Below, one piece after another: positions 1 through 64,000 of a stretch of DNA of 64,000 nucleotides (its first letter is position 1; each line of letters opens with the position of its first letter). The position numbers and the translations under genes were made by a program. Under the pieces are notes generated by a model. That model saw only the letters and a list, made by a program, of their open reading frames with translations, was not told where the DNA came from and made no database searches. The stretch spans positions 310,001-374,000 of the forward strand of contig NZ_JAQZSM010000001.1 in the NCBI RefSeq assembly GCF_028745735.1, read 5' to 3'. This stretch comes from Roseinatronobacter alkalisoli (GTDB lineage: Bacteria; Pseudomonadota; Alphaproteobacteria; Rhodobacterales; Rhodobacteraceae).

Positions 1-2283
1 CTGATTGTGGCCGCGCTGAAACCCTTTACCATGAAAACCATTGTCGCGCGCTTCGCGCTTCTGGCCATAGCCAGTGCGATTGTCATGCGCTACTGGTTCT
101 GGCGGTTGACGGAAACACTGCCTTCGGTGTCCAATCCGCTGGAATTCGGGATTGCGGTGTCGCTTTTCGCGGTTGAAACCTATGCGATCTGGGTTTTCTT
201 TGTCAGTTCCTTTGTAACCGCTGACCCGATTCACCGGACGCTTCCGCCAAAAGTGGCCGCCCAAAGCCTGCCGACTGTCGATATTCTGGTTCCCAGCTAT
301 AATGAACCGACCGACATGCTGGCGGTTACGCTGTCTGCGGCCAAGAACATGCATTATCCGGCCAGCAAACGCACGGTTGTCCTGTGCGATGATGGCGGCA
401 CGGATGAACGCTGCAACCATGAAAACCCCGACATTGCCAGCAAGGCCCGGGCACGCCGCAAGGAATTGCAGGCGCTTTGTGCGGATCTGGGCATCGTTTA
501 TTCCACCCGCGCGCGCAATGTCCACGCCAAGGCGGGCAATATGTCCGCTGCGCTGGAACGGCTGAACGGGGAACTGGTTGTGGTGTTCGACGCCGACCAC
601 GTTCCCAGCCGCGATTTTCTGGCGCGCACGGTGGGGTATTTTGTGGTCGATCCAAAACTGTTTCTGGTCCAGACCCCGCATTTCTTTCTTAACCCTGACC
701 CGATTGACCGCAATATCGGGCTGCGCGCTGATTGCCCCCCTGAAAATGAAATGTTCTATCATCAGGGGCACCGCGGGCTTGACCGATGGGGGGGGGCGTT
801 CTTTTGTGGATCGGCATCCGTTCTGCGCCGCGCGGCACTGGATGATGTGGGCGGGTTCGCGGGCGAAACCATTACCGAAGATGCGGAAACCGCACTGGAA
901 ATTCACAGTCGCGGCTGGAAAAGCCTGTATGTCGATCACGCGATGATTGCGGGGCTTCAGCCCGAAACCTTTGTCACCTTCATCGAACAACGCGGGCGCT
1001 GGGCGGCGGGGATGATGCAGCTTCTGATGCTGAAAAATCCGTTGCGCCGCAAAGGCATGAGTCTGACCCAGCGGTTATGCTACCTGAACTCCATGACGTT
1101 CTGGCTGTTTCCGCTGGTACGTATGATCTTTATTCTGGCACCCTTGGCCTATCTGTTTTTCGGCCTGCATATTTTCGTCGCCACGATTCAGGAAGTGCTG
1201 GTCTATATGGGTGCCTATATGGCGATCAGCTTCATGGTGCAGAACGCGCTTTATGCGCGGGTGCGCTGGCCGCTGATTTCGGAACTTTATGAAACCGCGC
1301 AGGCGCCTTATCTGTCAGGCGTTGTCATCAAGACAATTTTCAAGCCGCGCGGGGCAAAGTTCAATGTGACCGCCAAGGACGAAGTGCTGATCGAGGATTA
1401 CATCTCGCCGCTGTACAAGCCGCTTCTGTTCGTCTGGATTCTGTCGCTGATGGGCGTGGTGGCCGCAGGTATCCGCTGGGTCATGTTTCCGGGCGATCAG
1501 ACCATCCTGTCAATCGTTGGCGGTTGGGCCGTTTTCAATTTTGTGATTGTCAGCGCATCGCTGCGCGCGATTGCCGAACGCCAGCAGCGTCGTGGTGTGC
1601 CGCGTGTGGACATGAATGTGCCCGCTGTCGCGGCAATCGGGCGCAATGACATGTTCAGCTTCACGGGTGCGACGGTACTTGATTCCTCGACCAGTGGCGC
1701 GCGGATTTTGCTGCGCCCCGGCCCAGATACTGACATGGGCGAATTTGCCGCGATCGAGAAGGGTTATATCTTCTATTTCACCCCGGAATTCCCCAAATCG
1801 CCGCATCTGGAAAATGCTATCCGCGTGCAGGTCCAGAATGTGCAGCGTGAAAATAACGGTATTATCGTGGGCGTGAATTATGACCCGGAACAGCCGATGG
1901 TGGCGCGCGAAACCATCGCTTATCTGATTTTTGGTGACTCGGCCGTCTGGGAAGCCGTCCGTGAAAGCAGGAATAAGCCCAAGGGCCTGTTGGCCGGATT
2001 TGGGTATGTGATTTATCTTGCTGTTACAGGAGTTTACCATACAATGCGTGCATTGGCGGCTGAACCTGCACGCCGTAAACGCGCCGAGGAACGCGACCGT
2101 ACAGAGGTTGGCGCGATTCAGGCACCAGCGCATATTCTGGCGTTTGGTGAAGCATTCGACCCTGTCGTCGTGAACCCTGATCTGCCGCGCCCCTATTCGC
2201 CCGCCGCCCACCGGGAGATGTTGCATCGTGCGGTTATGCCGACGCATGGTCAACCGACCGCTGACCGCGAGGTGCCGACATGA
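1..2283 (+). CDS. bcsA: Cellulose synthase catalytic subunit BcsA (5' end cut by window edge)
   Basis: This is the inner-membrane GT2 enzyme that polymerises UDP-glucose into cellulose and pushes the chain through its own membrane channel. The frame is open from base 1 (L-I-V-A-A-L-K) with no convincing start, so roughly the first 50 residues of the family, including the first membrane helices, are missing. Counting from the GTG at 7, the GT-A motifs are DDG near 128-130, DADH near 195-198, TED near 290-292 and QRGRW near 328-332. A PilZ domain follows, with RQQRR and the D-x-S-x-x-G motif near residues 525-570, which implies activation by cyclic di-GMP. The sequence closely resembles Rhodobacter sphaeroides BcsA. 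The stop codon overlaps the bcsB start as ATGA, so the two are translationally coupled. Confidence 0.97.
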   Translation: MIVAALKPFTMKTIVARFALLAIASAIVMRYWFWRLTETLPSVSNPLEFGIAVSLFAVETYAIWVFFVSSFVTADPIHRTLPPKVAAQSLPTVDILVPSYNEPTDMLAVTLSAAKNMHYPASKRTVVLCDDGGTDERCNHENPDIASKARARRKELQALCADLGIVYSTRARNVHAKAGNMSAALERLNGELVVVFDADHVPSRDFLARTVGYFVVDPKLFLVQTPHFFLNPDPIDRNIGLRADCPPENEMFYHQGHRGLDRWGGAFFCGSASVLRRAALDDVGGFAGETITEDAETALEIHSRGWKSLYVDHAMIAGLQPETFVTFIEQRGRWAAGMMQLLMLKNPLRRKGMSLTQRLCYLNSMTFWLFPLVRMIFILAPLAYLFFGLHIFVATIQEVLVYMGAYMAISFMVQNALYARVRWPLISELYETAQAPYLSGVVIKTIFKPRGAKFNVTAKDEVLIEDYISPLYKPLLFVWILSLMGVVAAGIRWVMFPGDQTILSIVGGWAVFNFVIVSASLRAIAERQQRRGVPRVDMNVPAVAAIGRNDMFSFTGATVLDSSTSGARILLRPGPDTDMGEFAAIEKGYIFYFTPEFPKSPHLENAIRVQVQNVQRENNGIIVGVNYDPEQPMVARETIAYLIFGDSAVWEAVRESRNKPKGLLAGFGYVIYLAVTGVYHTMRALAAEPARRKRAEERDRTEVGAIQAPAHILAFGEAFDPVVVNPDLPRPYSPAAHREMLHRAVMPTHGQPTADREVPT

Positions 2284-4544
2284 CCGCGCATATCGGGCGT
2301 GCGCTGTGCGGTGCTATTGCTGCGGGGTTCTTCCTGTCATTGGCAGATGGTGGCGGGGCGGTGCTGGCGCAGGAAACTGGCGGCGGGCTTATCCTGCTGC
2401 CAGATGATGACGGGCTGACTCCGCTGGTGCAGGACGACCCACCCACCCTGAATGCGGATCGCATTGATCCCGCGCGCCGCAGCATCGACACTGCAACCGA
2501 AAATGCGACGCTTGACTGGGTTTCGCCGCTACGGCTGACGAATATGCAAATTCCCGTCACCGGGCGCAATGCACGCATCAGCGGCGAGCGGCAGGTCGTG
2601 GGATTTGACCTTTATGTCAGTGCGCCAGACACGCACCGTCAGTTGCAGTTGGCAACCCAGTCCAGCATTGATTTGTTGCCGGAACGGTCATCCATGCGGG
2701 TGCACGTGAACGGACAGGACATCGGTGTTGCGCGGCTGGGGAATTTTGACGGGTATGCCGCCGATTTTCTGGATATTCCCGATGGGGTGCTGCGCGTTGG
2801 GCGTAATCAGGTTCAGATAGAATTCCGGCAGGGCCACCGCATTTTCTGCGGGCCGGAAGCATCCTTCGGGTTATGGACAGATATCGATCTGGCGCAGTCG
2901 GGCCTGTCGGTGAACCATGCGGATGCTGTGGCGGATGCGGACGGTTTCATGATGGCGTTCGCGGCGCAGGTCGCCAGCGGCCATTCTGCCGAAATTCGCG
3001 GGCTGGACAAATTGGGGCCGCAGGCTGCCGAATGGCGGCGGCATCTGGTGCGGGGTTTCAATCAGGCCCTTCTGGGCAGCCCCGTGGTGTTTCGTTTCAG
3101 TGATTACTGGACGCTTGCTCAGCAGGACCGCGCGTTGGCGCGGATTACCGTTCTGCCAGCATCCAGCGGGCGCGTCAGCTATCAGATCGGGGGTGACGGG
3201 GCGCATGTGATGGTGCTGGAAATCGGTCCCGACACGCGCCCGGAAGATATTCTGACAATGGCGCAGCTGGCACCGCAGCCAGCCGCAAGCCGTGCGCCAC
3301 TGATCCAGCCTGAACAGGATGTGCCGCTATCCGCGTTCGGGGTGCAGACAGAAAGTTTCTCGCAGCGCTATGCCCGCCGGGACCACCCTTTCCGGTTGCC
3401 CGATGACTGGCTGGTTCTGACCGCCGCCAAGGCACGGCTGAATTTCGACTATATCTATGCGACCGGCCTGCCGCGGGAGTCGATGCTGCTGATCAGCATG
3501 AACGACGAGGCCATTCGCCTGCTGCCATTGCGTGACGAAGGGGGGCAGCATATTTCGCAGTTCCCTATCGATTTTGAAGCGCGCATCCTGCAGCCCGGCA
3601 CCAACCGGCTGACATTCGAACTGATGGTTCCCGGTGACCCGCCCGACCTGCCTTGTCCTGCTGCGGACCATGCGTTCCTGCAGATCAGCGACACATCAAC
3701 CCTACATGTGCCCTATAGCCCGTCCATGGCGATTCCAGATATGGATCTGGCCTTCGGGGCGTTGACGCCTGACAGCATCCGGCTGAATGAAATGAGCGGG
3801 CGCGCCTATAGCGACGCTGATATTGTAACCTTGTCGGCGGCGCTGGACCGGTCGCAGGCCGAAATCCGCGCAGCCACGCTGCACCTGATATCGCTTGATG
3901 ATCTGGGATCTGTGCCATCGGCGCATCACAGGGCGGATCGCAGACTGCTGGAAGATTCGGTGTTGAGTATTCCGGCTGCGGGTGATGCCGTAACCGACCC
4001 TGCGCTTGCGTCCAATGACGACCCGTTCCAGCGCCGTCGCCAGCAAGGGTCCGGCTTCAGTATCGGGGTAAGCCGTGCCATCAGCAATGGCTGGGGGGTA
4101 ATTACCGGAACCGTGATCTGGGTAAAGGACAGGATTTTCCCCAATTCCGGCGAGCAACTGAACCAATGGCTGGCCGCCCGGCACGGACAGGCAATCCTGT
4201 TTCATCTGGACCCCGCGCGCCCGGATGAAATCTGGATGTTGCGCAGCCCCGACAGTGACATTCACGCGATCGCCCATGCGATTGCCGCAGCCCGTATCAG
4301 CGGGGCGGGGCCGCGCGGGCAGGTGTCCATCCTGAGCCATCAGGGCGCCTGGCAGAACTGGGTCGCGCCTGACAGGCGCCCGATTTTGCTGGAACCCTGG
4401 TCATTGCGGAATTTCCGCCATGCCATGGGAAATCTGGTATCGGCCAGACCGATTTTCTTCACGCTGATGATACTTTTCCTGGCGCTGCTTTCGGCTGTGA
4501 TTGCGCTGCGTCTGGTCATTTCAACAAGAGACACCAAGACATGA
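2280..4544 (+). CDS. bcsB: Cellulose synthase periplasmic subunit BcsB
   Basis: BcsB is the membrane-anchored periplasmic partner of BcsA that guides the emerging glucan and is required for synthase activity. The 754-residue protein starts with a signal-peptide-like segment (about residues 1-33). A long periplasmic part of alternating carbohydrate-binding and flavodoxin-like domains follows, and one C-terminal membrane helix near residues 725-748 (MILFLALLSAVIALRLV) ends in a short basic tail. Family members are about 725-780 residues, so it looks complete. The start overlaps the bcsA stop and its own stop overlaps bcsZ, both as ATGA, which supports a single translationally coupled synthase operon. 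The assignment rests on the domain layout and on its place directly after bcsA. Confidence 0.93.
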   Translation: MTAHIGRALCGAIAAGFFLSLADGGGAVLAQETGGGLILLPDDDGLTPLVQDDPPTLNADRIDPARRSIDTATENATLDWVSPLRLTNMQIPVTGRNARISGERQVVGFDLYVSAPDTHRQLQLATQSSIDLLPERSSMRVHVNGQDIGVARLGNFDGYAADFLDIPDGVLRVGRNQVQIEFRQGHRIFCGPEASFGLWTDIDLAQSGLSVNHADAVADADGFMMAFAAQVASGHSAEIRGLDKLGPQAAEWRRHLVRGFNQALLGSPVVFRFSDYWTLAQQDRALARITVLPASSGRVSYQIGGDGAHVMVLEIGPDTRPEDILTMAQLAPQPAASRAPLIQPEQDVPLSAFGVQTESFSQRYARRDHPFRLPDDWLVLTAAKARLNFDYIYATGLPRESMLLISMNDEAIRLLPLRDEGGQHISQFPIDFEARILQPGTNRLTFELMVPGDPPDLPCPAADHAFLQISDTSTLHVPYSPSMAIPDMDLAFGALTPDSIRLNEMSGRAYSDADIVTLSAALDRSQAEIRAATLHLISLDDLGSVPSAHHRADRRLLEDSVLSIPAAGDAVTDPALASNDDPFQRRRQQGSGFSIGVSRAISNGWGVITGTVIWVKDRIFPNSGEQLNQWLAARHGQAILFHLDPARPDEIWMLRSPDSDIHAIAHAIAAARISGAGPRGQVSILSHQGAWQNWVAPDRRPILLEPWSLRNFRHAMGNLVSARPIFFTLMILFLALLSAVIALRLVISTRDTKT

Positions 4545-5617
4545 ACAGAAGAACACTGATTGCAGGTTTTGGTGCCGTTGCCGCCGCAGGTCTGGCACGG
4601 TCCGCCATAGCACTTGGACAGGTGGATCTGGCGCAGTCTGCGCGCCCGTTATGGGAAAGCTGGAAATCAGCCTTTCTGGGCAGTGACGGCCGCGTCATTG
4701 ACGGGTTGCAGCGCGATGCCAGCCATTCCGAAGGGCAGGGCTATGGTATGGTGCTGGCCGCGATATTTGATGACGCTGCAAGTTTTCAGTCCATGTATCA
4801 CTGGACCGAGCGGAACCTGGCAATCCGTCCGGACCCGTTGCTGGCGTGGCGCTGGTTGCCGGGACAGGGCAATCCGGTGCCCGACCGCAACAATGCATCG
4901 GATGGGGATTTGTTTTATGCTTGGGCGCTGGTGAAGGCTGCGCAGAAATTCAACAATCCCGGTTATCTGGCGCGCGCGCGGGACATCGCGCAGGCGCTTG
5001 CTGAAACCTGTGTTGTTGCCATGCCGGGCTCATCCGATCAGACAGTGTTTCTGCCTGCGGCATTCGGATTTCAGCATGACACGCATATGTCCATCAACCC
5101 GTCCTATTACATGCCGGTTGCGATGCGCGAACTGGCTGCGGCCACAGGTGTCAGCCGCATCGCGATCTGTGCCCAGCAGGGAGAGGCATTGCTGAACCGG
5201 ATTGCTGCGGAAGGGCTGGTGCCCGATTGGGTAGATGTGTCTGAAGGCGGCGTCAGCGGGTCGCAATCGCTGTCATCAAATGCGGGTTACGAAGCACTGC
5301 GCGTGCCCTTGTTCATGATCTGGTCGCGCATTCCGCAACATGCAGCAGTCCGGCGGATGGCGGCCGTATATGAACGCACGGTTCAGCCGGGTGTTGGTGT
5401 GCCGACGGTGATTGAACCGCTGTCGGGCGTGGTGTTGGAAACAAGCGGGGATATGGGCTATCAGGCGCTTGCCGGGCTGACAATGTGTTCTGCGCGCAAT
5501 GCGACTGGCGCAGCTATCCCGCCATTTTCAGCCGATCAGCCCTATTACCCTGCGACCTTGCAGCTGTTTGCGATGGTTGCGTCAAATGAAACCCTTCCGG
5601 AATGTGTGCCACTATGA
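4541..5617 (+). CDS. bcsZ: Endo-1,4-beta-glucanase BcsZ (GH8)
   Basis: This is a periplasmic family 8 glycoside hydrolase that cuts beta-1,4-glucan and is a standard accessory of bacterial cellulose operons, where it trims misplaced chains. The protein has 358 residues and begins with MNRRTLIAGFGAVAAAG, an RR-containing signal sequence that could use Tat or Sec. The expected general acid is Glu64 in SEGQGYGM, and the base is one of the aspartates in NNASDGDLFYAW (residues 118-129). Both motifs match the family. The gene overlaps bcsB upstream and the TPR gene downstream by ATGA, so it should be co-expressed with the synthase. Confidence 0.93.
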   Translation: MNRRTLIAGFGAVAAAGLARSAIALGQVDLAQSARPLWESWKSAFLGSDGRVIDGLQRDASHSEGQGYGMVLAAIFDDAASFQSMYHWTERNLAIRPDPLLAWRWLPGQGNPVPDRNNASDGDLFYAWALVKAAQKFNNPGYLARARDIAQALAETCVVAMPGSSDQTVFLPAAFGFQHDTHMSINPSYYMPVAMRELAAATGVSRIAICAQQGEALLNRIAAEGLVPDWVDVSEGGVSGSQSLSSNAGYEALRVPLFMIWSRIPQHAAVRRMAAVYERTVQPGVGVPTVIEPLSGVVLETSGDMGYQALAGLTMCSARNATGAAIPPFSADQPYYPATLQLFAMVASNETLPECVPL

Positions 5618-7062
5618 CCAGTTTGCTTGCACAATATCGCCCCTTGGCGCTGGCCGGACTCATGGTTCTGGCCTTGGCGCCGGGAATAGCGGCGCAGACT
5701 GCCAGCTATGATGACCTGCGTGCGCTGCGCTACTACCTGACCCAGAATGACGCTGCATCCACCCAGGCCGAATTGCGGCGCCTGCGCGGGGCGTTTCCTG
5801 ACTGGCGCCCACCCGCCGACCTGAACGAACTTCTGGCCGCGCCCCCGTCGCAGGCCGGGGTGGATGAAGGCGAAATCTGGCGGCGTATCGAGTTGAATGA
5901 TTATGCAGGCGCGCGCCGCCTGATCGATGATGGCCGCGCCCGCGTGTCTGGCTGGTCGCCGCCCGCGGATATGCTGCGCGTTCTGGAAATGAACGAGGCG
6001 CAAAGCAATTTCGACGCTGCCGTAAACAGCCGCGATGCAGGGCAGGCCATTGCCGTTGCCCGCCGGTCGCCGCAAATCATGACCTGTGAACGCATCAACA
6101 ATGCATGGGTTCTGGCCGATATGTATGTTCTGGCCGGGCAGACACAGGCGGCGCTGACCACCTATCGCAACGCCGTGCAGTCCTGCACCAGCTTCGGCCA
6201 GATGCAGACCAGCCTGCAAAAGGCCAGCGCCGTGGCATCAGGCGTGCAGTTACAGGAATTATTCGCTGCCGCGCGCGCCGCCAATAGCGGGGCGTCTGCG
6301 CAGCTGGACCGGCTTTATGCAGAACTGACAGGTGGCGCGCCCGCGCCTCAGCCCGCTGCCGCTGCGCCACAGCAACAGGCCCCCGCGCCGGCGGCCCAGC
6401 CCGTCGCCTCGCCGCCCGCCGCTGCCCAGCCGCAGGCCGTGGCGGCCCCGCTGGTTATGGAACAGCCCGCCACAGCGCCTGCTAATCTGCCGCTGTCAGG
6501 GGATCCGCGTCTGTCGGAAGCCCGCCGCCTGAAAGATCAGGAGCAATTCGCACGGTGTCTGGCGGCATCGACCGGGCCGCGATCACTCGATCTGTTATAT
6601 GAACGGTCGTGGTGCGCCTATAGTCACGACCGCCCGACAGAGGCGCTTGTGGGTTTTCAGCAGGCTGCGCGTGTGGGCGACCGTCTGGGGCCGAATGTGG
6701 GACGGGACGCGGTGTTCGGGCTGGCGCTGTCTTATCTGGCGATGAACATGACGGAACAAGGCGCGCAGGTTGCGTCGCAAGTCAGCCTTGATGCGTCCCA
6801 ACGCCGTGAAATCGAAACCATTGTTCTGGACCAGCGTGGCGTGCGTGCCTTCCGGCAGGGGGATTTCCACCATGCCATCAGCTATTTCAACGCATTGGAA
6901 CAGGTGCAGGGTGGTTTGCGCCGCGATCTGGCCATTCTGCGCGCCTATGCTTATTTGAATTCCGGCCAGCGCGTTGTGGCCCGTGAACAGTTTGAAAGAC
7001 TGCATTCGCAACTGGCCACTGCTGAAACACGGCAAGGGTTAAATGCTGCACGCGGCCCATAA
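5614..7062 (+). CDS. TPR-repeat protein, fourth gene of the cellulose operon
   Basis: This 482-residue exported or membrane-attached protein is built of tetratricopeptide-like helical repeats. An N-terminal hydrophobic segment (LALAGLMVLALAPGIAAQ) looks like a signal peptide. Helical repeats occupy about residues 25-230 and 300-480, separated by a linker very rich in Ala, Pro and Gln around 235-290. I chose the ATG at 5614 because it overlaps the bcsZ stop as ATGA, like the other junctions of the operon; an ATG 12 bases upstream is also open. By position it replaces the large BcsC outer-membrane exporter of enterobacteria, but I see no C-terminal beta-barrel, so a scaffold or export-assisting role is inference. 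Rhodobacter cellulose operons also carry a TPR-type gene here, from memory. Confidence 0.8.
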   Translation: MTSLLAQYRPLALAGLMVLALAPGIAAQTASYDDLRALRYYLTQNDAASTQAELRRLRGAFPDWRPPADLNELLAAPPSQAGVDEGEIWRRIELNDYAGARRLIDDGRARVSGWSPPADMLRVLEMNEAQSNFDAAVNSRDAGQAIAVARRSPQIMTCERINNAWVLADMYVLAGQTQAALTTYRNAVQSCTSFGQMQTSLQKASAVASGVQLQELFAAARAANSGASAQLDRLYAELTGGAPAPQPAAAAPQQQAPAPAAQPVASPPAAAQPQAVAAPLVMEQPATAPANLPLSGDPRLSEARRLKDQEQFARCLAASTGPRSLDLLYERSWCAYSHDRPTEALVGFQQAARVGDRLGPNVGRDAVFGLALSYLAMNMTEQGAQVASQVSLDASQRREIETIVLDQRGVRAFRQGDFHHAISYFNALEQVQGGLRRDLAILRAYAYLNSGQRVVAREQFERLHSQLATAETRQGLNAARGP

Positions 7063-7144
7063 GCACCCATCGGGGATCAGGGGATGCGCGTGTTCGGGAT
7101 TCTCAAGGCCTGTTTTCAAGGGTTTTCCTGAACATGCTGTAGCC

Positions 7145-7180
7145 AACAAAAAGCCCCGCTGTTTTGCGGGGCTTTTTGTT
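7145..7180. terminator. Bidirectional rho-independent terminator between the cellulose operon and phaZ
   Basis: A perfect 15-bp inverted repeat (arms 7145-7159 and 7166-7180) encloses the 6-base loop TGTTTT. The GC core GCCCCGC/GCGGGGC is flanked by A5 on one side and T5 on the other, so the hairpin works as a terminator for both strands. It serves the plus-strand cellulose operon and the minus-strand phaZ, which converge here. Confidence 0.92.
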
Positions 7181-7195
7181 GGTCTGGTGGTCGGT

Positions 7196-8473
7196 TTAAC
7201 CGTTTGACACAACTGCCTTCAACTGTGCCTTGCCGCCGTCGGGGCCGGAATGCGCATCCATGAATTCCATGACCAAGGGTCTGATGTTGTTGCGCCAGGA
7301 TTTGCCTGCGAAGATGCCGTAATGGCCAGCCCCCGGTTCCAGATGGCTGGCTTTCTGGTCGTCGCGCAAGCCGGTCAGCAGACCAAGTGCAGCAAGGCAT
7401 TGGCCGGGGGCGCTGATATCATCCTTTTCACCCTCGACAATCTTGACGGCAACATTGGTGATTTTGCCGATATCAACCTTGTGCCCGTCCACAACGAAGG
7501 CATTGCGCGCGATTTCACGGTCTTTAAAAATACGTTCCACAGTGGACAGGTAAAATTCCGCGGTCATGTCCATCACAGCAAGGTATTCATCATAGAACTG
7601 GTTGTGCTTATCGCTTTCGCCATCTTCGCCGCGTGCTGCGGCGGAAATCTTGTCCGAGAAGGCATTGGCGTGGCGTTCAAGATTCATGGAAATGAACCCG
7701 CCAAGCTGCAGCAAACCGGGATAAACCAACCGCCCGACGCCACTGTATTTGAACCCCACGCGCTGGATGGCCAGATGTTCCAGCTGGCCCATGGTGACAC
7801 TGCGCCCGAAATCGGTCACTTCGGTCGGGGCGGCGTCGGGGTCCACCGGGCCGCCTGTCAATGTCAGGGTGCGGGGCTGCGCATCGGGGTCCAGTTCCGC
7901 CAGATAGGCGGTTGCAGCCAGTGCCAGCGGGACAGGCTGGCAAATGGCCAGAACATGGGTGTCCGGCCCCATATGGCGCATGAAATCCACCAGATAGAGG
8001 GTATAATCCTCAATGTCGAATTTGCCTTCTGACACGGGAATGTCACGCGCATTATGCCAGTCGGTGATCCAGATTTCGCAATCAGGCAGCAGGCTGGCCA
8101 CTGTGGAGCGCAACAAGGTGGCGTAATGGCCGGACATGGGCGCGACCAGCAGCACGCGGCGCGGTTTTTCGGGGCGGTCGTGAACCTTGAAGCGCAGCAA
8201 GTCCCCGAACGGGCGCGCGACTTCAACGACTTCTTCGACCACGTGGTCGCGCCCATCCGCACCAACCACGGACCGGATGCCCCAGTCGGGCTTGATGACC
8301 ATGCGCGCAAAACTGCGTTCGGTCACCCGGCCCCATGCCGACAGCGCCTTGAACATGGGGTTTGGAACCATGCCCCAGATCGGGTATGATGCAAAAGCGC
8401 GCGCAGATGCGCCCATCCACTCATTCGTGTTTCGGATGGTTTCCATCATATCATAGGTTGCCATGCCCTTCAT
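7196..8473 (-). CDS. phaZ: Intracellular poly(3-hydroxybutyrate) depolymerase PhaZ
   Basis: PhaZ mobilises stored polyhydroxybutyrate granules in the cytoplasm. The 425-residue protein has an alpha/beta-hydrolase layout with no signal peptide. Its likely nucleophile is Cys179 in AICQPVPLALA, which matches the cysteine box of Ralstonia-type intracellular depolymerases rather than the serine lipase box of secreted ones. A histidine in GAGHYGIFAGKSWR near the C-terminus fits the triad. I chose the ATG at 8473 because AAAGGGA lies 5 bases upstream; a TTG at 8488 would put that site inside the coding sequence. The gene is divergent from phaC and ends at a bidirectional terminator, so it is a single transcription unit. 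Confidence 0.93.
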   Translation of the reverse strand: MKGMATYDMMETIRNTNEWMGASARAFASYPIWGMVPNPMFKALSAWGRVTERSFARMVIKPDWGIRSVVGADGRDHVVEEVVEVARPFGDLLRFKVHDRPEKPRRVLLVAPMSGHYATLLRSTVASLLPDCEIWITDWHNARDIPVSEGKFDIEDYTLYLVDFMRHMGPDTHVLAICQPVPLALAATAYLAELDPDAQPRTLTLTGGPVDPDAAPTEVTDFGRSVTMGQLEHLAIQRVGFKYSGVGRLVYPGLLQLGGFISMNLERHANAFSDKISAAARGEDGESDKHNQFYDEYLAVMDMTAEFYLSTVERIFKDREIARNAFVVDGHKVDIGKITNVAVKIVEGEKDDISAPGQCLAALGLLTGLRDDQKASHLEPGAGHYGIFAGKSWRNNIRPLVMEFMDAHSGPDGGKAQLKAVVSNG

Positions 8474-8587
8474 ACCAGTCCCTTTCAAGCTGCCCGTCGT
8501 TCCCGCAGCGATTCGAGTTTACGCGGCTTTACTTAATTATCAGCTATCATATGCTGCACGTGCGAAGGATAGGGGGGAAATCAATTT

Positions 8588-10390
8588 ATGACAACTTCTG
8601 AATATGACGACGACCAAAAAGCCGAACGTATGAAGGCAAATATGGCACGGATCGAGGAACTGACCGCGCGCCTGACCCATGCGCTGGCGCAACGTGATCC
8701 GCCGCGTGGCAGCCTGCAGGCACCCGATTCGGACATATTTGTTCAGGCCACAGCGGCCTTCTGGACCGAAATGGTCAAAAACCCGTCCAAGGTTCTGGAA
8801 AAGCAGCTGGAGTATTGGGGCAAATCCCTAAAACATGTGGTCGAGGCGCAGGAAGTGCTGCGCAGCGGCAAGTTGCGGGCCCCCGAAGACCACACGCCTG
8901 ATGACCGTCGTTTTGCCAACCCGCTCTGGAAAACCCATCCCTATTTCAACTACATCAAACAGCAATATATGATCGCCAGCGAGGCAGTGCAGGACGCAGT
9001 GATGACGCTGGACACGATGTCCCCGCGTGAAAAGAAACGCCTGCATTATTTCACGCAGCAGATCGTCGATATGATGGCCCCGACGAATTTTCTTGCGACC
9101 AATCCTGATGCGCTGATGAAAGCGGTTGAAACTGAAGGGGAGAGCCTGATCAAGGGTCTGGAAAACCTTGTGCATGATATAGAGGCGGGAGGGGGCGAAC
9201 TGTTGGTGACCCTTGCCGATCAGGACGCATTCAGGGTGGGCGAGAACCTGGCGACCATGCCCGGCAAGGTGGTCTTCCGTAACCGGATGTTCGAACTGAT
9301 CCAGTACGCGCCCTCTACCGAGAAGGTCTATCGCACGCCGATCGTGATCTTTCCGCCCTGGATCAACAAATTCTATATCATGGACCTGAAACCCCAGAAC
9401 AGCCTGATCAAGTGGATCGTCGATCAGGGCTATACGCTATTCGTCGTGTCCTGGGTCAATCCTGATGCCCGCTATGCAGATGTCGGCATGGATACCTATG
9501 TCGAAGAAGGCTATCTGGAGGCCATCCGCGTCGCAAAGGAGATTACCGGAGAGGCGCAGGTTAATGCCGTGGGCTATTGTATCGCGGGAACCACGCTGTC
9601 GCTGACACTGGGGCTGATGAACAAGCGCAAGGACAAATCCGTGCGTTCTGCCACGTTCTTTACCACCCTGACGGATTTTTCCGATCAGGGCGAAGTGGGC
9701 GTGTTCCTGGAAGATGACTTCGTCGACGGGATTGAAGCGGAATGCAACGAAAAGGGCTATCTTGACAGTTTCTTCATGTCGCGCACCTTTTCGTTCCTGC
9801 GTTCCAACGATCTGATCTATGCGCCCGCGATCCGCAGTTACATGATGGGCGAAGCTCCGCCCGCGTTCGATCTGCTGTACTGGAACGGGGACAGCACCAA
9901 CCTGCCGGGGAAAATGTGTGTCGAATACCTGCGCGGGCTGTGCCAGCAGGACCGGTTTTCCGCAGCCAGTTTCCGCATCTGCGGTGAAGATGTCAGCATC
10001 AGTGATGTAAAGCACCCGTTATGTGCTATTGCCTGCGAAACCGATCATATTGCGGCATGGCGGTCCAGTTTCCGGGGCATGTCCCGCATGGGCAGCCGGG
10101 ACAAGACCTTCATTCTGTCGCAGTCGGGGCATATCGCCGGTATCATCAACCCGCCTTCCAAGAAGAAATACGGGCACTATACTGGCGCGGCCCCCGAAGG
10201 CAGCCCCGATGACTGGAAATCGGCCGCTGAATTCCACGAAGGGTCATGGTGGCCACGTTGGGGTGACTGGCTGTCCAGGCGTTCTGGCGCGAAAGTTGAG
10301 GCCCGCATTCCGGGTGATTCGTCCTATCCCGCGCTGGATGACGCCCCTGGGCGCTATGTGGTAAGTTCAAAAAATGATGAAATGTCATAG
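8588..10390 (+). CDS. phaC: Class I polyhydroxyalkanoate synthase PhaC
   Basis: PhaC polymerises (R)-3-hydroxybutyryl-CoA into PHB on the granule surface. The 600-residue length and the PhaC N-terminal domain (about residues 70-240) followed by an alpha/beta-hydrolase domain fit class I enzymes. The catalytic cysteine is Cys331 in the lipase-like box GYCIAGTTLS, and the C-terminal histidine lies in SQSGHIAGIINPP. A strong ribosome site (AGGGGGGAA) precedes the ATG. It is divergent from phaZ and followed, 140 bases on, by phaP and phaR, which is the usual granule gene cluster. No clear PhaR box precedes it, so its expression may be constitutive or set from the short divergent promoter region at 8474-8587. 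Confidence 0.97.
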   Translation: MTTSEYDDDQKAERMKANMARIEELTARLTHALAQRDPPRGSLQAPDSDIFVQATAAFWTEMVKNPSKVLEKQLEYWGKSLKHVVEAQEVLRSGKLRAPEDHTPDDRRFANPLWKTHPYFNYIKQQYMIASEAVQDAVMTLDTMSPREKKRLHYFTQQIVDMMAPTNFLATNPDALMKAVETEGESLIKGLENLVHDIEAGGGELLVTLADQDAFRVGENLATMPGKVVFRNRMFELIQYAPSTEKVYRTPIVIFPPWINKFYIMDLKPQNSLIKWIVDQGYTLFVVSWVNPDARYADVGMDTYVEEGYLEAIRVAKEITGEAQVNAVGYCIAGTTLSLTLGLMNKRKDKSVRSATFFTTLTDFSDQGEVGVFLEDDFVDGIEAECNEKGYLDSFFMSRTFSFLRSNDLIYAPAIRSYMMGEAPPAFDLLYWNGDSTNLPGKMCVEYLRGLCQQDRFSAASFRICGEDVSISDVKHPLCAIACETDHIAAWRSSFRGMSRMGSRDKTFILSQSGHIAGIINPPSKKKYGHYTGAAPEGSPDDWKSAAEFHEGSWWPRWGDWLSRRSGAKVEARIPGDSSYPALDDAPGRYVVSSKNDEMS

Positions 10391-10418
10391 GCTTGAACCA
10401 TCGCAATCTAAATTAATG

Positions 10419-10429
10419 CTGCGGTGCAG
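10419..10429 (+). promoter_or_regulatory. PhaR operator 1 upstream of phaP
   Basis: The sequence CTGCGGTGCAG matches CTGC-N3-GCAG exactly, the binding site reported for PhaR of Rhodobacter sphaeroides. It is followed by a second perfect copy starting 28 bases downstream, and both lie in the 140-base leader of phaP. PhaR encoded at 11114 is the expected binder, released when PHB accumulates. Confidence 0.82.
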
Positions 10430-10446
10430 AAAAAACACTTGAAATG

Positions 10447-10457
10447 CTGCACTGCAG
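10447..10457 (+). promoter_or_regulatory. PhaR operator 2 upstream of phaP
   Basis: CTGCACTGCAG is a second exact CTGC-N3-GCAG match, embedded in the longer near-palindrome ATGCTGCACTGCAGCAT. It lies 73 bases before the phaP start. A looser third copy (TTGCAGATGCAG, spacer of four) lies at 10470-10481, so the region may hold a multi-site repressor complex. Confidence 0.82.
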
Positions 10458-10530
10458 CATGCATATTGGTTGCAGATGCAGGGAATGGATGATCCAGAAA
10501 CTGCAAAACAGTTAACATTGGAGAGAGACC

Positions 10531-10974
10531 ATGACCAAGACCGTTGATTACACCAAGATGATGAAAGACATGATGGGCGCGTTCCCGATGGACACAACCG
10601 CACTGCAGGATGCGTTCAAATCGCAAGCCGCTCTGGCCGAAAAAATGAGCAAAGTTGCTCTGGAAGCCGCGGAAAAGTCCACCGAAGTTTCGACCAAATG
10701 GACCAAGACCACGCTGGCCAAAGTCGGCGACGTGTCCACCGTCAAGGAAGACCCGGCAGATTACAGCAAAGCCATCACCGATTTCGCATCGGCACAGGCT
10801 GAAATGACTGCTGAACATGTTGCTGCTTTCGCTGAAATCGCGAAAAAAGTGCAGATGGACACAGTTGAACTGCTGATGGCCGCTGGCAAGGACATGCAGG
10901 AAGAAACCGCTGCTGCTGTCAAAAAAGCAACCGACACAGCAACCAAAGCTGCAAAGACCGCTGGCGCGAAATAA
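10531..10974 (+). CDS. phaP: Phasin PhaP (PHB granule-coating protein)
   Basis: This small 147-residue, lysine- and alanine-rich, predicted all-helical protein coats PHB granules and limits their coalescence. The sequence shows long amphipathic helices with heptad-like spacing and an Ala/Lys-rich C-terminal tail (KKATDTATKAAKTAGAK), typical of the phasin_2 family. No signal peptide is present. The ATG is preceded by GGAGAGAG. Two PhaR operators upstream suggest strong repression until PHB forms and titrates PhaR away. It lies between the synthase and the regulator and is ended by its own terminator. Confidence 0.93.
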   Translation: MTKTVDYTKMMKDMMGAFPMDTTALQDAFKSQAALAEKMSKVALEAAEKSTEVSTKWTKTTLAKVGDVSTVKEDPADYSKAITDFASAQAEMTAEHVAAFAEIAKKVQMDTVELLMAAGKDMQEETAAAVKKATDTATKAAKTAGAK

Positions 10975-11028
10975 TCGCCGGATGTGAATACGAAGCGTAC
11001 GATGTCCTCCCCGTCGGATGCCTTCAAT

Positions 11029-11060
11029 AAGGGCGAGCGTCATGCTCGCCCTTTTCTTTT
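11029..11060 (+). terminator. Rho-independent terminator after phaP
   Basis: Arms AAGGGCGAGC (11029-11038) and GCTCGCCCTT (11044-11053) pair perfectly over 10 bp around the loop GTCAT. A T-rich tail TTCTTTT follows, so phaP and phaR are probably separate transcripts. Confidence 0.9.
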
Positions 11061-11082
11061 GGAAATTGCTCGCCTAGTGTTG

Positions 11083-11093
11083 CTGCAGTGCAA
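11083..11093 (+). promoter_or_regulatory. Probable PhaR autoregulatory box upstream of phaR
   Basis: CTGCAGTGCAA differs at one base from CTGC-N3-GCAG (final G to A) and lies 20 bases before the phaR start codon. Known PhaR proteins repress their own gene, so an autoregulatory site is expected here, though the match is imperfect. Confidence 0.6.
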
Positions 11094-11113
11094 AACCCCA
11101 GGGAGGGACGCTC

Positions 11114-11665
11114 GTGGCCCAAGACGACAAACCGCTGCTGATCAAGCGCTACGCCAGCCGCCGGTTATATAATACCGAGACCAGCGACTACGTGACCTTG
11201 GAAGATATCGCCGGATTCATCCGCGCCGGGCGTGAAGTGCAGATTGTTGACCTGAAATCGGGGGACGACCTGACACGCCAGTATTTGCTGCAAATCATTG
11301 CGGAACACGAAAGCCGGGGCGAAAACGTGCTGCCGCTGGATGTGCTGACCGATCTTGTACGCAGTTATACCACGCAGGCACAAAGCGTTGTACCGCAGTT
11401 CCTTGCCATGTCCTTTGAAATGCTGCGCGATGGTCAGTCACATATCGTGGAAAACATGACCCGCGCCAACCCGATGGCAGCAATGCCGGGATTTGAGGAA
11501 ATGCAGCGCCAACAACAGGCGTTCATGAAAACCATGATGGCGGGCTGGCCACCCGTTGCCGGTGTCGCTGACAAGGATGATGACAAATCCGCGTCTGAGG
11601 AATTGTCCGATATAAAGCGGCAACTGGCGGAGCTGCAAAGCAAGCTTTCGGGTCTGGATAAATAG
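11114..11665 (+). CDS. phaR: PHB synthesis repressor PhaR
   Basis: PhaR senses free PHB and represses the phasin gene and itself. The 183-residue protein carries the N-terminal PHB/PHA accumulation regulator DNA-binding domain, which opens with the family-typical KRYASRRLYNTETSDYVTL (residues about 11-29). The PHB-binding region follows near residues 75-120 (FLAMSFEMLRDGQSHI), and the tail is charged and helical. The start is GTG, with GGGAGGGA upstream. It lies directly after phaP with a near-consensus PhaR box in its own leader. Its stop codon abuts that of the convergent puuB-like gene with no gap. Confidence 0.96.
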   Translation: MAQDDKPLLIKRYASRRLYNTETSDYVTLEDIAGFIRAGREVQIVDLKSGDDLTRQYLLQIIAEHESRGENVLPLDVLTDLVRSYTTQAQSVVPQFLAMSFEMLRDGQSHIVENMTRANPMAAMPGFEEMQRQQQAFMKTMMAGWPPVAGVADKDDDKSASEELSDIKRQLAELQSKLSGLDK

Positions 11666-12961
11666 TCACACGCCCAGCCGGTCGCGCAGGGCAAACCAGG
11701 TCATGGCCAGCGCCAGCAACGGGCTGCGCAGGGCCGGGCCGCCCGGGAACCGGGGCAGGTTCAGCGCGGCCATCAGGTCAAACCTCTCTGTTTGCCCCGC
11801 GATTGTGTCTGCCATGATGCGTCCCGCCAATGTGGCCATCCCGATACCCGCCCCCGAATAGCCCGATGCAGACAGAATATTCGGGGCCAGCCGCGCGAAA
11901 TGGGGCATGCGGTTCACTGTAATTGCCAGCGTGCCCCCCCATGCATAGTCGATGCGCGTGTCGTTCAACTGCGGAAAGACCTGCAGCATAGGTTTGCGCA
12001 CGGTTTTCATGATGTCCGGAAAGCGGTATCCATAGCTTTCGCCGCCGCCGAACAACAGCCGCCCGTCGCGCGACAGCCGGAAATAGTTGATCACGAATTT
12101 GCTGTCCGCCACAGCCACATCACTGGTCAGAACCGTGCCATGGGGCAGGGGTTCGGTCGCGACAATGAAATTGTTGATCGGCATGACCTTGGCCGCGACC
12201 TGCGGCACCAGCCCGCCAATATAGCCATTCGCAGCCAGTATCAGGTGGTCTGCGTCAACATGACCGCTGTCTGTCCGGACGCGGACACGCGCGCCGTGCT
12301 GAATATCCACCACGAGCGAATTCTCGAATATATGCGCGCCTGCGGCCTGTGCGATCCGCGCAAGCCCCAGCGCATAGGCCAGCGGGTGAACATGGCCCGC
12401 GCCAGTGTCGATGACCCCACCCTGATAGGCATCGGTGCGGATAATGCCCCTGATCTGGTCGCGGTTCAGCGGTTGCACCTGATCATAGCCATAGTCACGC
12501 GCCAGTTTTTCGGCATAGGCATGGGAATGGGCCACATCGCGCGTCTGCCAGTCGGCGTGAATGACGCCTGGGCGAAAACCGGTTCCCATGTCATGGGTGG
12601 CGATCAGATGCTTGACCAGTTCCTTCGCGTCCTCGCCGACCTGCCAGAGATTGCGGGCGTCATCGCGCCCGAACATGCGTTCAACCTGATCCTGTTCCAC
12701 ACGTTGGCCAGAACTGACCTGCCCGCCATTGCGCCCCGATGCGCCGAAGCCCACGCGATGGGCCTCCAGCACGGCCACGCGGTAGCCGCGCTGCGCCAGA
12801 TGCAATGCAGCAGACAGGCCGGTATACCCCGCGCCGACAATACAGACATCCGCAGTTGCGGCGCCTTCAAGCGGGGGTAGGGGCGGCGGCAGTTCGGTTG
12901 ATGCCGCGTAATAGCTGGGCGGGTATTCCCCCGCCCGGTCATTGGCGAACAGAAGGTTCAT
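11666..12961 (-). CDS. puuB: FAD-dependent oxidoreductase, gamma-glutamylputrescine oxidase (PuuB) type
   Basis: This DAO-family flavoenzyme probably oxidises gamma-glutamylputrescine to the aldehyde in polyamine breakdown. The 431-residue protein begins MNLLFANDRAGEYPPSYYA, typical of PuuB-like proteins. Its Rossmann FAD motif GAGYTG is at residues 43-48, with FGASGRNGGQ shortly after. I chose the ATG at 12961 because it overlaps the stop of the upstream PuuA-like gene as ATGA and matches the family N-terminus; an in-frame ATG at 12991 lies inside that gene. It is the last gene of a minus-strand operon that begins with an ABC importer, which supports amine or amino-acid catabolism. The exact substrate is not provable from sequence. 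Confidence 0.85.
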   Translation of the reverse strand: MNLLFANDRAGEYPPSYYAASTELPPPLPPLEGAATADVCIVGAGYTGLSAALHLAQRGYRVAVLEAHRVGFGASGRNGGQVSSGQRVEQDQVERMFGRDDARNLWQVGEDAKELVKHLIATHDMGTGFRPGVIHADWQTRDVAHSHAYAEKLARDYGYDQVQPLNRDQIRGIIRTDAYQGGVIDTGAGHVHPLAYALGLARIAQAAGAHIFENSLVVDIQHGARVRVRTDSGHVDADHLILAANGYIGGLVPQVAAKVMPINNFIVATEPLPHGTVLTSDVAVADSKFVINYFRLSRDGRLLFGGGESYGYRFPDIMKTVRKPMLQVFPQLNDTRIDYAWGGTLAITVNRMPHFARLAPNILSASGYSGAGIGMATLAGRIMADTIAGQTERFDLMAALNLPRFPGGPALRSPLLALAMTWFALRDRLGV

Positions 12962-14313
12962 GCGTTCAGCAGCAGATGTTCGCGTTCCCATGGGCTGATG
13001 ACTTGCAGGAATTCATTGTATTCGTCGCGTTTGACCGCGCTGTAGATACGGCAGAATTCCGGCCCGAGGATCGAATGCAGTTTTTCCGCATTGTCGAACA
13101 TGTCCAGCGATGCGCCCAGCGTCATGGGCAGTTCATTGGCGTCCATATAGGCGTTTGTGGTGCATTGCGCGCGCGGGTGCTGCTTTTCCTTCAGGCCCAG
13201 ATAGCCGCAGGCGAGAGAGGCCGCGATACCCAAGTAAGGGTTGCAATCCATTCCCGCCAGCCGGTTTTCTACCCGCCGCGACGCAGGTGAAGAAATGGGA
13301 ATGCGCAAGCCCGTGGTGCGGTTGTCATACCCCCATTCCAGGTTGATCGGGGCGGCGAAATCCGGAATATACCGGCGATAGCTGTTCACATAGGGCGCGA
13401 TCAGCGCAACCGCTGACGGAAGGTGGCGCTGCAACCCTCCGATGAAATGCATGAACATTTCGGTGCTTTCGCCTGTTTCGGTGGAGAACAGGTTCTGCCC
13501 GGTCGCAATATCGATCACCGAATGGTGGATATGCATTGCGCTGCCCGGTTCCCCTTCGATGGGTTTGGCCATGAAGGTGGCGAACATGTCATGGCGCAGG
13601 GCGGCTTCGCGGATCATGCGCTTGAAATAGAAGACCTGATCTGCCAGCTCGATCGGCTTGCCATGGGCCAGGTTTATTTCGACCTGACCTGCGCCGCCTT
13701 CCTGCAGGATACCGTCAATTTCCAGCCCCATGGCTTCGGCAAAATCATAGATATCGTCGATCACCTTGCCGTATTCATCAACGGCCGACATGGAATAGGC
13801 TTGGCGCGCTGCCGCCCGCCGCCCGGTGCGGCCCATAGGCGGAATGATCGGCATATTGGGGTCGGTGTTGCGCGCGACAAAGAAGAATTCCAGTTCCGGC
13901 GCGATGACCGGCTGCCAGCCTTCGGCGCGGTACAGATCCAGCACATGTTTCAGTACATTGCGCGGTGCAGTCGGGATGGGATTGCCGTTCGCATCTTCCG
14001 CGTCATGGATGATCTGCAATGTCCAGTCTGCGGTCCAGGGCGCCGCTGTCGCGGTCGAAAAATCGGGGCGCATGATCATGTCAGGTTCCAGATCGGCCCC
14101 GTCCCGGAATTCGGCCCAGCCGCCGGTGATTGTCTGCAAAAAGATTGACGTGGGCAGGTAATATGTCGAATTCCCGTCGAATTTTGCTGCAGGCATCGCC
14201 TTGCCACGCGCCACACCGGCCATATCGGCGATGATGCATTCAATTTCGTCCAGACGGCGCCCGCTAAGATAGTCGCGCGCGGTCTGGGGGATTTGTTCTC
14301 TCCATTCGGCCAT
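12958..14313 (-). CDS. puuA: Glutamine synthetase family protein, gamma-glutamylputrescine synthetase (PuuA) type
   Basis: It probably ligates glutamate to putrescine or another amine with ATP, the first step of the gamma-glutamyl polyamine route. The 451-residue protein has the glutamine synthetase fold. Metal and active-site motifs are ELEFFF (E-x-E), GAGQVEINL, the histidine of AMHIHHS, NRTTGLRIP and RRVENRLAG. It lacks the adenylylated-tyrosine C-terminal signature of GlnA I, as expected for PuuA-like enzymes. GGAGG lies just upstream of the ATG. It is preceded by an amidotransferase and followed, by ATGA overlap, by the oxidase that would use its product. Another gamma-glutamylated amine is possible. 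Confidence 0.86.
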   Translation of the reverse strand: MAEWREQIPQTARDYLSGRRLDEIECIIADMAGVARGKAMPAAKFDGNSTYYLPTSIFLQTITGGWAEFRDGADLEPDMIMRPDFSTATAAPWTADWTLQIIHDAEDANGNPIPTAPRNVLKHVLDLYRAEGWQPVIAPELEFFFVARNTDPNMPIIPPMGRTGRRAAARQAYSMSAVDEYGKVIDDIYDFAEAMGLEIDGILQEGGAGQVEINLAHGKPIELADQVFYFKRMIREAALRHDMFATFMAKPIEGEPGSAMHIHHSVIDIATGQNLFSTETGESTEMFMHFIGGLQRHLPSAVALIAPYVNSYRRYIPDFAAPINLEWGYDNRTTGLRIPISSPASRRVENRLAGMDCNPYLGIAASLACGYLGLKEKQHPRAQCTTNAYMDANELPMTLGASLDMFDNAEKLHSILGPEFCRIYSAVKRDEYNEFLQVISPWEREHLLLNA

Positions 14314-14330
14314 AGGGCCTCCTACAGGGT

Positions 14331-15035
14331 TCAGGCGCGGGATGCGCCGGGGTGTTCTTGGGCGTGATATTGGAAAAATGCCATAATACGGTCGGCAATG
14401 ATATCGGAATCACGCGGGCCACTCTGCGCGGCTTCGGCCTGTTCCAGCAGCGGCGTTGGCACAACTCCCCGTCCGCGCGTGTCGATCAGCCCTTGAATGA
14501 ACGCATCTGAAAATTCCGGATGGGCCTGTACCGAATAGCCCTGATCGCCATAGGACAACGCCGCATATCGGCAGAATGCACTGCTGGCGGTGACGCGGGC
14601 ATTTTCGGGTGGGGTCAGCACCTGATCCTGATGCCATGCGTTCAGGGTCAAGGTTTCGCCTTCAAAATCATATTCTTGCGCGCCAATAGCCCATCCGCCC
14701 GGATATTTTCCGACCTGCCCGCCAAGGGCCTGCGCCATGATCTGATGGCCAAAGCAGATACCCGCCACCGGCTGTCCTGCAGCAAAAGCATCGCGGATAA
14801 ACTGTTCCAGTGGCGCGATGAAGGCATGGTCTTCGTAAACACCGTGGCGCGAACCGGTAATCAGCCAGCCATCGGCATCATACACTGATGCGGGAAATTC
14901 CATTCCTTCGACATGCCATGTATGAAAAGTGAAACCGCCCCTGGACAGCAGATCCTCGAACATGCTGGGGTAATCGCCCAGTTCACTGCGCAATGTGTCC
15001 GGGGCCTGGCCCGTCTGCAGAATACCGATTTTCAT
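14331..15035 (-). CDS. Class I glutamine amidotransferase-like protein
   Basis: This 234-residue cytoplasmic protein has the class I amidotransferase fold. Its expected triad is Cys94 in the nucleophile elbow GICFGHQ, with His172 and Glu174 in AHPEF. It stands alone, without a synthetase domain, so it either supplies ammonia to a partner or hydrolyses a gamma-glutamyl compound. Placed between two glutamine synthetase homologues, it is a good candidate for the gamma-glutamyl-GABA hydrolase step (PuuD role), but PuuD belongs to a more distant subfamily, so this is inference. The start is the ATG at 15035, only 18 bases from a TTTGATCAAA palindrome, which suggests an internal promoter or operator. 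Confidence 0.82.
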   Translation of the reverse strand: MKIGILQTGQAPDTLRSELGDYPSMFEDLLSRGGFTFHTWHVEGMEFPASVYDADGWLITGSRHGVYEDHAFIAPLEQFIRDAFAAGQPVAGICFGHQIMAQALGGQVGKYPGGWAIGAQEYDFEGETLTLNAWHQDQVLTPPENARVTASSAFCRYAALSYGDQGYSVQAHPEFSDAFIQGLIDTRGRGVVPTPLLEQAEAAQSGPRDSDIIADRIMAFFQYHAQEHPGASRA

Positions 15036-15053
15036 TTTCCGGGACTTTCAGAA

Positions 15054-15063
15054 TTTGATCAAA
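15054..15063. promoter_or_regulatory. TTTGATCAAA palindrome in front of the amidotransferase gene
   Basis: A perfect 10-bp palindrome lies in the 63-base gap inside the polyamine operon. Read on the minus strand it continues TTTGATCAAATTCTGA, close to the copy upstream of potF. Two further perfect copies precede the two polyamine-related ABC transporter operons, so it is probably the operator of a shared regulator. The regulator itself is not in this window. Confidence 0.6.
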
Positions 15064-15098
15064 CCTAGCAGCCTTGGTTGCACCGGGCAAGGATGCCG

Positions 15099-16418
15099 TC
15101 AGACTGTTTCCAGATACAGATCCAGCACCTGTTGGGGTTCCAGCCCCTGTAATGCAGCCATTTCCTGGCGTTTGGTACGGATCATGTTGTCAATCAACAG
15201 CGGGTCGAAAATCCGCCGCATCAGCGCCGATTCCTCAAACGCGGTCAGCGCATCTGACCATGTGGCGGGAATTTGCGGCAAGTCCTGTGCATAGGCGTCG
15301 CCGGTGATGGGCGAGGGCGGCGCGAGCCCGTCTTCCAGCCCCAGCAGCATGCCCCCCAGAACCACGGCCATCAGCAGATAGGGGTTCACATCACCGCCAG
15401 CTACGCGGTGTTCCAGCCTGCGCGCCTTGGGGGAACCCAGTGGCACGCGCACAGACGCGGTGCGGTTTTCATAGGCCCAGGCAATTGCCGTCGGCGCATG
15501 CGCGCCGGGCACAAGCCGGGCATAGCTGTTGGCATGGGGCGCAAAGATCAGCGTAGCATCGGACATGCTGGACAATGTGCCCGCGATGGCGTTGTGCAGT
15601 GCCGTACTGCCGTCATGCCCGCCATTGTCAAAAATATTCGCCCCGTCACTGTCCAGCAGGGATGCATGCAGATGCAGCCCGCTGCCGGATGCGCCCGCAT
15701 AGGGTTTCGCCATGAAGCTTGCGGCCATGCCATGCTGACGGGCAAGCCTGCGCACCAGCAGTTTGAACACCCATGTATCATCGGCCATTTTCATGGGGTC
15801 GGACCCATGGTTCAGGTTGATCTCGAACTGCCCCGGCCCCGCTTCGGATGTGGCGGTATCGGCGTCAATGCCCATCGCATCGCAGCCGTCATAAAGCGCA
15901 TCGAAAAAGGCGTTGAATTCATCCAGCATGCGTAACGACAGGGTGGCAGACCCCATTGCGCGCCGTCCGGAAATCGGGCTGGCGGGCGGCAGGTATTCCG
16001 GCCCGCTGTCATCGATCAGATAGAATTCCAGTTCAGTGGCGGTCACCGCGGTCAGCCCGCGTGCCTGCAACCGCGCGACGACCTGCGCCAGCGCATGGCG
16101 CGCATCGCCCGCGAAGGGGCGGCCATCTTCGTGATACATGCTCATGGGCAGCAGGCCTGCATCCGGGCCGATCCATGGCATGGGCAGCAGCCCACGCTCG
16201 GTCGGGCGCAGGAAACCGTCGGCATCGCCGGTCTGAAACAACAGCGGGCTGTCGGCGATGTCATTGCCCCATATGTCAAGGTTCAGCGCTGAAAGCGGCA
16301 TTTTCGCTTCTCCGCGCATCAGTTTATCATACTGTACGGCCGGAACCCGCTTGGCGCGGGCCTGGCCGTTCAGGTCGGGAATGGCAATCCGGATATTCTG
16401 CAATTTATGTGGGTCCAT
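15099..16418 (-). CDS. Second glutamine synthetase homologue (gamma-glutamyl ligase type)
   Basis: This 439-residue glutamine synthetase family enzyme is clearly a paralogue of the PuuA-like gene 0.8 kb downstream. The catalytic motifs are intact: ELEFYL, AGPGQFEINL, SGLHLHAS, ENRTASVRVP and ARRLEHRVAGGDVNPYL. The N-terminal domain is short (DLNGQARAKRVP), as in the GlnA-like/PuuA group. Two different ligases in one operon suggest two amines or amino acids are gamma-glutamylated, or one ligase acts on an intermediate. It begins 3 bases after the upstream permease stop, so co-translation is likely, and only a weak ribosome site is visible. The physiological substrate cannot be told from sequence. 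Confidence 0.85.
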   Translation of the reverse strand: MDPHKLQNIRIAIPDLNGQARAKRVPAVQYDKLMRGEAKMPLSALNLDIWGNDIADSPLLFQTGDADGFLRPTERGLLPMPWIGPDAGLLPMSMYHEDGRPFAGDARHALAQVVARLQARGLTAVTATELEFYLIDDSGPEYLPPASPISGRRAMGSATLSLRMLDEFNAFFDALYDGCDAMGIDADTATSEAGPGQFEINLNHGSDPMKMADDTWVFKLLVRRLARQHGMAASFMAKPYAGASGSGLHLHASLLDSDGANIFDNGGHDGSTALHNAIAGTLSSMSDATLIFAPHANSYARLVPGAHAPTAIAWAYENRTASVRVPLGSPKARRLEHRVAGGDVNPYLLMAVVLGGMLLGLEDGLAPPSPITGDAYAQDLPQIPATWSDALTAFEESALMRRIFDPLLIDNMIRTKRQEMAALQGLEPQQVLDLYLETV

Positions 16419-16421
16419 GAG

Positions 16422-17273
16422 TTAGCGGATGTATTGCGGACGAAACCACAGGCGTTGGCGGCGTTCGCGCGGAAGATGGCGGTTCAGGCGTAGATTGGCC
16501 AGCGCAAATATCCCGATGATGGCCAGTGTCAGTGCCACGAAATAGGCCGCAACAATCGGATAGGCGACGAAAGGGTTAAAAGTCTGGTCCACGAAATAAC
16601 GCGCGTAATAAAACGCTTCTCCCGATTGCTGGCGCGCGGGAAAGGCGGACAGGAACACCAGCGTCGTCGAATGCGTCAGGAAGATTGCTTCATTCGTGTA
16701 GCTGGGCCATGCCAGCCGCAACATGGATGGAAAGACAATGCGCCGGAATTTTGTGAACCCGTGCAGACCATAGGCATCTGCCGCTTCCAGATCACCCTTG
16801 GGGATTGACCGCAGCGCGCCATAAAACAGTTCCGCGGAATAGGCGGTGGTGTTCAGCACCAGCACGACCAGCCCGCCCACCTGCGCGGTGGTCAGCGCGC
16901 TTGTGTCCAGCGTCAGGGTGGTGAACCCCAGCGGAATGTCCACACCCGAACGCGGCAGCAGAATGAACACGGCGTAGAAAAAGAAGAACTGGATGAACAG
17001 GGGCGATCCACGAAAGATGAAGACAAACGCAGATGCAGGGCGGTTGACCCAGCGGTTCTGGCTGAATTTGGCCAGCGCCACCCCGGTTGCCAGAAAGAAC
17101 CCGATCACAATGGCAATTGCCGCGAAATAGATGTTCCACATCAGCCCGCTGCCGATCAGGAAAATCTGATCGCACAGCGTAATATCAAGGCCGCGCGGCA
17201 ACAGGTTTTCGCCATATTGGCGCCCCAGCGCGCGCAACCCGTAGCCTTGCAGGCTTTCCAGACAGGTCCTCAT
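16422..17273 (-). CDS. Polar amino acid/polyamine ABC transporter permease (HisM type)
   Basis: This 283-residue inner-membrane permease belongs to the HisMQ family of type I ABC importers. A small N-terminal extension precedes about five membrane helices, and the ATPase-contact EAA loop reads EAADAYGLHGFTKFRRIVFP (about residues 165-185). It overlaps the preceding permease by ATGA and is followed at once by the glutamine synthetase homologue. The pair of permeases, binding protein and ATPase form a complete importer whose cargo is presumably the amine or amino acid that the downstream enzymes process. Confidence 0.9.
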   Translation of the reverse strand: MRTCLESLQGYGLRALGRQYGENLLPRGLDITLCDQIFLIGSGLMWNIYFAAIAIVIGFFLATGVALAKFSQNRWVNRPASAFVFIFRGSPLFIQFFFFYAVFILLPRSGVDIPLGFTTLTLDTSALTTAQVGGLVVLVLNTTAYSAELFYGALRSIPKGDLEAADAYGLHGFTKFRRIVFPSMLRLAWPSYTNEAIFLTHSTTLVFLSAFPARQQSGEAFYYARYFVDQTFNPFVAYPIVAAYFVALTLAIIGIFALANLRLNRHLPRERRQRLWFRPQYIR

Positions 17274-18151
17274 GGCGCGGCCTTTCGCTGGCGTTCGCCC
17301 GCAGCCGTGGCCTGTCCGCGTGACAGCCTGTCATTCAGGCGACCAAAAGCGCGTTCGCTGGCCCATGTCAGCGTCAGGTAGAAACACAGCAGAACAAGGA
17401 AATACCACACTCGCCAGTCCGGATGCGGGTATGTGAACAGCGATGTCTTCTGTCCGCCTAACTCGCGCGCCCAATAGACAATATCCTGAATGCCCAGCAG
17501 GAACAGAAGCGGCGTGGCCTTGGTCAGGATCTGCCAGATATTCGACAGGCCCGGCAGGGCGTAAACCCACATCTGCGGCAGGATGATGCGGCGGAACGCC
17601 TGCCTGCGCGTCATGCCATAGGCCTCGGCCGTTTCAATCTGCGCCTGCGGTACTGCGCGCATGGCCCCGTAAAGCGTGTTCGCCACAAACGCCCCGAAAA
17701 CCAGCGCGAACGCGACAACCGCCATGAAGAACGCATAGATGTCATACACCCAACGGGGCGAATTGACCGGCGGCACCTTGGCATCGCGGCAGACGATGAA
17801 ATCATTGCCCTGCCGGATGGGTTGGTCCCAGTCGGGGCAGTTGATGTGATGCATGACCCATTCGATCCCTTGTCCCAACGCAATGGGAACAAACAGGAAA
17901 AACACGATATCGGGCACACCGCGCACGATATTGACATAACCTTTGCCCAGCCAGTTCAGCGGCGGCACTCGCGAACGCAGCGCCAGCGCCCCCAGCATGC
18001 CCATGGCAAGGGCGGCAGGCGCGGTGATGGCCAGAAGCAGCAGCACCACCCCGAAGGCGCGATAAAAGTTCAGATGGGTTGCGCTTGTCAGATAACAGGC
18101 GAACCACTGCCAATCCGGCAGGCTGGACGGGTCGGTGCAAAAACTGAACAT
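17270..18151 (-). CDS. Polar amino acid/polyamine ABC transporter permease (HisQ type)
   Basis: This 293-residue inner-membrane permease has HisMQ-type helices and the coupling loop ETAEAYGMTRRQAFRRIILP. An insert with two cysteines between helices (INCPDWDQPIRQGNDFIVC) is probably periplasmic and could carry a disulfide; this is a small departure from the shortest family members. It pairs with the HisM-type permease encoded next (ATGA overlap) and lies 53 bases after the binding-protein gene in the same operon. Confidence 0.9.
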   Translation of the reverse strand: MFSFCTDPSSLPDWQWFACYLTSATHLNFYRAFGVVLLLLAITAPAALAMGMLGALALRSRVPPLNWLGKGYVNIVRGVPDIVFFLFVPIALGQGIEWVMHHINCPDWDQPIRQGNDFIVCRDAKVPPVNSPRWVYDIYAFFMAVVAFALVFGAFVANTLYGAMRAVPQAQIETAEAYGMTRRQAFRRIILPQMWVYALPGLSNIWQILTKATPLLFLLGIQDIVYWARELGGQKTSLFTYPHPDWRVWYFLVLLCFYLTLTWASERAFGRLNDRLSRGQATAAGERQRKAAP

Positions 18152-18204
18152 GCGCGTGCGCGAAATGCCATGGGCGGGGCCGAGCGGCCCCGCCCGATGG
18201 TCAA

Positions 18205-18942
18205 TCAGTCAAACAGCGGGTGTTCATCGCCAAACCATTTGACGATCATTTCGTTCAGCGTACCGTCTTCCTTCATGCTGGCAATCGCGGCATCAAGGGT
18301 TTCGCGCAGGCTGTCATCGCTTTGGCGCACGCCAACACCGATCCCGTCGCCCAGCAATACGTCATCGCCCAGAAAGACCAGCTCGCCGCCGGAATCACCC
18401 ACATAGGGGGCCAGAAACGCCTTGTCGGCCAGAACGGCGTCAGCCTCGCCATTGCGAAGGGCGGAAATGGTTTCATCCGGTGTGGGGAATTCCAGCAGAT
18501 CGGCATCGCCTTCGGCAACATGGCCTGCCTGAATGGTGTTGGACTGCACCGCAATCACGCCGCCGTCACGCACCGATGCATCCGTGCCTGCAAGCCCGAT
18601 ATAGGCCGAAGGTTCCGGCAGCAGGTAGTTCTGCGTGAAGGAAATCACTTCCATGCGGGCGTCGGTAATGCTCATCCCGGCCATGATGGTGTCATAATTG
18701 CCGGACACCAGGTTGGGAATGATCGTGTCCCAGTCATTGATGACCCATTCGCAGTTCAGTTCTGCGCGGCGGCAGATTTCGTCGCCCAGTTCGCGTTCAT
18801 AGCCGTCAAGTTCGCCCGTGGCGTCATTGATGAAGTTATAGGGGGGGTAGGCCCCTTCGGACCCCATGCGCACAACGTCCTGCGCCATTGCCCCGGTGGT
18901 CGCGAAGGCCAGTGCGGCCAGTGTCAGGCTTGTTGTTTTCAT
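18205..18942 (-). CDS. Periplasmic substrate-binding protein of the HisJ/SBP_bac_3 family
   Basis: This 245-residue periplasmic receptor serves the adjacent ABC importer. It has a clean signal peptide, MKTTSLTLAALAFATTGAMAQ, cut after AMA. The ligand signature EGAYPPYNFINDATGELDGYE and the MAGMSITDARMEVISFT block are typical of polar amino acid binding proteins such as HisJ and ArgT. I chose the ATG at 18942 because of the signal peptide and a GGGGAGA ribosome site; the frame stays open further upstream but without family similarity. The enzymes in the same operon suggest a cationic amine or related amino acid as ligand. Confidence 0.92.
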   Translation of the reverse strand: MKTTSLTLAALAFATTGAMAQDVVRMGSEGAYPPYNFINDATGELDGYERELGDEICRRAELNCEWVINDWDTIIPNLVSGNYDTIMAGMSITDARMEVISFTQNYLLPEPSAYIGLAGTDASVRDGGVIAVQSNTIQAGHVAEGDADLLEFPTPDETISALRNGEADAVLADKAFLAPYVGDSGGELVFLGDDVLLGDGIGVGVRQSDDSLRETLDAAIASMKEDGTLNEMIVKWFGDEHPLFD

Positions 18943-18991
18943 TATGTCGTCTCCCCGTGTTGGTGGTGGTCTGTTGTTGGTTATAGGTGCC

Positions 18992-19765
18992 TCAGGCCGC
19001 TTGCGCATGGCTGAGGAATTGTTTGAGCCGCGCAGATTGCGGTGTTTTGAAAAGCGATTCCGGCGGGCCTTGTTCTTCAATCCGGCCATCGTGCAGGAAC
19101 ACGACATGATCGGACACATCCGCCGCCAGCCGCATGTCATGGGTAACAATCAGCATGGTGCGCCCTTCCAGCGCCAACGCCTTGATCACGCGCACGACTT
19201 CCTGTTCCAGTTCCGGGTCCAGCGCGGATGTGGGTTCATCAAACAACAGCGCTGCGGGTTCCATGCACAGCGCGCGTGCAATTGCCGCGCGCTGTTGCTG
19301 CCCGCCAGACATCTGTGCCGGAAACACATCGGCCTTGTCACCAATGCCCACCTTGTCCAGCAGGGCGCGGGCGCGGGCCTCGACACTGGCGCGGTCCTGT
19401 TTCAGGACATGCAGCGGTGCTTCCATGACATTTTGCAGTACGGTCATATGCGACCACAGGTTGAAACTCTGGAAAACCATGGACAGATTGGTGCGGATGC
19501 GTGTCACCTGCGCGCGGTCTGCTGGGTGGCGGGTTTGCCCGGCGCCGCGCCAGCGCACGGGTTCGCCCTGAAACAGGATTTCGCCTTGCTGGCTGTCTTC
19601 CAGCAGGTTGCAACACCGCAAAAGCGTGGATTTTCCCGACCCTGATGACCCGATCAGCGACACAACGTCGCCCTTCTGCGCGTTAATGCTGACACCCTTC
19701 AGCACATCCAGCGTGCCATAGGATTTGTGCAGATCGCGAATCTCTATCACTGGCGTCGCTGGCAT
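18992..19765 (-). CDS. ABC importer ATP-binding protein (HisP/GlnQ type)
   Basis: This 257-residue cytoplasmic ATPase powers the HisQM-type importer. Walker A is GSSGSGKST, the signature is MSGGQQQRAAIARAL, Walker B is LLFDEPTSALD and the switch histidine lies in VTHDM. The ATG at 19765 gives the usual family N-terminus (PVIEIRDLHKSYG); an earlier in-frame ATG at 19825 would add 20 unrelated residues. It is the first gene of the minus-strand polyamine operon, and an ATTTGATCAAAT palindrome lies 73 bases upstream of its start. Confidence 0.94.
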   Translation of the reverse strand: MPATPVIEIRDLHKSYGTLDVLKGVSINAQKGDVVSLIGSSGSGKSTLLRCCNLLEDSQQGEILFQGEPVRWRGAGQTRHPADRAQVTRIRTNLSMVFQSFNLWSHMTVLQNVMEAPLHVLKQDRASVEARARALLDKVGIGDKADVFPAQMSGGQQQRAAIARALCMEPAALLFDEPTSALDPELEQEVVRVIKALALEGRTMLIVTHDMRLAADVSDHVVFLHDGRIEEQGPPESLFKTPQSARLKQFLSHAQAA

Positions 19766-19838
19766 GGTCCCCGTCACGGATTGGCTGTGCTGCAATACTA
19801 ACACGCATAATCCCGATAAACGCAAGCCTGCGCAACAG

Positions 19839-19850
19839 ATTTGATCAAAT
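19839..19850. promoter_or_regulatory. ATTTGATCAAAT palindrome upstream of the polyamine ABC operon
   Basis: This perfect 12-bp palindrome lies upstream of the first gene of the operon, in the gap beyond the rpsU terminator. Its 10-bp core recurs exactly at 15054-15063 and 23063-23072, also next to polyamine genes, which makes an operator for a common regulator likely. FNR-type boxes need a 4-base spacer (TTGAT-N4-ATCAA), so this is not one of them. Confidence 0.65.
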
Positions 19851-19920
19851 ACCCCTGCGTCATCATGGGGGATGCCTTGTGAATGCCCGCAAGGTGGAAG
19901 GTCAGGCAGGGATCCGTCAA

Positions 19921-19954
19921 ATAAAAACCCCCGCAGGACGGGCCTGAGGGGGTT
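19921..19954 (-). terminator. Rho-independent terminator of rpsU
   Basis: On the minus strand AACCCCC pairs with GGGGGTT, and after one mismatch CAGG pairs with CCTG around the loop CCCGT. The hairpin is followed by a run of T. It lies 45 bases after the rpsU stop codon. Confidence 0.85.
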
Positions 19955-19998
19955 CGTATTTCAGACAGGGACTGAGCCCATGCCATGGTTCTGCCGGA

Positions 19999-20205
19999 TC
20001 AGAGCATACCTTCACGTTGCGCCTTCTTGCGCGCAAGTTTGCGCGCACGGCGGATCGCTTCAGCTTTCTCGCGGGCTTTCTTCTCAGAGGGTTTCTCGAA
20101 ATGCTCTTTAAGCTTCATTTCACGAAACACACCTTCCCGCTGAAGTTTTTTCTTCAGCGCACGAAGCGCCTGATCGACATTGTTATCACGAACCGATACC
20201 TGCAT
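19999..20205 (-). CDS. rpsU: 30S ribosomal protein bS21
   Basis: bS21 is a small basic protein of the 30S platform, involved in initiation-site recognition. The 68-residue product ([19 protein letters not shown]...) is strongly lysine/arginine-rich and matches the family over its full length. The ATG at 20205 has AAAGGTGGTGA upstream; an ATG at 20274 in the same frame lacks similarity. It is monocistronic with its own terminator and is divergent from the COQ9 gene. Confidence 0.96.
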
Positions 20206-20329
20206 GTGGTTTTCACCACCTTTCCAAGTTAGAGTTGCATATAGTGCAGGAATGGGTCGCATAGCAAAAACCATGTGCTATGTCTACCCGGAAGCGACCA
20301 AGGCAACCGATATAAGGAGGTGCGCCATC

Positions 20330-21025
20330 ATGGCTGACCAATCCGACATCCTGCTGGATGCAGCATTGAACCATGTTCCCTTCGATGGCTGGAGTGATGC
20401 GAGCCTGAACGCGGCGGCCCGCGATACCGGGCTGGACACCGCGCATGCGAAGGCGCTGTTTCCGCGTGGCGGCGTGGACCTTGCGCTGGCCTATCACCGG
20501 CGGGGCGACGCGCAGATGCTGGCGGCGCTGGCGGTGACGGATTTGCAGGAATTGCGCTTTCGTGACCGGATTGCGACTGCTGTGCGCCTGCGGATTGACG
20601 CCTGCGAGGACCGCGAACTGGTCCGGCGCGGCACCACGCTTTTCGCCTTGCCGCCCTATGCCGCTGATGGCGCGCGCGCCATCTGGGGCACCGCGGACCA
20701 TATCTGGACTGCCCTTGGCGACACATCGCATGATGTAAATTGGTATACCAAACGCGCCACATTGTCGGGAGTGTATTCCGCGACAATTCTGTTCTGGCTG
20801 GGCGATGACAGTGCAGGCGCACAGGCGACTTGGGCGTTTCTGGACCGGCGCATTGATGATGTGATGCAATTCGAACGGATGAAGGCTGCTGCAAACCGCA
20901 ACCCGCTGTTGCGCACGATTCTGGCGGGGCCGCAGGCGATGTTGTCCTGCATCAAGGCTCCGTCGCGCGATCTGCGTGACGACCTGCCGGGGCATCTGCG
21001 CCCGACACCGCCCGGACAGGGTTGA
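20330..21025 (+). CDS. COQ9 family protein (ubiquinone biosynthesis accessory)
   Basis: COQ9 proteins bind lipids and assist the hydroxylation steps of ubiquinone synthesis. The 231-residue protein has an N-terminal TetR-like helical region (ILLDAALNHVPFDGWSDASL) and the C-terminal COQ9 region (DTSHDVNWYTKRATLSGVY, about residues 128-146), which is the most conserved stretch of the family. The start is the ATG at 20330, which follows an excellent AAGGAGG ribosome site; upstream in-frame ATGs lack one. It is divergent from rpsU, an arrangement common in Rhodobacterales from memory. Confidence 0.88.
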   Translation: MADQSDILLDAALNHVPFDGWSDASLNAAARDTGLDTAHAKALFPRGGVDLALAYHRRGDAQMLAALAVTDLQELRFRDRIATAVRLRIDACEDRELVRRGTTLFALPPYAADGARAIWGTADHIWTALGDTSHDVNWYTKRATLSGVYSATILFWLGDDSAGAQATWAFLDRRIDDVMQFERMKAAANRNPLLRTILAGPQAMLSCIKAPSRDLRDDLPGHLRPTPPGQG

Positions 21026-21083
21026 CGCCCGCGCATTTGCGCCGCAGGTTGCGCCGGTTGTGAAATGACGCGGGGTATGGCCG

Positions 21084-21950
21084 ATGGCTGTCGGAAAAGA
21101 GATTGTCACCTGGTATGAAGGCCAGTGGCACAAGGGTAGCGCACCGATCATCGGGGCCGCCGACCATGCCGCATGGCTGGGATCGCAGGTGTTCGACGGC
21201 GCCCGCCAGTTTGAAGGCGTGCGCCCCGATCTGGACCTGCATTCAGCGCGTATCATCCGGTCCGCACAAGTCATGGGAATGGTGCCGCCCGTGGATGCAG
21301 GCACCGTTCAGGGCCTGCTGGAAGAAGGCTGCAAGCAGTTTGCCCCGGATGCAGCCCTATACCTGCGCCCGATGATGTGGTCGCGCGAATCTGCCCCCGG
21401 TATCATTGATGCCGTGCCCGAAAGCACCGGATTCGCGATTTGTATCGAAGCGCTGGCCATGCCTGAACCGGGCAGCTTCAGCCTGACCGTGTCGCCCTTT
21501 TGCCGCCCCCGCCCTGATATGGCCCAGACCGAAGCCAAGGCCGGATCGCTTTATGCCAACAACGCCCGCATCATGGCGGATGCCCGTGCGCGCGGCTTTT
21601 CCAATGCGTTGTCGCTGGATGTGGACGGGCATGTTGCCGAAACCGCATCAACCAATGTGTTCATGCTGCGCGACGGGGTGGTGTTTACGCCAGTGCCCAA
21701 TGGCATGTTCCTGAACGGGATCACCCGCCAGCGGGTCATCGGGCTGTTGCGCGCCGATGGGGTGGAGGTGGTGGAAACCAGCCTGAGCCTGCAGGATTTT
21801 GATGCGGCCGAAGAAATTTTCGTGACCGGAAATATTGCCAAGGTGATGCCGGTGTCGCGCTATCAGGACCGCGTTATGGGAACGCCGCGCATGGGCTTGC
21901 GCGCAAGGCAGCTTTACTGGGACTATGCGCTGAGCGCAGGAGTGACGTAA
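21084..21950 (+). CDS. ilvE: Branched-chain amino acid aminotransferase (class IV PLP enzyme)
   Basis: This cytoplasmic fold type IV PLP enzyme exchanges the amino group between glutamate and branched-chain 2-oxo acids. The 288-residue protein has the catalytic lysine at about 152 in EAKAGSLYANN and the cofactor-binding region VAETASTNVFML with downstream GITRQRVIGLL. The length and motifs fit branched-chain aminotransferases, although D-amino acid or aminodeoxychorismate enzymes share the fold, so the substrate is less certain than the family. It lies 58 bases after the COQ9 gene. Confidence 0.85.
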   Translation: MAVGKEIVTWYEGQWHKGSAPIIGAADHAAWLGSQVFDGARQFEGVRPDLDLHSARIIRSAQVMGMVPPVDAGTVQGLLEEGCKQFAPDAALYLRPMMWSRESAPGIIDAVPESTGFAICIEALAMPEPGSFSLTVSPFCRPRPDMAQTEAKAGSLYANNARIMADARARGFSNALSLDVDGHVAETASTNVFMLRDGVVFTPVPNGMFLNGITRQRVIGLLRADGVEVVETSLSLQDFDAAEEIFVTGNIAKVMPVSRYQDRVMGTPRMGLRARQLYWDYALSAGVT

Positions 21951-21991
21951 GCGCAGGGGGATTGGGGGCGCTGCCCCATAGCAGCCCCCGG

Positions 21992-22010
21992 AGTATTTGA
22001 CGCAAGATGA
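21992..22010 (+). repeat. Intergenic element AGTATTT-N4-CAAGATGA, copy A
   Basis: AGTATTT (21992-21998) and CAAGATGA (22003-22010) are separated by four bases and preceded by a GC-rich inverted repeat (GGGGGCGCTGCCCC at 21964-21977, then CAGCCCCC). Near-identical pairs occur at 36492-36510 (minus) and 55101-55118. It fills the gap between two plus-strand genes. Confidence 0.6.
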
Positions 22011-22032
22011 CACGGGCAGGAAAAGGATGAGC

Positions 22033-23019
22033 ATGTCACATATGATGCGCGCGATCGAAATTTCCGCGCCAGGCGGGCCGGAGGTGTTGCACGAAGTGGC
22101 CTGTCCGGTGCCGGTACCGGGGGCAGGGCAGGTTGTGGTCCGGCTGGCCTATGCGGGTGTCAACCGTCCCGATGCCTTGCAGCGGGCGGGGGCATATGAC
22201 CCGCCGGCGGGTGCGTCCCGCCTGCCCGGGCTGGAAGGCGCGGGGCATGTTGTGGCCGTGGGGCCGGGTGTCACGCGCTGGAATATTGGCGATGCGGTCT
22301 GCGCGTTGTTTCCCGGCGGGGCCTATGCCGAATATGCTGTGACAGATGCAGGACAGGTTTTGCCGGTCCCCGAAGGGATGACCCTGAAAGCGGCGGCCTG
22401 CTTGCCAGAGACATTCTTCACGGTCTGGTCCAATGTGTTCATGCGCGGCGGTTTGCAGGCGGGTGCGCGGTTTCTGGTACATGGCGGCTCCTCTGGCATT
22501 GGAACCACCGCTATCCAGTTGGCGCATGCGTTTGGTGCGCGCGTTTTCGCCACCGCAGGCAGTGACGACAAATGCGCGGCCTGCACCCGACTGGGTGCGG
22601 AACGCGCGATCAATTACCGCGATGAAGATTTCGTGCCTATCCTGCAAGCCGAAGGCGGGGCGGACCTGATTCTTGATATGGTGGGGGGCGATTATATTCC
22701 GCGCAATCTGAAAGCACTGGCCGAAGACGGGCGGCTGGTTCAGATTGCCTTCCTGCAAGGACCGAAAATTGCGGTGAATTTCGCGCCCCTGATGATGCGC
22801 CGCCTGACCATTACAGGGTCCACCCTGCGCCCGCAATCCGATGCTGCCAAGGCCGCGATTGCAGCTGATCTGGAAGCGAAGGTCTGGCCCTTGCTGTCGG
22901 GTGGGCGGCTGGCCCCTGTCATCGACAGTGAATTCCCGCTGGCAGATGCGTCAGGGGCGCATGCGCGGATGGAAAGCTCGGTTCATATCGGGAAGATTGT
23001 TCTGAAGATCGGGAATTGA
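22033..23019 (+). CDS. NAD(P)H-quinone oxidoreductase of the zeta-crystallin/PIG3 type
   Basis: This 328-residue cytoplasmic medium-chain dehydrogenase/reductase has no zinc ligands, as in zeta-crystallin-type quinone reductases. The sequence shows the GroES-like N-terminal half (GAGQVVVRLAYAGVNRPDAL) and a nucleotide-binding Rossmann motif, VHGGSSGIGTTAIQLA (about residues 147-162). I prefer the ATG at 22033 because AAAAGG lies six bases upstream; the ATG at 22027 is too close to it. The preferred substrate is unknown. The gene stands alone after the aminotransferase, separated by intergenic element A. Confidence 0.87.
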   Translation: MSHMMRAIEISAPGGPEVLHEVACPVPVPGAGQVVVRLAYAGVNRPDALQRAGAYDPPAGASRLPGLEGAGHVVAVGPGVTRWNIGDAVCALFPGGAYAEYAVTDAGQVLPVPEGMTLKAAACLPETFFTVWSNVFMRGGLQAGARFLVHGGSSGIGTTAIQLAHAFGARVFATAGSDDKCAACTRLGAERAINYRDEDFVPILQAEGGADLILDMVGGDYIPRNLKALAEDGRLVQIAFLQGPKIAVNFAPLMMRRLTITGSTLRPQSDAAKAAIAADLEAKVWPLLSGGRLAPVIDSEFPLADASGAHARMESSVHIGKIVLKIGN

Positions 23020-23062
23020 TGCGCGTGTGGATGCTGCCCTTATCACAGGATTTCCGGAAAAA

Positions 23063-23072
23063 TTTGATCAAA
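23063..23072. promoter_or_regulatory. TTTGATCAAA palindrome upstream of potF
   Basis: This is a perfect copy of the palindrome seen at 15054-15063 and 19840-19849. Here it lies 127 bases before the potF start and continues TTTGATCAAATTTTGA. It is the only feature I see in the 180-base leader that links the pot operon to the other polyamine operon. Confidence 0.62.
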
Positions 23073-23199
23073 TTTTGAGCTTCAAGGCAGAAATAGGCTT
23101 GCCAAGGCCTGCCTTTTTCTTGTGGAATGGTCCGGCAAGACTGGGCAACAAGCGTATCATGTTCAAATGGTGCCAGCCCATAACAGGGAGAAGAAATCC

Positions 23200-24288
23200 A
23201 TGAGGAACCGATTTATTCTTGCAGTATGCGCCGCGATGGCCGCGCAGGCCGGTGCCGCAACTGCAGACAGTATCAATGTCTTTAACTGGTCTGACTACAT
23301 TGCCCCCGACACGATCGAAAAATTCACAGCGGAAACCGGCATTTCCGTTAATTATGATGTGTTTGATTCCAACGAGACACTGGAAGCGCGGATGCTGGCC
23401 GGGTCTTCTGGATTTGACGTGGTGGTGCCGACATCGGATTACATGCAGCGCCAGATCATGGCAGGCGTGTACCAACCGCTGAATCGCGACCTGCTGCCCA
23501 ATCTGGGCAATATGGATACCGATCTGATGGAACTCGCCGCAGCGTTTGACCCCGGGAACGAGCATTCGGTCATTTACCTGTGGGGTACCACTGGTATTGG
23601 GTATAACACGCAGGCCGTGGCGGAGCGGCTGGGCGAAGATTATGTCGTGGACAGCTGGTCCATCCTGTTTGACCCTGAAAAAGCGGCCCTGTTTCAGGAT
23701 TGTGGCATTGCATGGCTGGACACTGAAAAGGAACTGATCCCGCCCGCGATGCGCTATCTGGGGCTGGAGCCGACCTCCACCTCGGAAGAGGATTTCAACA
23801 CCGCCGCTGACATGCTGATGCAGGTGCGCCCGACTGTGCGCTATTTCCATTCCTCGCAGTATATTTCCGATCTGGCGAATGGTGAAATCTGCCTTGCTGT
23901 CGGGTGGTCGGGTGATGTGCTGCAAGCTGCAGAACGTGCATCCGAGACTGATCAGGAATTCGAGGTAGGCTATGCCATCCCCGATGAAGGCGCGCATCTG
24001 TGGTTCGACATGCTGACCATTCCGGTCGATGCGCCCAACCCCGAAGGGGCGCATGCGTTCATCAACTTCATCATGGATGCACAGATCGCAGCCGATATCA
24101 CCAATTATGTGATGTTCCCCAACGCAAATTCCGCATCGACCCCGTTGATTGACGAAGATGTGCTGAATGACCCGACAGTCTATCCGTCCGACGCTGCGCG
24201 GGCGGGGTTCTGGACATTGCAGCCCTATGACAACCGGACAGAGCGGGTAAGCACCCGCCTTTGGACACGCTTGCGCACGGGCCAGTAA
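23200..24288 (+). CDS. potF: Putrescine/spermidine-binding periplasmic protein (PotF/PotD type)
   Basis: This periplasmic receptor belongs to a polyamine ABC importer. The 362-residue protein has a signal peptide (MRNRFILAVCAAMAAQAGAATA) and the characteristic opening INVFNWSDYIAPDTIEKFTA of PotF-type proteins. Polyamine-contact residues are expected in NWSDY, VPTSDY and GWSGD. I chose the ATG at 23200 for its GGGAGAAG ribosome site and the signal peptide. It heads the potFGHI operon and has a TTTGATCAAA site in its leader. Putrescine is favoured by its similarity to PotF, but spermidine cannot be excluded. Confidence 0.92.
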   Translation: MRNRFILAVCAAMAAQAGAATADSINVFNWSDYIAPDTIEKFTAETGISVNYDVFDSNETLEARMLAGSSGFDVVVPTSDYMQRQIMAGVYQPLNRDLLPNLGNMDTDLMELAAAFDPGNEHSVIYLWGTTGIGYNTQAVAERLGEDYVVDSWSILFDPEKAALFQDCGIAWLDTEKELIPPAMRYLGLEPTSTSEEDFNTAADMLMQVRPTVRYFHSSQYISDLANGEICLAVGWSGDVLQAAERASETDQEFEVGYAIPDEGAHLWFDMLTIPVDAPNPEGAHAFINFIMDAQIAADITNYVMFPNANSASTPLIDEDVLNDPTVYPSDAARAGFWTLQPYDNRTERVSTRLWTRLRTGQ

Positions 24289-24361
24289 CCCACATGCCGC
24301 GCCCGCAGATATATTGCGGGCGCGGAATTTTTGCTTTCGGGTCATGTTGCGGGGACAGTAA

Positions 24362-25495
24362 ATGCCAGATCCAGCGATAGCTGCTGATACCAAACCGTGG
24401 CGCAAACCGGACGCGGTGCCGTTTATTTCCGTGCAAGGGCTGATCAAGCGGTTTGATGATTTCACCGCGGTGTCCGATGTCGATCTGGATATCTACAAGG
24501 GTGAATTATTCTGCCTTCTGGGCGAATCCGGCTGCGGAAAATCCACGCTACTGCGCATGCTGGCGGGATTTGAAACCCCGACCGAAGGGCGCATTCTGAT
24601 CGATGGCGAAGATATGGCGCGCGTGCCTCCGGACCGGCGCCCGACCAACATGATGTTCCAGTCCTATGCGCTGTTCCCGCATATGAGCGTGGAAAAGAAC
24701 GTGGCCTACGGGTTGCTGCGCGAAGGTCTGCCCAAGCGTGAAGCCTATGCCCGCGCGGGCGAGATGCTGAAAATGGTCAAGCTGGAAAAACTGGCGCGGC
24801 GCAAACCCGACCAGTTATCGGGCGGGCAGCGCCAGCGCGTGGCCCTTGCCCGCGCGCTTGTCAAACGGCCAAAGCTTCTGTTGCTGGATGAACCGCTGGG
24901 CGCCTTGGACAAGAAGCTGCGCGAAGAAACCCAGTTCGAACTGATCAGGATACAGGAAAGCCTTGGGGTGACCTTTATCGTGGTGACCCATGATCAGGAT
25001 GAAGCAATGACGCTTGCAACCCGCATCGGGGTCATGAAAGACGGGATCATCAAGCAGATCGGCGAACCCGCCGAGATATACGAGCGACCGAATTCGCGCT
25101 TTGTTTCCGATTTCATCGGCACAGTGAACCTGTTTGAAGGCAAGGTTGACGCGGTTGCCCCCGATTTGATGCGTATTGAAACGGCGGAACTGGGGCCGGT
25201 GCTGTTGCCGCCGCAACCGGGACTGACACGGGGTCAGCAGGTCTGGGGGGCAGTACGCCCCGAACGCTTTGCCCTGTCGCGTCGCAAGCCTGATAGCGCG
25301 CATAATGTATGGCGCGGCGTGATCGAGGATCTGGGCTATATTGGCCATATGACGCAGTATCGAATCCGGCTGGAAAATGGCCGTCTTATCCGCGCCAGCC
25401 AGTCCAACCGCCTGCGTGATGAAGACCCGATTTCATGGGATGAACCGGTCTGGATCAGTGTGCAACCGGCGGCTTTCAGGGTGCTGACAGAATGA
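24362..25495 (+). CDS. potG: Polyamine ABC transporter ATP-binding protein
   Basis: This 377-residue ATPase energises the polyamine importer. Walker A is GESGCGKST, the signature is LSGGQRQRVALARAL, Walker B is LLLDEPLGALDKKLR and the switch is VTHDQDEAM. A C-terminal TOBE-type regulatory domain (about residues 290-377) fits the PotA/PotG subfamily. The ATG at 24362 has GGGGA upstream. It overlaps the permease gene potH by ATGA. Confidence 0.94.
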   Translation: MPDPAIAADTKPWRKPDAVPFISVQGLIKRFDDFTAVSDVDLDIYKGELFCLLGESGCGKSTLLRMLAGFETPTEGRILIDGEDMARVPPDRRPTNMMFQSYALFPHMSVEKNVAYGLLREGLPKREAYARAGEMLKMVKLEKLARRKPDQLSGGQRQRVALARALVKRPKLLLLDEPLGALDKKLREETQFELIRIQESLGVTFIVVTHDQDEAMTLATRIGVMKDGIIKQIGEPAEIYERPNSRFVSDFIGTVNLFEGKVDAVAPDLMRIETAELGPVLLPPQPGLTRGQQVWGAVRPERFALSRRKPDSAHNVWRGVIEDLGYIGHMTQYRIRLENGRLIRASQSNRLRDEDPISWDEPVWISVQPAAFRVLTE

Positions 25496-26439
25496 ACGCG
25501 GGAAAGGTAATCACAGGTTCCGCCCCCTGGCGCGGCACGGCCTGGGCCATGGGCAAGCTGGGCCTGTCGGGGCGCACGCTGGTGATTGCTATTCCCATGC
25601 TGTGGCTGCTGGTGTTCTTTCTGGCGCCATTTTTCGTGCTGGGGCGTATTTCGCTGGCCGAGGCCATCATTGCCCGCCCGCCCTATACGCCCTTGTTTGA
25701 ACGTGGTCCTGACGGGTCGCTGGAAATCATCGCCAGTCTGGAAAACTACCGCTTCCTGCTGACTGATGCGCTGTATCGCAATGCCTATCTGTCCTCGATC
25801 CGGATTGCTGCGGTCTCGACGATTTTTGCGCTGCTGATCGGTTATCCGATGGCCTATTTCATTGCCCGTGCGCCGGAACCGCGCCGGTCCTTGCTGTTGC
25901 TGCTGGTGATCCTGCCCTTCTGGACAAGCTTTTTGTTGCGGGTTTATGCATGGATGGGCTTCCTGCGCAGCAATGGTGTGATCAACAACATGCTGATGGG
26001 CATGGGGGTGATCGACCAGCCATTGGTGATGATGCAGACCGATTTCGCGGTCTATATCGGCATCGTCTATACCTATCTGCCCTTCATGATCCTGCCACTT
26101 TATGCGAACCTGACCAAACTGGATGGCGCGCTACTGGAAGCGGCGAGTGACCTTGGCGCTTCGCCCATGGTGACGTTTTTCACCGTTACCCTGCCGCTGT
26201 CGCTGCCCGGTATTGTGGCCGGGTCCATGCTGGTCTTCATTCCCGCGATCGGGGAGTATGTGATCCCCGCGCTTCTGGGCGGGCCTGATACGCTGATGAT
26301 TGGGCGCGTGCTTTGGGATGAATTCTTCGGCAGTCGTGACTGGCCGGTGGCATCTGCGGTGGCGATTGTCATGCTGGTGCTGGTGGTTGCGCCGATCATG
26401 TGGCTACAATCGGTGCAGAACCGACGGGGGACAGAATGA
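25492..26439 (+). CDS. potH: Polyamine ABC transporter permease (PotH type)
   Basis: This 315-residue inner-membrane permease has about six helices and the coupling loop EAASDLGASPMVTFFTVTLP (about residues 216-235). The extended periplasmic loop after the first helix (RPPYTPLFERGPDGSLEIIA) is usual for PotB/PotH. Its start overlaps potG and its stop overlaps potI, both as ATGA, so the subunits are made in coupled amounts. Confidence 0.92.
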   Translation: MNAGKVITGSAPWRGTAWAMGKLGLSGRTLVIAIPMLWLLVFFLAPFFVLGRISLAEAIIARPPYTPLFERGPDGSLEIIASLENYRFLLTDALYRNAYLSSIRIAAVSTIFALLIGYPMAYFIARAPEPRRSLLLLLVILPFWTSFLLRVYAWMGFLRSNGVINNMLMGMGVIDQPLVMMQTDFAVYIGIVYTYLPFMILPLYANLTKLDGALLEAASDLGASPMVTFFTVTLPLSLPGIVAGSMLVFIPAIGEYVIPALLGGPDTLMIGRVLWDEFFGSRDWPVASAVAIVMLVLVVAPIMWLQSVQNRRGTE

Positions 26440-27239
26440 TGCGTGGATGGTTCCTGCCTGTCGCGGTTCTGCTGGGGTTCATCTTTCTGTATGCGCCAAT
26501 CATTTCGCTGGTGGTGTTTTCATTCAATGATAGTCGCCTTGTGACTGTGTGGGGCGGGTTTTCGACCCGGTGGTATGGCGCGTTGATGAATGACCGCCAG
26601 ATCATCGGCGCGGCATGGGTCAGCCTGAAGGTGGCATTTTTCAGCGCCACACTGGCTACAATCATCGGCACGCTGGGCGCGTTTGTCCTGACGCGCTTCA
26701 GCCGCTTTACCGGGCGTCTGCTGCTGACAGGCATGATTACCGCACCGCTGGTCATGCCCGAAGTGATCACCGGCCTGTCGCTGTTGTTGTTGTTCATTTC
26801 CATGGAACTTTCCCTTGGCTGGCCCGCAGGGCGGGGCATGACAACCGTGATCATTGCGCATACGACATTCTGCGCCGCGTTTGTCGCGGTGATTGCCCAG
26901 TCGCGGCTGCGCAGCATGGACGAGTCGCTGGAAGAAGCTGCGCGCGATCTGGGTGCGGGGCCGGTGCGGGTGTTCTTTGACGTGACCTTGCCGGTGATTA
27001 CGCCCGCGCTGGTGTCGGGCTGGCTGCTGGCCTTCACGCTGTCGCTGGATGATTTGGTCATCGCCAGTTTTGTGACGGGGCCGGGGGCATCAACCTTGCC
27101 GATGGTCATCTTCTCCAAGGTGCGGCTGGGGGTTAGCCCGGATGTGAATGCGCTGGCGACCATCATCATCGGCTTTGTCTTTGTCGCGGTTCTGGCTGCG
27201 GGCTGGCTGATGCGCAAGCAGATGTCGAAAGGGCTGTAA
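26436..27239 (+). CDS. potI: Polyamine ABC transporter permease (PotI type)
   Basis: This 267-residue inner-membrane permease completes the potFGHI importer. The first helix is followed by SFNDSRLVTVWGGFSTRWY, typical of PotC/PotI, and the coupling loop reads EEAARDLGAGPVRVFFDVTLP. The ATG at 26436 gives an ATGA overlap with potH; an in-frame ATG at 26400 lies inside potH. No clear terminator follows. The repeated element at 27306 begins 66 bases after its stop. Confidence 0.92.
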   Translation: MMRGWFLPVAVLLGFIFLYAPIISLVVFSFNDSRLVTVWGGFSTRWYGALMNDRQIIGAAWVSLKVAFFSATLATIIGTLGAFVLTRFSRFTGRLLLTGMITAPLVMPEVITGLSLLLLFISMELSLGWPAGRGMTTVIIAHTTFCAAFVAVIAQSRLRSMDESLEEAARDLGAGPVRVFFDVTLPVITPALVSGWLLAFTLSLDDLVIASFVTGPGASTLPMVIFSKVRLGVSPDVNALATIIIGFVFVAVLAAGWLMRKQMSKGL

Positions 27240-27305
27240 GGCCCCGCGCTGCAGCCTTGTGGTATCAGGCGGAGCCGCAAGGTTGTTCGCCGCGCGGGCA
27301 TGTAG

Positions 27306-27540
27306 CAGAGGTTGGCGCATCCAAAAGCGCAGAACAGAGGGCGCAAGCCCGCCGCGCCATCGGCGGGCCGTCCAACGGCCTGCCGGTTACGCCCACGACA
27401 CGCCAAGCCTTGAGTGCCGGAGTATGCCGCCTGCATAAAGTGAGCTTCTGCAACGTGGGACCGGCAGTCCCCGGCCCGCCGATAGCGCGGGCTTTGTGCG
27501 CACGCCAACGCCTGCTTCAGATCAGAACTAGCCAGACAGG
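27306..27540 (+). repeat. Dispersed structured intergenic element, copy 1
   Basis: This non-coding stretch closely resembles 59637-59868 in the same orientation, with the best match over 27355-27499. Arm CGGCGGGCCG (27361-27370) is complementary to CGGCCCGCCG (27472-27481), and inside it CTGCCGGT (27380-27387) pairs with ACCGGCAG (27460-27467). The left arm could instead pair with GCCCGCCG at 27347-27354. In copy 2 the outer arms differ at one position on each side and still pair. It occupies most of the 395-base gap (27240-27634) between convergent potI and the transpeptidase gene. In the rest of that gap I see only a weak 57-codon frame from 27550. Confidence 0.75.
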
Positions 27541-27634
27541 GAAGGAGTGATGCTTATCGACAGCGATACGCCCCAGATGGAACACGCCCCAGAAGAAAAC
27601 GCGGGCAGCCTAGGCCTGCCTGCGCATCAGCCGG

Positions 27635-28216
27635 TCACCGGTTCCAGAATCGGAGTCGGGCCGGTGTTATGCCGCCTCCCGGTTTGGTGCTGGCGGTCAG
27701 CATGGGCGCAGGGCCGGGGCTGATATGGATTGGGGTGCCATTGCGGACCATGGCATAGATATCTTCCATCTCGCGGTCGCTGACAGCGATGCAGCCATCG
27801 GTCCAGTTCCCGCGTGCATTCTGGAATTGCGGTCCACGTCCGTGGATGAAGATATCACCACCCGGTCGCCAGCCATTTTCACGCGCATGTTCTTTGTCTG
27901 CTTCATTCGGATAATCAAGCCCGATGGACAGATGGAAGCGGCTGTTTGGGTTGCGCCGGTCGATGATGTAGTTGCCTTCGGGGGTACGGCGGTCGCCTTC
28001 GCGTTCCTTATGGCCATAAGGATTGCCGCCCAGATCCACCTCGAACACGCGCAGCAAGCGGTCATGATGCCATAATTCCATCCGCCGACTGGCCTTGTAG
28101 ACCATGACCTGCGTGACCTCCGGACCGTTATAGGTGCGGAATTTGCTGGGCTTTGTGGAACAGGCTGCAACAGCGACCAGCACCGTCAAAGCTGCGATCA
28201 GGCGAAAAAACTGCAT
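27635..28216 (-). CDS. L,D-transpeptidase family lipoprotein (YkuD domain)
   Basis: This 193-residue envelope protein probably cross-links peptidoglycan or attaches proteins to it by L,D-transpeptidation. The signal sequence ends in VAAC (Cys19), a lipobox, so it is likely anchored in a membrane facing the periplasm. The YkuD domain spans about residues 35-170 and contains HGRGP and the catalytic cysteine in TDGCIAVSDREM, where Thr-Asp replaces the more usual Ser-x. The ATG follows an AGAGG site. It is transcribed alone, towards potI. Confidence 0.87.
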   Translation of the reverse strand: MQFFRLIAALTVLVAVAACSTKPSKFRTYNGPEVTQVMVYKASRRMELWHHDRLLRVFEVDLGGNPYGHKEREGDRRTPEGNYIIDRRNPNSRFHLSIGLDYPNEADKEHARENGWRPGGDIFIHGRGPQFQNARGNWTDGCIAVSDREMEDIYAMVRNGTPIHISPGPAPMLTASTKPGGGITPARLRFWNR

Positions 28217-28310
28217 TACTGCCTCTGGCTTTTCTTATAGCCTTGCCTGAATTTCACGATTCTGCCAAGTCATTTCGCAATTCCGATCACGCAACCGTGT
28301 CGGCCATGCT

Positions 28311-29090
28311 TCAGTTCTTGTCCTGCGCGTTCAGACGATTTTCGATGGCAGCAAGGCGACGCAGCACTTCATCGCGGTAATCTTCGGTCGCCTGATTGCT
28401 TTCGGCGGCATGCGCATCCTGCATTGAATTCACGATCAGACCGACCAGCAGGTTCACCACCGCGAACGTGGTGACCATGATGAAGGGCACAAAGAATGCC
28501 CATGCATAGGGATAGGTTTCCATAACTGGGCGGACAATGCCCATCGACCATGATTCCAGCGTCATGATCTGGAACAATGTGTAACCCGAATTGCCCAGAT
28601 CCCCGAACCAGTCAGGAAAGCTGTCCTTGAACAGATTGGTGGCCATCACCGCGCCGATATAGAACAGCATCCCCATCAGCAAAAACACCGACCCCATGCC
28701 GGGCAGGGCCTTGATGAACCCTTCGACCACACGGCGCAGATTGGGGCTGACTGACACCACGCGCAACAGTCGCAGAATGCGCAGGGCGCGCAACACGCTG
28801 AAGGTCTGGGCACCAGGCATCAGCGAAATGCCCACGATCAGGAAATCGAACACATTCCAGCCTGACCGGAAAAATGACAACCGCTGCGCGTGAAACTTCA
28901 GCGCAATTTCCAGCACAAAGACTGACAGGCACAATTTGTCGAGTGTCAGGATAAGCGGCCCCGCAGCCCCCATCAGGGTGTCGGATGTTTCCATGCCCAG
29001 CAGAATGGCGTTGAATACGATGACCCCGATAATCCCGTTGCGCACCCATGCCTGTGCAAGAAAGGCGGCGGTTTTTTCACGGCTGAACAT
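28311..29090 (-). CDS. Bacterial voltage-gated sodium channel (NaChBac/NavMs family)
   Basis: This 259-residue six-helix ion channel should assemble as a homotetramer in the inner membrane. S4 carries four arginines at every third position (101, 104, 107, 110 in SVLRALRILRLLRVV), the voltage-sensor signature. The pore filter TLESWSM at 177-183 is the known sodium-selective filter of bacterial Nav channels. A charged helical tail (residues about 224-256) fits the C-terminal four-helix coiled coil. I chose the ATG at 29090 because GGGGAAAG precedes it and because earlier starts overlap the upstream gene. Such channels are associated with marine or alkaline, sodium-rich habitats; a role in pH or motility here is inference. 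Confidence 0.93.
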   Translation of the reverse strand: MFSREKTAAFLAQAWVRNGIIGVIVFNAILLGMETSDTLMGAAGPLILTLDKLCLSVFVLEIALKFHAQRLSFFRSGWNVFDFLIVGISLMPGAQTFSVLRALRILRLLRVVSVSPNLRRVVEGFIKALPGMGSVFLLMGMLFYIGAVMATNLFKDSFPDWFGDLGNSGYTLFQIMTLESWSMGIVRPVMETYPYAWAFFVPFIMVTTFAVVNLLVGLIVNSMQDAHAAESNQATEDYRDEVLRRLAAIENRLNAQDKN

Positions 29091-29127
29091 CGTCTTTCCC
29101 CAGGTCACTGTCATTGGCTGCGATATG

Positions 29128-30336
29128 CTATTTCGTGAACCGGGCTGCAAGCTCCACATGGGGGCTGAAGCGAAATTGATCGATGACCTGCACCCAATCC
29201 AGCCGGTAGCCGCCCTGTATCAGCAATTTCGCATCGCGCGCGAAACTGACGGGGTTGCATGACACGGCTGCGATACGAGGCACGCGGCTGTTGGCGAGTG
29301 CCCGCGCCTGCGCGTCTGCGCCTGCGCGGGGCGGGTCAATGACCACTGCGTCAAAGCGCGCCAGATCTTCCGGCAGGACCGGGTTGCGGAACAGGTCGCG
29401 GGTTTGCGTGGTGATGCGTTTCAGCCCCTGCGCCTGCCGCCATCCTGCATCAAGCGCGTGCAGCATGGCCGCGTCACTTTCAATGGCAAGGATTTCGCTG
29501 CTTTCGGCCAGTGTCAGCGCGAAAGTGCCGCAGCCAGCGAAAAGGTCGGCCACATGGCTGGCCGTACCGACCGCCTCCGCGACAGCGGCCTGCAAGGCGG
29601 CTTCGGCGGGTTTGGTCGCTTGCAGGAACGCACCGGGCGGCGGCGTGACATGCGCGCGCCCGATAGTGTGAAAGGGCGGCTGCGCCTGCGCGATCACATC
29701 GCCATCCCATGCAAGGCGCGCCAGCCCTGCCTGGCCTGCCCACTGCCCCAGCCGCGCGCGCATTGCGTCGTCCAGTGTCTTGCCATCCGTCACAGCCAGG
29801 TCAAGCCCCGCGTCCGATATGGTCAGCGCCAGCGCCAGTTCCCCTTTGCGTGACCCCTCGCGCGCGGTCAGATCCTCCAGCACCGGCAGGGCGGCAATCA
29901 GCGCAGGGTGCAGGATCAGGCATTCGGGAACGGCGGTCACCACATCCGATGCGCGGGCATGAAACCCCACCAATGCCCCGTTCTTCAGCCTGCGTCCCGC
30001 AAAACCTGCGCGTCGGCGGCTGTGCAAGGGCGAGATATGCGGCGTGCGAAACGGCGCCTCGACCCCTTGGGCCGACAGCGCGTGGCGCACGATGTCCTGC
30101 TTCCAGCCGGTGACAAATTCTTCGCGCGCATGTTGCAAGGCGCAGCCACCGCAGGCGCGGTAATGCGGGCAGGGCGGTCTGATCCGCTGATCGGATGGGG
30201 TGAGAATGCGCGGCGTGGCGATGCGCCCCTGAACGACATCGCCTTCGACCACTTCGCCCGGCAGGGTGCGGGGCACGAAGACGGGACCTTCGGCAATGCC
30301 ATCGCCATGATGGCCCAGTCGGGTGATGGTGATCAT
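29128..30336 (-). CDS. RlmD/TrmA-type RNA 5-methyluridine methyltransferase
   Basis: This 402-residue S-adenosylmethionine-dependent enzyme should methylate uridine C5 in 23S rRNA or tRNA. The N-terminal region resembles a TRAM domain. An iron-sulfur cluster site is formed by Cys56, Cys62, Cys65 (CPHYRACGGC) and Cys139 (PECL). The SAM motif is DLFAGCGTFAL, followed by the substrate loop DPPRAGAD and the catalytic Cys360 in SCNPVSFARD. RlmD and RlmC are both possible. It overlaps the VOC gene by ATGA, and the sodium-channel gene starts 37 bases after its stop. Confidence 0.9.
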   Translation of the reverse strand: MITITRLGHHGDGIAEGPVFVPRTLPGEVVEGDVVQGRIATPRILTPSDQRIRPPCPHYRACGGCALQHAREEFVTGWKQDIVRHALSAQGVEAPFRTPHISPLHSRRRAGFAGRRLKNGALVGFHARASDVVTAVPECLILHPALIAALPVLEDLTAREGSRKGELALALTISDAGLDLAVTDGKTLDDAMRARLGQWAGQAGLARLAWDGDVIAQAQPPFHTIGRAHVTPPPGAFLQATKPAEAALQAAVAEAVGTASHVADLFAGCGTFALTLAESSEILAIESDAAMLHALDAGWRQAQGLKRITTQTRDLFRNPVLPEDLARFDAVVIDPPRAGADAQARALANSRVPRIAAVSCNPVSFARDAKLLIQGGYRLDWVQVIDQFRFSPHVELAARFTK

Positions 30337-30755
30337 AATGGACGGGCGGGGGAAAATGCGTAGCCATCTGGCGACAGGATCGTCGCCTCGCGCAGCCCAT
30401 GGGGTTTGTCGGCGGGTGGTTCCAGCACCTGATTGGGCGCAGCACGGGCGACCGCCGCGTCAGGGTCAAGCCCGAACAGGTAAATCTGCACCCCTGCGCC
30501 GCGTGGTGGATTTTCGGGCAAAACGCCCAGCAGCGGATGCGCGCCATAGGTGCCATCGGAATGCAATTGCAGGATCATCTGACCATGGGTCACAATCGCA
30601 AAATCGGCGCCGGCGCGATAGGCGCGCAACCCGAACACATCCTGCAAGAACGCCACCGTTGCCAACACATCACGGCAAAGCAGGTTCACGCCGATGCCGG
30701 TCAGAGACTGGCCTAATACTTCAGGCTTGACCGTGTCGAAATCCATAATGTTCAT
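30333..30755 (-). CDS. VOC-fold (glyoxalase/bleomycin resistance) family protein
   Basis: This 140-residue cytoplasmic protein has the paired beta-alpha-beta-beta-beta modules of the vicinal oxygen chelate fold (GVNLLCRDVLATVAFLQDVFG, then ATILSPDGYAFS). The superfamily includes metal-dependent lyases, dioxygenases and drug-binding proteins. I cannot assign full metal ligands or a substrate. It is fixed in an operon, overlapping the ABC exporter gene upstream and the methyltransferase gene downstream by ATGA. Confidence 0.8.
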   Translation of the reverse strand: MNIMDFDTVKPEVLGQSLTGIGVNLLCRDVLATVAFLQDVFGLRAYRAGADFAIVTHGQMILQLHSDGTYGAHPLLGVLPENPPRGAGVQIYLFGLDPDAAVARAAPNQVLEPPADKPHGLREATILSPDGYAFSPARPL

Positions 30756-32644
30756 TCGGTTCCCAAAAATCCGCCGGATTGCCGTTCCCAGAACCGGGCA
30801 TATGTGCCACCCTTGGCCAGCAATTCATCATGCGAGCCTTGCTCAATGATGTGCCCATCGTCAAGCACGATAATCCGGTCCAGCTGTGCGATGGTAGAAA
30901 GCCTGTGGGCAATGGCCAGTACGGTCTTGCCTTCCATCAGCGGCTCCAGCGCGGATTGCACAGCCGCTTCCACTTCGGAATCCAGCGCTGATGTCGCTTC
31001 ATCCAGCACCAGAACAGGGGCGTTTTTCAGGAATGCGCGAGCAAGGGCAATGCGCTGGCGCTGCCCACCCGACAAGCGGACGCCACGTTCGCCCAGATGC
31101 GCGTCATAGCCTTTGCGTCCTTCATGGTCTTGCAGGTCCACAATGAAATCATGCGCCTCGGCGGCGCGGGCGGCCGCTTCGACCTGTTCGCGCGTAGCAT
31201 CTGCGCGGCCATAGCGGATATTCTCAAAGGCTGATCGGTTGAACATCGCAGTTTCCTGCGTGACCATGGCGATATTGCGCCGCAGGCTTTCCTGCGTCAG
31301 CGCGCGAATATCGTGACCGTCCAGCGTGATGCGCCCGCCTTCGACATCATAAAGCCGCAGCAACAACGCAACCAGGGTGGATTTTCCCGCGCCGGACGCG
31401 CCCACAATCCCGATCTTTTCGCCCGCGGCCACATGCAGTGACATATCCGTGACCCCGCCTGTACGCCGCCCATAGGCAAAATCCACGCCGTCAAAACGAA
31501 TTTCACCGCTGACGCGGCCCAGATCGGTGGCATCAGGCGCATCGGTCAGGTCAGGGGCCGGGGTCAGGGTTTTCATGCCATCCTCGATCTCGCCCAGATT
31601 GCCGTAAATGGCCATCAGCACGAAACTGACCCAACCTGTCATCTGCGCAATGCGAATGGCCACGGCCCCGGCGGCGGCAATCCCGCCCGGTGTGGCCGCG
31701 CCGATGGTCCAAAGCCAGATCGTGCCCCCGATCAGCAGCACCGGCAGCACCCCAGCAACCACCATCAGCCAGAACCGGAAAAGTGCCTGCACTTCGCCGA
31801 ATTCAATGGCACGGTTGCGGAAAATGCCCATCGCGTTCAGGGCGGCGCGGTCCTCGAATTCGGCATGGGCGAACAGTTTGACAGTCTTGATATTGGTGAT
31901 GGTGTCCACCACCTGCCCACTGACCTGCGCGCGTGCCCCCGCCCTTGCGCCTGCGGATTTGCGCACCTTTGGCAGGAAATACCGGATCAGCGCCAGATAC
32001 CCCACCAGCCACACGGCCAGCGCAAACGCGATGCGCAGGTCAATCGTCAGCAGCAGCACCACAGACCCGATGATCGATGCCAGCGCAAAAGCCATAGTGT
32101 TTATGGTTTCATTGGCCACTTCGGTCAGTGCGCGCGCGGTCTGAACCTGTTTTTGCGCAATCCGGCCTGCGAAATCATTGTCAAAAAAGGTGACAGGCTG
32201 GCCCAATGTCCAGCGGTTCAGCCGCGATTGCACCAGCACATAGACATTGGGCTGCACCACAATAGCATTCGCCGCTGATGACAACCCGAAGGCCAGCGGG
32301 CGCAGGATGACGAAAAACAGCACAAAACCGGCAATCAGTCCCAGATGTTGGCCAAAAAAGCCTTCTGGGCCGGTTTCCACAACTGCATCAATGATCCAGC
32401 CCATCAGCATGGCTGACACAACCTCGGTTGTGCCCACCAGCGCGGAAATGGCCGCGGCCAGCAGCAGGACCGGCCAGGCGCCGCGCGCCGACCACAGGAT
32501 AAACCGCCACAGGCTACGGGGCGGGGCCGTGTCGGCAGGGGCGAATGCGTCGATCAACCCCGCGAGCCATTGGGTGCCCTGTGCCCGCTGCGGGGTCGTC
32601 AGCGTTGGTTCTGTGTCAGTTCGTTGCAGCACAAGGCCCCTCAT
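30752..32644 (-). CDS. ABC exporter, fused membrane and ATPase domains (MsbA/multidrug type)
   Basis: This 630-residue half-transporter should act as a dimer in the inner membrane. Six helices occupy about residues 50-350, preceded by a roughly 45-residue N-terminal cytoplasmic part. The ATPase domain has Walker A GASGAGKST, signature LSGGQRQRIALARA, Walker B VLVLDEATSALD and switch IAHRLST. Lipid, drug or peptide substrates are all possible for this subfamily. No strong ribosome site precedes the ATG, so the start is somewhat uncertain. It sits between cca and the VOC gene in the minus-strand operon. Confidence 0.9.
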   Translation of the reverse strand: MRGLVLQRTDTEPTLTTPQRAQGTQWLAGLIDAFAPADTAPPRSLWRFILWSARGAWPVLLLAAAISALVGTTEVVSAMLMGWIIDAVVETGPEGFFGQHLGLIAGFVLFFVILRPLAFGLSSAANAIVVQPNVYVLVQSRLNRWTLGQPVTFFDNDFAGRIAQKQVQTARALTEVANETINTMAFALASIIGSVVLLLTIDLRIAFALAVWLVGYLALIRYFLPKVRKSAGARAGARAQVSGQVVDTITNIKTVKLFAHAEFEDRAALNAMGIFRNRAIEFGEVQALFRFWLMVVAGVLPVLLIGGTIWLWTIGAATPGGIAAAGAVAIRIAQMTGWVSFVLMAIYGNLGEIEDGMKTLTPAPDLTDAPDATDLGRVSGEIRFDGVDFAYGRRTGGVTDMSLHVAAGEKIGIVGASGAGKSTLVALLLRLYDVEGGRITLDGHDIRALTQESLRRNIAMVTQETAMFNRSAFENIRYGRADATREQVEAAARAAEAHDFIVDLQDHEGRKGYDAHLGERGVRLSGGQRQRIALARAFLKNAPVLVLDEATSALDSEVEAAVQSALEPLMEGKTVLAIAHRLSTIAQLDRIIVLDDGHIIEQGSHDELLAKGGTYARFWERQSGGFLGTE

Positions 32645-32687
32645 TCGCTTTTGGGAACATATAGGGGCAGGGGGCGGGGTTGGCCAG

Positions 32688-33833
32688 TCAGCCGAGCAAT
32701 TCCTTGCGCGTCAGTGTCAACCCGGAGGCCAGCCAGCGCGTCTCCAGCGCTTTCAGCTGCTCGCCCAATGCGGGGCCTTGCAGATGTGGCAGATCCGCTG
32801 CGCGCACCGGGAAACTGGCCGCGCCGCCGCGTTGCAATTCCGCCTGCCAGTCAGGCGGCAGGGGGCTTTCCAGAAGTGCTGCGCGCGCCAGAATGACATC
32901 TGCACCCGGTTCGGGGCCAAGCCGGTAGCCCAGTTCAGCTGCAGCCTGCAGCGTTGCAATGGCACCGCGCATCTGCCCAAGCTGGCGCGTTTCCGCGCGG
33001 GTCAGCCGCAGCCGGTCGGGCGCACCTTCCGGCCCCCCAAGCACCAGCAGACGGCGCAGCCACCGGGGCGGGATACCCGCTTCCAGATGAACAAGGCGCG
33101 GCAGCGCTTGTGGATCTGCACCCGGCAACACCTGCGCAAGCGCGCCACATTGTGCCATGGCCGCGACCGCAGGCGCTGGGTCCGGCGCGGCCAGAAGTTT
33201 GCGCATTTCCGCCCCGATACGTTCCGCCGATAGCTGACCCATACCGCCTGCGCCGCGCGCGCAGGCGTCCAGCGCGTCGGCGTCAAGCCCCTGTGCGGGG
33301 TCACCATATTGGGCGTGAAAGCGGAAAAACCGCAGAATGCGCAGGTAATCCTCATTGATGCGGGCAAGGGCATCACCCACGAACCGCACCCGCTGTGCGC
33401 GCAGGTCGGCCATTCCGTCCAGTGGGTCGGTGACATGGCCGCGCGCATCGGCATAAAGCGCGTTCATGGTGAAATCGCGCCGCGCCGCATCCTCGGTTAC
33501 GTCACTGGAAAACGCCACTGTCGCATGGCGGCCATGGGTTGCCACATCGCGGCGCATGGTCGTAACCTCAAAACCTTCGCCGTCCAGCACAAGGGTAATG
33601 GTGCCGTGGTCCAGCCCCGTGGGCACCGCGCGAATGCCCGCGGCCTGCGCCAGTTCGATAACCCGTTCGGGATGCGCATCGGTGGTTATATCCACATCGG
33701 TTACCGCCACACCCAGCAACGCGTTGCGCACGCAGCCCCCCACGACAAATGCCTGATGACCCGCATCCGACAACAGCGCCAGCACGGCTTGCGTGCGCGG
33801 ATTGCTTAACCACTCCCCGGTTATGGTCTGCAT
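32688..33833 (-). CDS. cca: CCA tRNA nucleotidyltransferase/poly(A) polymerase family protein
   Basis: This 381-residue cytoplasmic enzyme adds or repairs the 3' CCA end of tRNA. The class II nucleotidyltransferase head shows VVGGCVRNALLG (residues 31-41) and the metal-binding DVD at 46-48. RRDFTMNALYAD and the RNA-binding neck (RINEDYLRILRFFRFHAQYG) follow. The C-terminal region is shorter than in E. coli and has no HD domain visible to me. The start lies within the last 13 bases of the Nudix gene, so the two are coupled. Confidence 0.92.
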   Translation of the reverse strand: MQTITGEWLSNPRTQAVLALLSDAGHQAFVVGGCVRNALLGVAVTDVDITTDAHPERVIELAQAAGIRAVPTGLDHGTITLVLDGEGFEVTTMRRDVATHGRHATVAFSSDVTEDAARRDFTMNALYADARGHVTDPLDGMADLRAQRVRFVGDALARINEDYLRILRFFRFHAQYGDPAQGLDADALDACARGAGGMGQLSAERIGAEMRKLLAAPDPAPAVAAMAQCGALAQVLPGADPQALPRLVHLEAGIPPRWLRRLLVLGGPEGAPDRLRLTRAETRQLGQMRGAIATLQAAAELGYRLGPEPGADVILARAALLESPLPPDWQAELQRGGAASFPVRAADLPHLQGPALGEQLKALETRWLASGLTLTRKELLG

Positions 33834-34432
33834 CGGTCCATCCTGTCGGCCAGCCCGCGCAGAATACGCGCTGTCGCGCCCCAGATGTAATACGGCCCCC
33901 AGGGCACAATATAGAAGTTCCGCCAGGTTCCCTGCCAGATGCGCCGCTCTATGCGGAAACGGGTGGGGTCGGTTACATGCGACAGGGGCGCGCAGAACAC
34001 CTCTGCCACCTCGCCCGGTTCGGCGCGCGGGGTGAAATCACCCGTCACCTGCGCCAGAACCGGGGTTACCTGAAATCCGGTGACGGTTTCATGCGGCGGC
34101 AGGCAGCCAAGAATGTCAACGTACCCTTCCGGCAGGCCGATTTCCTCGCGGGCTTCGCGCAGGGCAGTGGCCACGCAATCCTTGTCCTGCGGGTCCTGCC
34201 CCCCCCCAGGAAAGGCAATCTGCCCCGGATGATGGCGCAAATGCGATGCACGCTTGGTCAGAATGACCTGTGCACCATCCGGGCCGTGCTGAATGGCCAC
34301 CAGCACAGCAGCAGGGCGCAACACGCGATTTTCAGGCAGGACAACCGCAGGGTTCAGGTCAAAATCACTGGACGCTCCCACATCCCGCGCGGCCAGTGCC
34401 GCGCGCAGATGCGGGATCGGGTCACCCGCCAT
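33821..34432 (-). CDS. Nudix hydrolase, CoA pyrophosphatase (NudL/YeaB) type
   Basis: This 203-residue cytoplasmic Nudix enzyme probably cleaves CoA or acyl-CoA into phosphopantetheine and 3',5'-ADP. The CoA-type motif LTKRASHLRHHPGQIAFPGG precedes the Nudix box GGQDPQDKDCVATALREAR, followed by EEIGL. The first conserved Glu of the G-x5-E pattern is Asp here, a mild change. I chose the ATG at 34432, which overlaps the hslO stop by 11 bases and follows GAAGG; an ATG at 34480 would overlap hslO by 59 bases. It overlaps cca downstream. Confidence 0.87.
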   Translation of the reverse strand: MAGDPIPHLRAALAARDVGASSDFDLNPAVVLPENRVLRPAAVLVAIQHGPDGAQVILTKRASHLRHHPGQIAFPGGGQDPQDKDCVATALREAREEIGLPEGYVDILGCLPPHETVTGFQVTPVLAQVTGDFTPRAEPGEVAEVFCAPLSHVTDPTRFRIERRIWQGTWRNFYIVPWGPYYIWGATARILRGLADRMDRCRP

Positions 34433-35363
34433 TGCCTTCAAACCCAAGGGTGGCGGGGTCCAGTGTGTAATGCGCGCCACAAAACTGGCAATCTGCCGTC
34501 ACTGTGCCGTCCGGTGTGGTCATGGTGGCGATATCTTTGGCGGAATAAATCGACAGCGAATTGCGCACTTTTTCTTCGGAACAGGAACAGCCGAAATGCA
34601 CCGCCTGCGGGTCGAAAACCCGCGGCGTTTCTTCGTGGAACAGACGCAGCAGCAATTCCGGCGGCTGCACATTCGGGCCAATCAGTTCCAGTTCCTCGAC
34701 TGTGTCCAGCAACAGGTTCGCGCGGCCCCAGTCTTCTGCCAGTGCCTCGCGTTCGCGGGGGGCTGCGCCCGATGCCTGCGGCATATGCTGCAACATCACG
34801 CCACCTGCACGCCATTTTTCATCCTGCCCGGGCAGGACAGACCGTCCGAAAGACAGCGCAAAACGGGTTGGCAACTGTTCGGATTGTTCGAAATAGGCTT
34901 CCGCGCAGTCGGTCAGCGATGCGCCACGCAGCGGTGTGATACCCTGATAGGGGGTCATCCCCTTGCCCTGATCGATGACAATCGCGAAATAACCCCGTCC
35001 GATCTGGGCGAAGGGGTCAACGCCCTGTTGCAGGCGGTCGCGGTCAAAACTGGCATAGGCCCGGATGCGGGCAGGCGCACCATCGGATGTGGGGGCGAAA
35101 TAATCGGTTGCGATCAGGCGCACTGGCCCGTCCCCGCGAATCTGCAGTGACAAACGCCAGCGCAGCTTGATGGTCTGACCAATCATCGCGGTCAGCAAAC
35201 AGGCTTCTGCGACCAGCGTTTCAACAAGTGCAGGGTAGTCGTGGCGTGACAATACCCGTTCCAGCGCCGTGTCCAGACGTGCCACACGCCCGCGAATGTC
35301 GCTGCGATCCAGTTGAAACGGCAAAACCGTGTCGTCCCAGGCGATCTGGCTACCGATACTCAT
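34422..35363 (-). CDS. hslO: Hsp33 redox-regulated chaperone
   Basis: Hsp33 is a holdase that is activated when its zinc-binding cysteines become oxidised. The 313-residue protein ends with the zinc motif: C-S-C in FGCSCSEEKV and C-Q-F-C in CQFCGAHYTL, giving the needed four cysteines. The ATG at 35363 has AAGGA upstream and gives the usual MSIGSQIAWDDTVLPFQL start. It heads a seven-gene minus-strand run reaching the sodium channel. The region in front (35364-35450) should carry the promoter, but I do not see a convincing heat-shock consensus. Confidence 0.93.
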   Translation of the reverse strand: MSIGSQIAWDDTVLPFQLDRSDIRGRVARLDTALERVLSRHDYPALVETLVAEACLLTAMIGQTIKLRWRLSLQIRGDGPVRLIATDYFAPTSDGAPARIRAYASFDRDRLQQGVDPFAQIGRGYFAIVIDQGKGMTPYQGITPLRGASLTDCAEAYFEQSEQLPTRFALSFGRSVLPGQDEKWRAGGVMLQHMPQASGAAPREREALAEDWGRANLLLDTVEELELIGPNVQPPELLLRLFHEETPRVFDPQAVHFGCSCSEEKVRNSLSIYSAKDIATMTTPDGTVTADCQFCGAHYTLDPATLGFEGNGG

Positions 35364-35450
35364 AGAATTTGTCCTTGCATATTCCGCGCCGCGCGCCCGG
35401 CGCGGCATTCAGCCCCGTCATATAGGAACCTTTCCCCAATGGCCAAGGGG

Positions 35451-36428
35451 TCAACGCACCCAGTATCCCGCCTCGCGGATCATCGTCTGCAATTTTCCAT
35501 AGGTTCGCGGCAACAGGTTGCGGTCAATGCGCGCGCGCAATTCCTGCCCCCGATGCTTGAACACCATACGCCGGAAGGACACATACTGGTTGAAAATATC
35601 CCATAGATGCGCGGCCCCTGTCACCTGTTCCAGCACATCGACTGCATGGTCGCTGGCGCTGGCATATAGGACCGGAAGCGCGCGGTAATGGCATGACAGC
35701 GGCCCGTCCAACCCGGTTCCTTCCGGCGGGCGGGTGCCGCCAAGCCGGGCGACGACCAGCGGCAGGGCAATCTGGTCCAGCCACGGGTAAAGCGCCTGCG
35801 TCGCCATCTGCGGCGGTGGGTCGGCAGCGATGTCCTGTGCGTAGCGTTGAAACAGCGTGCCAAATTCATGCGGGCAGGGGCCAGTGAACCAGCCTGCATT
35901 GAAATACATGTAACGCCGCCAGTCGTCAGGGGCGAAACGCATATCCAGTGTAGGTGCCATATCCAGCCCGAACCGGTCATACAGCGCGCCCCATATTTCG
36001 GAATACCCGGCCCCATACAGGGATATGCGCGGCCATGTGGGTTCCACCTGCATTGATGCCATGGGGTGCGCGGAAGACAGCCCTGCCAGCGGGCCGGTGA
36101 TCAGCGTGTCAGTGTCGAAGAACATGAACGGCTCGCCCTTGGGCAGCAGGTGCAGGGCCTCGATTTTATTGCCATGCGGATAGGCCTGCCCCCAGATGCG
36201 GTTTTGCAAGGGCACGATATCAGCGCCAAGCGCGCGCAATTCACGCCGGATCGCGGGGCGGCTGATGCGCGGGTCATCTGCCCATAGCGGGCCGGGCTGG
36301 GGTTCGGCCACAACCAGCTGCAACCCCTTGTTCTGCGGGAAATGGCGCAGCGATGCGGCAAACAGCAAGGCTTCGTATTGCAGCCGCCCGTGCTGGGCGA
36401 TGATCAGAATGTTGCGAATGGCTGTCAC
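35451..36428 (-). CDS. Putative glycosyltransferase-like protein with DxD motif
   Basis: I do not recognise a characterised family. The 325-residue protein has no signal peptide and begins with a beta-alpha start (NILIIAQHGRLQYEALLFAA). A DTD motif lies in MFFDTDTLITGPL (near residue 104), preceded by PHGNKIEALHLL, the arrangement of GT-A-fold transferases that use nucleotide sugars and a metal. The tail is basic (RRMVFKHRGQELRARIDRN). The start is GTG at 36428 with a weak ribosome site. It follows sdaA on the same strand, separated by intergenic element B. A role in polysaccharide or surface glycan synthesis is only inference. Confidence 0.6.
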   Translation of the reverse strand: MTAIRNILIIAQHGRLQYEALLFAASLRHFPQNKGLQLVVAEPQPGPLWADDPRISRPAIRRELRALGADIVPLQNRIWGQAYPHGNKIEALHLLPKGEPFMFFDTDTLITGPLAGLSSAHPMASMQVEPTWPRISLYGAGYSEIWGALYDRFGLDMAPTLDMRFAPDDWRRYMYFNAGWFTGPCPHEFGTLFQRYAQDIAADPPPQMATQALYPWLDQIALPLVVARLGGTRPPEGTGLDGPLSCHYRALPVLYASASDHAVDVLEQVTGAAHLWDIFNQYVSFRRMVFKHRGQELRARIDRNLLPRTYGKLQTMIREAGYWVR

Positions 36429-36491
36429 GGGCAGGGGCCTTGCTGGAATTACCGGAACCCTAGCGCCCGACGCACGATGGTGAAAGCCCTT

Positions 36492-36510
36492 TCATCTTGC
36501 TGCAAATACT
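36492..36510 (-). repeat. Intergenic element AGTATTT-N4-CAAGATGA, copy B
   Basis: On the minus strand AGTATTT (36510-36504) and CAAGATGA (36499-36492) are four bases apart, as in copy A. They are preceded by the perfect hairpin GGGGGC-GTG-GCCCCC (36536-36522) just after the sdaA stop codon. The element separates two minus-strand genes. Confidence 0.6.
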
Positions 36511-36539
36511 CTGGGGGTGCAGGGGGCCACGCCCCCGCT

Positions 36540-37910
<1,371 letters not shown>

Positions 37911-38079
37911 GCGCGGCCTTTCGGTTGGGTGCGGGCATAGTATGACAGCTATGCATTGCACTGGCGATGGGACGTGCGGGAAGCGACATTCCAGGCATGT
38001 TTTGGGACATGCGCGCCGCATCGCGCGCGCGTTTGACCTGAATCATTGCTGTACCTGCGATTTCTGGCAGAATGCGATC

Positions 38080-38475
38080 ATGACATATCATTTCAAATCA
38101 CCGGTCCTTGCTGCCCTGACGGGGCTTTTTATCATTGCGGGCTGCACACCGTTTACAACCCCGCAAGCCGGGCGCGCGCTATACGGGCAGAACTGCGCCG
38201 CCTGTCATGGCGCGGATGCGCGCGGCGGCGCGCAGGTGCCGGACCTGACCGCGCTGGCGCGGCGCCATGGCGGCGATTACCCGCAAGCCATGGTTCTGGA
38301 CAAGCTGGACGGGTATGCGCGGGGCCAGAACGCCTATGCCGGGGCGGAAATGCCGGAATTCGGGCATCTGCTGACCGGACGGCTGACGCGGGTGCGGACG
38401 GGGCGGGGCCTGACACGCCCCTTGCCGGAACGCATTGTCGCGCTGGATGCTTATTTGCGGTCGATCCAGCAATAG
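38080..38475 (+). CDS. Small c-type cytochrome, predicted lipoprotein
   Basis: This 131-residue periplasmic cytochrome has one heme site, CAACH (residues 39-43), and a likely distal methionine in AEMPEF. The N-terminus ends in IIAGC (Cys22), a lipobox, so it is probably tethered to a membrane. The fold fits class I cytochrome c domains such as c-555 or c-L types. The ATG at 38080 is chosen because it gives the lipoprotein signal; the ribosome site is weak. Its electron partners are unknown, and no oxidase or dehydrogenase gene is nearby. Confidence 0.82.
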   Translation: MTYHFKSPVLAALTGLFIIAGCTPFTTPQAGRALYGQNCAACHGADARGGAQVPDLTALARRHGGDYPQAMVLDKLDGYARGQNAYAGAEMPEFGHLLTGRLTRVRTGRGLTRPLPERIVALDAYLRSIQQ

Positions 38476-38554
38476 GTTTCTGGCGGGCGATTTGCCCTTA
38501 AAACCCGGTCACAAACCGCCTATAAGGCCGTGAAAGAAGTGATGAGGGCTTGCC

Positions 38555-39343
38555 ATGACCGACCAGCTTACCCCTGTTGACCGCGCAAAATTCGCGGCCG
38601 CCCATTGTGCTGCTGATTTTGTGCAGGACGGCATGCGTGTGGGGCTTGGAACCGGGTCGACCGCAGCCTGGCTTGTGCGTCGGCTGGGCCAACGGGTGCG
38701 GCAGGAAGGGTTGCGCATTATTGCGGTGCCGACGTCAACGCGCACATCGCAGCTGGCGCGTGAAGTCGGCATTAATGTTGTGTCGCTGGACGAAGCGCGC
38801 TGGCTGGACCTGACCATTGACGGGGCCGACGAATTCGACGCGGAACTGACGCTGATCAAGGGCGGCGGCGGTGCGCTGTTGCAGGAAAAGATCGTGGCAA
38901 CTGCATCTGACCAGATGATCGTGATCACCGATGCTGCGAAGGAAGTGGCCACGCTTGGAGCCTTCCCCTTGCCTGTGGAGGTGATTCCCTTTGGTTGGCA
39001 GGCATCCAAGGCACTGGTAGAGGAAATCCTTGCATCCGTGGATGTGATGGGGCGGCAATCCAGTCTGCGGATGAATGGTGACCGGCCCTATATGACCGAT
39101 GAAGGGAATTACATTCTGGATCTGGCGCTGGGGCGCATCGGCAACCCGCGGCAACTGGCGATGGTGCTGAATCAGGTGCCGGGGGTTGTAGAAAACGGGT
39201 TATTCGTCGATATCGCTGATCAGGTTGTCATTGGCCACGCGGATGGCAAATGCGAAACGCGCGATTTGTCCAGCGGTGTGGCGGAAGTGAAGATGTCGCA
39301 GGTCGATCTGGCTGACACGCACAATATATTCAGCGATCTGTAA
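38555..39343 (+). CDS. rpiA: Ribose-5-phosphate isomerase A
   Basis: This enzyme interconverts ribose 5-phosphate and ribulose 5-phosphate in the pentose phosphate pathway. The 262-residue protein has the substrate loop GLGTGSTA, the catalytic region DGADEFD and the lysine motif LIKGGGGALLQEKI. The gene sits nine bases before gor, so NADPH-linked pathways may be co-expressed. Confidence 0.96.
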   Translation: MTDQLTPVDRAKFAAAHCAADFVQDGMRVGLGTGSTAAWLVRRLGQRVRQEGLRIIAVPTSTRTSQLAREVGINVVSLDEARWLDLTIDGADEFDAELTLIKGGGGALLQEKIVATASDQMIVITDAAKEVATLGAFPLPVEVIPFGWQASKALVEEILASVDVMGRQSSLRMNGDRPYMTDEGNYILDLALGRIGNPRQLAMVLNQVPGVVENGLFVDIADQVVIGHADGKCETRDLSSGVAEVKMSQVDLADTHNIFSDL

Positions 39344-39352
39344 GGGGCTGGC

Positions 39353-40738
39353 ATGAGCTTTGACTATGATCTTTTTGTAATCGGTGGCGGGTCGGGCGGC
39401 GTGCGTGCCGCACGCATTTCCGCGTCCGAATACGGGGCCAAAGTCGCGCTTGCCGAAGAATACCGCATGGGTGGCACCTGTGTCATTCGCGGTTGTGTGC
39501 CCAAGAAGCTGATGGTGTTTGCATCGGGTTTTCCGAGTGCGGTGGCGGATGCGCAGGCCTATGGCTGGGATGCACATATTGGCACCTTCGACTGGCAGGC
39601 ATTCCGCAGCCAGCTGGACGCCGAACTGACCCGGCTGGAAGGGCTTTACCGCGCCGGACTGGACCGCGCAGGCGTGACCGTGTTCGACAGCCGCGCCACA
39701 TTGGCCGACGCGCATACCGTGCAGCTAGCCGATGGCAGCAAGGTCACTGCACGCCATATCCTGATCGCTACGGGCGGCACACCGGTTGTGCCGGAAAAAT
39801 GGCGCGATATGGGGGGTATAACCTCAAACGATGTATTCCTGATGGACCGGTTGCCCGAATCCATCCTGATTGTGGGTGGGGGCTATATTGCCAGCGAATT
39901 TGCCGGTATATTCAACGGACTGGGCGTCAAAACAACGCAGTTTTACCGCGGCGCGCAAATCCTGCGCGGCTTTGACGAGGAAGCGCGCGGTCATATCTCG
40001 GATGAGATGTGCGCCAATGGCGTTGATCTGCGTCTGGGCACCGACATTCTGGAAATGGAACCCCGCGAGGGTGGCAAAACATGGGTCAAGTCTACGACCG
40101 GGCATGACGCAACCTATGATGCGGTGATGTTCGCAACCGGGCGCAAACCCAATTCCGACGGGCTGGGGCTGGATGCTCTGGGCCTGAAGCTGGGAAAGGG
40201 CGGGGAAATTCCGGTGGACAAGTTCAGCCAGACCACTATCCCGTCGATCTATGCGGTGGGCGATGTAACAGACCGCGCCAACCTGACGCCGGTTGCCATC
40301 CGCGAAGGGCACGCTTTTGCGGATACGGTGTTCGGGGGCAAGCCCACATATTTTGACCATGCGCTTATTCCGACCGCCGTGTTCACCCAGCCGGAATTCG
40401 GCACAGTCGGCCTGTCGGAAGAAGATGCGCGTGATCAGGGGCCGGTGAAAGTGTTTTCAGCGGCCTTCCGCCCGATGCACAGCCTGTTCGCCGGCCGACA
40501 GTCGCGCGCGCTGATGAAACTGATCGTCTGTGCGCAAAGTGACAAGGTGCTGGGGTGTCACATCGTCGCTGATCATTCCGGTGAAATGATCCAGTTGGCA
40601 GGGGTTGCCATTGCCATGGGGGCAACTAAGGCCGATTTTGACCGCACCCTTGCGGTGCATCCGACCATGGCGGAAGAATTGGTAACGATGCGCACGATCA
40701 CGCGCTCTTGGGGTGATCAGGGCATGTCGCATAAATAG
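39353..40738 (+). CDS. gor: Glutathione-disulfide reductase
   Basis: This 461-residue cytoplasmic FAD enzyme reduces oxidised glutathione with NADPH. The FAD motif is GGGSGG (11-16), the redox-active disulfide is Cys43/Cys48 in GGTCVIRGCVPKK, and the second Rossmann motif is VGGGYIASEFAG. The C-terminal catalytic histidine is in AVHPTMAEE. It matches bacterial and plant glutathione reductases better than mercuric or dihydrolipoyl enzymes. It is co-oriented with and close to rpiA. Confidence 0.95.
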   Translation: MSFDYDLFVIGGGSGGVRAARISASEYGAKVALAEEYRMGGTCVIRGCVPKKLMVFASGFPSAVADAQAYGWDAHIGTFDWQAFRSQLDAELTRLEGLYRAGLDRAGVTVFDSRATLADAHTVQLADGSKVTARHILIATGGTPVVPEKWRDMGGITSNDVFLMDRLPESILIVGGGYIASEFAGIFNGLGVKTTQFYRGAQILRGFDEEARGHISDEMCANGVDLRLGTDILEMEPREGGKTWVKSTTGHDATYDAVMFATGRKPNSDGLGLDALGLKLGKGGEIPVDKFSQTTIPSIYAVGDVTDRANLTPVAIREGHAFADTVFGGKPTYFDHALIPTAVFTQPEFGTVGLSEEDARDQGPVKVFSAAFRPMHSLFAGRQSRALMKLIVCAQSDKVLGCHIVADHSGEMIQLAGVAIAMGATKADFDRTLAVHPTMAEELVTMRTITRSWGDQGMSHK

Positions 40739-40884
40739 CGGGAAGCGGTTTTCGTGTCCCCGAAGCTGCGTTATCAAGAGGTTGGCGCGCAGCGCGTGAA
40801 GGTGACATGTTCCAAGTCTTGAATTAGTGGTGGGCAAGCCCACTTGATGGTATAAATAATCGTAAGCAACAAAATGGAGTCCAG

Positions 40885-42009
40885 ATGTCTGGAAACAACG
40901 GTGGACCTTGGGGAGGCGGCGGCAATCGCGGCAGCGGTAATCGCGGTGGTGACGGGGGGCGTGGCCCGGGCGATCAGCCACAAATGCCTGAAATCGAAGA
41001 AATTGTGAAGAAAGGCCAGGAACAGTTGCGCGTGCTGATGGGCGGCGGGCGCGGCGGCAAAGGCGGTGGGCGCGGCACAGGTGGCCCCGGTTTCTCAAAG
41101 CGCGGCGTGCTGCTGGGCCTTGTGGCGCTGGTGGTGATGTGGGCTGTCGCATCATTCTATACCGTCCGCCCGGAAGAGCGGTCTGTCGAACTGATGTTCG
41201 GTCAGTATTACAAGACCGGCGGTCCCGGTCTGAACTTCGCACCATGGCCCGTCGTGTCGCATGAAGTCGTACAGGTGACGACCGAACGCGTGACCGAAGT
41301 TGGCACCGGGCGCAGTGCATTGGACACCGGCCTGATGCTGACCCGTGACGAAGCTGTGGTCGACATCGAATTTCAGGTGGTCTGGAATGTGACCGACCCG
41401 GCGCGTTTCCTGTTCAATCTGGCCGATCCGCGCGAAACCGTGCGGGCCGCGTCGGAATCTGCGATGCGCGACATTATCGCCCGGTCCGAACTGTCCCCCA
41501 TTCTGAACCGTGATCGTGGTTCCATTGCTGCGGATCTGCGTTCGGCCGTTCAGGGATTGCTGGACAGCTACGAATCTGGGATTTCGGTCATTCGTGTGAA
41601 TTTTGACAAGGCTGACCCGCCTGAACAGGTGATCAGTGCGTTTCGCGATGTGCAGACTGCACGTCAGGAACGTGACCGTCTGGAACGCGAAGCTGATGCC
41701 TATGCCAACCGTGTTCTGGCACAGGCGCGTGGTCAGGCCGCGCAGGTTCAGGAAGAAGCTGAAGGGTACCGCGCAGAAGTGGTCAACAACGCACAGGGTG
41801 AGGCGGCGCGCTTTGTCTCTGTCTATTCCGAATATGTGAATGCGCCTGAAGTCACCCGCAAACGTATGTATCTGGAAACCATGGAACGTGTCCTGGGTGA
41901 CATGAACCTGACGATTCTGGACAATGTGACGGGCGGCGAAGCTGGTGGCAGCGGCGTGTTGCCTTACCTGCCGCTGAACGAACTGTCCCGCCAGAGGAGC
42001 ACCAACTGA
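40885..42009 (+). CDS. hflK: HflK, FtsH-associated SPFH membrane protein
   Basis: HflK forms, with HflC, the large cap complex around the FtsH membrane protease. The 374-residue protein starts with a Gly/Arg-rich cytoplasmic segment (about 1-75), then one membrane helix (VLLGLVALVVMWAVASFYTV) and a periplasmic SPFH domain with a long helix rich in Glu/Arg/Ala. The ATG has TGGAG upstream. Its stop overlaps the hflC start (TGATG). Confidence 0.95.
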   Translation: MSGNNGGPWGGGGNRGSGNRGGDGGRGPGDQPQMPEIEEIVKKGQEQLRVLMGGGRGGKGGGRGTGGPGFSKRGVLLGLVALVVMWAVASFYTVRPEERSVELMFGQYYKTGGPGLNFAPWPVVSHEVVQVTTERVTEVGTGRSALDTGLMLTRDEAVVDIEFQVVWNVTDPARFLFNLADPRETVRAASESAMRDIIARSELSPILNRDRGSIAADLRSAVQGLLDSYESGISVIRVNFDKADPPEQVISAFRDVQTARQERDRLEREADAYANRVLAQARGQAAQVQEEAEGYRAEVVNNAQGEAARFVSVYSEYVNAPEVTRKRMYLETMERVLGDMNLTILDNVTGGEAGGSGVLPYLPLNELSRQRSTN

Positions 42010-43013
42010 TGAAAAAAGCAGGTATCTTACTGCCGGTTCTGGTCGTGGCCATTGTCACTGTCTTTTCGGCATTGTTCATCGTGGATGAACGCGAGAATGT
42101 TCTGGTGCTGCAATTTGGTCAGGTGAAGCAGGAAATCAGCGAACCCGGCCTTGGGTTCAAGATTCCGTTCATTCAGGAAGTTGTGCGCTATGATGCGCGG
42201 ATTCTGGGTCTGCAGACCCAGCCGCTGGAGGTCACCCCGCTGGATGACCGCCGACTGGTGGTTGATGCGTTCCTGCGCTGGCGTCTGGAAGATGTCAGTC
42301 GCTTCCGCGAAGCTGTGGGTGTGGACGGTGTACGCGCCGCACAAGGCCGTATGGACCGGATCATGAATGCCGCCATCCGCGAAGTGTTGGGGTCTGTGCC
42401 ATCGAATACGGTTCTGTCCGAAGACCGGACATCATTGATGAACCGCATCCGGGATCTGGCACGGCGCGAAGCACTGTCGTTGGGCATTGACGTGATCGAT
42501 GTGCGCCTGACCCGCACTGACCTGCCACAGGAAAACCTTGAAGCGACATTCGCGCGGATGCGTGCCGAACGCGAACGTGAAGCCGCCGATGAACGGGCGC
42601 GCGGGAACGAAGCGGCGCAGCGTGTGCGGGCACTGGCTGACCGGACAGTGGTCGAGCTTGTTTCATCCGCCCGCCGCGAAGCAGAGATTGTGCGCGGTGA
42701 AGCGGATGCGGAACGTAACCGTGTCTATGCCGATGCGTTCAGTCTGGACCCTGAATTCTTTGCCTTCACACGGTCCATGCAAAGCTATGAACGTTCGCTG
42801 CGCGGGGATAATTCCACCATGGTTCTGCGTCCCGACAGCGAATTCTTCACATTCCTGCGCGGGGACGGGATGACACAGGCTATTCTGGACACTGCCGATG
42901 CGGCCGCGGCAGAAATCGCCCGTGACCCTGATTCGGTGCGCCAGCGTGCCCCGGAACCGGATGCGGAAGAACCTGACGCCGTGCGCGAACTGGAAGCCAT
43001 CATTGGTAATTAA
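42009..43013 (+). CDS. hflC: HflC, FtsH-associated SPFH membrane protein
   Basis: This is the partner of HflK in regulating FtsH. The 334-residue protein has one N-terminal membrane helix (GILLPVLVVAIVTVFSALFI), the SPFH domain (FQ-type QFGQVKQEISEPGLGFKIP) and an extended charged helix near 185-240 (RMRAEREREAADERARGNE). The acidic C-terminal tail is typical. It is translationally coupled to hflK. Confidence 0.95.
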   Translation: MKKAGILLPVLVVAIVTVFSALFIVDERENVLVLQFGQVKQEISEPGLGFKIPFIQEVVRYDARILGLQTQPLEVTPLDDRRLVVDAFLRWRLEDVSRFREAVGVDGVRAAQGRMDRIMNAAIREVLGSVPSNTVLSEDRTSLMNRIRDLARREALSLGIDVIDVRLTRTDLPQENLEATFARMRAEREREAADERARGNEAAQRVRALADRTVVELVSSARREAEIVRGEADAERNRVYADAFSLDPEFFAFTRSMQSYERSLRGDNSTMVLRPDSEFFTFLRGDGMTQAILDTADAAAAEIARDPDSVRQRAPEPDAEEPDAVRELEAIIGN

Positions 43014-43025
43014 GGGGCGCCCTGC

Positions 43026-43226
43026 GTGAGCGTATGGACACTGGTTCTGGCCCTTGGGCTGGTGCTGATCGTGGAGGGGCTGGCCTTTGTGCTGGCCCCT
43101 CGGCGCATTGAAGATCTGTTGCGCGTTTTCGCGGATCTGCCTGTTGATATCCGGCGCCTGATTGGCCTTCTTGCATTGGTGCTGGGGGGCATGCTGATTA
43201 CGGTTGCACTGTGGATGGGGGCCTGA
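43026..43226 (+). CDS. DUF2065 small membrane protein
   Basis: This 66-residue protein consists of two membrane helices (VLALGLVLIVEGLAFVLAP and LIGLLALVLGGMLITVALW) joined by a short charged loop. It matches the DUF2065/YjeT family, which is regularly found after hflC. The start is GTG, 12 bases after the hflC stop. Function is unknown; association with the HflKC-FtsH complex is inference from position. Confidence 0.85.
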   Translation: MSVWTLVLALGLVLIVEGLAFVLAPRRIEDLLRVFADLPVDIRRLIGLLALVLGGMLITVALWMGA

Positions 43227-43400
43227 TCCATGCAACTGATACATGGCGATGCCACATATCGCCCTGCTGACGGATTTTCACATATGATTGAGATACCAAC
43301 ACATGATTTGCGTTTGCACACTTTGACTTTATCTATTCCGGGAAGATGGTCGTCATTGATGACCAGTCCCGGAATCCGTACCCCAGAGGGAGTGAATAAA

Positions 43401-44882
43401 ATGATCTCACGCGCCGCGCAAAATGCGTTGCCCTGGCCATCCCGCCTGTATGGTCTGAAACTTCTTACCCTGGCGTTTGTTCTGCTGATGGCGCAAATGG
43501 CCATGCTTGCCGCGCAGGACCGTCCCGAAAGTTTTGCGGATCTGGCTGAACGTGTCAGTCCGGCCGTTGTCAATATCACCACCACCACGACAGTCGCCGC
43601 GCGCCTTGACGAAGGCATGCCGCGCCTGCCGGAAGGGTCCCCGTTCGAGGATTTTTTCCGCGACTTCTTTGACGCGCCGGAAGGGCCGAACCGGAACCGT
43701 TCCCGCCAAAGCCAGGCGCTGGGGTCAGGGTTTGTCATTTCCGAAGACGGGTATCTTGTCACCAATAACCACGTCATCGATGGCGCCGATGAAATCCGGA
43801 TAGAGTTCTTCTCCGGTCTTGAATTGCAGGCCGAACTTATCGGCACCGATCCGGCAACGGATATCGCGCTGCTGAAGGTCGATCACGATGAAGCATTGCC
43901 GTTTGTGCCATGGGGTATGGCCGAACAATCCCGCGTGGGGGATTGGGTGATCGCTGTGGGTAACCCGTTGGGACAGGGGTTTTCCGTCAGTGCAGGTATC
44001 ATTTCCGCGCGGGGCCGTGCGTTGCAGGGCAATTATGACGACTATATCCAGACCGACGCCGCGATAAACCGCGGGAATTCCGGTGGACCGCTGTTCAATA
44101 TGGATGGCGAAGTGATCGGTGTGAACACGGCCATCCTGTCACCGACCGGCGGTTCCATCGGGATCGGGTTTGCCATGTCATCGGATGTTGTGGTGAATGT
44201 GGTGGACCAATTGCGAGAATTCGGCAGCACCCGCCGCGGCTGGCTGGGGGTACGCATTCAGGATCTGAATGCCGAAATGGCCGAAGCGATCGGACTGGAA
44301 CGTGCCGAAGGTGCCATGGTCACCGAAGTCATGCCCGGCCCGTCACTGGATGCCGGAATGCAGGCCGGTGACGTGATTGTCCGGTTCGACGGGGGCCGTG
44401 TCGCGGATACCAGAATGCTGGTGCGCCGTGTCGGGGAAACCTCTGTCGGGCGCGATGTCGAAGTTGTGGTGTTTCGCGGCAGTGAAGAAGTCACTCTGAC
44501 TGTAACGCTGGGTCAGCGCGAACTGGCCGAAGGTACCACCGCACCGGGCAGCCCCGATCCCGCCGCGCCATCAGAAATGGCACCCTCCAGCGTTCTGGGG
44601 ATGGAATTGCAGGGCATGACCGACAGCCTGCGCGCGGAACTGGATTTGCCGTCATCAGCGCAAGGGCTGGTTGTGCGCGCAGTTGACCCCGACAGCGACG
44701 CTGCCGCAAAAGGGGTTCAGCCCGGCGACGTGATTACCGAAGCCAACCAGCAACCGGTGACCAGCCCCGAAGACCTGCGCGCGCGCGCCGAAGATGCCCG
44801 CGATGCAGGGCGGCGGTCACTGTTGGTGCTGCTGCGCCGTGGCGGCGACCCGCGCTTTCTAGCACTTGCGCTGGACGACTGA
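43401..44882 (+). CDS. degP: DegP/DegQ-type periplasmic serine protease (Do family)
   Basis: This 493-residue periplasmic protease and chaperone degrades damaged envelope proteins. An N-terminal signal segment (LLTLAFVLLMAQMAMLAAQ) is followed by a trypsin-like domain with His124 (TNNHV), Asp154 (TDIALL) and Ser227 (GNSGGP), then two PDZ domains (about 255-350 and 385-480). I chose the ATG at 43401, with AGAGGGAG upstream, because it gives the signal peptide directly; the frame is open further up but the sequence there does not match the family. The 174-base gap after the DUF2065 gene probably holds its own promoter. Confidence 0.93.
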   Translation: MISRAAQNALPWPSRLYGLKLLTLAFVLLMAQMAMLAAQDRPESFADLAERVSPAVVNITTTTTVAARLDEGMPRLPEGSPFEDFFRDFFDAPEGPNRNRSRQSQALGSGFVISEDGYLVTNNHVIDGADEIRIEFFSGLELQAELIGTDPATDIALLKVDHDEALPFVPWGMAEQSRVGDWVIAVGNPLGQGFSVSAGIISARGRALQGNYDDYIQTDAAINRGNSGGPLFNMDGEVIGVNTAILSPTGGSIGIGFAMSSDVVVNVVDQLREFGSTRRGWLGVRIQDLNAEMAEAIGLERAEGAMVTEVMPGPSLDAGMQAGDVIVRFDGGRVADTRMLVRRVGETSVGRDVEVVVFRGSEEVTLTVTLGQRELAEGTTAPGSPDPAAPSEMAPSSVLGMELQGMTDSLRAELDLPSSAQGLVVRAVDPDSDAAAKGVQPGDVITEANQQPVTSPEDLRARAEDARDAGRRSLLVLLRRGGDPRFLALALDD

Positions 44883-44903
44883 TCCGCGGCATATGTGAAA
44901 GAT

Positions 44904-44933
44904 AACGCGCGCCGTTATGGCGCGCGTTTTTTT
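44904..44933 (+). terminator. Rho-independent terminator after degP
   Basis: AACGCGCGCC (44904-44913) and GGCGCGCGTT (44919-44928) pair perfectly over 10 bp around GTTAT. A run of seven T covers 44927-44933. It lies 21 bases after the degP stop. Confidence 0.93.
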
Positions 44934-45083
44934 GTGGCCGGGACGCATGTTGCAAGACAGCGGTGGCACCGGTGTTCCGCTTCCCGAACCAGCGAAACAA
45001 TATGTCAGGGCGGGGCGCGTGAATGGGACAGAACCCAGGCGCGCTTTTATGACCTGCGATCCGCCCAATAGCAGGAACGCGCG

Positions 45084-45563
45084 TCAGTAACCGCCCAGCT
45101 CAACAGGCAAAAGCCCAAGGTGTTGTGCCGTGTCCAGTGTCAGAATGGGGCTGTCGAACCCTTGCGCGCGCTGGAATTTTTGCACGGCCGCGCGGGTCTG
45201 CCCGTCGGTGCGCCCGTTGATCGGCCCGTCATAATGCCCGCGCGCATTCAGGGCGCGTTGCAATGTGGCAATGAAATCGGTTGTCATCTGTTCAGGACAA
45301 GGCACGCGGAACGCGACTTCTTCGATGATATCACTGTTTTGCGCGGCTCTGGTCGCGTAGCGCGCCCAGCACAGCCGGGCGCTGGCTTGTGGCAGCGCCA
45401 TATGCGACGGTGCCACCCGCGCGCGGGTGGCCTCAACCGGATTTGACAGCGCAGGCCCCGCCAATGCCAGAAACATCGCCGAGCATATGCTGACGAAAAC
45501 GGCAGTCTGTGGCCGGACCTGGATCGCGCTGAGGTTGTGCTGCGGATGTGTCATGTTTCCCAT
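45084..45563 (-). CDS. Exported peptidoglycan-binding-domain protein
   Basis: This 159-residue protein has an N-terminal hydrophobic export signal (TAVFVSICSAMFLALAGPALS) and a C-terminal PG_binding_1 domain (LQRALNARGHYDGPINGRTD, then TRAAVQKFQRAQG, about residues 102-135). Two cysteines (Cys65 and Cys89) in the middle part may form a disulfide. It carries no enzymatic domain, so it probably binds cell wall or targets a partner. The start at 45563 could instead be the ATG at 45554. The gene stands alone between convergent degP and the divergent ferredoxin gene. Confidence 0.75.
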   Translation of the reverse strand: MGNMTHPQHNLSAIQVRPQTAVFVSICSAMFLALAGPALSNPVEATRARVAPSHMALPQASARLCWARYATRAAQNSDIIEEVAFRVPCPEQMTTDFIATLQRALNARGHYDGPINGRTDGQTRAAVQKFQRAQGFDSPILTLDTAQHLGLLPVELGGY

Positions 45564-45565
45564 AA

Positions 45566-46027
<462 letters not shown>

Positions 46028-46043
46028 CACAGCCATCCCTGAC

Positions 46044-46059
46044 TTAACGTATGTTTAAC
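46044..46059. promoter_or_regulatory. Perfect CtrA-type binding site (TTAA-N7-TTAAC)
   Basis: TTAACGTATGTTTAAC matches the full alphaproteobacterial CtrA consensus TTAA-N7-TTAAC exactly. It lies in the 87-base gap between the ferredoxin gene and the PAS-protein gene, 55 bases before the latter's start. Such AT-rich paired half-sites are unusual in this GC-rich DNA. Confidence 0.6.
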
Positions 46060-46114
46060 CAAATTTTGGCAATCTTTCCGGAACGCACAATGGTTTTCCA
46101 GAAGGATATTGCCG

Positions 46115-47827
46115 ATGGCGGATGCGCTGCTTCTTGGGATGACAATTTCTGTCGGGTCCGCTCTGACGGTTCTGGGCGCGCTTATGGTTTTTGCCGGCGT
46201 GTCCCGGCGCCGGACGCCGCCGGTTTTCTCGCCCGATATCGAAGATCAGGATGCGGTTTTCATTTTCCGTGACCATGTGCTTGTCGATTGTTCGGATCGT
46301 GGGCGGCGGCTTTTGTCAGCTATCAGCGATGAGAATGCGGTCGATGGCGAAAGTGGCGCGCACGCTGGTGACCTTGATAATCTTCTGGCCTATCTCGCCC
46401 CGCATTTCCCCGATATTCACCAACAGCTTGCGCAGCTTGCTGAACAGGGTGCATTGCAGCTTGATGCGACTGACGAAAGCGGGCTTTCACTGACGGCCCG
46501 GTGGCGTAGCGGGCTGGCGCAGTTGCGCCTTGCTGACACCAATGCCGAAGGGGCGCTGGTGGCCATGGACCGGCTAAGCTACAACGCGTTGCATGAAGAA
46601 TTGCGCAATCTGCGCGATGTCACACGCGCGGCCCCGCTATTGATCTGGCAAAGCGATGAAAAGGGGCAGATTCTCTGGGCAAATTCCGCCTATATTGCTG
46701 CGCTGCATGACAGCGGGCAGACCAGCCAGCAACCCCTGACCTGGCCGTTGCCGCCGCTTTTTGCAGAACAGGACATGTCGGGGGGGCGGTTGGGCCTGAC
46801 TTTCAACGATATGCCGCGATGGTATTCGTATCATTCTGTGACGGCTGGTTGCATGGTGCTGCATTTTGCGACGCCGATTGACGCTGCGGTGCAATCCGAA
46901 TTTGCGCGGCGGGAAATGATGCAGATGCTGACGCGCACCTTTGCAACCCTGCCTGTCGGCCTTGCCTTGTTCGACGCCGATCGCCGGTTGCAGGTGTTTA
47001 ACCCCGCGCTGGTTGATCTGACCGGACTGGACCCGTTCTTTCTGGCGGCGCGCCCTGATCTTGGACAAATGCTGTACACATTGCGGGAGTTGCGCATGCT
47101 GCCGGAACCAAAAGATTTCAGCACCTGGCATGATGAAATCGTCAAGATGGAAGAAGCGGCGGCGTCGGGCAGCTACAGCGAGGACTGGCATCTAGAAACC
47201 GGGCGCATTTACCATGTCACGGCAACCCCGCAGCCCAATGGCGCGCTTGCGTTTTTTGTTCAGGACACCACATCCGAAGCAACCCTGCTGCGCGGATACA
47301 GGGCCGAAATCGAAACCGCCCAGCATATTCTGGACCTGATGCCCGACGCTGTTGTCGCGTTTAACATGGCGGGACAGGCCGTCTTTGCGAATGCCGGTTA
47401 TGTCCAGCTTTGGGGGCGTGACCCCTGCGCCGATATCGCCGATTCCGGCATTGAACATGCCATTCAGGATTGGGCTACGCTTTGTGAAAAGACTTCTTTC
47501 TGGACGCGACTGGTGGGTTTTGTCGCGGATCCGGACACCGATACGGAACTGACCGGGACCGGCACGCTGAAATCGGGCACAGCCATCGCATTGCGCGCGC
47601 AGCGGCTGGTCGGGGGGGGCGTTGTCGTGACCTTCCGGCGGTTGGTGCAGGAAAATATTCTTGGCCATCCCGGCTTTTCCCATCATGCAGAACGGGTGCG
47701 CAGCGTTGATCAGGCTGCCCTGCTTCCGGTCGCGGCTGACACCGGACGTCCCGCCATCGCCGGGTCAGAAGATGCGCCCGTGAAGCTGCGCTCGGTCAAA
47801 CACAAGGGCAGCCGCATTCGTGTCTGA
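46115..47827 (+). CDS. Membrane-anchored multi-PAS protein without kinase domain
   Basis: This 570-residue protein begins with one membrane helix (LLLGMTISVGSALTVLGALMVFAG) and then a cytoplasmic part. I see at least three PAS-like sensor modules, near residues 165-265 (LLIWQSDEKGQILWANSAYI), 290-395 (LPVGLALFDADRRLQVFNPA) and 410-500 (LMPDAVVAFNMAGQAVFANA). No histidine-kinase, GGDEF, EAL or HTH domain follows, so any output must go through protein contacts. The ATG at 46115 has AAGGA eight bases upstream; a TTG at 46109 is less likely. A CtrA site lies just upstream, and tsaE follows 41 bases after the stop. Confidence 0.75.
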   Translation: MADALLLGMTISVGSALTVLGALMVFAGVSRRRTPPVFSPDIEDQDAVFIFRDHVLVDCSDRGRRLLSAISDENAVDGESGAHAGDLDNLLAYLAPHFPDIHQQLAQLAEQGALQLDATDESGLSLTARWRSGLAQLRLADTNAEGALVAMDRLSYNALHEELRNLRDVTRAAPLLIWQSDEKGQILWANSAYIAALHDSGQTSQQPLTWPLPPLFAEQDMSGGRLGLTFNDMPRWYSYHSVTAGCMVLHFATPIDAAVQSEFARREMMQMLTRTFATLPVGLALFDADRRLQVFNPALVDLTGLDPFFLAARPDLGQMLYTLRELRMLPEPKDFSTWHDEIVKMEEAAASGSYSEDWHLETGRIYHVTATPQPNGALAFFVQDTTSEATLLRGYRAEIETAQHILDLMPDAVVAFNMAGQAVFANAGYVQLWGRDPCADIADSGIEHAIQDWATLCEKTSFWTRLVGFVADPDTDTELTGTGTLKSGTAIALRAQRLVGGGVVVTFRRLVQENILGHPGFSHHAERVRSVDQAALLPVAADTGRPAIAGSEDAPVKLRSVKHKGSRIRV

Positions 47828-47868
47828 CGGGGCTGGCGTACATCTTCGCTGCATGGCAATGTCGCGCC

Positions 47869-48366
47869 ATGCACGATACCCCGATCCTGACACTGACGGT
47901 TACCGACCCTGAAATGACTGCAGCACTGGCCGCCAGATTGGGGCGGCGTCTGACTGCGGGCGACGCAATTTTGCTGCATGGGCCGGTTGGCGCTGGCAAA
48001 AGCCATTTCGCCCGTGCCCTGATTCAGGCGCGGCTGGCCGATATCGGGCGGTATGAAGACGTGCCATCACCCACCTATACCCTTGTCCAGAGCTATGAAC
48101 TGGAAGACGTGGAAATATGGCATGCGGATTTATATCGTCTGAGCGGTGCGCATGAATGTCTGGAACTGGGGCTGGATCAGGCGTTTGAAAATGCGATCTG
48201 CCTGATCGAATGGCCTGAAAAACTGGGCAAGCTGGCCCCGGAAGGGGCATTGTCGCTGCATATCACGGCGGGTGATACGCCGGAGGCACGCCAGCTTGCC
48301 TTTTCTGCGGCCAGCGGTCGTTGGCACCGGCTGCTGGCGGATATGTCCGGGGAAATTCTGTCATGA
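47869..48366 (+). CDS. tsaE: tRNA threonylcarbamoyladenosine biosynthesis ATPase TsaE
   Basis: TsaE is the small ATPase that, with TsaB and TsaD, makes the t6A modification of ANN-decoding tRNAs. The 165-residue protein has Walker A GPVGAGKSHFAR, the family-typical SPTYTLVQSYE and HADLYRL (Walker B region), and LIEWPEKLG near the C-terminus. Its stop overlaps addB as ATGA. It should be essential. Confidence 0.95.
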   Translation: MHDTPILTLTVTDPEMTAALAARLGRRLTAGDAILLHGPVGAGKSHFARALIQARLADIGRYEDVPSPTYTLVQSYELEDVEIWHADLYRLSGAHECLELGLDQAFENAICLIEWPEKLGKLAPEGALSLHITAGDTPEARQLAFSAASGRWHRLLADMSGEILS

Positions 48367-51323
48367 CCGGGCAGGCACGGATGTTTGCGCCCCAGACCTG
48401 CGCGCGCGTATTTGCCCTGCCGCCCGGTGCGGATTTTCCGCATCTGCTGGCGCAGGGATTGTTGGAAAGACTGGCCGCATTTCCCCCCGAAGCCCGTGCG
48501 CGGGTGACGGTTCTGGTCAATTCCGGGCGGATGCAGCGCAGGTTGCGCGCTAGCCTGTCCGACCAGCGCCCGGCTATTCTGCCGCGCATCCGTCTGGTGA
48601 GTGACCCGCTGACGCTGGGGGGGGCTGCGGGCATGCCACCGCCCGTGCCGCCATTGCGCAGGCGTCTGGAAATCGCGCAACTGGTGGACGGATTGCTGCG
48701 TGCTGATCCCGGACTGGCCCCGCGTTCCGCGCTTTATGACCTGTCCGACAGTCTGGCACGCCTGTTTTCGGAAATGCAGGCCGAAGGCGTGGCATTTGAC
48801 GCGCTGGACAATCTGGATGTCAGCACCCATTCCGGCCATTGGGCGCGGGCGCTGAATTTCATCCGGCTGGTGCAGACCGTCATCACCACTGACACGCCTG
48901 ACCCCGAAGGGCGGCTGCGCGCCCAGACCGAAGCGCTGATCGCGCAGTGGCACCTGACCCCTCCGTCCGATCCGGTGCTGATTGCCGGGTCCACCGGGTC
49001 GCGTGGCACAACTGCGCTGCTGATGCAGGCGGTTGCGCGGCTGCCGCAAGGTGCCGTCATCCTGCCCGGATATGATTTCGACATGCCGCGCGTAGTCTGG
49101 GACGGGCTTGGCGATGGTTTCACCAGCGAGGATCACCCGCAATTCAGGTTCAGGCGCCTGATGGGCCAGCTTGATCTGGCCCCCGATCAGATTACCCCAT
49201 GGACCGCCTTGCCCGCGCCCGCGCCGGCGCGCAACCGGCTGGTGTCGCTGGCGCTGCGGCCCGCGCCGGTGACGGACCAATGGATGAGCGAGGGGCGCAA
49301 GTTGCAGGATCTGGGTGCCGCAACTGCGGGCATGACCCTGATCGAGGCCCCGTCCCCCCGGATGGAGGCTCAGGCCATCGCCGCGCGCCTGCGCAGTGCC
49401 ATAGACGAAGGGAAATCGGCCGCGCTTGTCACGCCGGACCGGAACCTGACGCGGATGGTCACTGTGGCGCTGGACCGGTGGCGCATTATCCCCGATGACA
49501 GCGCGGGCCGCCCGCTGGCCCTGTCTGCGCCGGGGCGGTTCCTGCGCCATTGTGCGGCCCTGATGACACAACGGCTGGATGCGCAGGCGCTGCTGACGGT
49601 GCTGAAACACCCGCTTTGCCACAGCGCGGGCGATCGCGGCCCGCATTTGCTGAACACCCGCAATCTGGAACTGCATGTCCGGCGCCGGGCCGTGGCCTTT
49701 CCCGACGGGGATTTCCTGCGCGGATGGGGGGGGACGGCGGAATGTACTGACTGGGCGGACTGGCTGGCGCAGGTTTTGCCCGTCCATGCTGACAGTACGC
49801 CGCGCCCGCTGGCAGAACTGGTGGCCGCGCATCTGGCCCTTGCCGAAGGGCTGGCCGCCGGCCTGCATCCCGGCACCGGGGAATTGTGGTTGCAGGCGGC
49901 GGGTAAACAGGCATTCGCCGCCATGGCCGCACTGGGCCGCGAGGCCCCCAATGGCGGATCGATGACGCCGCAGGACTATCAGGATTTCGTGACCGCCTAT
50001 CTGCAACAGCAGGAAGTGCGCGAACCCGTCAATGCCGATCCGCGCGTGATGATATGGGGCACATTGGAAGCGCGCGTGCAAGGCGCGGAACTGGTCATTC
50101 TGGCGGGGTTGAACGAAGGTGTCTGGCCAAAGGCACCGGACCCCGACCCATGGCTGAACCGGCGCATGCGTGCGGATGCGGGCCTGTTGCTGCCTGAACG
50201 CCAGATCGGGCTGTCGGCGCATGATTTCCAGCAGGCCATCGCCGCCCCCGAAGTGGTGCTGAGCCGCGCCATCCGCGATGCGGAGGCACAGACCGTGCCA
50301 TCGCGTTGGCTGAACCGGCTCAGTAATCTGATAAGGGGGTTGCCGCAGCAGGGCGGCACGCAGGCATGGCAGGAAATGCAGACACGCGGTGCGTTCTGGC
50401 TGGACATGGCCAGCGCCTTTGACCGGGATTTCCGCCATATTCCCACTGATCCGCCCGCGCCGCGCCCCGCGCCCGCCCCGCCGGTTGCGGCCCGCCCGCG
50501 CGAATTGCCGGTTACGGCCATCAGCCGACTGATCCGCGACCCGTTTGAAATATACGCGAAATATGTCCTGAAACTGCACAAGCTGAACCCGCTGCACCCG
50601 GATGCGGACGCGCTGTTGCGCGGCACGGTTCTGCATAAGGTTCTGGAGAAATTCACCAAGGCCCCGCCGGAAGGTGACCTGCTTGCGCAACTGTTGCGTA
50701 TGACCGATGAGGTTCTGGCCAGCGACGTGCCATGGCCCGCGGCGCGGGCGCTGTGGCGCGCAAGGATGGCGCGCGCGGCACGGGCGTTTCTGGCGTTCCA
50801 CCTGGCGCAGCCCGGTCAGATTATCCTGCGCGAAACCAAGGGCGCGATGAAATTTGACGGGTTGGGATTCACCCTGACGGCGAAGCCCGACAGGATTGAC
50901 CTGTGGCCTGACGGGCGCGCGCATGTAATCGACTACAAGACCGGCACGCCGCCCACCCGCAAACAGCAGGCGCTGTTTGACAAGCAATTGCTGCTTCAGG
51001 CGGTGATGGTTGAAGCGGGCGCATTCGCGCCGCAAGGCCCGTTGCCTGTGGCGCGCATCACCTATCTGGGGCTTGGCACAACACCGAAACGCGAAGAAAT
51101 GGACGTGACCGAGGATCTGAACATCACCACCCGCGACCAGTTCGAAACCCTGATCAGGGCCTATCTGGCACCGGATCAGGGCTTTGCTGCGCGCCGGATG
51201 CTGTTCATGGAACGCGAACAGTCGGACTATGACCATCTGTCGCGCTATGGGGAATGGACATTGCAGGATGCGCCGGTTGTCGTGCATGTGGGCCAACCCG
51301 TGCCGGGGCAGGGCAACGCATGA
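48363..51323 (+). CDS. addB: Double-strand break repair protein AddB (alphaproteobacterial type)
   Basis: AddB is the second subunit of the AddAB helicase-nuclease that processes broken DNA ends for RecA. The 986-residue protein has a degenerate helicase-like N-terminal part. A RecB-type nuclease domain near 710-960 carries the PD-(D/E)xK core in VIDYKTGTPPTRKQ. I chose the ATG at 48363 because it overlaps the tsaE stop as ATGA; the ATG at 48381 is possible. It overlaps addA downstream by ATGA. AddB of this group may lack a cofactor iron-sulfur cluster, and I did not find the four-cysteine pattern. Confidence 0.93.
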   Translation: MTGQARMFAPQTCARVFALPPGADFPHLLAQGLLERLAAFPPEARARVTVLVNSGRMQRRLRASLSDQRPAILPRIRLVSDPLTLGGAAGMPPPVPPLRRRLEIAQLVDGLLRADPGLAPRSALYDLSDSLARLFSEMQAEGVAFDALDNLDVSTHSGHWARALNFIRLVQTVITTDTPDPEGRLRAQTEALIAQWHLTPPSDPVLIAGSTGSRGTTALLMQAVARLPQGAVILPGYDFDMPRVVWDGLGDGFTSEDHPQFRFRRLMGQLDLAPDQITPWTALPAPAPARNRLVSLALRPAPVTDQWMSEGRKLQDLGAATAGMTLIEAPSPRMEAQAIAARLRSAIDEGKSAALVTPDRNLTRMVTVALDRWRIIPDDSAGRPLALSAPGRFLRHCAALMTQRLDAQALLTVLKHPLCHSAGDRGPHLLNTRNLELHVRRRAVAFPDGDFLRGWGGTAECTDWADWLAQVLPVHADSTPRPLAELVAAHLALAEGLAAGLHPGTGELWLQAAGKQAFAAMAALGREAPNGGSMTPQDYQDFVTAYLQQQEVREPVNADPRVMIWGTLEARVQGAELVILAGLNEGVWPKAPDPDPWLNRRMRADAGLLLPERQIGLSAHDFQQAIAAPEVVLSRAIRDAEAQTVPSRWLNRLSNLIRGLPQQGGTQAWQEMQTRGAFWLDMASAFDRDFRHIPTDPPAPRPAPAPPVAARPRELPVTAISRLIRDPFEIYAKYVLKLHKLNPLHPDADALLRGTVLHKVLEKFTKAPPEGDLLAQLLRMTDEVLASDVPWPAARALWRARMARAARAFLAFHLAQPGQIILRETKGAMKFDGLGFTLTAKPDRIDLWPDGRAHVIDYKTGTPPTRKQQALFDKQLLLQAVMVEAGAFAPQGPLPVARITYLGLGTTPKREEMDVTEDLNITTRDQFETLIRAYLAPDQGFAARRMLFMEREQSDYDHLSRYGEWTLQDAPVVVHVGQPVPGQGNA

Positions 51324-54300
51324 GTTTTGATGACGCCACACTGGCGCAGAACCGCGCATCGGACCCCGCAGCCTCGACATGGTTGTCGGCCAATGCGGGG
51401 TCGGGCAAGACCAAGGTTCTGACCGACCGGGTGGCGCGGTTGCTGCTGCGCGGTGTATCGCCACAGCGCATCCTGTGCCTGACCTATACCAAGGCCGCCG
51501 CAAGCGAGATGCAGAACCGCCTGTTCCGGTTGCTGGGCCGCTGGGCCATGTTGCCCGACCAGACCCTGCGTGATGAATTGCACATGATCGGCGAACAGGC
51601 CGCAAGCCTTGACAGCCTGCCTGACGCGCGGCGCTTGTTTGCCCGCGCGATAGAGGCACCGGGCGGGCTGAAGATACAGACCATCCATTCCTTCTGCGCG
51701 TCCCTGCTGCGCCGCTTTCCGCTGGAAGCGGGCCTGTCACCGGCCTTTCGGGAAATGGATGACCGTTCGGCGCATGCGCTGCGCGCGGATGTGCTGGACC
51801 GGCTGGCGGAAACCCCGCGCCATCAGGGTGCGCTGGCGGATCTGGCGTCCGTGTTCACCGGGGCCGAAATCGACGCGCTGCTGGTTGAGATATGCGCCAA
51901 TGCCGATGCCTTTGGCGGTCCTGTTCCCGATGCGGATCTGCGCGCGGCTTTCGGGCTGCCCGAAGGATATGACGCTGACACCCTGCGCGATGACGTGTTT
52001 CTGGGCAGCGAGGCGGATCTGTTCGCAGCGCTGTTGCCGTTTCTGGATGGCGGCACCGTGACAGACCAGAAATCCGCCGCCAAACTGCGCGATATTGGCT
52101 TCACAGGGGCTGATATTGCCCTTCTGCCCGCGCTTGAAGGGATATTCCTGTCCGGCCCCACTGCGAAGGAACCCTTTGCTGCGAAAATCGGCAGTTTCCC
52201 CACCAAGGGCACGCAGGCAAGGCTTGGCGCGCTGCTGGATCCGTTGAACGACTTGATGGGTCGCATTGAAACCGCGCGGGCGCGCCGCATTGCGCTGGCC
52301 TGCCTGACCCGCAGCCTTGCGCTGCACCGTTTTGCGCGGGCGTTTCTGCCTGCCTATGCACAGGCTAAATCCGCGCGCGGCTGGCTGGATTTCGATGATC
52401 TGATCACCCGCACCGGCCAGTTGCTGACCGACCCGTCCGTGGCGCAATGGGTGTTGTTTAAACTTGATGGCGGGGTGGACCATATTCTGGTCGATGAAGC
52501 GCAGGATACCAGCCCCGGCCAGTGGCGCGTGATCGAGAATCTGGCGCAGGAATTCACGGCCGGGATCGGCGCGCGCGACGCAAGCCGCACCCTGTTTGTC
52601 GTGGGCGACAAGAAACAGTCGATCTATTCCTTTCAGGGCGCGGATTTGCAGGTGTTTGACCGCATGCAGGCCCAGTTCCGCGACAAACTGGCCGCTGTCG
52701 GCGTGCGCCTGAACGAAGCACTTCTGGCGCATTCCTTCCGGTCTTCGGATGCGGTGTTGCGCAGTGTCGATCAGACCTTCCGCCCGCCCCACGATCAGGG
52801 CCTTGGCGGTGTGCCGGACCATATTGCCTTTTTCGACAATCTGCCGGGGCGCGTGGATTTATGGCCGGTCATCGAAAAGCCCGAAAAGCAGGGCGACCCG
52901 GACTGGTTTGACCCGGTGGACCTGATGGCAGAGGAACACCATACCCGTCGACTGGCCCGCCAGATCGCGGCTGAATTGCGGGGCATGATCGATGCGCAGG
53001 TGCCTATCTGGCACAAAGGCGTATTGCGCCCGATGAATGAAGGCGATGTGCTGATACTGGTGCGCCGCCGCGCTGCGCTGTTTCATGAAATCATCAGCGC
53101 CTGCAAGGCGGAAGGGCTGGAAATTGCGGGCGCGGACCGGTTGCGCCTTGGCGGGGAAATGGCAGTGCGTGACCTGACCGCGCTTCTGTCTTTTCTGGCC
53201 ACGCCGGAAGATGACCTGTCGCTTGCCGCTTGTCTGCGATCGCCCTTGTTCGGCTGGTCGGAAGATGCACTGTTCCGGCTGGCGCATGGGCGCGACGGGG
53301 CATTTCTGTGGGCATGCCTGCGCGAACAGCGGCAGGGCGCAACACTGGATGTACTGAACGATCTGCGCAGACAGACGGATTTCCTGCGCCCCTTCGATCT
53401 GGTTGAACGCATGCTGACGCGCCATGACGGGCGCCGCCGGTTGCTGGCCCGCCTTGGCCCGGAAGCGGAGGATGGAATCGATGCGTTTCTGTCGCAGGCA
53501 TTGGCCTATGAACAACTGGAAACGCCCAGCCTGACGGGGTTCCTGTCCTGGCTGGAACATGGCGATGTGCAGATCAAGCGCGAACTGGACAGCGCAGGCG
53601 CGCGGCTGCGGGTGATGACCGTGCATGGTGCCAAGGGGCTGGAAGCCCCTGTCGTGATCCTGCCTGACACGGCCGATTATGCCCCGACAGAACGCAGGCA
53701 GATATTTCCCGTGGCCGACACGGTTGCGTGGCGCGGGTCGAAAGATGAAACCCCACCCGGTGTGCAGACCGCTGTGGATGCCGCCGCCGATGCCCGCGCG
53801 CAGGAAGATGCGCGCCTGCTGTATGTTGCCATGACGCGGGCTGAAAGCTGGCTGATCGTGGCAGGGGCGGGCACCACCAAGCGCGAAAGCTGCTGGCATA
53901 ATCTGGTTGCACAAGGTCTGGCGCATACCGGTGCGGTGCCGTGTCCGATGCCGACAGGGCAGGGGCTGCGCCATCAGCATCAGGACTGGCCCGAAACCGG
54001 CACGGATGGCGGTGCGCCGCCGCCCCCCGATGCGCCGCCGGTGCCGGATTTCATGTGGATGCCGGTTGCGGCGCTGCCCGATGCCCCCCCCGACCTTTCG
54101 CCATCCGCGCTTGGCGGGGCCAAGGCCCTGCGCGGCGATGCCGGACTGGACGAAGACGCGGCGTTGGCGCGCGGCCAGCAATTGCATCTGCTGCTTGAAC
54201 ATCTGCCACTTTGGGCCGAAGCGGACTGGCCCATGCGTGCCGTTGACCTGTTGGCCAGCAGTGATGCAGGCATCCCGCATGATCCGGATGCGCTGCTGGC

Positions 54301-54682
54301 CGAAGCGCGCGGGGTTCTGTCCGCGCCGGAACTGGCGCCCCTGTTCGCCCCGGGCAGTCTGGCGGAAGTGGAGATTACCGCGATGTTATTCGGCCGCCCC
54401 CTGAACGGCCAGATTGACCGGCTGATCGTCACCGAAGAAATTGTGCAGGCGGTGGATTTCAAATCCAACGCCGTTGTCCCGCAATCCCCTGCCGACGTGC
54501 CCGAAGGGCTGCTGCGGCAGATGGGGGCTTATGCCCATGCGCTGCAACAGGTTTTTCCGGGTCGACGCATCCGCACCGGGCTGCTTTGGACGGCCAGCGC
54601 GCAACTGATGTGGCTGCCCACCGACATTGTTATGGCCGCACTGGACAGGGCAGCGCTTGAAACCCCGCGCGCAGGGGCATAA
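51320..54682 (+). CDS. addA: Double-strand break repair helicase-nuclease AddA
   Basis: AddA is the UvrD-type motor and nuclease subunit of AddAB. The 1120-residue protein has Walker A SANAGSGKTKV (24-34), CLTYTKAAASEM (motif Ia), the DEAQDTSPGQW box (motif II), VGDKKQSIYSFQGA (motif III) and TVHGAKGLEAPVV (motif V). The C-terminal nuclease core includes AVDFKSN. I chose the ATG at 51320, which overlaps addB; upstream in-frame ATGs lie inside addB. trxA starts 36 bases after its stop. Confidence 0.95.
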   Translation: MSFDDATLAQNRASDPAASTWLSANAGSGKTKVLTDRVARLLLRGVSPQRILCLTYTKAAASEMQNRLFRLLGRWAMLPDQTLRDELHMIGEQAASLDSLPDARRLFARAIEAPGGLKIQTIHSFCASLLRRFPLEAGLSPAFREMDDRSAHALRADVLDRLAETPRHQGALADLASVFTGAEIDALLVEICANADAFGGPVPDADLRAAFGLPEGYDADTLRDDVFLGSEADLFAALLPFLDGGTVTDQKSAAKLRDIGFTGADIALLPALEGIFLSGPTAKEPFAAKIGSFPTKGTQARLGALLDPLNDLMGRIETARARRIALACLTRSLALHRFARAFLPAYAQAKSARGWLDFDDLITRTGQLLTDPSVAQWVLFKLDGGVDHILVDEAQDTSPGQWRVIENLAQEFTAGIGARDASRTLFVVGDKKQSIYSFQGADLQVFDRMQAQFRDKLAAVGVRLNEALLAHSFRSSDAVLRSVDQTFRPPHDQGLGGVPDHIAFFDNLPGRVDLWPVIEKPEKQGDPDWFDPVDLMAEEHHTRRLARQIAAELRGMIDAQVPIWHKGVLRPMNEGDVLILVRRRAALFHEIISACKAEGLEIAGADRLRLGGEMAVRDLTALLSFLATPEDDLSLAACLRSPLFGWSEDALFRLAHGRDGAFLWACLREQRQGATLDVLNDLRRQTDFLRPFDLVERMLTRHDGRRRLLARLGPEAEDGIDAFLSQALAYEQLETPSLTGFLSWLEHGDVQIKRELDSAGARLRVMTVHGAKGLEAPVVILPDTADYAPTERRQIFPVADTVAWRGSKDETPPGVQTAVDAAADARAQEDARLLYVAMTRAESWLIVAGAGTTKRESCWHNLVAQGLAHTGAVPCPMPTGQGLRHQHQDWPETGTDGGAPPPPDAPPVPDFMWMPVAALPDAPPDLSPSALGGAKALRGDAGLDEDAALARGQQLHLLLEHLPLWAEADWPMRAVDLLASSDAGIPHDPDALLAEARGVLSAPELAPLFAPGSLAEVEITAMLFGRPLNGQIDRLIVTEEIVQAVDFKSNAVVPQSPADVPEGLLRQMGAYAHALQQVFPGRRIRTGLLWTASAQLMWLPTDIVMAALDRAALETPRAGA

Positions 54683-54718
54683 CTAGGACGCAACCGAAAC
54701 CAAATCCTGGAGGGGCCG

Positions 54719-55039
54719 ATGCCCACAGTTGCCGTAACCGACGCCACTTTTGATGCCGAAGTGCGCGAGTCCGATATTCCCGTTGTCGTTGATTTCTGGG
54801 CCGAATGGTGCGGCCCGTGCAAACAGATTGGCCCGGCACTGGAAGAACTGTCTGTCGAATACGCGGGCCGCGTAAAAATCGTTAAGGTCAATGTTGACGA
54901 AAACCCCGGCACCGCCGCGCAGATGGGGATCCGCGGCATTCCGGCGCTGTTCCTGTTCAAGGAAGGTCAGGTCGTGTCCAACAAGGTAGGCGCGGCACCG
55001 AAATCCGCCCTGCAAAGCTGGATTAGCGGCGAAGTTTGA
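54719..55039 (+). CDS. trxA: Thioredoxin
   Basis: This 106-residue cytoplasmic thioredoxin has the active site WCGPC (Cys31, Cys34), the cis-proline in GIPALFLF and the buried aspartate in VVDFWAEW. It is preceded by GGAGGGG. Its position right after addA fits the alphaproteobacterial addBA-trxA arrangement. Confidence 0.97.
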
Positions 55040-55050
55040 GAATGCAGCAA

Positions 55051-55101
55051 GGGGCGCGGGATCTGCGCCCCTTTCGCCGGATGGCAGGGCCTTCGGCGAA
55101 A
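55051..55101 (+). terminator. Two successive hairpins after trxA, probable terminator
   Basis: GGGGCGC/GCGCCCC (55051-55057 and 55065-55071) forms a perfect 7-bp stem and is followed directly by TTTCGCCG/CGGCGAAA (55072-55079 and 55094-55101), a perfect 8-bp stem. A full T-tract is missing (only TTT after the first, GTATTTT after the second), so termination strength is uncertain. Confidence 0.5.
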
Positions 55102-55118
55102 GTATTTTGACAAGATGA
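55101..55118 (+). repeat. Intergenic element AGTATTT-N3-CAAGATGA, copy C
   Basis: AGTATTT (55101-55107) and CAAGATGA (55111-55118) are three bases apart here rather than four. They follow the hairpins after trxA, and the tail AAGAGGA serves as the ribosome site for hslV at 55129. Copies A and B lie at 21992 and 36492. Confidence 0.6.
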
Positions 55119-55128
55119 AGAGGACGCG

Positions 55129-55680
55129 ATGAGCGATTTTCCCGGATGGCACGGGACCACCATCATTGCGGTGCGCCGTGGCGGTGAAGTGGTCGTTGCA
55201 GGTGATGGTCAGGTGTCGCTGGGGCAGACTGTCATCAAGGGCAGCGCGCGCAAGGTGCGGCGGTTGACGCCGGGGGGCTATCCGGTTGTTGCGGGATTTG
55301 CCGGGTCCACGGCAGATGCGTTCACGCTGCTGGAACGGCTGGAAGTGAAGCTGGAAGCCACGCCGGGACAACTGGCGCGCGCGTCCGTTGAACTGGCCAA
55401 GGACTGGCGCACCGACAAGTATCTGCAAAAACTGGAAGCGATGCTGATTGTCACCGACGGGCGCGACCTGTTCGTGATTACCGGCGCGGGTGATGTGCTG
55501 GAACCCGAACATGACGTGGCCGCCATCGGGTCTGGCGGGAATTTCGCGCTGGCTGCCGCGCGCGGGCTGATGGACACCGACCTGCCCGCCGAAGATGTGG
55601 CGCGGCGCGCAATGGCGATTGCCGCCGATATCTGCGTCTATACCAACGGTAACCTGACGGTGGAGAAGATCAGCGCTTGA
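55129..55680 (+). CDS. hslV: ATP-dependent protease catalytic subunit HslV
   Basis: HslV is the threonine-protease core that works with the HslU unfoldase. The 183-residue protein has an N-terminal propeptide MSDFPGWHG followed by the catalytic Thr10 in [33 protein letters not shown] completes the active-site region. The gene for its partner hslU starts 421 bases downstream, separated by an antisense brnA-like gene whose 3' end overlaps hslV by 11 bases. Confidence 0.96.
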
Positions 55681-55951
55681 TCTGCGCCTCCATCCAGGCG
55701 CGAAGAACCGCATTCATTCGGGTCTGATAACCCGACCCCTGGGATTTGAAGAATTCCAGCACATCGGGATCAACCCGCAGGGAGATCATTTTCTTGGGTT
55801 CGGGCGTAACCAGTCTAGCGCGGGTCCAGTCCACAGGGAATTCCTGTTCGCCTTGATAATCGCCCTGTGCGCGCAGCTTGTCCCAGTCAGTGCGGGATTT
55901 CATCTGGCGGATTTCCTCGAGCGTGTAGGTCTTGATATTGCTCTCGCTCAT
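55670..55951 (-). CDS. BrnA-like ribbon-helix-helix antitoxin, without BrnT partner
   Basis: This 93-residue protein matches the BrnA antitoxin family. A charged N-terminal half ([18 protein letters not shown]) is followed by [19 protein letters not shown] and [19 protein letters not shown], the ribbon-helix-helix DNA-binding part. In brnTA modules the toxin gene lies directly upstream, but only 150 bases separate this gene from hslU and no BrnT-like frame is present, so it is an orphan. It is antisense between hslV and hslU. The ATG at 55951 has AAAGG upstream. It may now act only as an autoregulator or as regulator of hslU. Confidence 0.72.
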
Positions 55952-56009
55952 CTTTGTGGGCCTTTCAGGCAGTGATGATGCGAATGACATCCTTGCTGTG
56001 TAAGAATGT

Positions 56010-56025
56010 GATGTATATACACATC
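56010..56025. promoter_or_regulatory. Candidate operator between the brnA-like gene and hslU
   Basis: GATGT-N6-ACATC surrounds the 10-bp palindrome TGTATATACA (56012-56021). It lies 58 bases upstream of the brnA-like start and 76 bases upstream of the hslU start. Ribbon-helix-helix antitoxins usually bind such AT-rich palindromes in front of their own gene, so autoregulation is plausible but unproven. Confidence 0.4.
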
Positions 56026-56101
56026 GCCCATACAAATCGCAACCCCTTCAATTTCGCCCCCCGAGCCTATATCTGTGCTGCAGATACAAGAAGGATGCCC
56101 C

Positions 56102-57406
56102 ATGACCGACCTGACCCCGCGCGAGATTGTGTCAGAACTTGACCGTTTCATCATCGGCCAGAAGGATGCCAAGCGCGCGGTTGCCGTGGCGCTGCGCAAC
56201 CGTTGGCGGCGCAAGCAACTGGCCGCTGACCTGCGTGAAGAAGTGTATCCGAAAAACATTCTGATGATTGGCCCTACCGGGGTGGGCAAGACGGAAATCA
56301 GCCGCCGTCTGGCGAAGCTGGCGCGCGCGCCTTTCATCAAGGTGGAAGCCACGAAATTCACCGAAGTCGGCTATGTGGGCCGTGATGTTGAACAGATCAT
56401 CCGCGATCTGGTGGATGCAGCGATTGCCATGACCCGCGAGCACATGCGCGAGGCCGTCAAGGCCCGTGCCCATCAGGCCGCCGAGGACCGCGTGATCGAG
56501 GCGATCACTGGCAAGGACGCCCGCGAGGCCACGCGCGAAATGTTCCGCCGCAAGCTGCTTGCGGGCGAGCTGGACGACACCGAGATCGAGGTGGAACTGG
56601 CCGATACCGCTAATCCGATGGGGGCAATGTTCGACATTCCCGGCCAGCCCGGCGCGCAGATGATGAATCTGGGTGATTTATTCGGCAAGGCGATGGGCGG
56701 GCGGAAAACCCGCAAGAAGATGACGGTATCTGAAAGCCACGACCTGCTGATTTCCGAAGAAGCCGACAAGCTGCTGGATGACGAAGCCGTGACGCGCGCC
56801 GCACTGGAAGCAGTGGAACAGAACGGGATTGTCTTTCTGGATGAAATCGACAAGGTCTGCGCGCGTGCTGATATGCGCGGCGCTGATGTCAGCCGCGAAG
56901 GGGTGCAGCGCGATTTGCTGCCGCTGATCGAAGGGACAACCGTGTCCACCAAACACGGGCCGGTCAAGACAGATCATATCCTGTTCATTGCATCCGGGGC
57001 GTTCCATATTGCCAAACCGTCGGATCTGCTGCCGGAACTGCAGGGGCGTCTGCCCATCCGGGTAGAGCTGCGCGCCCTGACTGAAGATGACTTCGTGCGT
57101 ATCCTGACGGAAACCGACAATGCCCTGACCCGCCAGTATACTGCCCTGATGGCGACTGAAGCGGTCGCGGTGTCCTTTACCGAAGACGGGATCGCCGCGC
57201 TGGCCAAGATTGCCGCCGATGTGAACCATTCGGTTGAGAATATCGGCGCGCGCAGACTTTATACCGTGATGGAGCGCGTGTTCGAGGAACTGTCCTTCCA
57301 CGCGCCTGACAGGGCAGGGCATGTTGTGACAGTTGATGCCGCCTTTGTGGAAACCAATATCGGTGATCTGTCGCGTTCTGCGGACCTGAGCCGCTACGTT
57401 TTATGA
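56102..57406 (+). CDS. hslU: ATP-dependent unfoldase HslU
   Basis: HslU is the AAA+ ring that unfolds substrates for HslV. The 434-residue protein begins [16 protein letters not shown] and has Walker [10 protein letters not shown], Walker [11 protein letters not shown] and the C-terminal tail DLSRYVL, which docks into HslV. The ATG at 56102 has GAAGGA upstream. The separation from hslV by an antisense gene means it needs its own promoter in 55952-56101. Confidence 0.96.
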
Positions 57407-57500
57407 CCGGTGCGCGTGGCCACTGGACGGATTGGCAAGTTATCTTATATATCTTGTCAGGTATTGCGGGAATACCCCGCCACTCAGGAAGGTACCGGGC

Positions 57501-57857
57501 ATGAGCATGGAACAGAACGAAGGTGATCTGCTGATCAAACCCTCCAGCACGGACCACGCGCTGTACGAACCGGCTGTGGAAGCGTGCAAAACGGTCTATG
57601 ATCCTGAAATCCCGGTCAATATCTTTGACCTTGGGCTGATCTATACCATCGCCATTTCCGATGCCGGCGAAGTGGATGTCATCATGACACTGACAGCGCC
57701 CGGTTGCCCGGTTGCGGGTGAAATGCCTGGCTGGGTTCAGGATGCCATCAGCGCCGTGCCGGGGGTGCAGAGTGTCAATGTGGAAATGACCTTTGATCCG
57801 CAATGGGGCATGGACATGATGTCGGACGAGGCGCGTCTGGAACTGGGGTTCATGTAA
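57501..57857 (+). CDS. SufT/MIP18-type iron-sulfur assembly protein (DUF59)
   Basis: This 118-residue cytoplasmic protein of the MIP18 (DUF59) family assists Fe-S cluster maturation. The core YDPEIPVNIFDLGLIYTI and TLTAPGCPVAGEM, with the conserved cysteine, match SufT-like proteins; the C-terminal MMSDEARLELGFM is also typical. I chose the ATG at 57501 with GGAAGG upstream. Its stop overlaps the acetyltransferase start (TAATG), and an IscA-type carrier follows two genes on, which supports an Fe-S role. Confidence 0.88.
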   Translation: MSMEQNEGDLLIKPSSTDHALYEPAVEACKTVYDPEIPVNIFDLGLIYTIAISDAGEVDVIMTLTAPGCPVAGEMPGWVQDAISAVPGVQSVNVEMTFDPQWGMDMMSDEARLELGFM

Positions 57858-58426
57858 TGGATGCTGCCTTGTCCGAACGTGACAAGATGCTGTCGGGGGC
57901 ACCCTATGACCCTGGCTGCCCCGAACTGAAGGCAATCCGCCAGCGGGCGCAATCGTTGATGCGCGATTACAACCAGACCATTGTGGGTGATGATACCCGC
58001 GAAGGGCTGATGACTGCGCTTCTGGGCACATGGAACGGTGCCGTAATCCGCCCGCCCTTTTATGTCGATTATGGCGCGCATATCCATTTCGGGCCCGGAT
58101 GTTTTATGAATTTCAACTGCGTCATTCTGGATGTCTGCGAAGTGCGCATCGGCGCGCGCACCCAGATCGGGCCGAATGTGCAAATCCTGACCGCAGACCA
58201 CCCGCGCGATGCAGCCACCCGTGCCCGTGGTGATGAATGGGGCAGGCCGATAACCGTTGGTGCGGATGTCTGGATCGGCGGCGGCGCAATCATTCTGCCC
58301 GGTGTGACAATTGGTGACGGCGCGGTTATTGGCGCTGGCGCTGTGGTCACACGCGATGTTGCGGCGGGTGCGACAGTCGTCGGGAACCCGGCCCGCACCG
58401 TGAAACGCCCTGAAATGCAAGGATAG
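57857..58426 (+). CDS. Maltose/galactoside O-acetyltransferase-type hexapeptide enzyme
   Basis: This 189-residue cytoplasmic acetyl-CoA-dependent acetyltransferase should form a trimer. The left-handed beta-helix is visible in repeats such as IGARTQIGPNV and VTIGDGAVIGAGAVV, with the catalytic histidine in TADHPRD. The N-terminal helical segment (about 1-60) matches the Maa/LacA family. The acceptor sugar is unknown. It is translationally coupled to the DUF59 gene, which is unexpected for function but may simply reflect gene packing. Confidence 0.87.
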   Translation: MDAALSERDKMLSGAPYDPGCPELKAIRQRAQSLMRDYNQTIVGDDTREGLMTALLGTWNGAVIRPPFYVDYGAHIHFGPGCFMNFNCVILDVCEVRIGARTQIGPNVQILTADHPRDAATRARGDEWGRPITVGADVWIGGGAIILPGVTIGDGAVIGAGAVVTRDVAAGATVVGNPARTVKRPEMQG

Positions 58427-58432
58427 GAACTG

Positions 58433-58822
58433 ATGTTCGCAATTCCCGGAAAAACCCCTGTGACACTGACGCCCGCTGCTGTGCGCCAGATCCGCCGCCT
58501 GATGGACCGCGAAGGGGCCAAGGGCCTGCGCGTGGGCGTCAAGAAGGGCGGTTGTGCGGGCATGGAATACACCATGGAAGCCGCGCAGGATGTGCAGGCC
58601 AATGAAGAACTGGTTGAACAGGACGGTGCCTGCGTCATCATTGCGCCCATGGCGCAGATGTTCCTGTTCGGTACTGAAATCGACTATGAAACCAGCCTGA
58701 TCGAAAGCACCTTCCGGTTTCGCAACCCCAATGTCACCGAAGCCTGCGGATGCGGTGAATCGATCAAGTTTGATGATGTCGATACCTTGACCGAACGCCT
58801 GAATTCCGCGCGCAGCGGCTGA
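58433..58822 (+). CDS. A-type iron-sulfur carrier protein (IscA/SufA/ErpA family)
   Basis: This 129-residue A-type carrier transfers Fe-S clusters to apoproteins. The three conserved cysteines are Cys41 (KKGGCAGM) and Cys105/Cys107 (EACGCGES). It starts six bases after the acetyltransferase stop, and with the DUF59 gene upstream it suggests a small Fe-S maturation set. The exact subtype cannot be told apart by eye. Confidence 0.9.
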   Translation: MFAIPGKTPVTLTPAAVRQIRRLMDREGAKGLRVGVKKGGCAGMEYTMEAAQDVQANEELVEQDGACVIIAPMAQMFLFGTEIDYETSLIESTFRFRNPNVTEACGCGESIKFDDVDTLTERLNSARSG

Positions 58823-58877
58823 TTGCATCATGTGCCGGTAGCGGCTATCCCTTGGTACGAAATCGAAAGGGATGCTC

Positions 58878-59612
58878 ATGAATACCCCACGCAAAATCGC
58901 CGCTGGCAACTGGAAAATGAACGGGCTTCGCGCCGATTTGCAGGAAGCGCGCAATCTGGCAGCTGCATTTCCCGCCGCGTCGGTCGATATTCTGCTGTGC
59001 CCCCCGGCAACACTGGTCGGGGCCATGGCTGCGGCACTTGTGGGAAGCGCGGTGCGTGTGGGCGGGCAGGATTGCCACCAGAATGTCAATGGCGCGCATA
59101 CCGGCGACATATCTGCTGCGATGCTGGCCGATGCAGGTGCATATCATGTGATCCTTGGCCATTCCGAACGGCGCGCGGATCATGGTGAAACATCAACCCT
59201 GGTGGCGGCCAAGGCCAGTGCGGCACATGCTGCCGGGCTTACGGCAATCATCTGCGTTGGTGAAACCGAAGCGCAGCGCGATGCGGGCCAGACCCTTGAT
59301 GTGGTGCTGGAGCAGTTGAAGACATCCGTGCCGGATGGCGCAGACAAGGCAAATACCATTGTGGCCTATGAACCGGTCTGGGCCATTGGCACCGGGCGCA
59401 CCCCCACACTGGACCAGATTGCCGAAGTGCATGATGCCTTGCGCGCGCATCTGCCGGATGCTGGCATTTCGCTTCTTTATGGCGGGTCGGTCAAGCCCGC
59501 GAATGCGGCTGAAATATTTGCCATCGCCAATGTTGATGGCGCGCTGGTGGGCGGCGCATCATTGAAGGCAAGCGATTTTGGTGCGATCGTGGCGGCGCTG
59601 GACGCCGCCTGA
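58878..59612 (+). CDS. tpiA: Triosephosphate isomerase
   Basis: This glycolytic enzyme interconverts dihydroxyacetone phosphate and glyceraldehyde 3-phosphate. The 244-residue protein has Lys13 (NWKMNG), His95 (LGHSERR) and Glu165 ([11 protein letters not shown]) at the canonical positions when counted from the ATG at 58878. That start also has AAAGGG six bases upstream; the ATG at 58872 is too close. Its stop codon is part of a hairpin, and the repeated element copy 2 follows. Confidence 0.97.
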
Positions 59613-59634
59613 ACCCCCTTGGCGGGTGGTTCAG
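59609..59634 (+). other. Hairpin overlapping the tpiA stop codon
   Basis: CTGAACC (59609-59615) pairs with GGTTCAG (59628-59634), and CCC/GGG can extend the stem inward. The TGA stop (59610-59612) lies in the left arm. No T-run follows, so it may be an RNA-end stabiliser rather than a terminator. Confidence 0.45.
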
Positions 59635-59636
59635 GG

Positions 59637-59868
59637 CTGAAGGTGTTTCCAAGGCGCGGAGTCAAGGCCGCAGGTGGCCCACGCCACCGGTGGGCCGTCC
59701 GGCGGCCTGCCGGTTACGCCAGCATCACGCCAAGCGTTGAATGTCGGAGTTATGCTGCCTGCATAAAGTGAACTCCTCCCACGTCGAACCGGCAGACCCC
59801 GGCCCACCGCTGGCGCGGGCTATATCCATTCATCAACACCTTCTTCAAGCCAGGTTTACCCAGCCCTG
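59637..59868 (+). repeat. Dispersed structured intergenic element, copy 2
   Basis: This is the second copy of the element at 27306-27540, in the same orientation. Outer arms CGGTGGGCCG (59688-59697) and CGGCCCACCG (59800-59809) pair perfectly, and inner arms CTGCCGGTT (59707-59715) and AACCGGCAG (59787-59795) do as well. Relative to copy 1 the left outer arm has C to T and the right outer arm has the matching G to A. An upstream partner GGCCCAC (59676-59682) can pair with GTGGGCC (59690-59696). It fills the gap between convergent tpiA and the Nudix gene. Confidence 0.75.
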
Positions 59869-59874
59869 TCGGCT

Positions 59875-60312
59875 TTATATCTGGCCAGCTGCGGCCAGTC
59901 GGGCGGTTTTTGCCACATCCAGACTCAGGCGCAGGTCGGTTTCCATGCTGTCCAGCGCCACCCAGCGTGCATCAAGGGCGTCATCGGCGGCAACCGGATC
60001 GCCCGACAGCCAGGTGCAGCGCACGGCAACCAGCACGAAATGCTGGCGCAGACTGCCGTCTTCGGACCAGTCATAGGCATCCAGCGCATTCAGGACTGAT
60101 TGCGCGCGGCCAGTGATGCCGGTTTCTTCCAGAAGCTCGCGTTCGGTTGCGGCCAACAGCGCCTCGCCGAATTCTATCTTGCCACCGGGAAAACCCCAAA
60201 GCCCCGCATCGGGCGGGTTGGCGCGCTGAATCAGCAGCACTTGCGCGTCACGAATGACGACAGCCAGCACGGCAACGATCGGACGGATGGGGGCGGGTGA
60301 ATGGGGCAGCAT
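59875..60312 (-). CDS. Nudix hydrolase (MutT/ADP-ribose pyrophosphatase-like)
   Basis: This 145-residue cytoplasmic Nudix enzyme has an intact box, GGKIEFGEALLAATERELLE followed by ETGI, preceded by LWGFPGG. The opening VAVLAVVIRDAQVLLIQRA is typical of MutT-like and ADP-ribose-type hydrolases; the substrate cannot be told by eye. The start at 60312 lies between the repeat element and the heme receptor terminator. It appears to be transcribed alone. Confidence 0.88.
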   Translation of the reverse strand: MLPHSPAPIRPIVAVLAVVIRDAQVLLIQRANPPDAGLWGFPGGKIEFGEALLAATERELLEETGITGRAQSVLNALDAYDWSEDGSLRQHFVLVAVRCTWLSGDPVAADDALDARWVALDSMETDLRLSLDVAKTARLAAAGQI

Positions 60313-60420
60313 GGTCTATGTCTAGCAGATCGCATATCGGATCGGCAATGTCGCGTGGCGCATTCGCCCGCTGCTTTCACCATTGCGGCGCCGGGAACTG
60401 ATTTCGTATGCTACCCGCAT

Positions 60421-60459
60421 AATAAAACGCCAGCGCGGGCAGGTGCCTGTGCGCTGGCG
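60421..60459 (-). terminator. Rho-independent terminator after the TonB-dependent receptor gene
   Basis: On the minus strand CGCCAGCGC (60459-60451) and GCGCTGGCG (60436-60428) form a perfect 9-bp stem, followed by TTTTATT (60427-60421). It lies 25 bases after the receptor stop codon. Confidence 0.88.
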
Positions 60460-60484
60460 CGGTGTTGTTGTGGCAGTGCGCAAC

Positions 60485-62572
60485 CTACCAGGTGAAATTG
60501 CGTGCCACCGTCAGGCGGATATCACGACCGCGCCGGGGTTCATTGCCGGACATCATGCCATCAAGGATATTGTGGTATTGCTTGTTCAGCACATTATTGA
60601 CAGCCAGTTGCATCTCCAGCCCGGCCAGTGCGCCCTGATCCGGCCGCCATGTCGCATAAAGGTCATTCACACCATAGCCGGGGAACCTGTCGCCATCGGC
60701 GCGTGTTGCCCGGCGCGCGAATGTGCCGCGCCAGCCATATTCCAGCGTCTGATCAAAAGCGCGCGCGCCCAGTTCCAGCACCAGTTCATCCTGCGGTGTA
60801 GAATTCAGCCGTGCGCCGGTGGTCTGATCCGTACCCAGCATACGCGAATAGGCGAATTTGGTGAAAACCGTGTCCGCATCATACCCGCCCTCTATCTCTA
60901 TCCCGCGGATATGGGCGCGCGCGATATTGGCATAGGTCGGCCCCGGAACGGCATTTCCGGGGCGTTCAATCTTGTCAGTAACGCGGTTGCTGAACACGGT
61001 CAGTTTGAAATCCAGACTGTCGCCCTCGGCGAACAGATCACGCCCGCCATAGGAGAAGCCTGCCTCCAGCGTGCGCGCGCGTTCCGGCCGCAGATCAAGC
61101 GAGGTGGTCTTGCCCGCAGCACTGGCAACATCAAACATTTCGTCAATGGATGGCGCGCGCTCTGTCTGCGACACCGACCCGAACACCGCCCAGTCGTCAT
61201 TCAGTTTGTAATGCAGGGCCAACGATGCGACCCGCGCGGTATGGCTGCGCTTTTCCCCGTTGACGACATCGGCTGAAGGCGTCAGCGTCACGCGGTCCGC
61301 ACGCAGGCCCAGCACTGCCGTCAGACGGTCATCCCAGATGAACTCGTTCTGCAAAAACAGTCCATAGCGGCGGTCCGTCCCTTCGGGGTGAAAGGAAATC
61401 GCGCCGGATTCGCGCCGTGCCGTGCGCCGTTGCTCCGACGCTGTAACCCCGAGAGTCAGGTAGTTTTCCCAGCCTTCACCACCAAGGGTGAAACGATTTT
61501 CAGCGCGCAAAGCCAGCGTGCGGTATTGATAGAAGGAATCCTCGAACAGCGGGTTTCCGATCAGCGCGGGCATGCCGGGAACAGCATTTTCCTGATCGAT
61601 CAGTGTGCGCGAATAGGATAGCTGCACGCGGCTGTCCAACATTGGGTTACCGCTTGCGGGGTTGGTCCACAAAAGGGTGGCGGTGTCGTCCTGTGCCTTG
61701 CGGTCCACAGTCCCGAAGGCGTCAGCAAGCGAGGTGGCGGAATAATTCGCGCCATCCTCGTCGCTTAGCCAGCGTGACCATGACAGGCTCAGGGTCTGTT
61801 CATTGTTATCCCCGAAGCGGTATGTCCCCTTCAGCAACCCGGATGTGCCCGCCATGCCTGAACCGGTGACCTTTGTGCCGTCGCCGGATTTGTGGTCCCC
61901 TGCGCGGCGGTGGTTCAGCGCGGCCAGCATTTCAAAGCTCTCGCCAAAACGTTGCGCCAGAATGACGGACCCAAGCGCGCCGCCGCCATTGGTGTTGGCA
62001 CCTGCTTTCACGCGCAGGGCTGTGGTTTCACCCATTTGCAGAAAATCTGCGGCGTCCTTGGTTTCAAATGCGACAACACCCCCCAGCGCGCCGGACCCAT
62101 ACAGCGCTGATGACGCCGGCCCGCGCAGGATTTCGACGCGCTTGTACAGTTCGGGTTCACCAAAGAACTGGCCCACCCGATACAACTCGCCGTATTTTTC
62201 GACCCCATCCACTGTGACAATGATCCGGTTCTGGTCAGATGCGTCGCCGCCGATCCCGCGAATATTAAAGTGCTGCCCCGTCATCCGGTCGCCGCCCTGC
62301 ACGGTCGCACCGGGCACGGTGCGCAGCAGATCGCCCGGTGTGGCGGCCTGTTCGCGGTCGATATCTTCCTGTTCCAGCGTGCTGACAGCTTGCGGCGTGT
62401 CAATCGCCGTGCGCGCGCGGCCAAAACCCAGAATGATACGCCCCAGAAACGATCCGGGCGCGGCTGCCGGTTCCTGACTGGTCTGCGCATGTGCGGGCAA
62501 TGACACGCCCATAAATGCCGGTATGGCAATAACGCTTAACAGGCGCCCGTAGCGCCTTGTTGTCTTGTCCAT
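60485..62572 (-). CDS. TonB-dependent heme/hemoglobin outer-membrane receptor
   Basis: This 695-residue outer-membrane receptor imports heme or hemoglobin-bound iron using TonB energy. A signal peptide (about 1-29, ending PAHAQ) precedes the plug domain (residues about 55-165: TPQAVSTLEQEDIDREQ, RGPASSALYGSGALGGVVAF) and then a 22-strand-type barrel ending in the aromatic residue FTW. The heme-receptor-like motif ERAP occurs in QTERAPSIDEMFD. The neighbouring hmuV and hmuU genes support heme as cargo. It follows hmuV by 88 bases on the same strand, and the gap contains a possible TTGACT -35 box, so it may have its own promoter. Confidence 0.88.
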   Translation of the reverse strand: MDKTTRRYGRLLSVIAIPAFMGVSLPAHAQTSQEPAAAPGSFLGRIILGFGRARTAIDTPQAVSTLEQEDIDREQAATPGDLLRTVPGATVQGGDRMTGQHFNIRGIGGDASDQNRIIVTVDGVEKYGELYRVGQFFGEPELYKRVEILRGPASSALYGSGALGGVVAFETKDAADFLQMGETTALRVKAGANTNGGGALGSVILAQRFGESFEMLAALNHRRAGDHKSGDGTKVTGSGMAGTSGLLKGTYRFGDNNEQTLSLSWSRWLSDEDGANYSATSLADAFGTVDRKAQDDTATLLWTNPASGNPMLDSRVQLSYSRTLIDQENAVPGMPALIGNPLFEDSFYQYRTLALRAENRFTLGGEGWENYLTLGVTASEQRRTARRESGAISFHPEGTDRRYGLFLQNEFIWDDRLTAVLGLRADRVTLTPSADVVNGEKRSHTARVASLALHYKLNDDWAVFGSVSQTERAPSIDEMFDVASAAGKTTSLDLRPERARTLEAGFSYGGRDLFAEGDSLDFKLTVFSNRVTDKIERPGNAVPGPTYANIARAHIRGIEIEGGYDADTVFTKFAYSRMLGTDQTTGARLNSTPQDELVLELGARAFDQTLEYGWRGTFARRATRADGDRFPGYGVNDLYATWRPDQGALAGLEMQLAVNNVLNKQYHNILDGMMSGNEPRRGRDIRLTVARNFTW

Positions 62573-62660
62573 TGGTATCCCCTTGGTGTTTTATGGCTGG
62601 CGATACCGCTGGCGTTCTGACGGCTTCGTTACTAATGCCTAGTAAAAGAGTCAAGATTTT

Positions 62661-63449
62661 TCAGGCAATTTCCGCAGCTTGTGGCAGAATAAATGCCTCG
62701 CCCGCGCGGGGCAGGCTGGATACGCGAAGCGCGCAGCCATAGGCGTGCGACAGGTTGGTATCTGTCATCACATCGCGCACGCCGCCATGTGCCAGAACCT
62801 GCCCGTCCAGCATCAGCGTGATGTCATCGGCGAACATCGCTGTCAGGTTCAGATCATGCATCACCGCGACCACACCGCCACCTGCGCGCGCGAAATCCCG
62901 TGCCATTGTCATGACCTGCAATTGATGGCCAATGTCCAGCGCGGCAACCGGTTCGTCCAGAAACAGCCAGCGCGGCACCCCCGCGACGACCGGTTGCCAG
63001 ACCTGCAACAACACGCGGGCCAGTTGCGCGCGCGCCTGTTCCCCGCCGGACAGTTCCTGAAAATACCGCCCGCCATACCCCGCCAGCCCCACCCGTTCCA
63101 GCGCGCGGGTCGGCAAATGGGTGGCATCCGCGCGCAGGGCCGTTGCCCCCACCAGCCCCAGCCGCACGACTTCATGCACGGTAAAGGGAAAGGCAAGCTG
63201 GCTGGCCTGTGGCAGCACCGCGCGATATTCGGCCAGTGCCCATGCCGGTATCCTGCGCGTGTTCTGCCCGTTCAGGCAGACCGAACCGCTATGCGGCAGA
63301 TCGCCGGTGATGGCGCGCAGAAGCGTGGTTTTGCCGGACCCGTTGGGACCAACAATAACCGTCAGCCTGCCTGCCTGCGCCTGCAGGCTTGCGCCCCGCA
63401 GAATGGCTTTGCCGCCAAGTTCCACATCAATATCTTTTGCATCCAGCAT
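62661..63449 (-). CDS. hmuV: Heme ABC transporter ATP-binding protein HmuV
   Basis: This 262-residue cytoplasmic ATPase belongs to the FepC/HmuV family. Walker A is GPNGSGKT, the signature is LSGGEQARAQLARVL, Walker B is LFLDEPVAALD and the switch is VMHDLN. The ATG at 63449 lies five bases after the hmuU stop. I chose it because the N-terminus then matches the family (MLDAKDIDVELGGKAIL). It feeds on the adjacent permease. Confidence 0.92.
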   Translation of the reverse strand: MLDAKDIDVELGGKAILRGASLQAQAGRLTVIVGPNGSGKTTLLRAITGDLPHSGSVCLNGQNTRRIPAWALAEYRAVLPQASQLAFPFTVHEVVRLGLVGATALRADATHLPTRALERVGLAGYGGRYFQELSGGEQARAQLARVLLQVWQPVVAGVPRWLFLDEPVAALDIGHQLQVMTMARDFARAGGGVVAVMHDLNLTAMFADDITLMLDGQVLAHGGVRDVMTDTNLSHAYGCALRVSSLPRAGEAFILPQAAEIA

Positions 63450-63454
63450 GGCGT

Positions 63455-64000
63455 TCACATATCCACAATGCCGCGGCGGCGCAGCAGTATCCACAGGAAA
63501 ACCGGCCCGCCCAGAACGGCCGTGACAATGCCGATCGGCAGTTCGGCAGGGGCGATGACAAGCCGTGCGATCATGTCAGCCATCAGCAACAGCCCGGCCC
63601 CCAGCAATGCGGCGGCGGGCAGCAGATACCGGTGGTCTGGTCCCATCGCCAACCTCAGCAGATGCGGCACCACGATTCCGATAAACCCAATCCCGCCGGA
63701 CACAGCGACGGCGGCCCCGGTCGCACCGGCAACGGTCAGGATGGCCAGGTTCTTCATGCGTTGTACCGGGATGCCCATATGCGATGCCGCGGCCTCGCCC
63801 AGGGCCAGTCCGTTCAGTGCGCGCGCCAGAACCGGCGCTGCAATCAGCGCCAGCACCATGATGGGCGCGGCGGCGGTCAGCTTGGCCCAGCTCGCGCCCG
63901 CTAGTGACCCCAGCCCCCAGAAGGTCAGGTCGCGCAATTGCTGGTCATCGGCGATATAGACCAGAATGCCCGTCAATGCGCCTGCCAGCGCGCCAAGCGC
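63455..64000 (-). CDS. hmuU: Heme ABC transporter permease HmuU (FecCD family; 5' end cut by window edge)
   Basis: The C-terminal 181 residues of an iron/heme permease are present. The frame stays open to base 64000 (ALGALAGALTG before VYIADDQQLRDLTFWGLGSL), so the start is beyond the window and the TTG at 63976 is not a start. Several membrane helices are visible, and the ATPase-contact region is ARALNGLALGEAAASHMGI. It couples to HmuV; a periplasmic heme-binding protein gene (hmuT) should lie beyond the window if the operon is complete. Confidence 0.92.
   Translation of the reverse strand, partial: ALGALAGALTGILVYIADDQQLRDLTFWGLGSLAGASWAKLTAAAPIMVLALIAAPVLARALNGLALGEAAASHMGIPVQRMKNLAILTVAGATGAAVAVSGGIGFIGIVVPHLLRLAMGPDHRYLLPAAALLGAGLLLMADMIARLVIAPAELPIGIVTAVLGGPVFLWILLRRRGIVDM

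Follow-up and report, generated by a model that had tools for sequence, protein, structure and literature searches.

The window that we analyzed, a 64,000-nucleotide stretch of the Roseinatronobacter alkalisoli genome, contained two copies of a related intergenic sequence, and inspection of the sequence placed both of them at the positions listed here. Each copy was located between two genes whose 3' ends converged on it. The features of the two loci were as follows.

26400-27239, plus strand: left convergent neighbor of copy 1, ABC-transporter permease (BPD_transp_1, Pfam PF00528)
27302-27317, plus strand: left outer arm of copy 1, partly complementary to 27503-27518, lineage-specific
27327-27490, minus strand: core of copy 1, the conserved unit that carries the fold, positions 1-165 of the model (144.3 bits in cmsearch with R1)
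27327-27357, plus strand: P2 hairpin of copy 1, GCGCAG (27327-27332) with CCGCGC (27352-27357) (sequence and alignments)
27352-27370, plus strand: P3 arm of copy 1, pairs with 27472-27490 (sequence and covariation)
27380-27387, plus strand: P4 arm of copy 1, CTGCCGGT (sequence, and covariation in 33 members)
27388-27459, strand unassigned: enclosed loop of copy 1 with the best-conserved motif (alignment of 33 members)
27460-27467, plus strand: P4 partner arm of copy 1, ACCGGCAG (same basis as the P4 arm)
27472-27490, plus strand: P3 partner arm of copy 1 (sequence and covariation)
27503-27518, plus strand: right outer arm of copy 1 (sequence; arms found in many copies of the same genome)
27635-28216, minus strand: right convergent neighbor of copy 1, L,D-transpeptidase (YkuD, Pfam PF03734)
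58872-59612, plus strand: left convergent neighbor of copy 2, triosephosphate isomerase (Pfam PF00121)
59654-59818, minus strand: core of copy 2 (cmsearch with R1, 123.0 bits)
59679-59697, plus strand: P3 arm of copy 2 (sequence)
59707-59714, plus strand: P4 arm of copy 2, CTGCCGGT (sequence)
59788-59795, plus strand: P4 partner arm of copy 2, ACCGGCAG (sequence)
59800-59818, plus strand: P3 partner arm of copy 2 (sequence)
59875-60312, minus strand: right convergent neighbor of copy 2, NUDIX protein (Pfam PF00293)

The covariance model R1 was built from 32 sequences on the minus strand and had 165 positions and 29 pairs. Its plus-strand scores were much lower (39.7 bits for copy 1 and 33.1 bits for copy 2), and the strand on which it was built bears on this gap. 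Both copies were predicted to fold very stably, with energies of -106.4 kcal/mol for copy 1 and -101.1 kcal/mol for copy 2.

The sequence-only reading had described these copies as a dispersed element of about 230 bp with an outer 10-bp stem and an inner stem. Their relationship was far beyond chance, as the 13-base motif TGCATAAAGTGMA occurred 55 times in the genome and its reversed control did not occur at all. The repeat itself stood, but its proposed extent did not: the conserved core was about 163 bases, and the remainder consisted of lineage-specific outer arms. The outer stem paired as proposed, with CGGCGGGCCG (27361-27370) opposite CGGCCCGCCG (27472-27481) in copy 1 and CGGTGGGCCG (59688-59697) opposite CGGCCCACCG (59800-59809) in copy 2, and the C/T change between the copies was matched by a G/A change on the partner arm. 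Its length had been underestimated, since the true stem, P3, covered 19 positions (27352-27370 with 27472-27490). The inner stem, P4, had eight pairs and enclosed 72 bases in copy 1 and 73 bases in copy 2. The alternative upstream arm was also present. Specifically, the first six bases of the P3 arm of copy 1 (CCGCGC, 27352-27357) were able to pair with GCGCAG at 27327-27332 instead of with 27485-27490, so P2 competed with the foot of P3. A smaller hairpin, P2b (GGGC-GCAA-GCCC, 27339-27350), was nested in P2 of copy 1, and the sequence ATAAA (27435-27439, UUUAU on the minus strand) in the loop of copy 1 was invariant across 33 members.

The fold is under selection. On the minus strand, it consisted of the long stem P3, the inner stem P4 around the UUUAU loop, and then the 3' hairpin P2/P2b, with the outer strand of P2 competing with the foot of P3. 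In the alignment of 33 members, the two strongest signals among all column pairs were two P4 pairs; one was CG in 15 members, GC in 13, and TA in 5, the other was TA in 19 and CG in 14, and neither had a mismatch. Compensatory cells exceeded those in shuffles in alignment A2 (49 versus 16.1), in alignment A3, which held 32 diverse members (78 versus 28.7), and in alignment A4 (290 versus 65.4, with three opposite-strand rows among the 121 tested). The A3 members were 96.9% paired, compared to at most 53.0% in slid controls, which partly favor structure because we assigned the base pairs manually from the sequence. The tree of 96 members required 66 double swaps from one Watson-Crick pair to another. 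The consensus of 32 members was about 163 bases with CCGCGC at both ends, and the P2b helix, with its 3- to 4-base loop and its bulge, was also kept. Conservation of P2/P2b in A4 was biased because loci L307 to L386 had been fetched with a pattern in which much the greater part of P2 and both end bases of the P2b loop were fixed; the members of A2 and A3 were chosen independently of that pattern. An automatic consensus fold of 55 copies from the R. alkalisoli genome was poor (energy of -18.34, with a double change in 1 of 21 pairs) because stem indel types shifted the alignment. The context, tree, energy, and U-run counts used A4 without the three opposite-strand rows (118 rows), and the tree, energy, and frame counts were restricted to rows of 150 to 172 bases, which excluded 23 of 121 or 22 of 118 rows.

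We rejected a coding origin, since at most 46 of 98 members were open in any one frame and the member lengths were not multiples of three. The earlier proposal, that the region is noncoding and that selection maintains its RNA or DNA structure, was supported by this result, by the many copies, by covariation beyond shuffles and slid controls, and by paired changes on the tree. A 370-codon open frame (window positions 26396-27508, minus strand) crossed the element and the permease gene in the antisense direction; it looked spurious because members of the element keep no common open frame.

The element was present in many copies in its own genome and in related genomes, rather than in the two window copies alone. 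With copy 1 as the query, matches were found at a minimum of 42 places in the genome (the best 40 of 160 candidates were scored), namely copy 1, 40 others, and a 48-base opposite-strand piece of one of them. We collected the sequences of 67 distinct copies from this genome. In nine of these (such as L014, L015, and L026), the small hairpin was of a longer type, and its insert was nearly identical among them. A profile search of 464 kb of contig C1 found 14 elements, one of them weak, and the covariance model gave 21 matches, 8 of which were opposite-strand readings, leaving 13. Thirteen copies per 464 kb correspond to roughly 135 in the 4.84-Mb genome, and this extrapolation suggests the copy number of the whole genome. 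The profile search found 18 elements in 400 kb of the relative G033 and 16 in 384 kb of the relative G028.

The R1 searches of wider sets, whose match counts still include opposite-strand readings (8 of 21 in the C1 check), placed the element in a single family. R1 matched 166 of 394 family genomes (393 genera, about one genome per genus) at an E value of 0.001, in a search that used stricter filters and scored 7 candidates in each genome; the rows listed among the 166 matching genomes spanned the whole model, and a few were weak (E above 1e-5). The search across the class gave matches in 2 of 385 genomes, those of R. alkalisoli and G245, both of the same family. Within the genus, 29 of 37 genomes matched, with 0 to 78 matches per genome. 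Two larger match totals, 137 and 143, overstated the number of distinct copies and were not used as copy counts. Members from other genera had the same architecture and a constant length with different stem sequences. An exact-pattern scan matched at least 115 stretches. The 80 stretches listed were titled as Rhodobacterales (Roseovarius, Sulfitobacter, Salipiger, Leisingera, Paracoccus, Shimia, Roseinatronobacter, or a family name), apart from one titled only Alphaproteobacteria; the Carideicomes entry was checked. We infer that the host family is the Rhodobacteraceae in the GTDB sense, which NCBI divides into Paracoccaceae and Roseobacteraceae. Spread by phages or viruses was rejected, as neither the phage search nor the exact-pattern search of viral contigs gave a match.

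These repeats apparently constitute a large, undescribed family of noncoding folded elements of about 163 letters in many genera. The sequence-only reading had recognized no named family, and we likewise found no description of the repeat in searches of the open-access PMC literature. The Rfam scan of the window gave no match at the gathering cutoff, and the Rfam scan of 11 member loci, followed up to E = 1, gave only a separate SorX/SorY locus. The SorX small-RNA gene (L116 2839-2913, minus strand) was about 1.2 kb from an element. The only Rhodobacterales RNA noted in the part of PMC2864571 that we consulted was the SAM/SAH riboswitch upstream of metK.

As determined with codon-based gene calls, elements were concentrated at gene 3' ends. 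Within the genus, 36 of 46 element gaps were convergent, 10 were tandem, and none were divergent, compared to 125 convergent gaps among 743 background gaps. Two of 48 elements, which scored under 60 bits, had been left out, and the 46 include sites common to relatives and are thus nonindependent. In other genera, 58 of 118 elements were in convergent gaps, 43 were in tandem gaps, 6 were in divergent gaps, and 11 were at contig edges. Elements in tandem gaps showed no orientation preference (22 sense and 21 antisense). Clusters occurred, and 11 of 12 neighboring element pairs had the same orientation. Six annotated plasmid regions included four convergent and two tandem gaps, no annotated feature lay beneath the plasmid matches listed, and in one plasmid the element occupied nearly all of the gap between repB and its neighbor. 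No recurring gene family was found beside the elements in the loci read.

A comparison of G028 and G033 showed that the elements turn over in place. The stretches read contained seven shared occupied sites, with flanks that were mostly 93 to 98% identical, and the cores had been inverted or replaced at four, perhaps five, of them. Specifically, two cores were inverted (81 and 85% identity), two were replaced without a change of orientation (86 and 89%, with flanks of 93 to 97%), one was changed in its first block (87%, with flanks of 89 to 93%), and two were unchanged (98%). The site of copy 1 held an oppositely oriented element in both relatives, and some orthologous sites were empty in a relative. 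In the case of G033:C1:2711061, direct repeats of about 80 bases flanked an insert just past a gene end, and the repeated stretch was single in G028; at L005, 64-base direct repeats flanked an element just past a gene end. Long flanking direct repeats were clear in only these 2 of 136 copies. Short flanking repeats with a score of at least 14 were found in 7 of 146 cases (4.8%) versus 0.9% of mismatched flank pairs, a weak excess. At the same repB site of Pseudosulfitobacter plasmids, one strain had a full element (L432 2486-2646) and another had a 70-base, interior-deleted form (L433 1322-1391). Loci L109, L121, and L122 carried short forms that lacked the inner loop, so that the two P3 arms met directly.

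The evidence on the functional strand was mixed. In P3 and P4 of the 33 members, plus-strand mismatches were A-C in 44 cases and G-T in 1, and A-C mismatches on the plus strand read as G-U on the minus strand. Changes on the tree, as read on the minus strand, went to G-U 49 times and to A-C 19 times (p 0.0004). On the other side, P2b pair 69:80 was G-T on the plus strand in 12 copies from the R. alkalisoli genome, and the P2b loop looked better on the plus strand, where it read GNA or GNNA. Such loops are of an unusually stable type in DNA hairpins. Folding energy was uninformative as a strand test; it favored the minus strand in 52 of 96 members after duplicates were removed, and the count for copies from the R. 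alkalisoli genome was 38 of 56. We lean toward the minus strand as the functional strand, without certainty.

The element resembled several known repeat families and matched none of them fully. Like REP, BIME, and REPIN sequences, as these are described in the parts of PMC3733652, PMC3116915, and PMC1525189 consulted, it is a dispersed, palindromic, noncoding repeat that is present in many copies between convergent or same-direction genes, shows compensatory changes in its hairpins, and forms tandem clusters. According to the same excerpts, REPs are 20 to 40 bp long and have GTAG or CGTC at one end, whereas the element has a core of about 163 bp, a branched conserved fold, and CCGCGC ends. REPs and REPINs come with RAYT transposases, and a RAYT is absent from the R. 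alkalisoli genome and from G028. Among the 37 genus genomes, RAYT (Y1_Tnp, PF01797) was above the cutoff only in G005 and G020, both of which had few copies, and G033 had a partial match below the cutoff; a RAYT origin was rejected because the R. alkalisoli genome has no Y1_Tnp. No dedicated transposase was found for the CGTC-tagged REPs described in the consulted part of PMC3733652 either, but they are short and different in sequence, and the element has no CGTC tag. ERIC and RU-1, RU-2, and RU-3 of enterobacteria, as presented in the excerpt of PMC2759123, are similar in being intergenic long hairpins of 103 to 168 bp that encode no protein and have no known mover. They differ in sequence, in host group, and in having TA duplications at insertion sites, whereas the element had only the two long direct repeats (64 and about 80 bp). 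It is like MITEs in being small and having no gene, and its outer arms in the R. alkalisoli lineage, which were present in many copies and decayed in others, may correspond to inverted-repeat ends. Unlike in MITEs, the conserved part is the inner fold rather than the ends. No parent transposon was found among the element neighbors in the loci read, which had no gene family in common. Of the 37 genus genomes, 8 had an RVT_1 reverse transcriptase, G033 and G004 among them; it was absent from G000 (R. alkalisoli), G028, G034, G016, G035, and G032, which have 41 to 78 matches.

The sequence-only reading had left a structured small RNA, a 3'-end stabilizer, and a palindromic mobile repeat as options, and the position at gene 3' ends and the turnover at sites favored the latter two. 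We consider it somewhat more probable than not that the element is a nonautonomous, dispersed, noncoding mobile repeat that is selected for its fold and resembles REP and ERIC elements, with a core of about 163 bp. The multicopy state, the kept fold, the position at gene 3' ends, the gain and loss of sites, and the turnover of cores were observed, and we infer that mobility proceeds through a folded strand. When copies spread, a single strand, most likely the window minus strand as RNA or single-stranded DNA, would be recognized by trans-acting machinery, which would account for selection on the fold. Resident copies may be overwritten by other copies via the shared arms, and in either orientation, because the arms are inverted repeats. 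Insertions elsewhere would be weeded out because they break genes or promoters, and copies would pile up at gene tails in the manner of REP elements. The rarity of clear direct repeats, the mark of insertion, counts against a mobile repeat, and our limited partner search (Y1 transposase, reverse transcriptase, and neighboring gene families) found no partner. The constant length and the conserved loop go beyond the needs of a selfish, decaying repeat and would be equally compatible with a host function. We give a small chance to the more specific proposal that these bacterial mobile repeats form a class of their own, in which an elaborately folded single strand (SINE-like RNA or single-stranded DNA) is recognized in trans, long target duplications arise at convergent gene tails, and copies are swapped or flipped in place.

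An appreciable but still minor probability belongs to a bidirectional 3'-end structure that serves the host as an mRNA-end shield, a separator of convergent transcription, or a nucleoid- or gyrase-type protein site, as proposed for REP/BIME. Orientation would be irrelevant to such a structure because its build is palindromic, and the tolerated flips at the same site, the convergent placement with no divergent gap among 46, the very stable predicted fold, and the nearly filled repB gap all fit it. Its distribution does not: 228 of 394 family genomes had no match under the stricter filters with 7 candidates each, a single genus ranged from 0 to 78 matches, and orthologous sites can be empty. Judged by its sequence, the element is also not an intrinsic terminator, a candidate that was rejected because U-runs were rare. 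Reading the minus strand, TTTT followed within 12 bases of the end in 1 of 95 members, and the plus-strand count was 3 of 95; one terminator-like match was found at copy 1, where 0.5 was expected by chance, and none at copy 2. A putative trans-acting small RNA in many copies would explain the G-U tolerance of the minus strand and the conserved unpaired UUUAU motif, but we regard it as improbable given a copy number of 0 to over 60, random neighbors, the lack of an Rfam match, and the lack of a promoter-like site at either window copy in a search with the sigma-70 consensus. It is just as improbable that the paired changes are unselected products of palindrome arm correction at the DNA level or of gene conversion between copies. 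Gene conversion between copies clearly occurs, and short forms from deletion between arms exist. Nonetheless, fold, length, and the unpaired motif persist across genera despite different stem sequences, the P2b helix, loop, and bulge are kept too, and arm correction is strand-neutral, yet the plus-strand mismatches were 44 A-C to 1 G-T.

If the mobile-repeat interpretation is right, an abundant bacterial family carries a large, unannotated population of folded repeats that is in no RNA library and that the R1 model makes easy to find. The element would then be a test case for how structured repeats spread when no transposase is known for them, for the reasons that such repeats gather between convergent genes, and for whether selection can target a folded strand instead of the ends.

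Minor observations concerned the surroundings of individual elements. IS110-family transposases were near two of them (L434 2353-3297 and L436 3889-4207); the consulted part of PMC1525189 reports that IS elements target REP palindromes. In L427 and L436, the element was among plasmid toxin-antitoxin genes (PrlF/YhaV and MazE/Doc-type).
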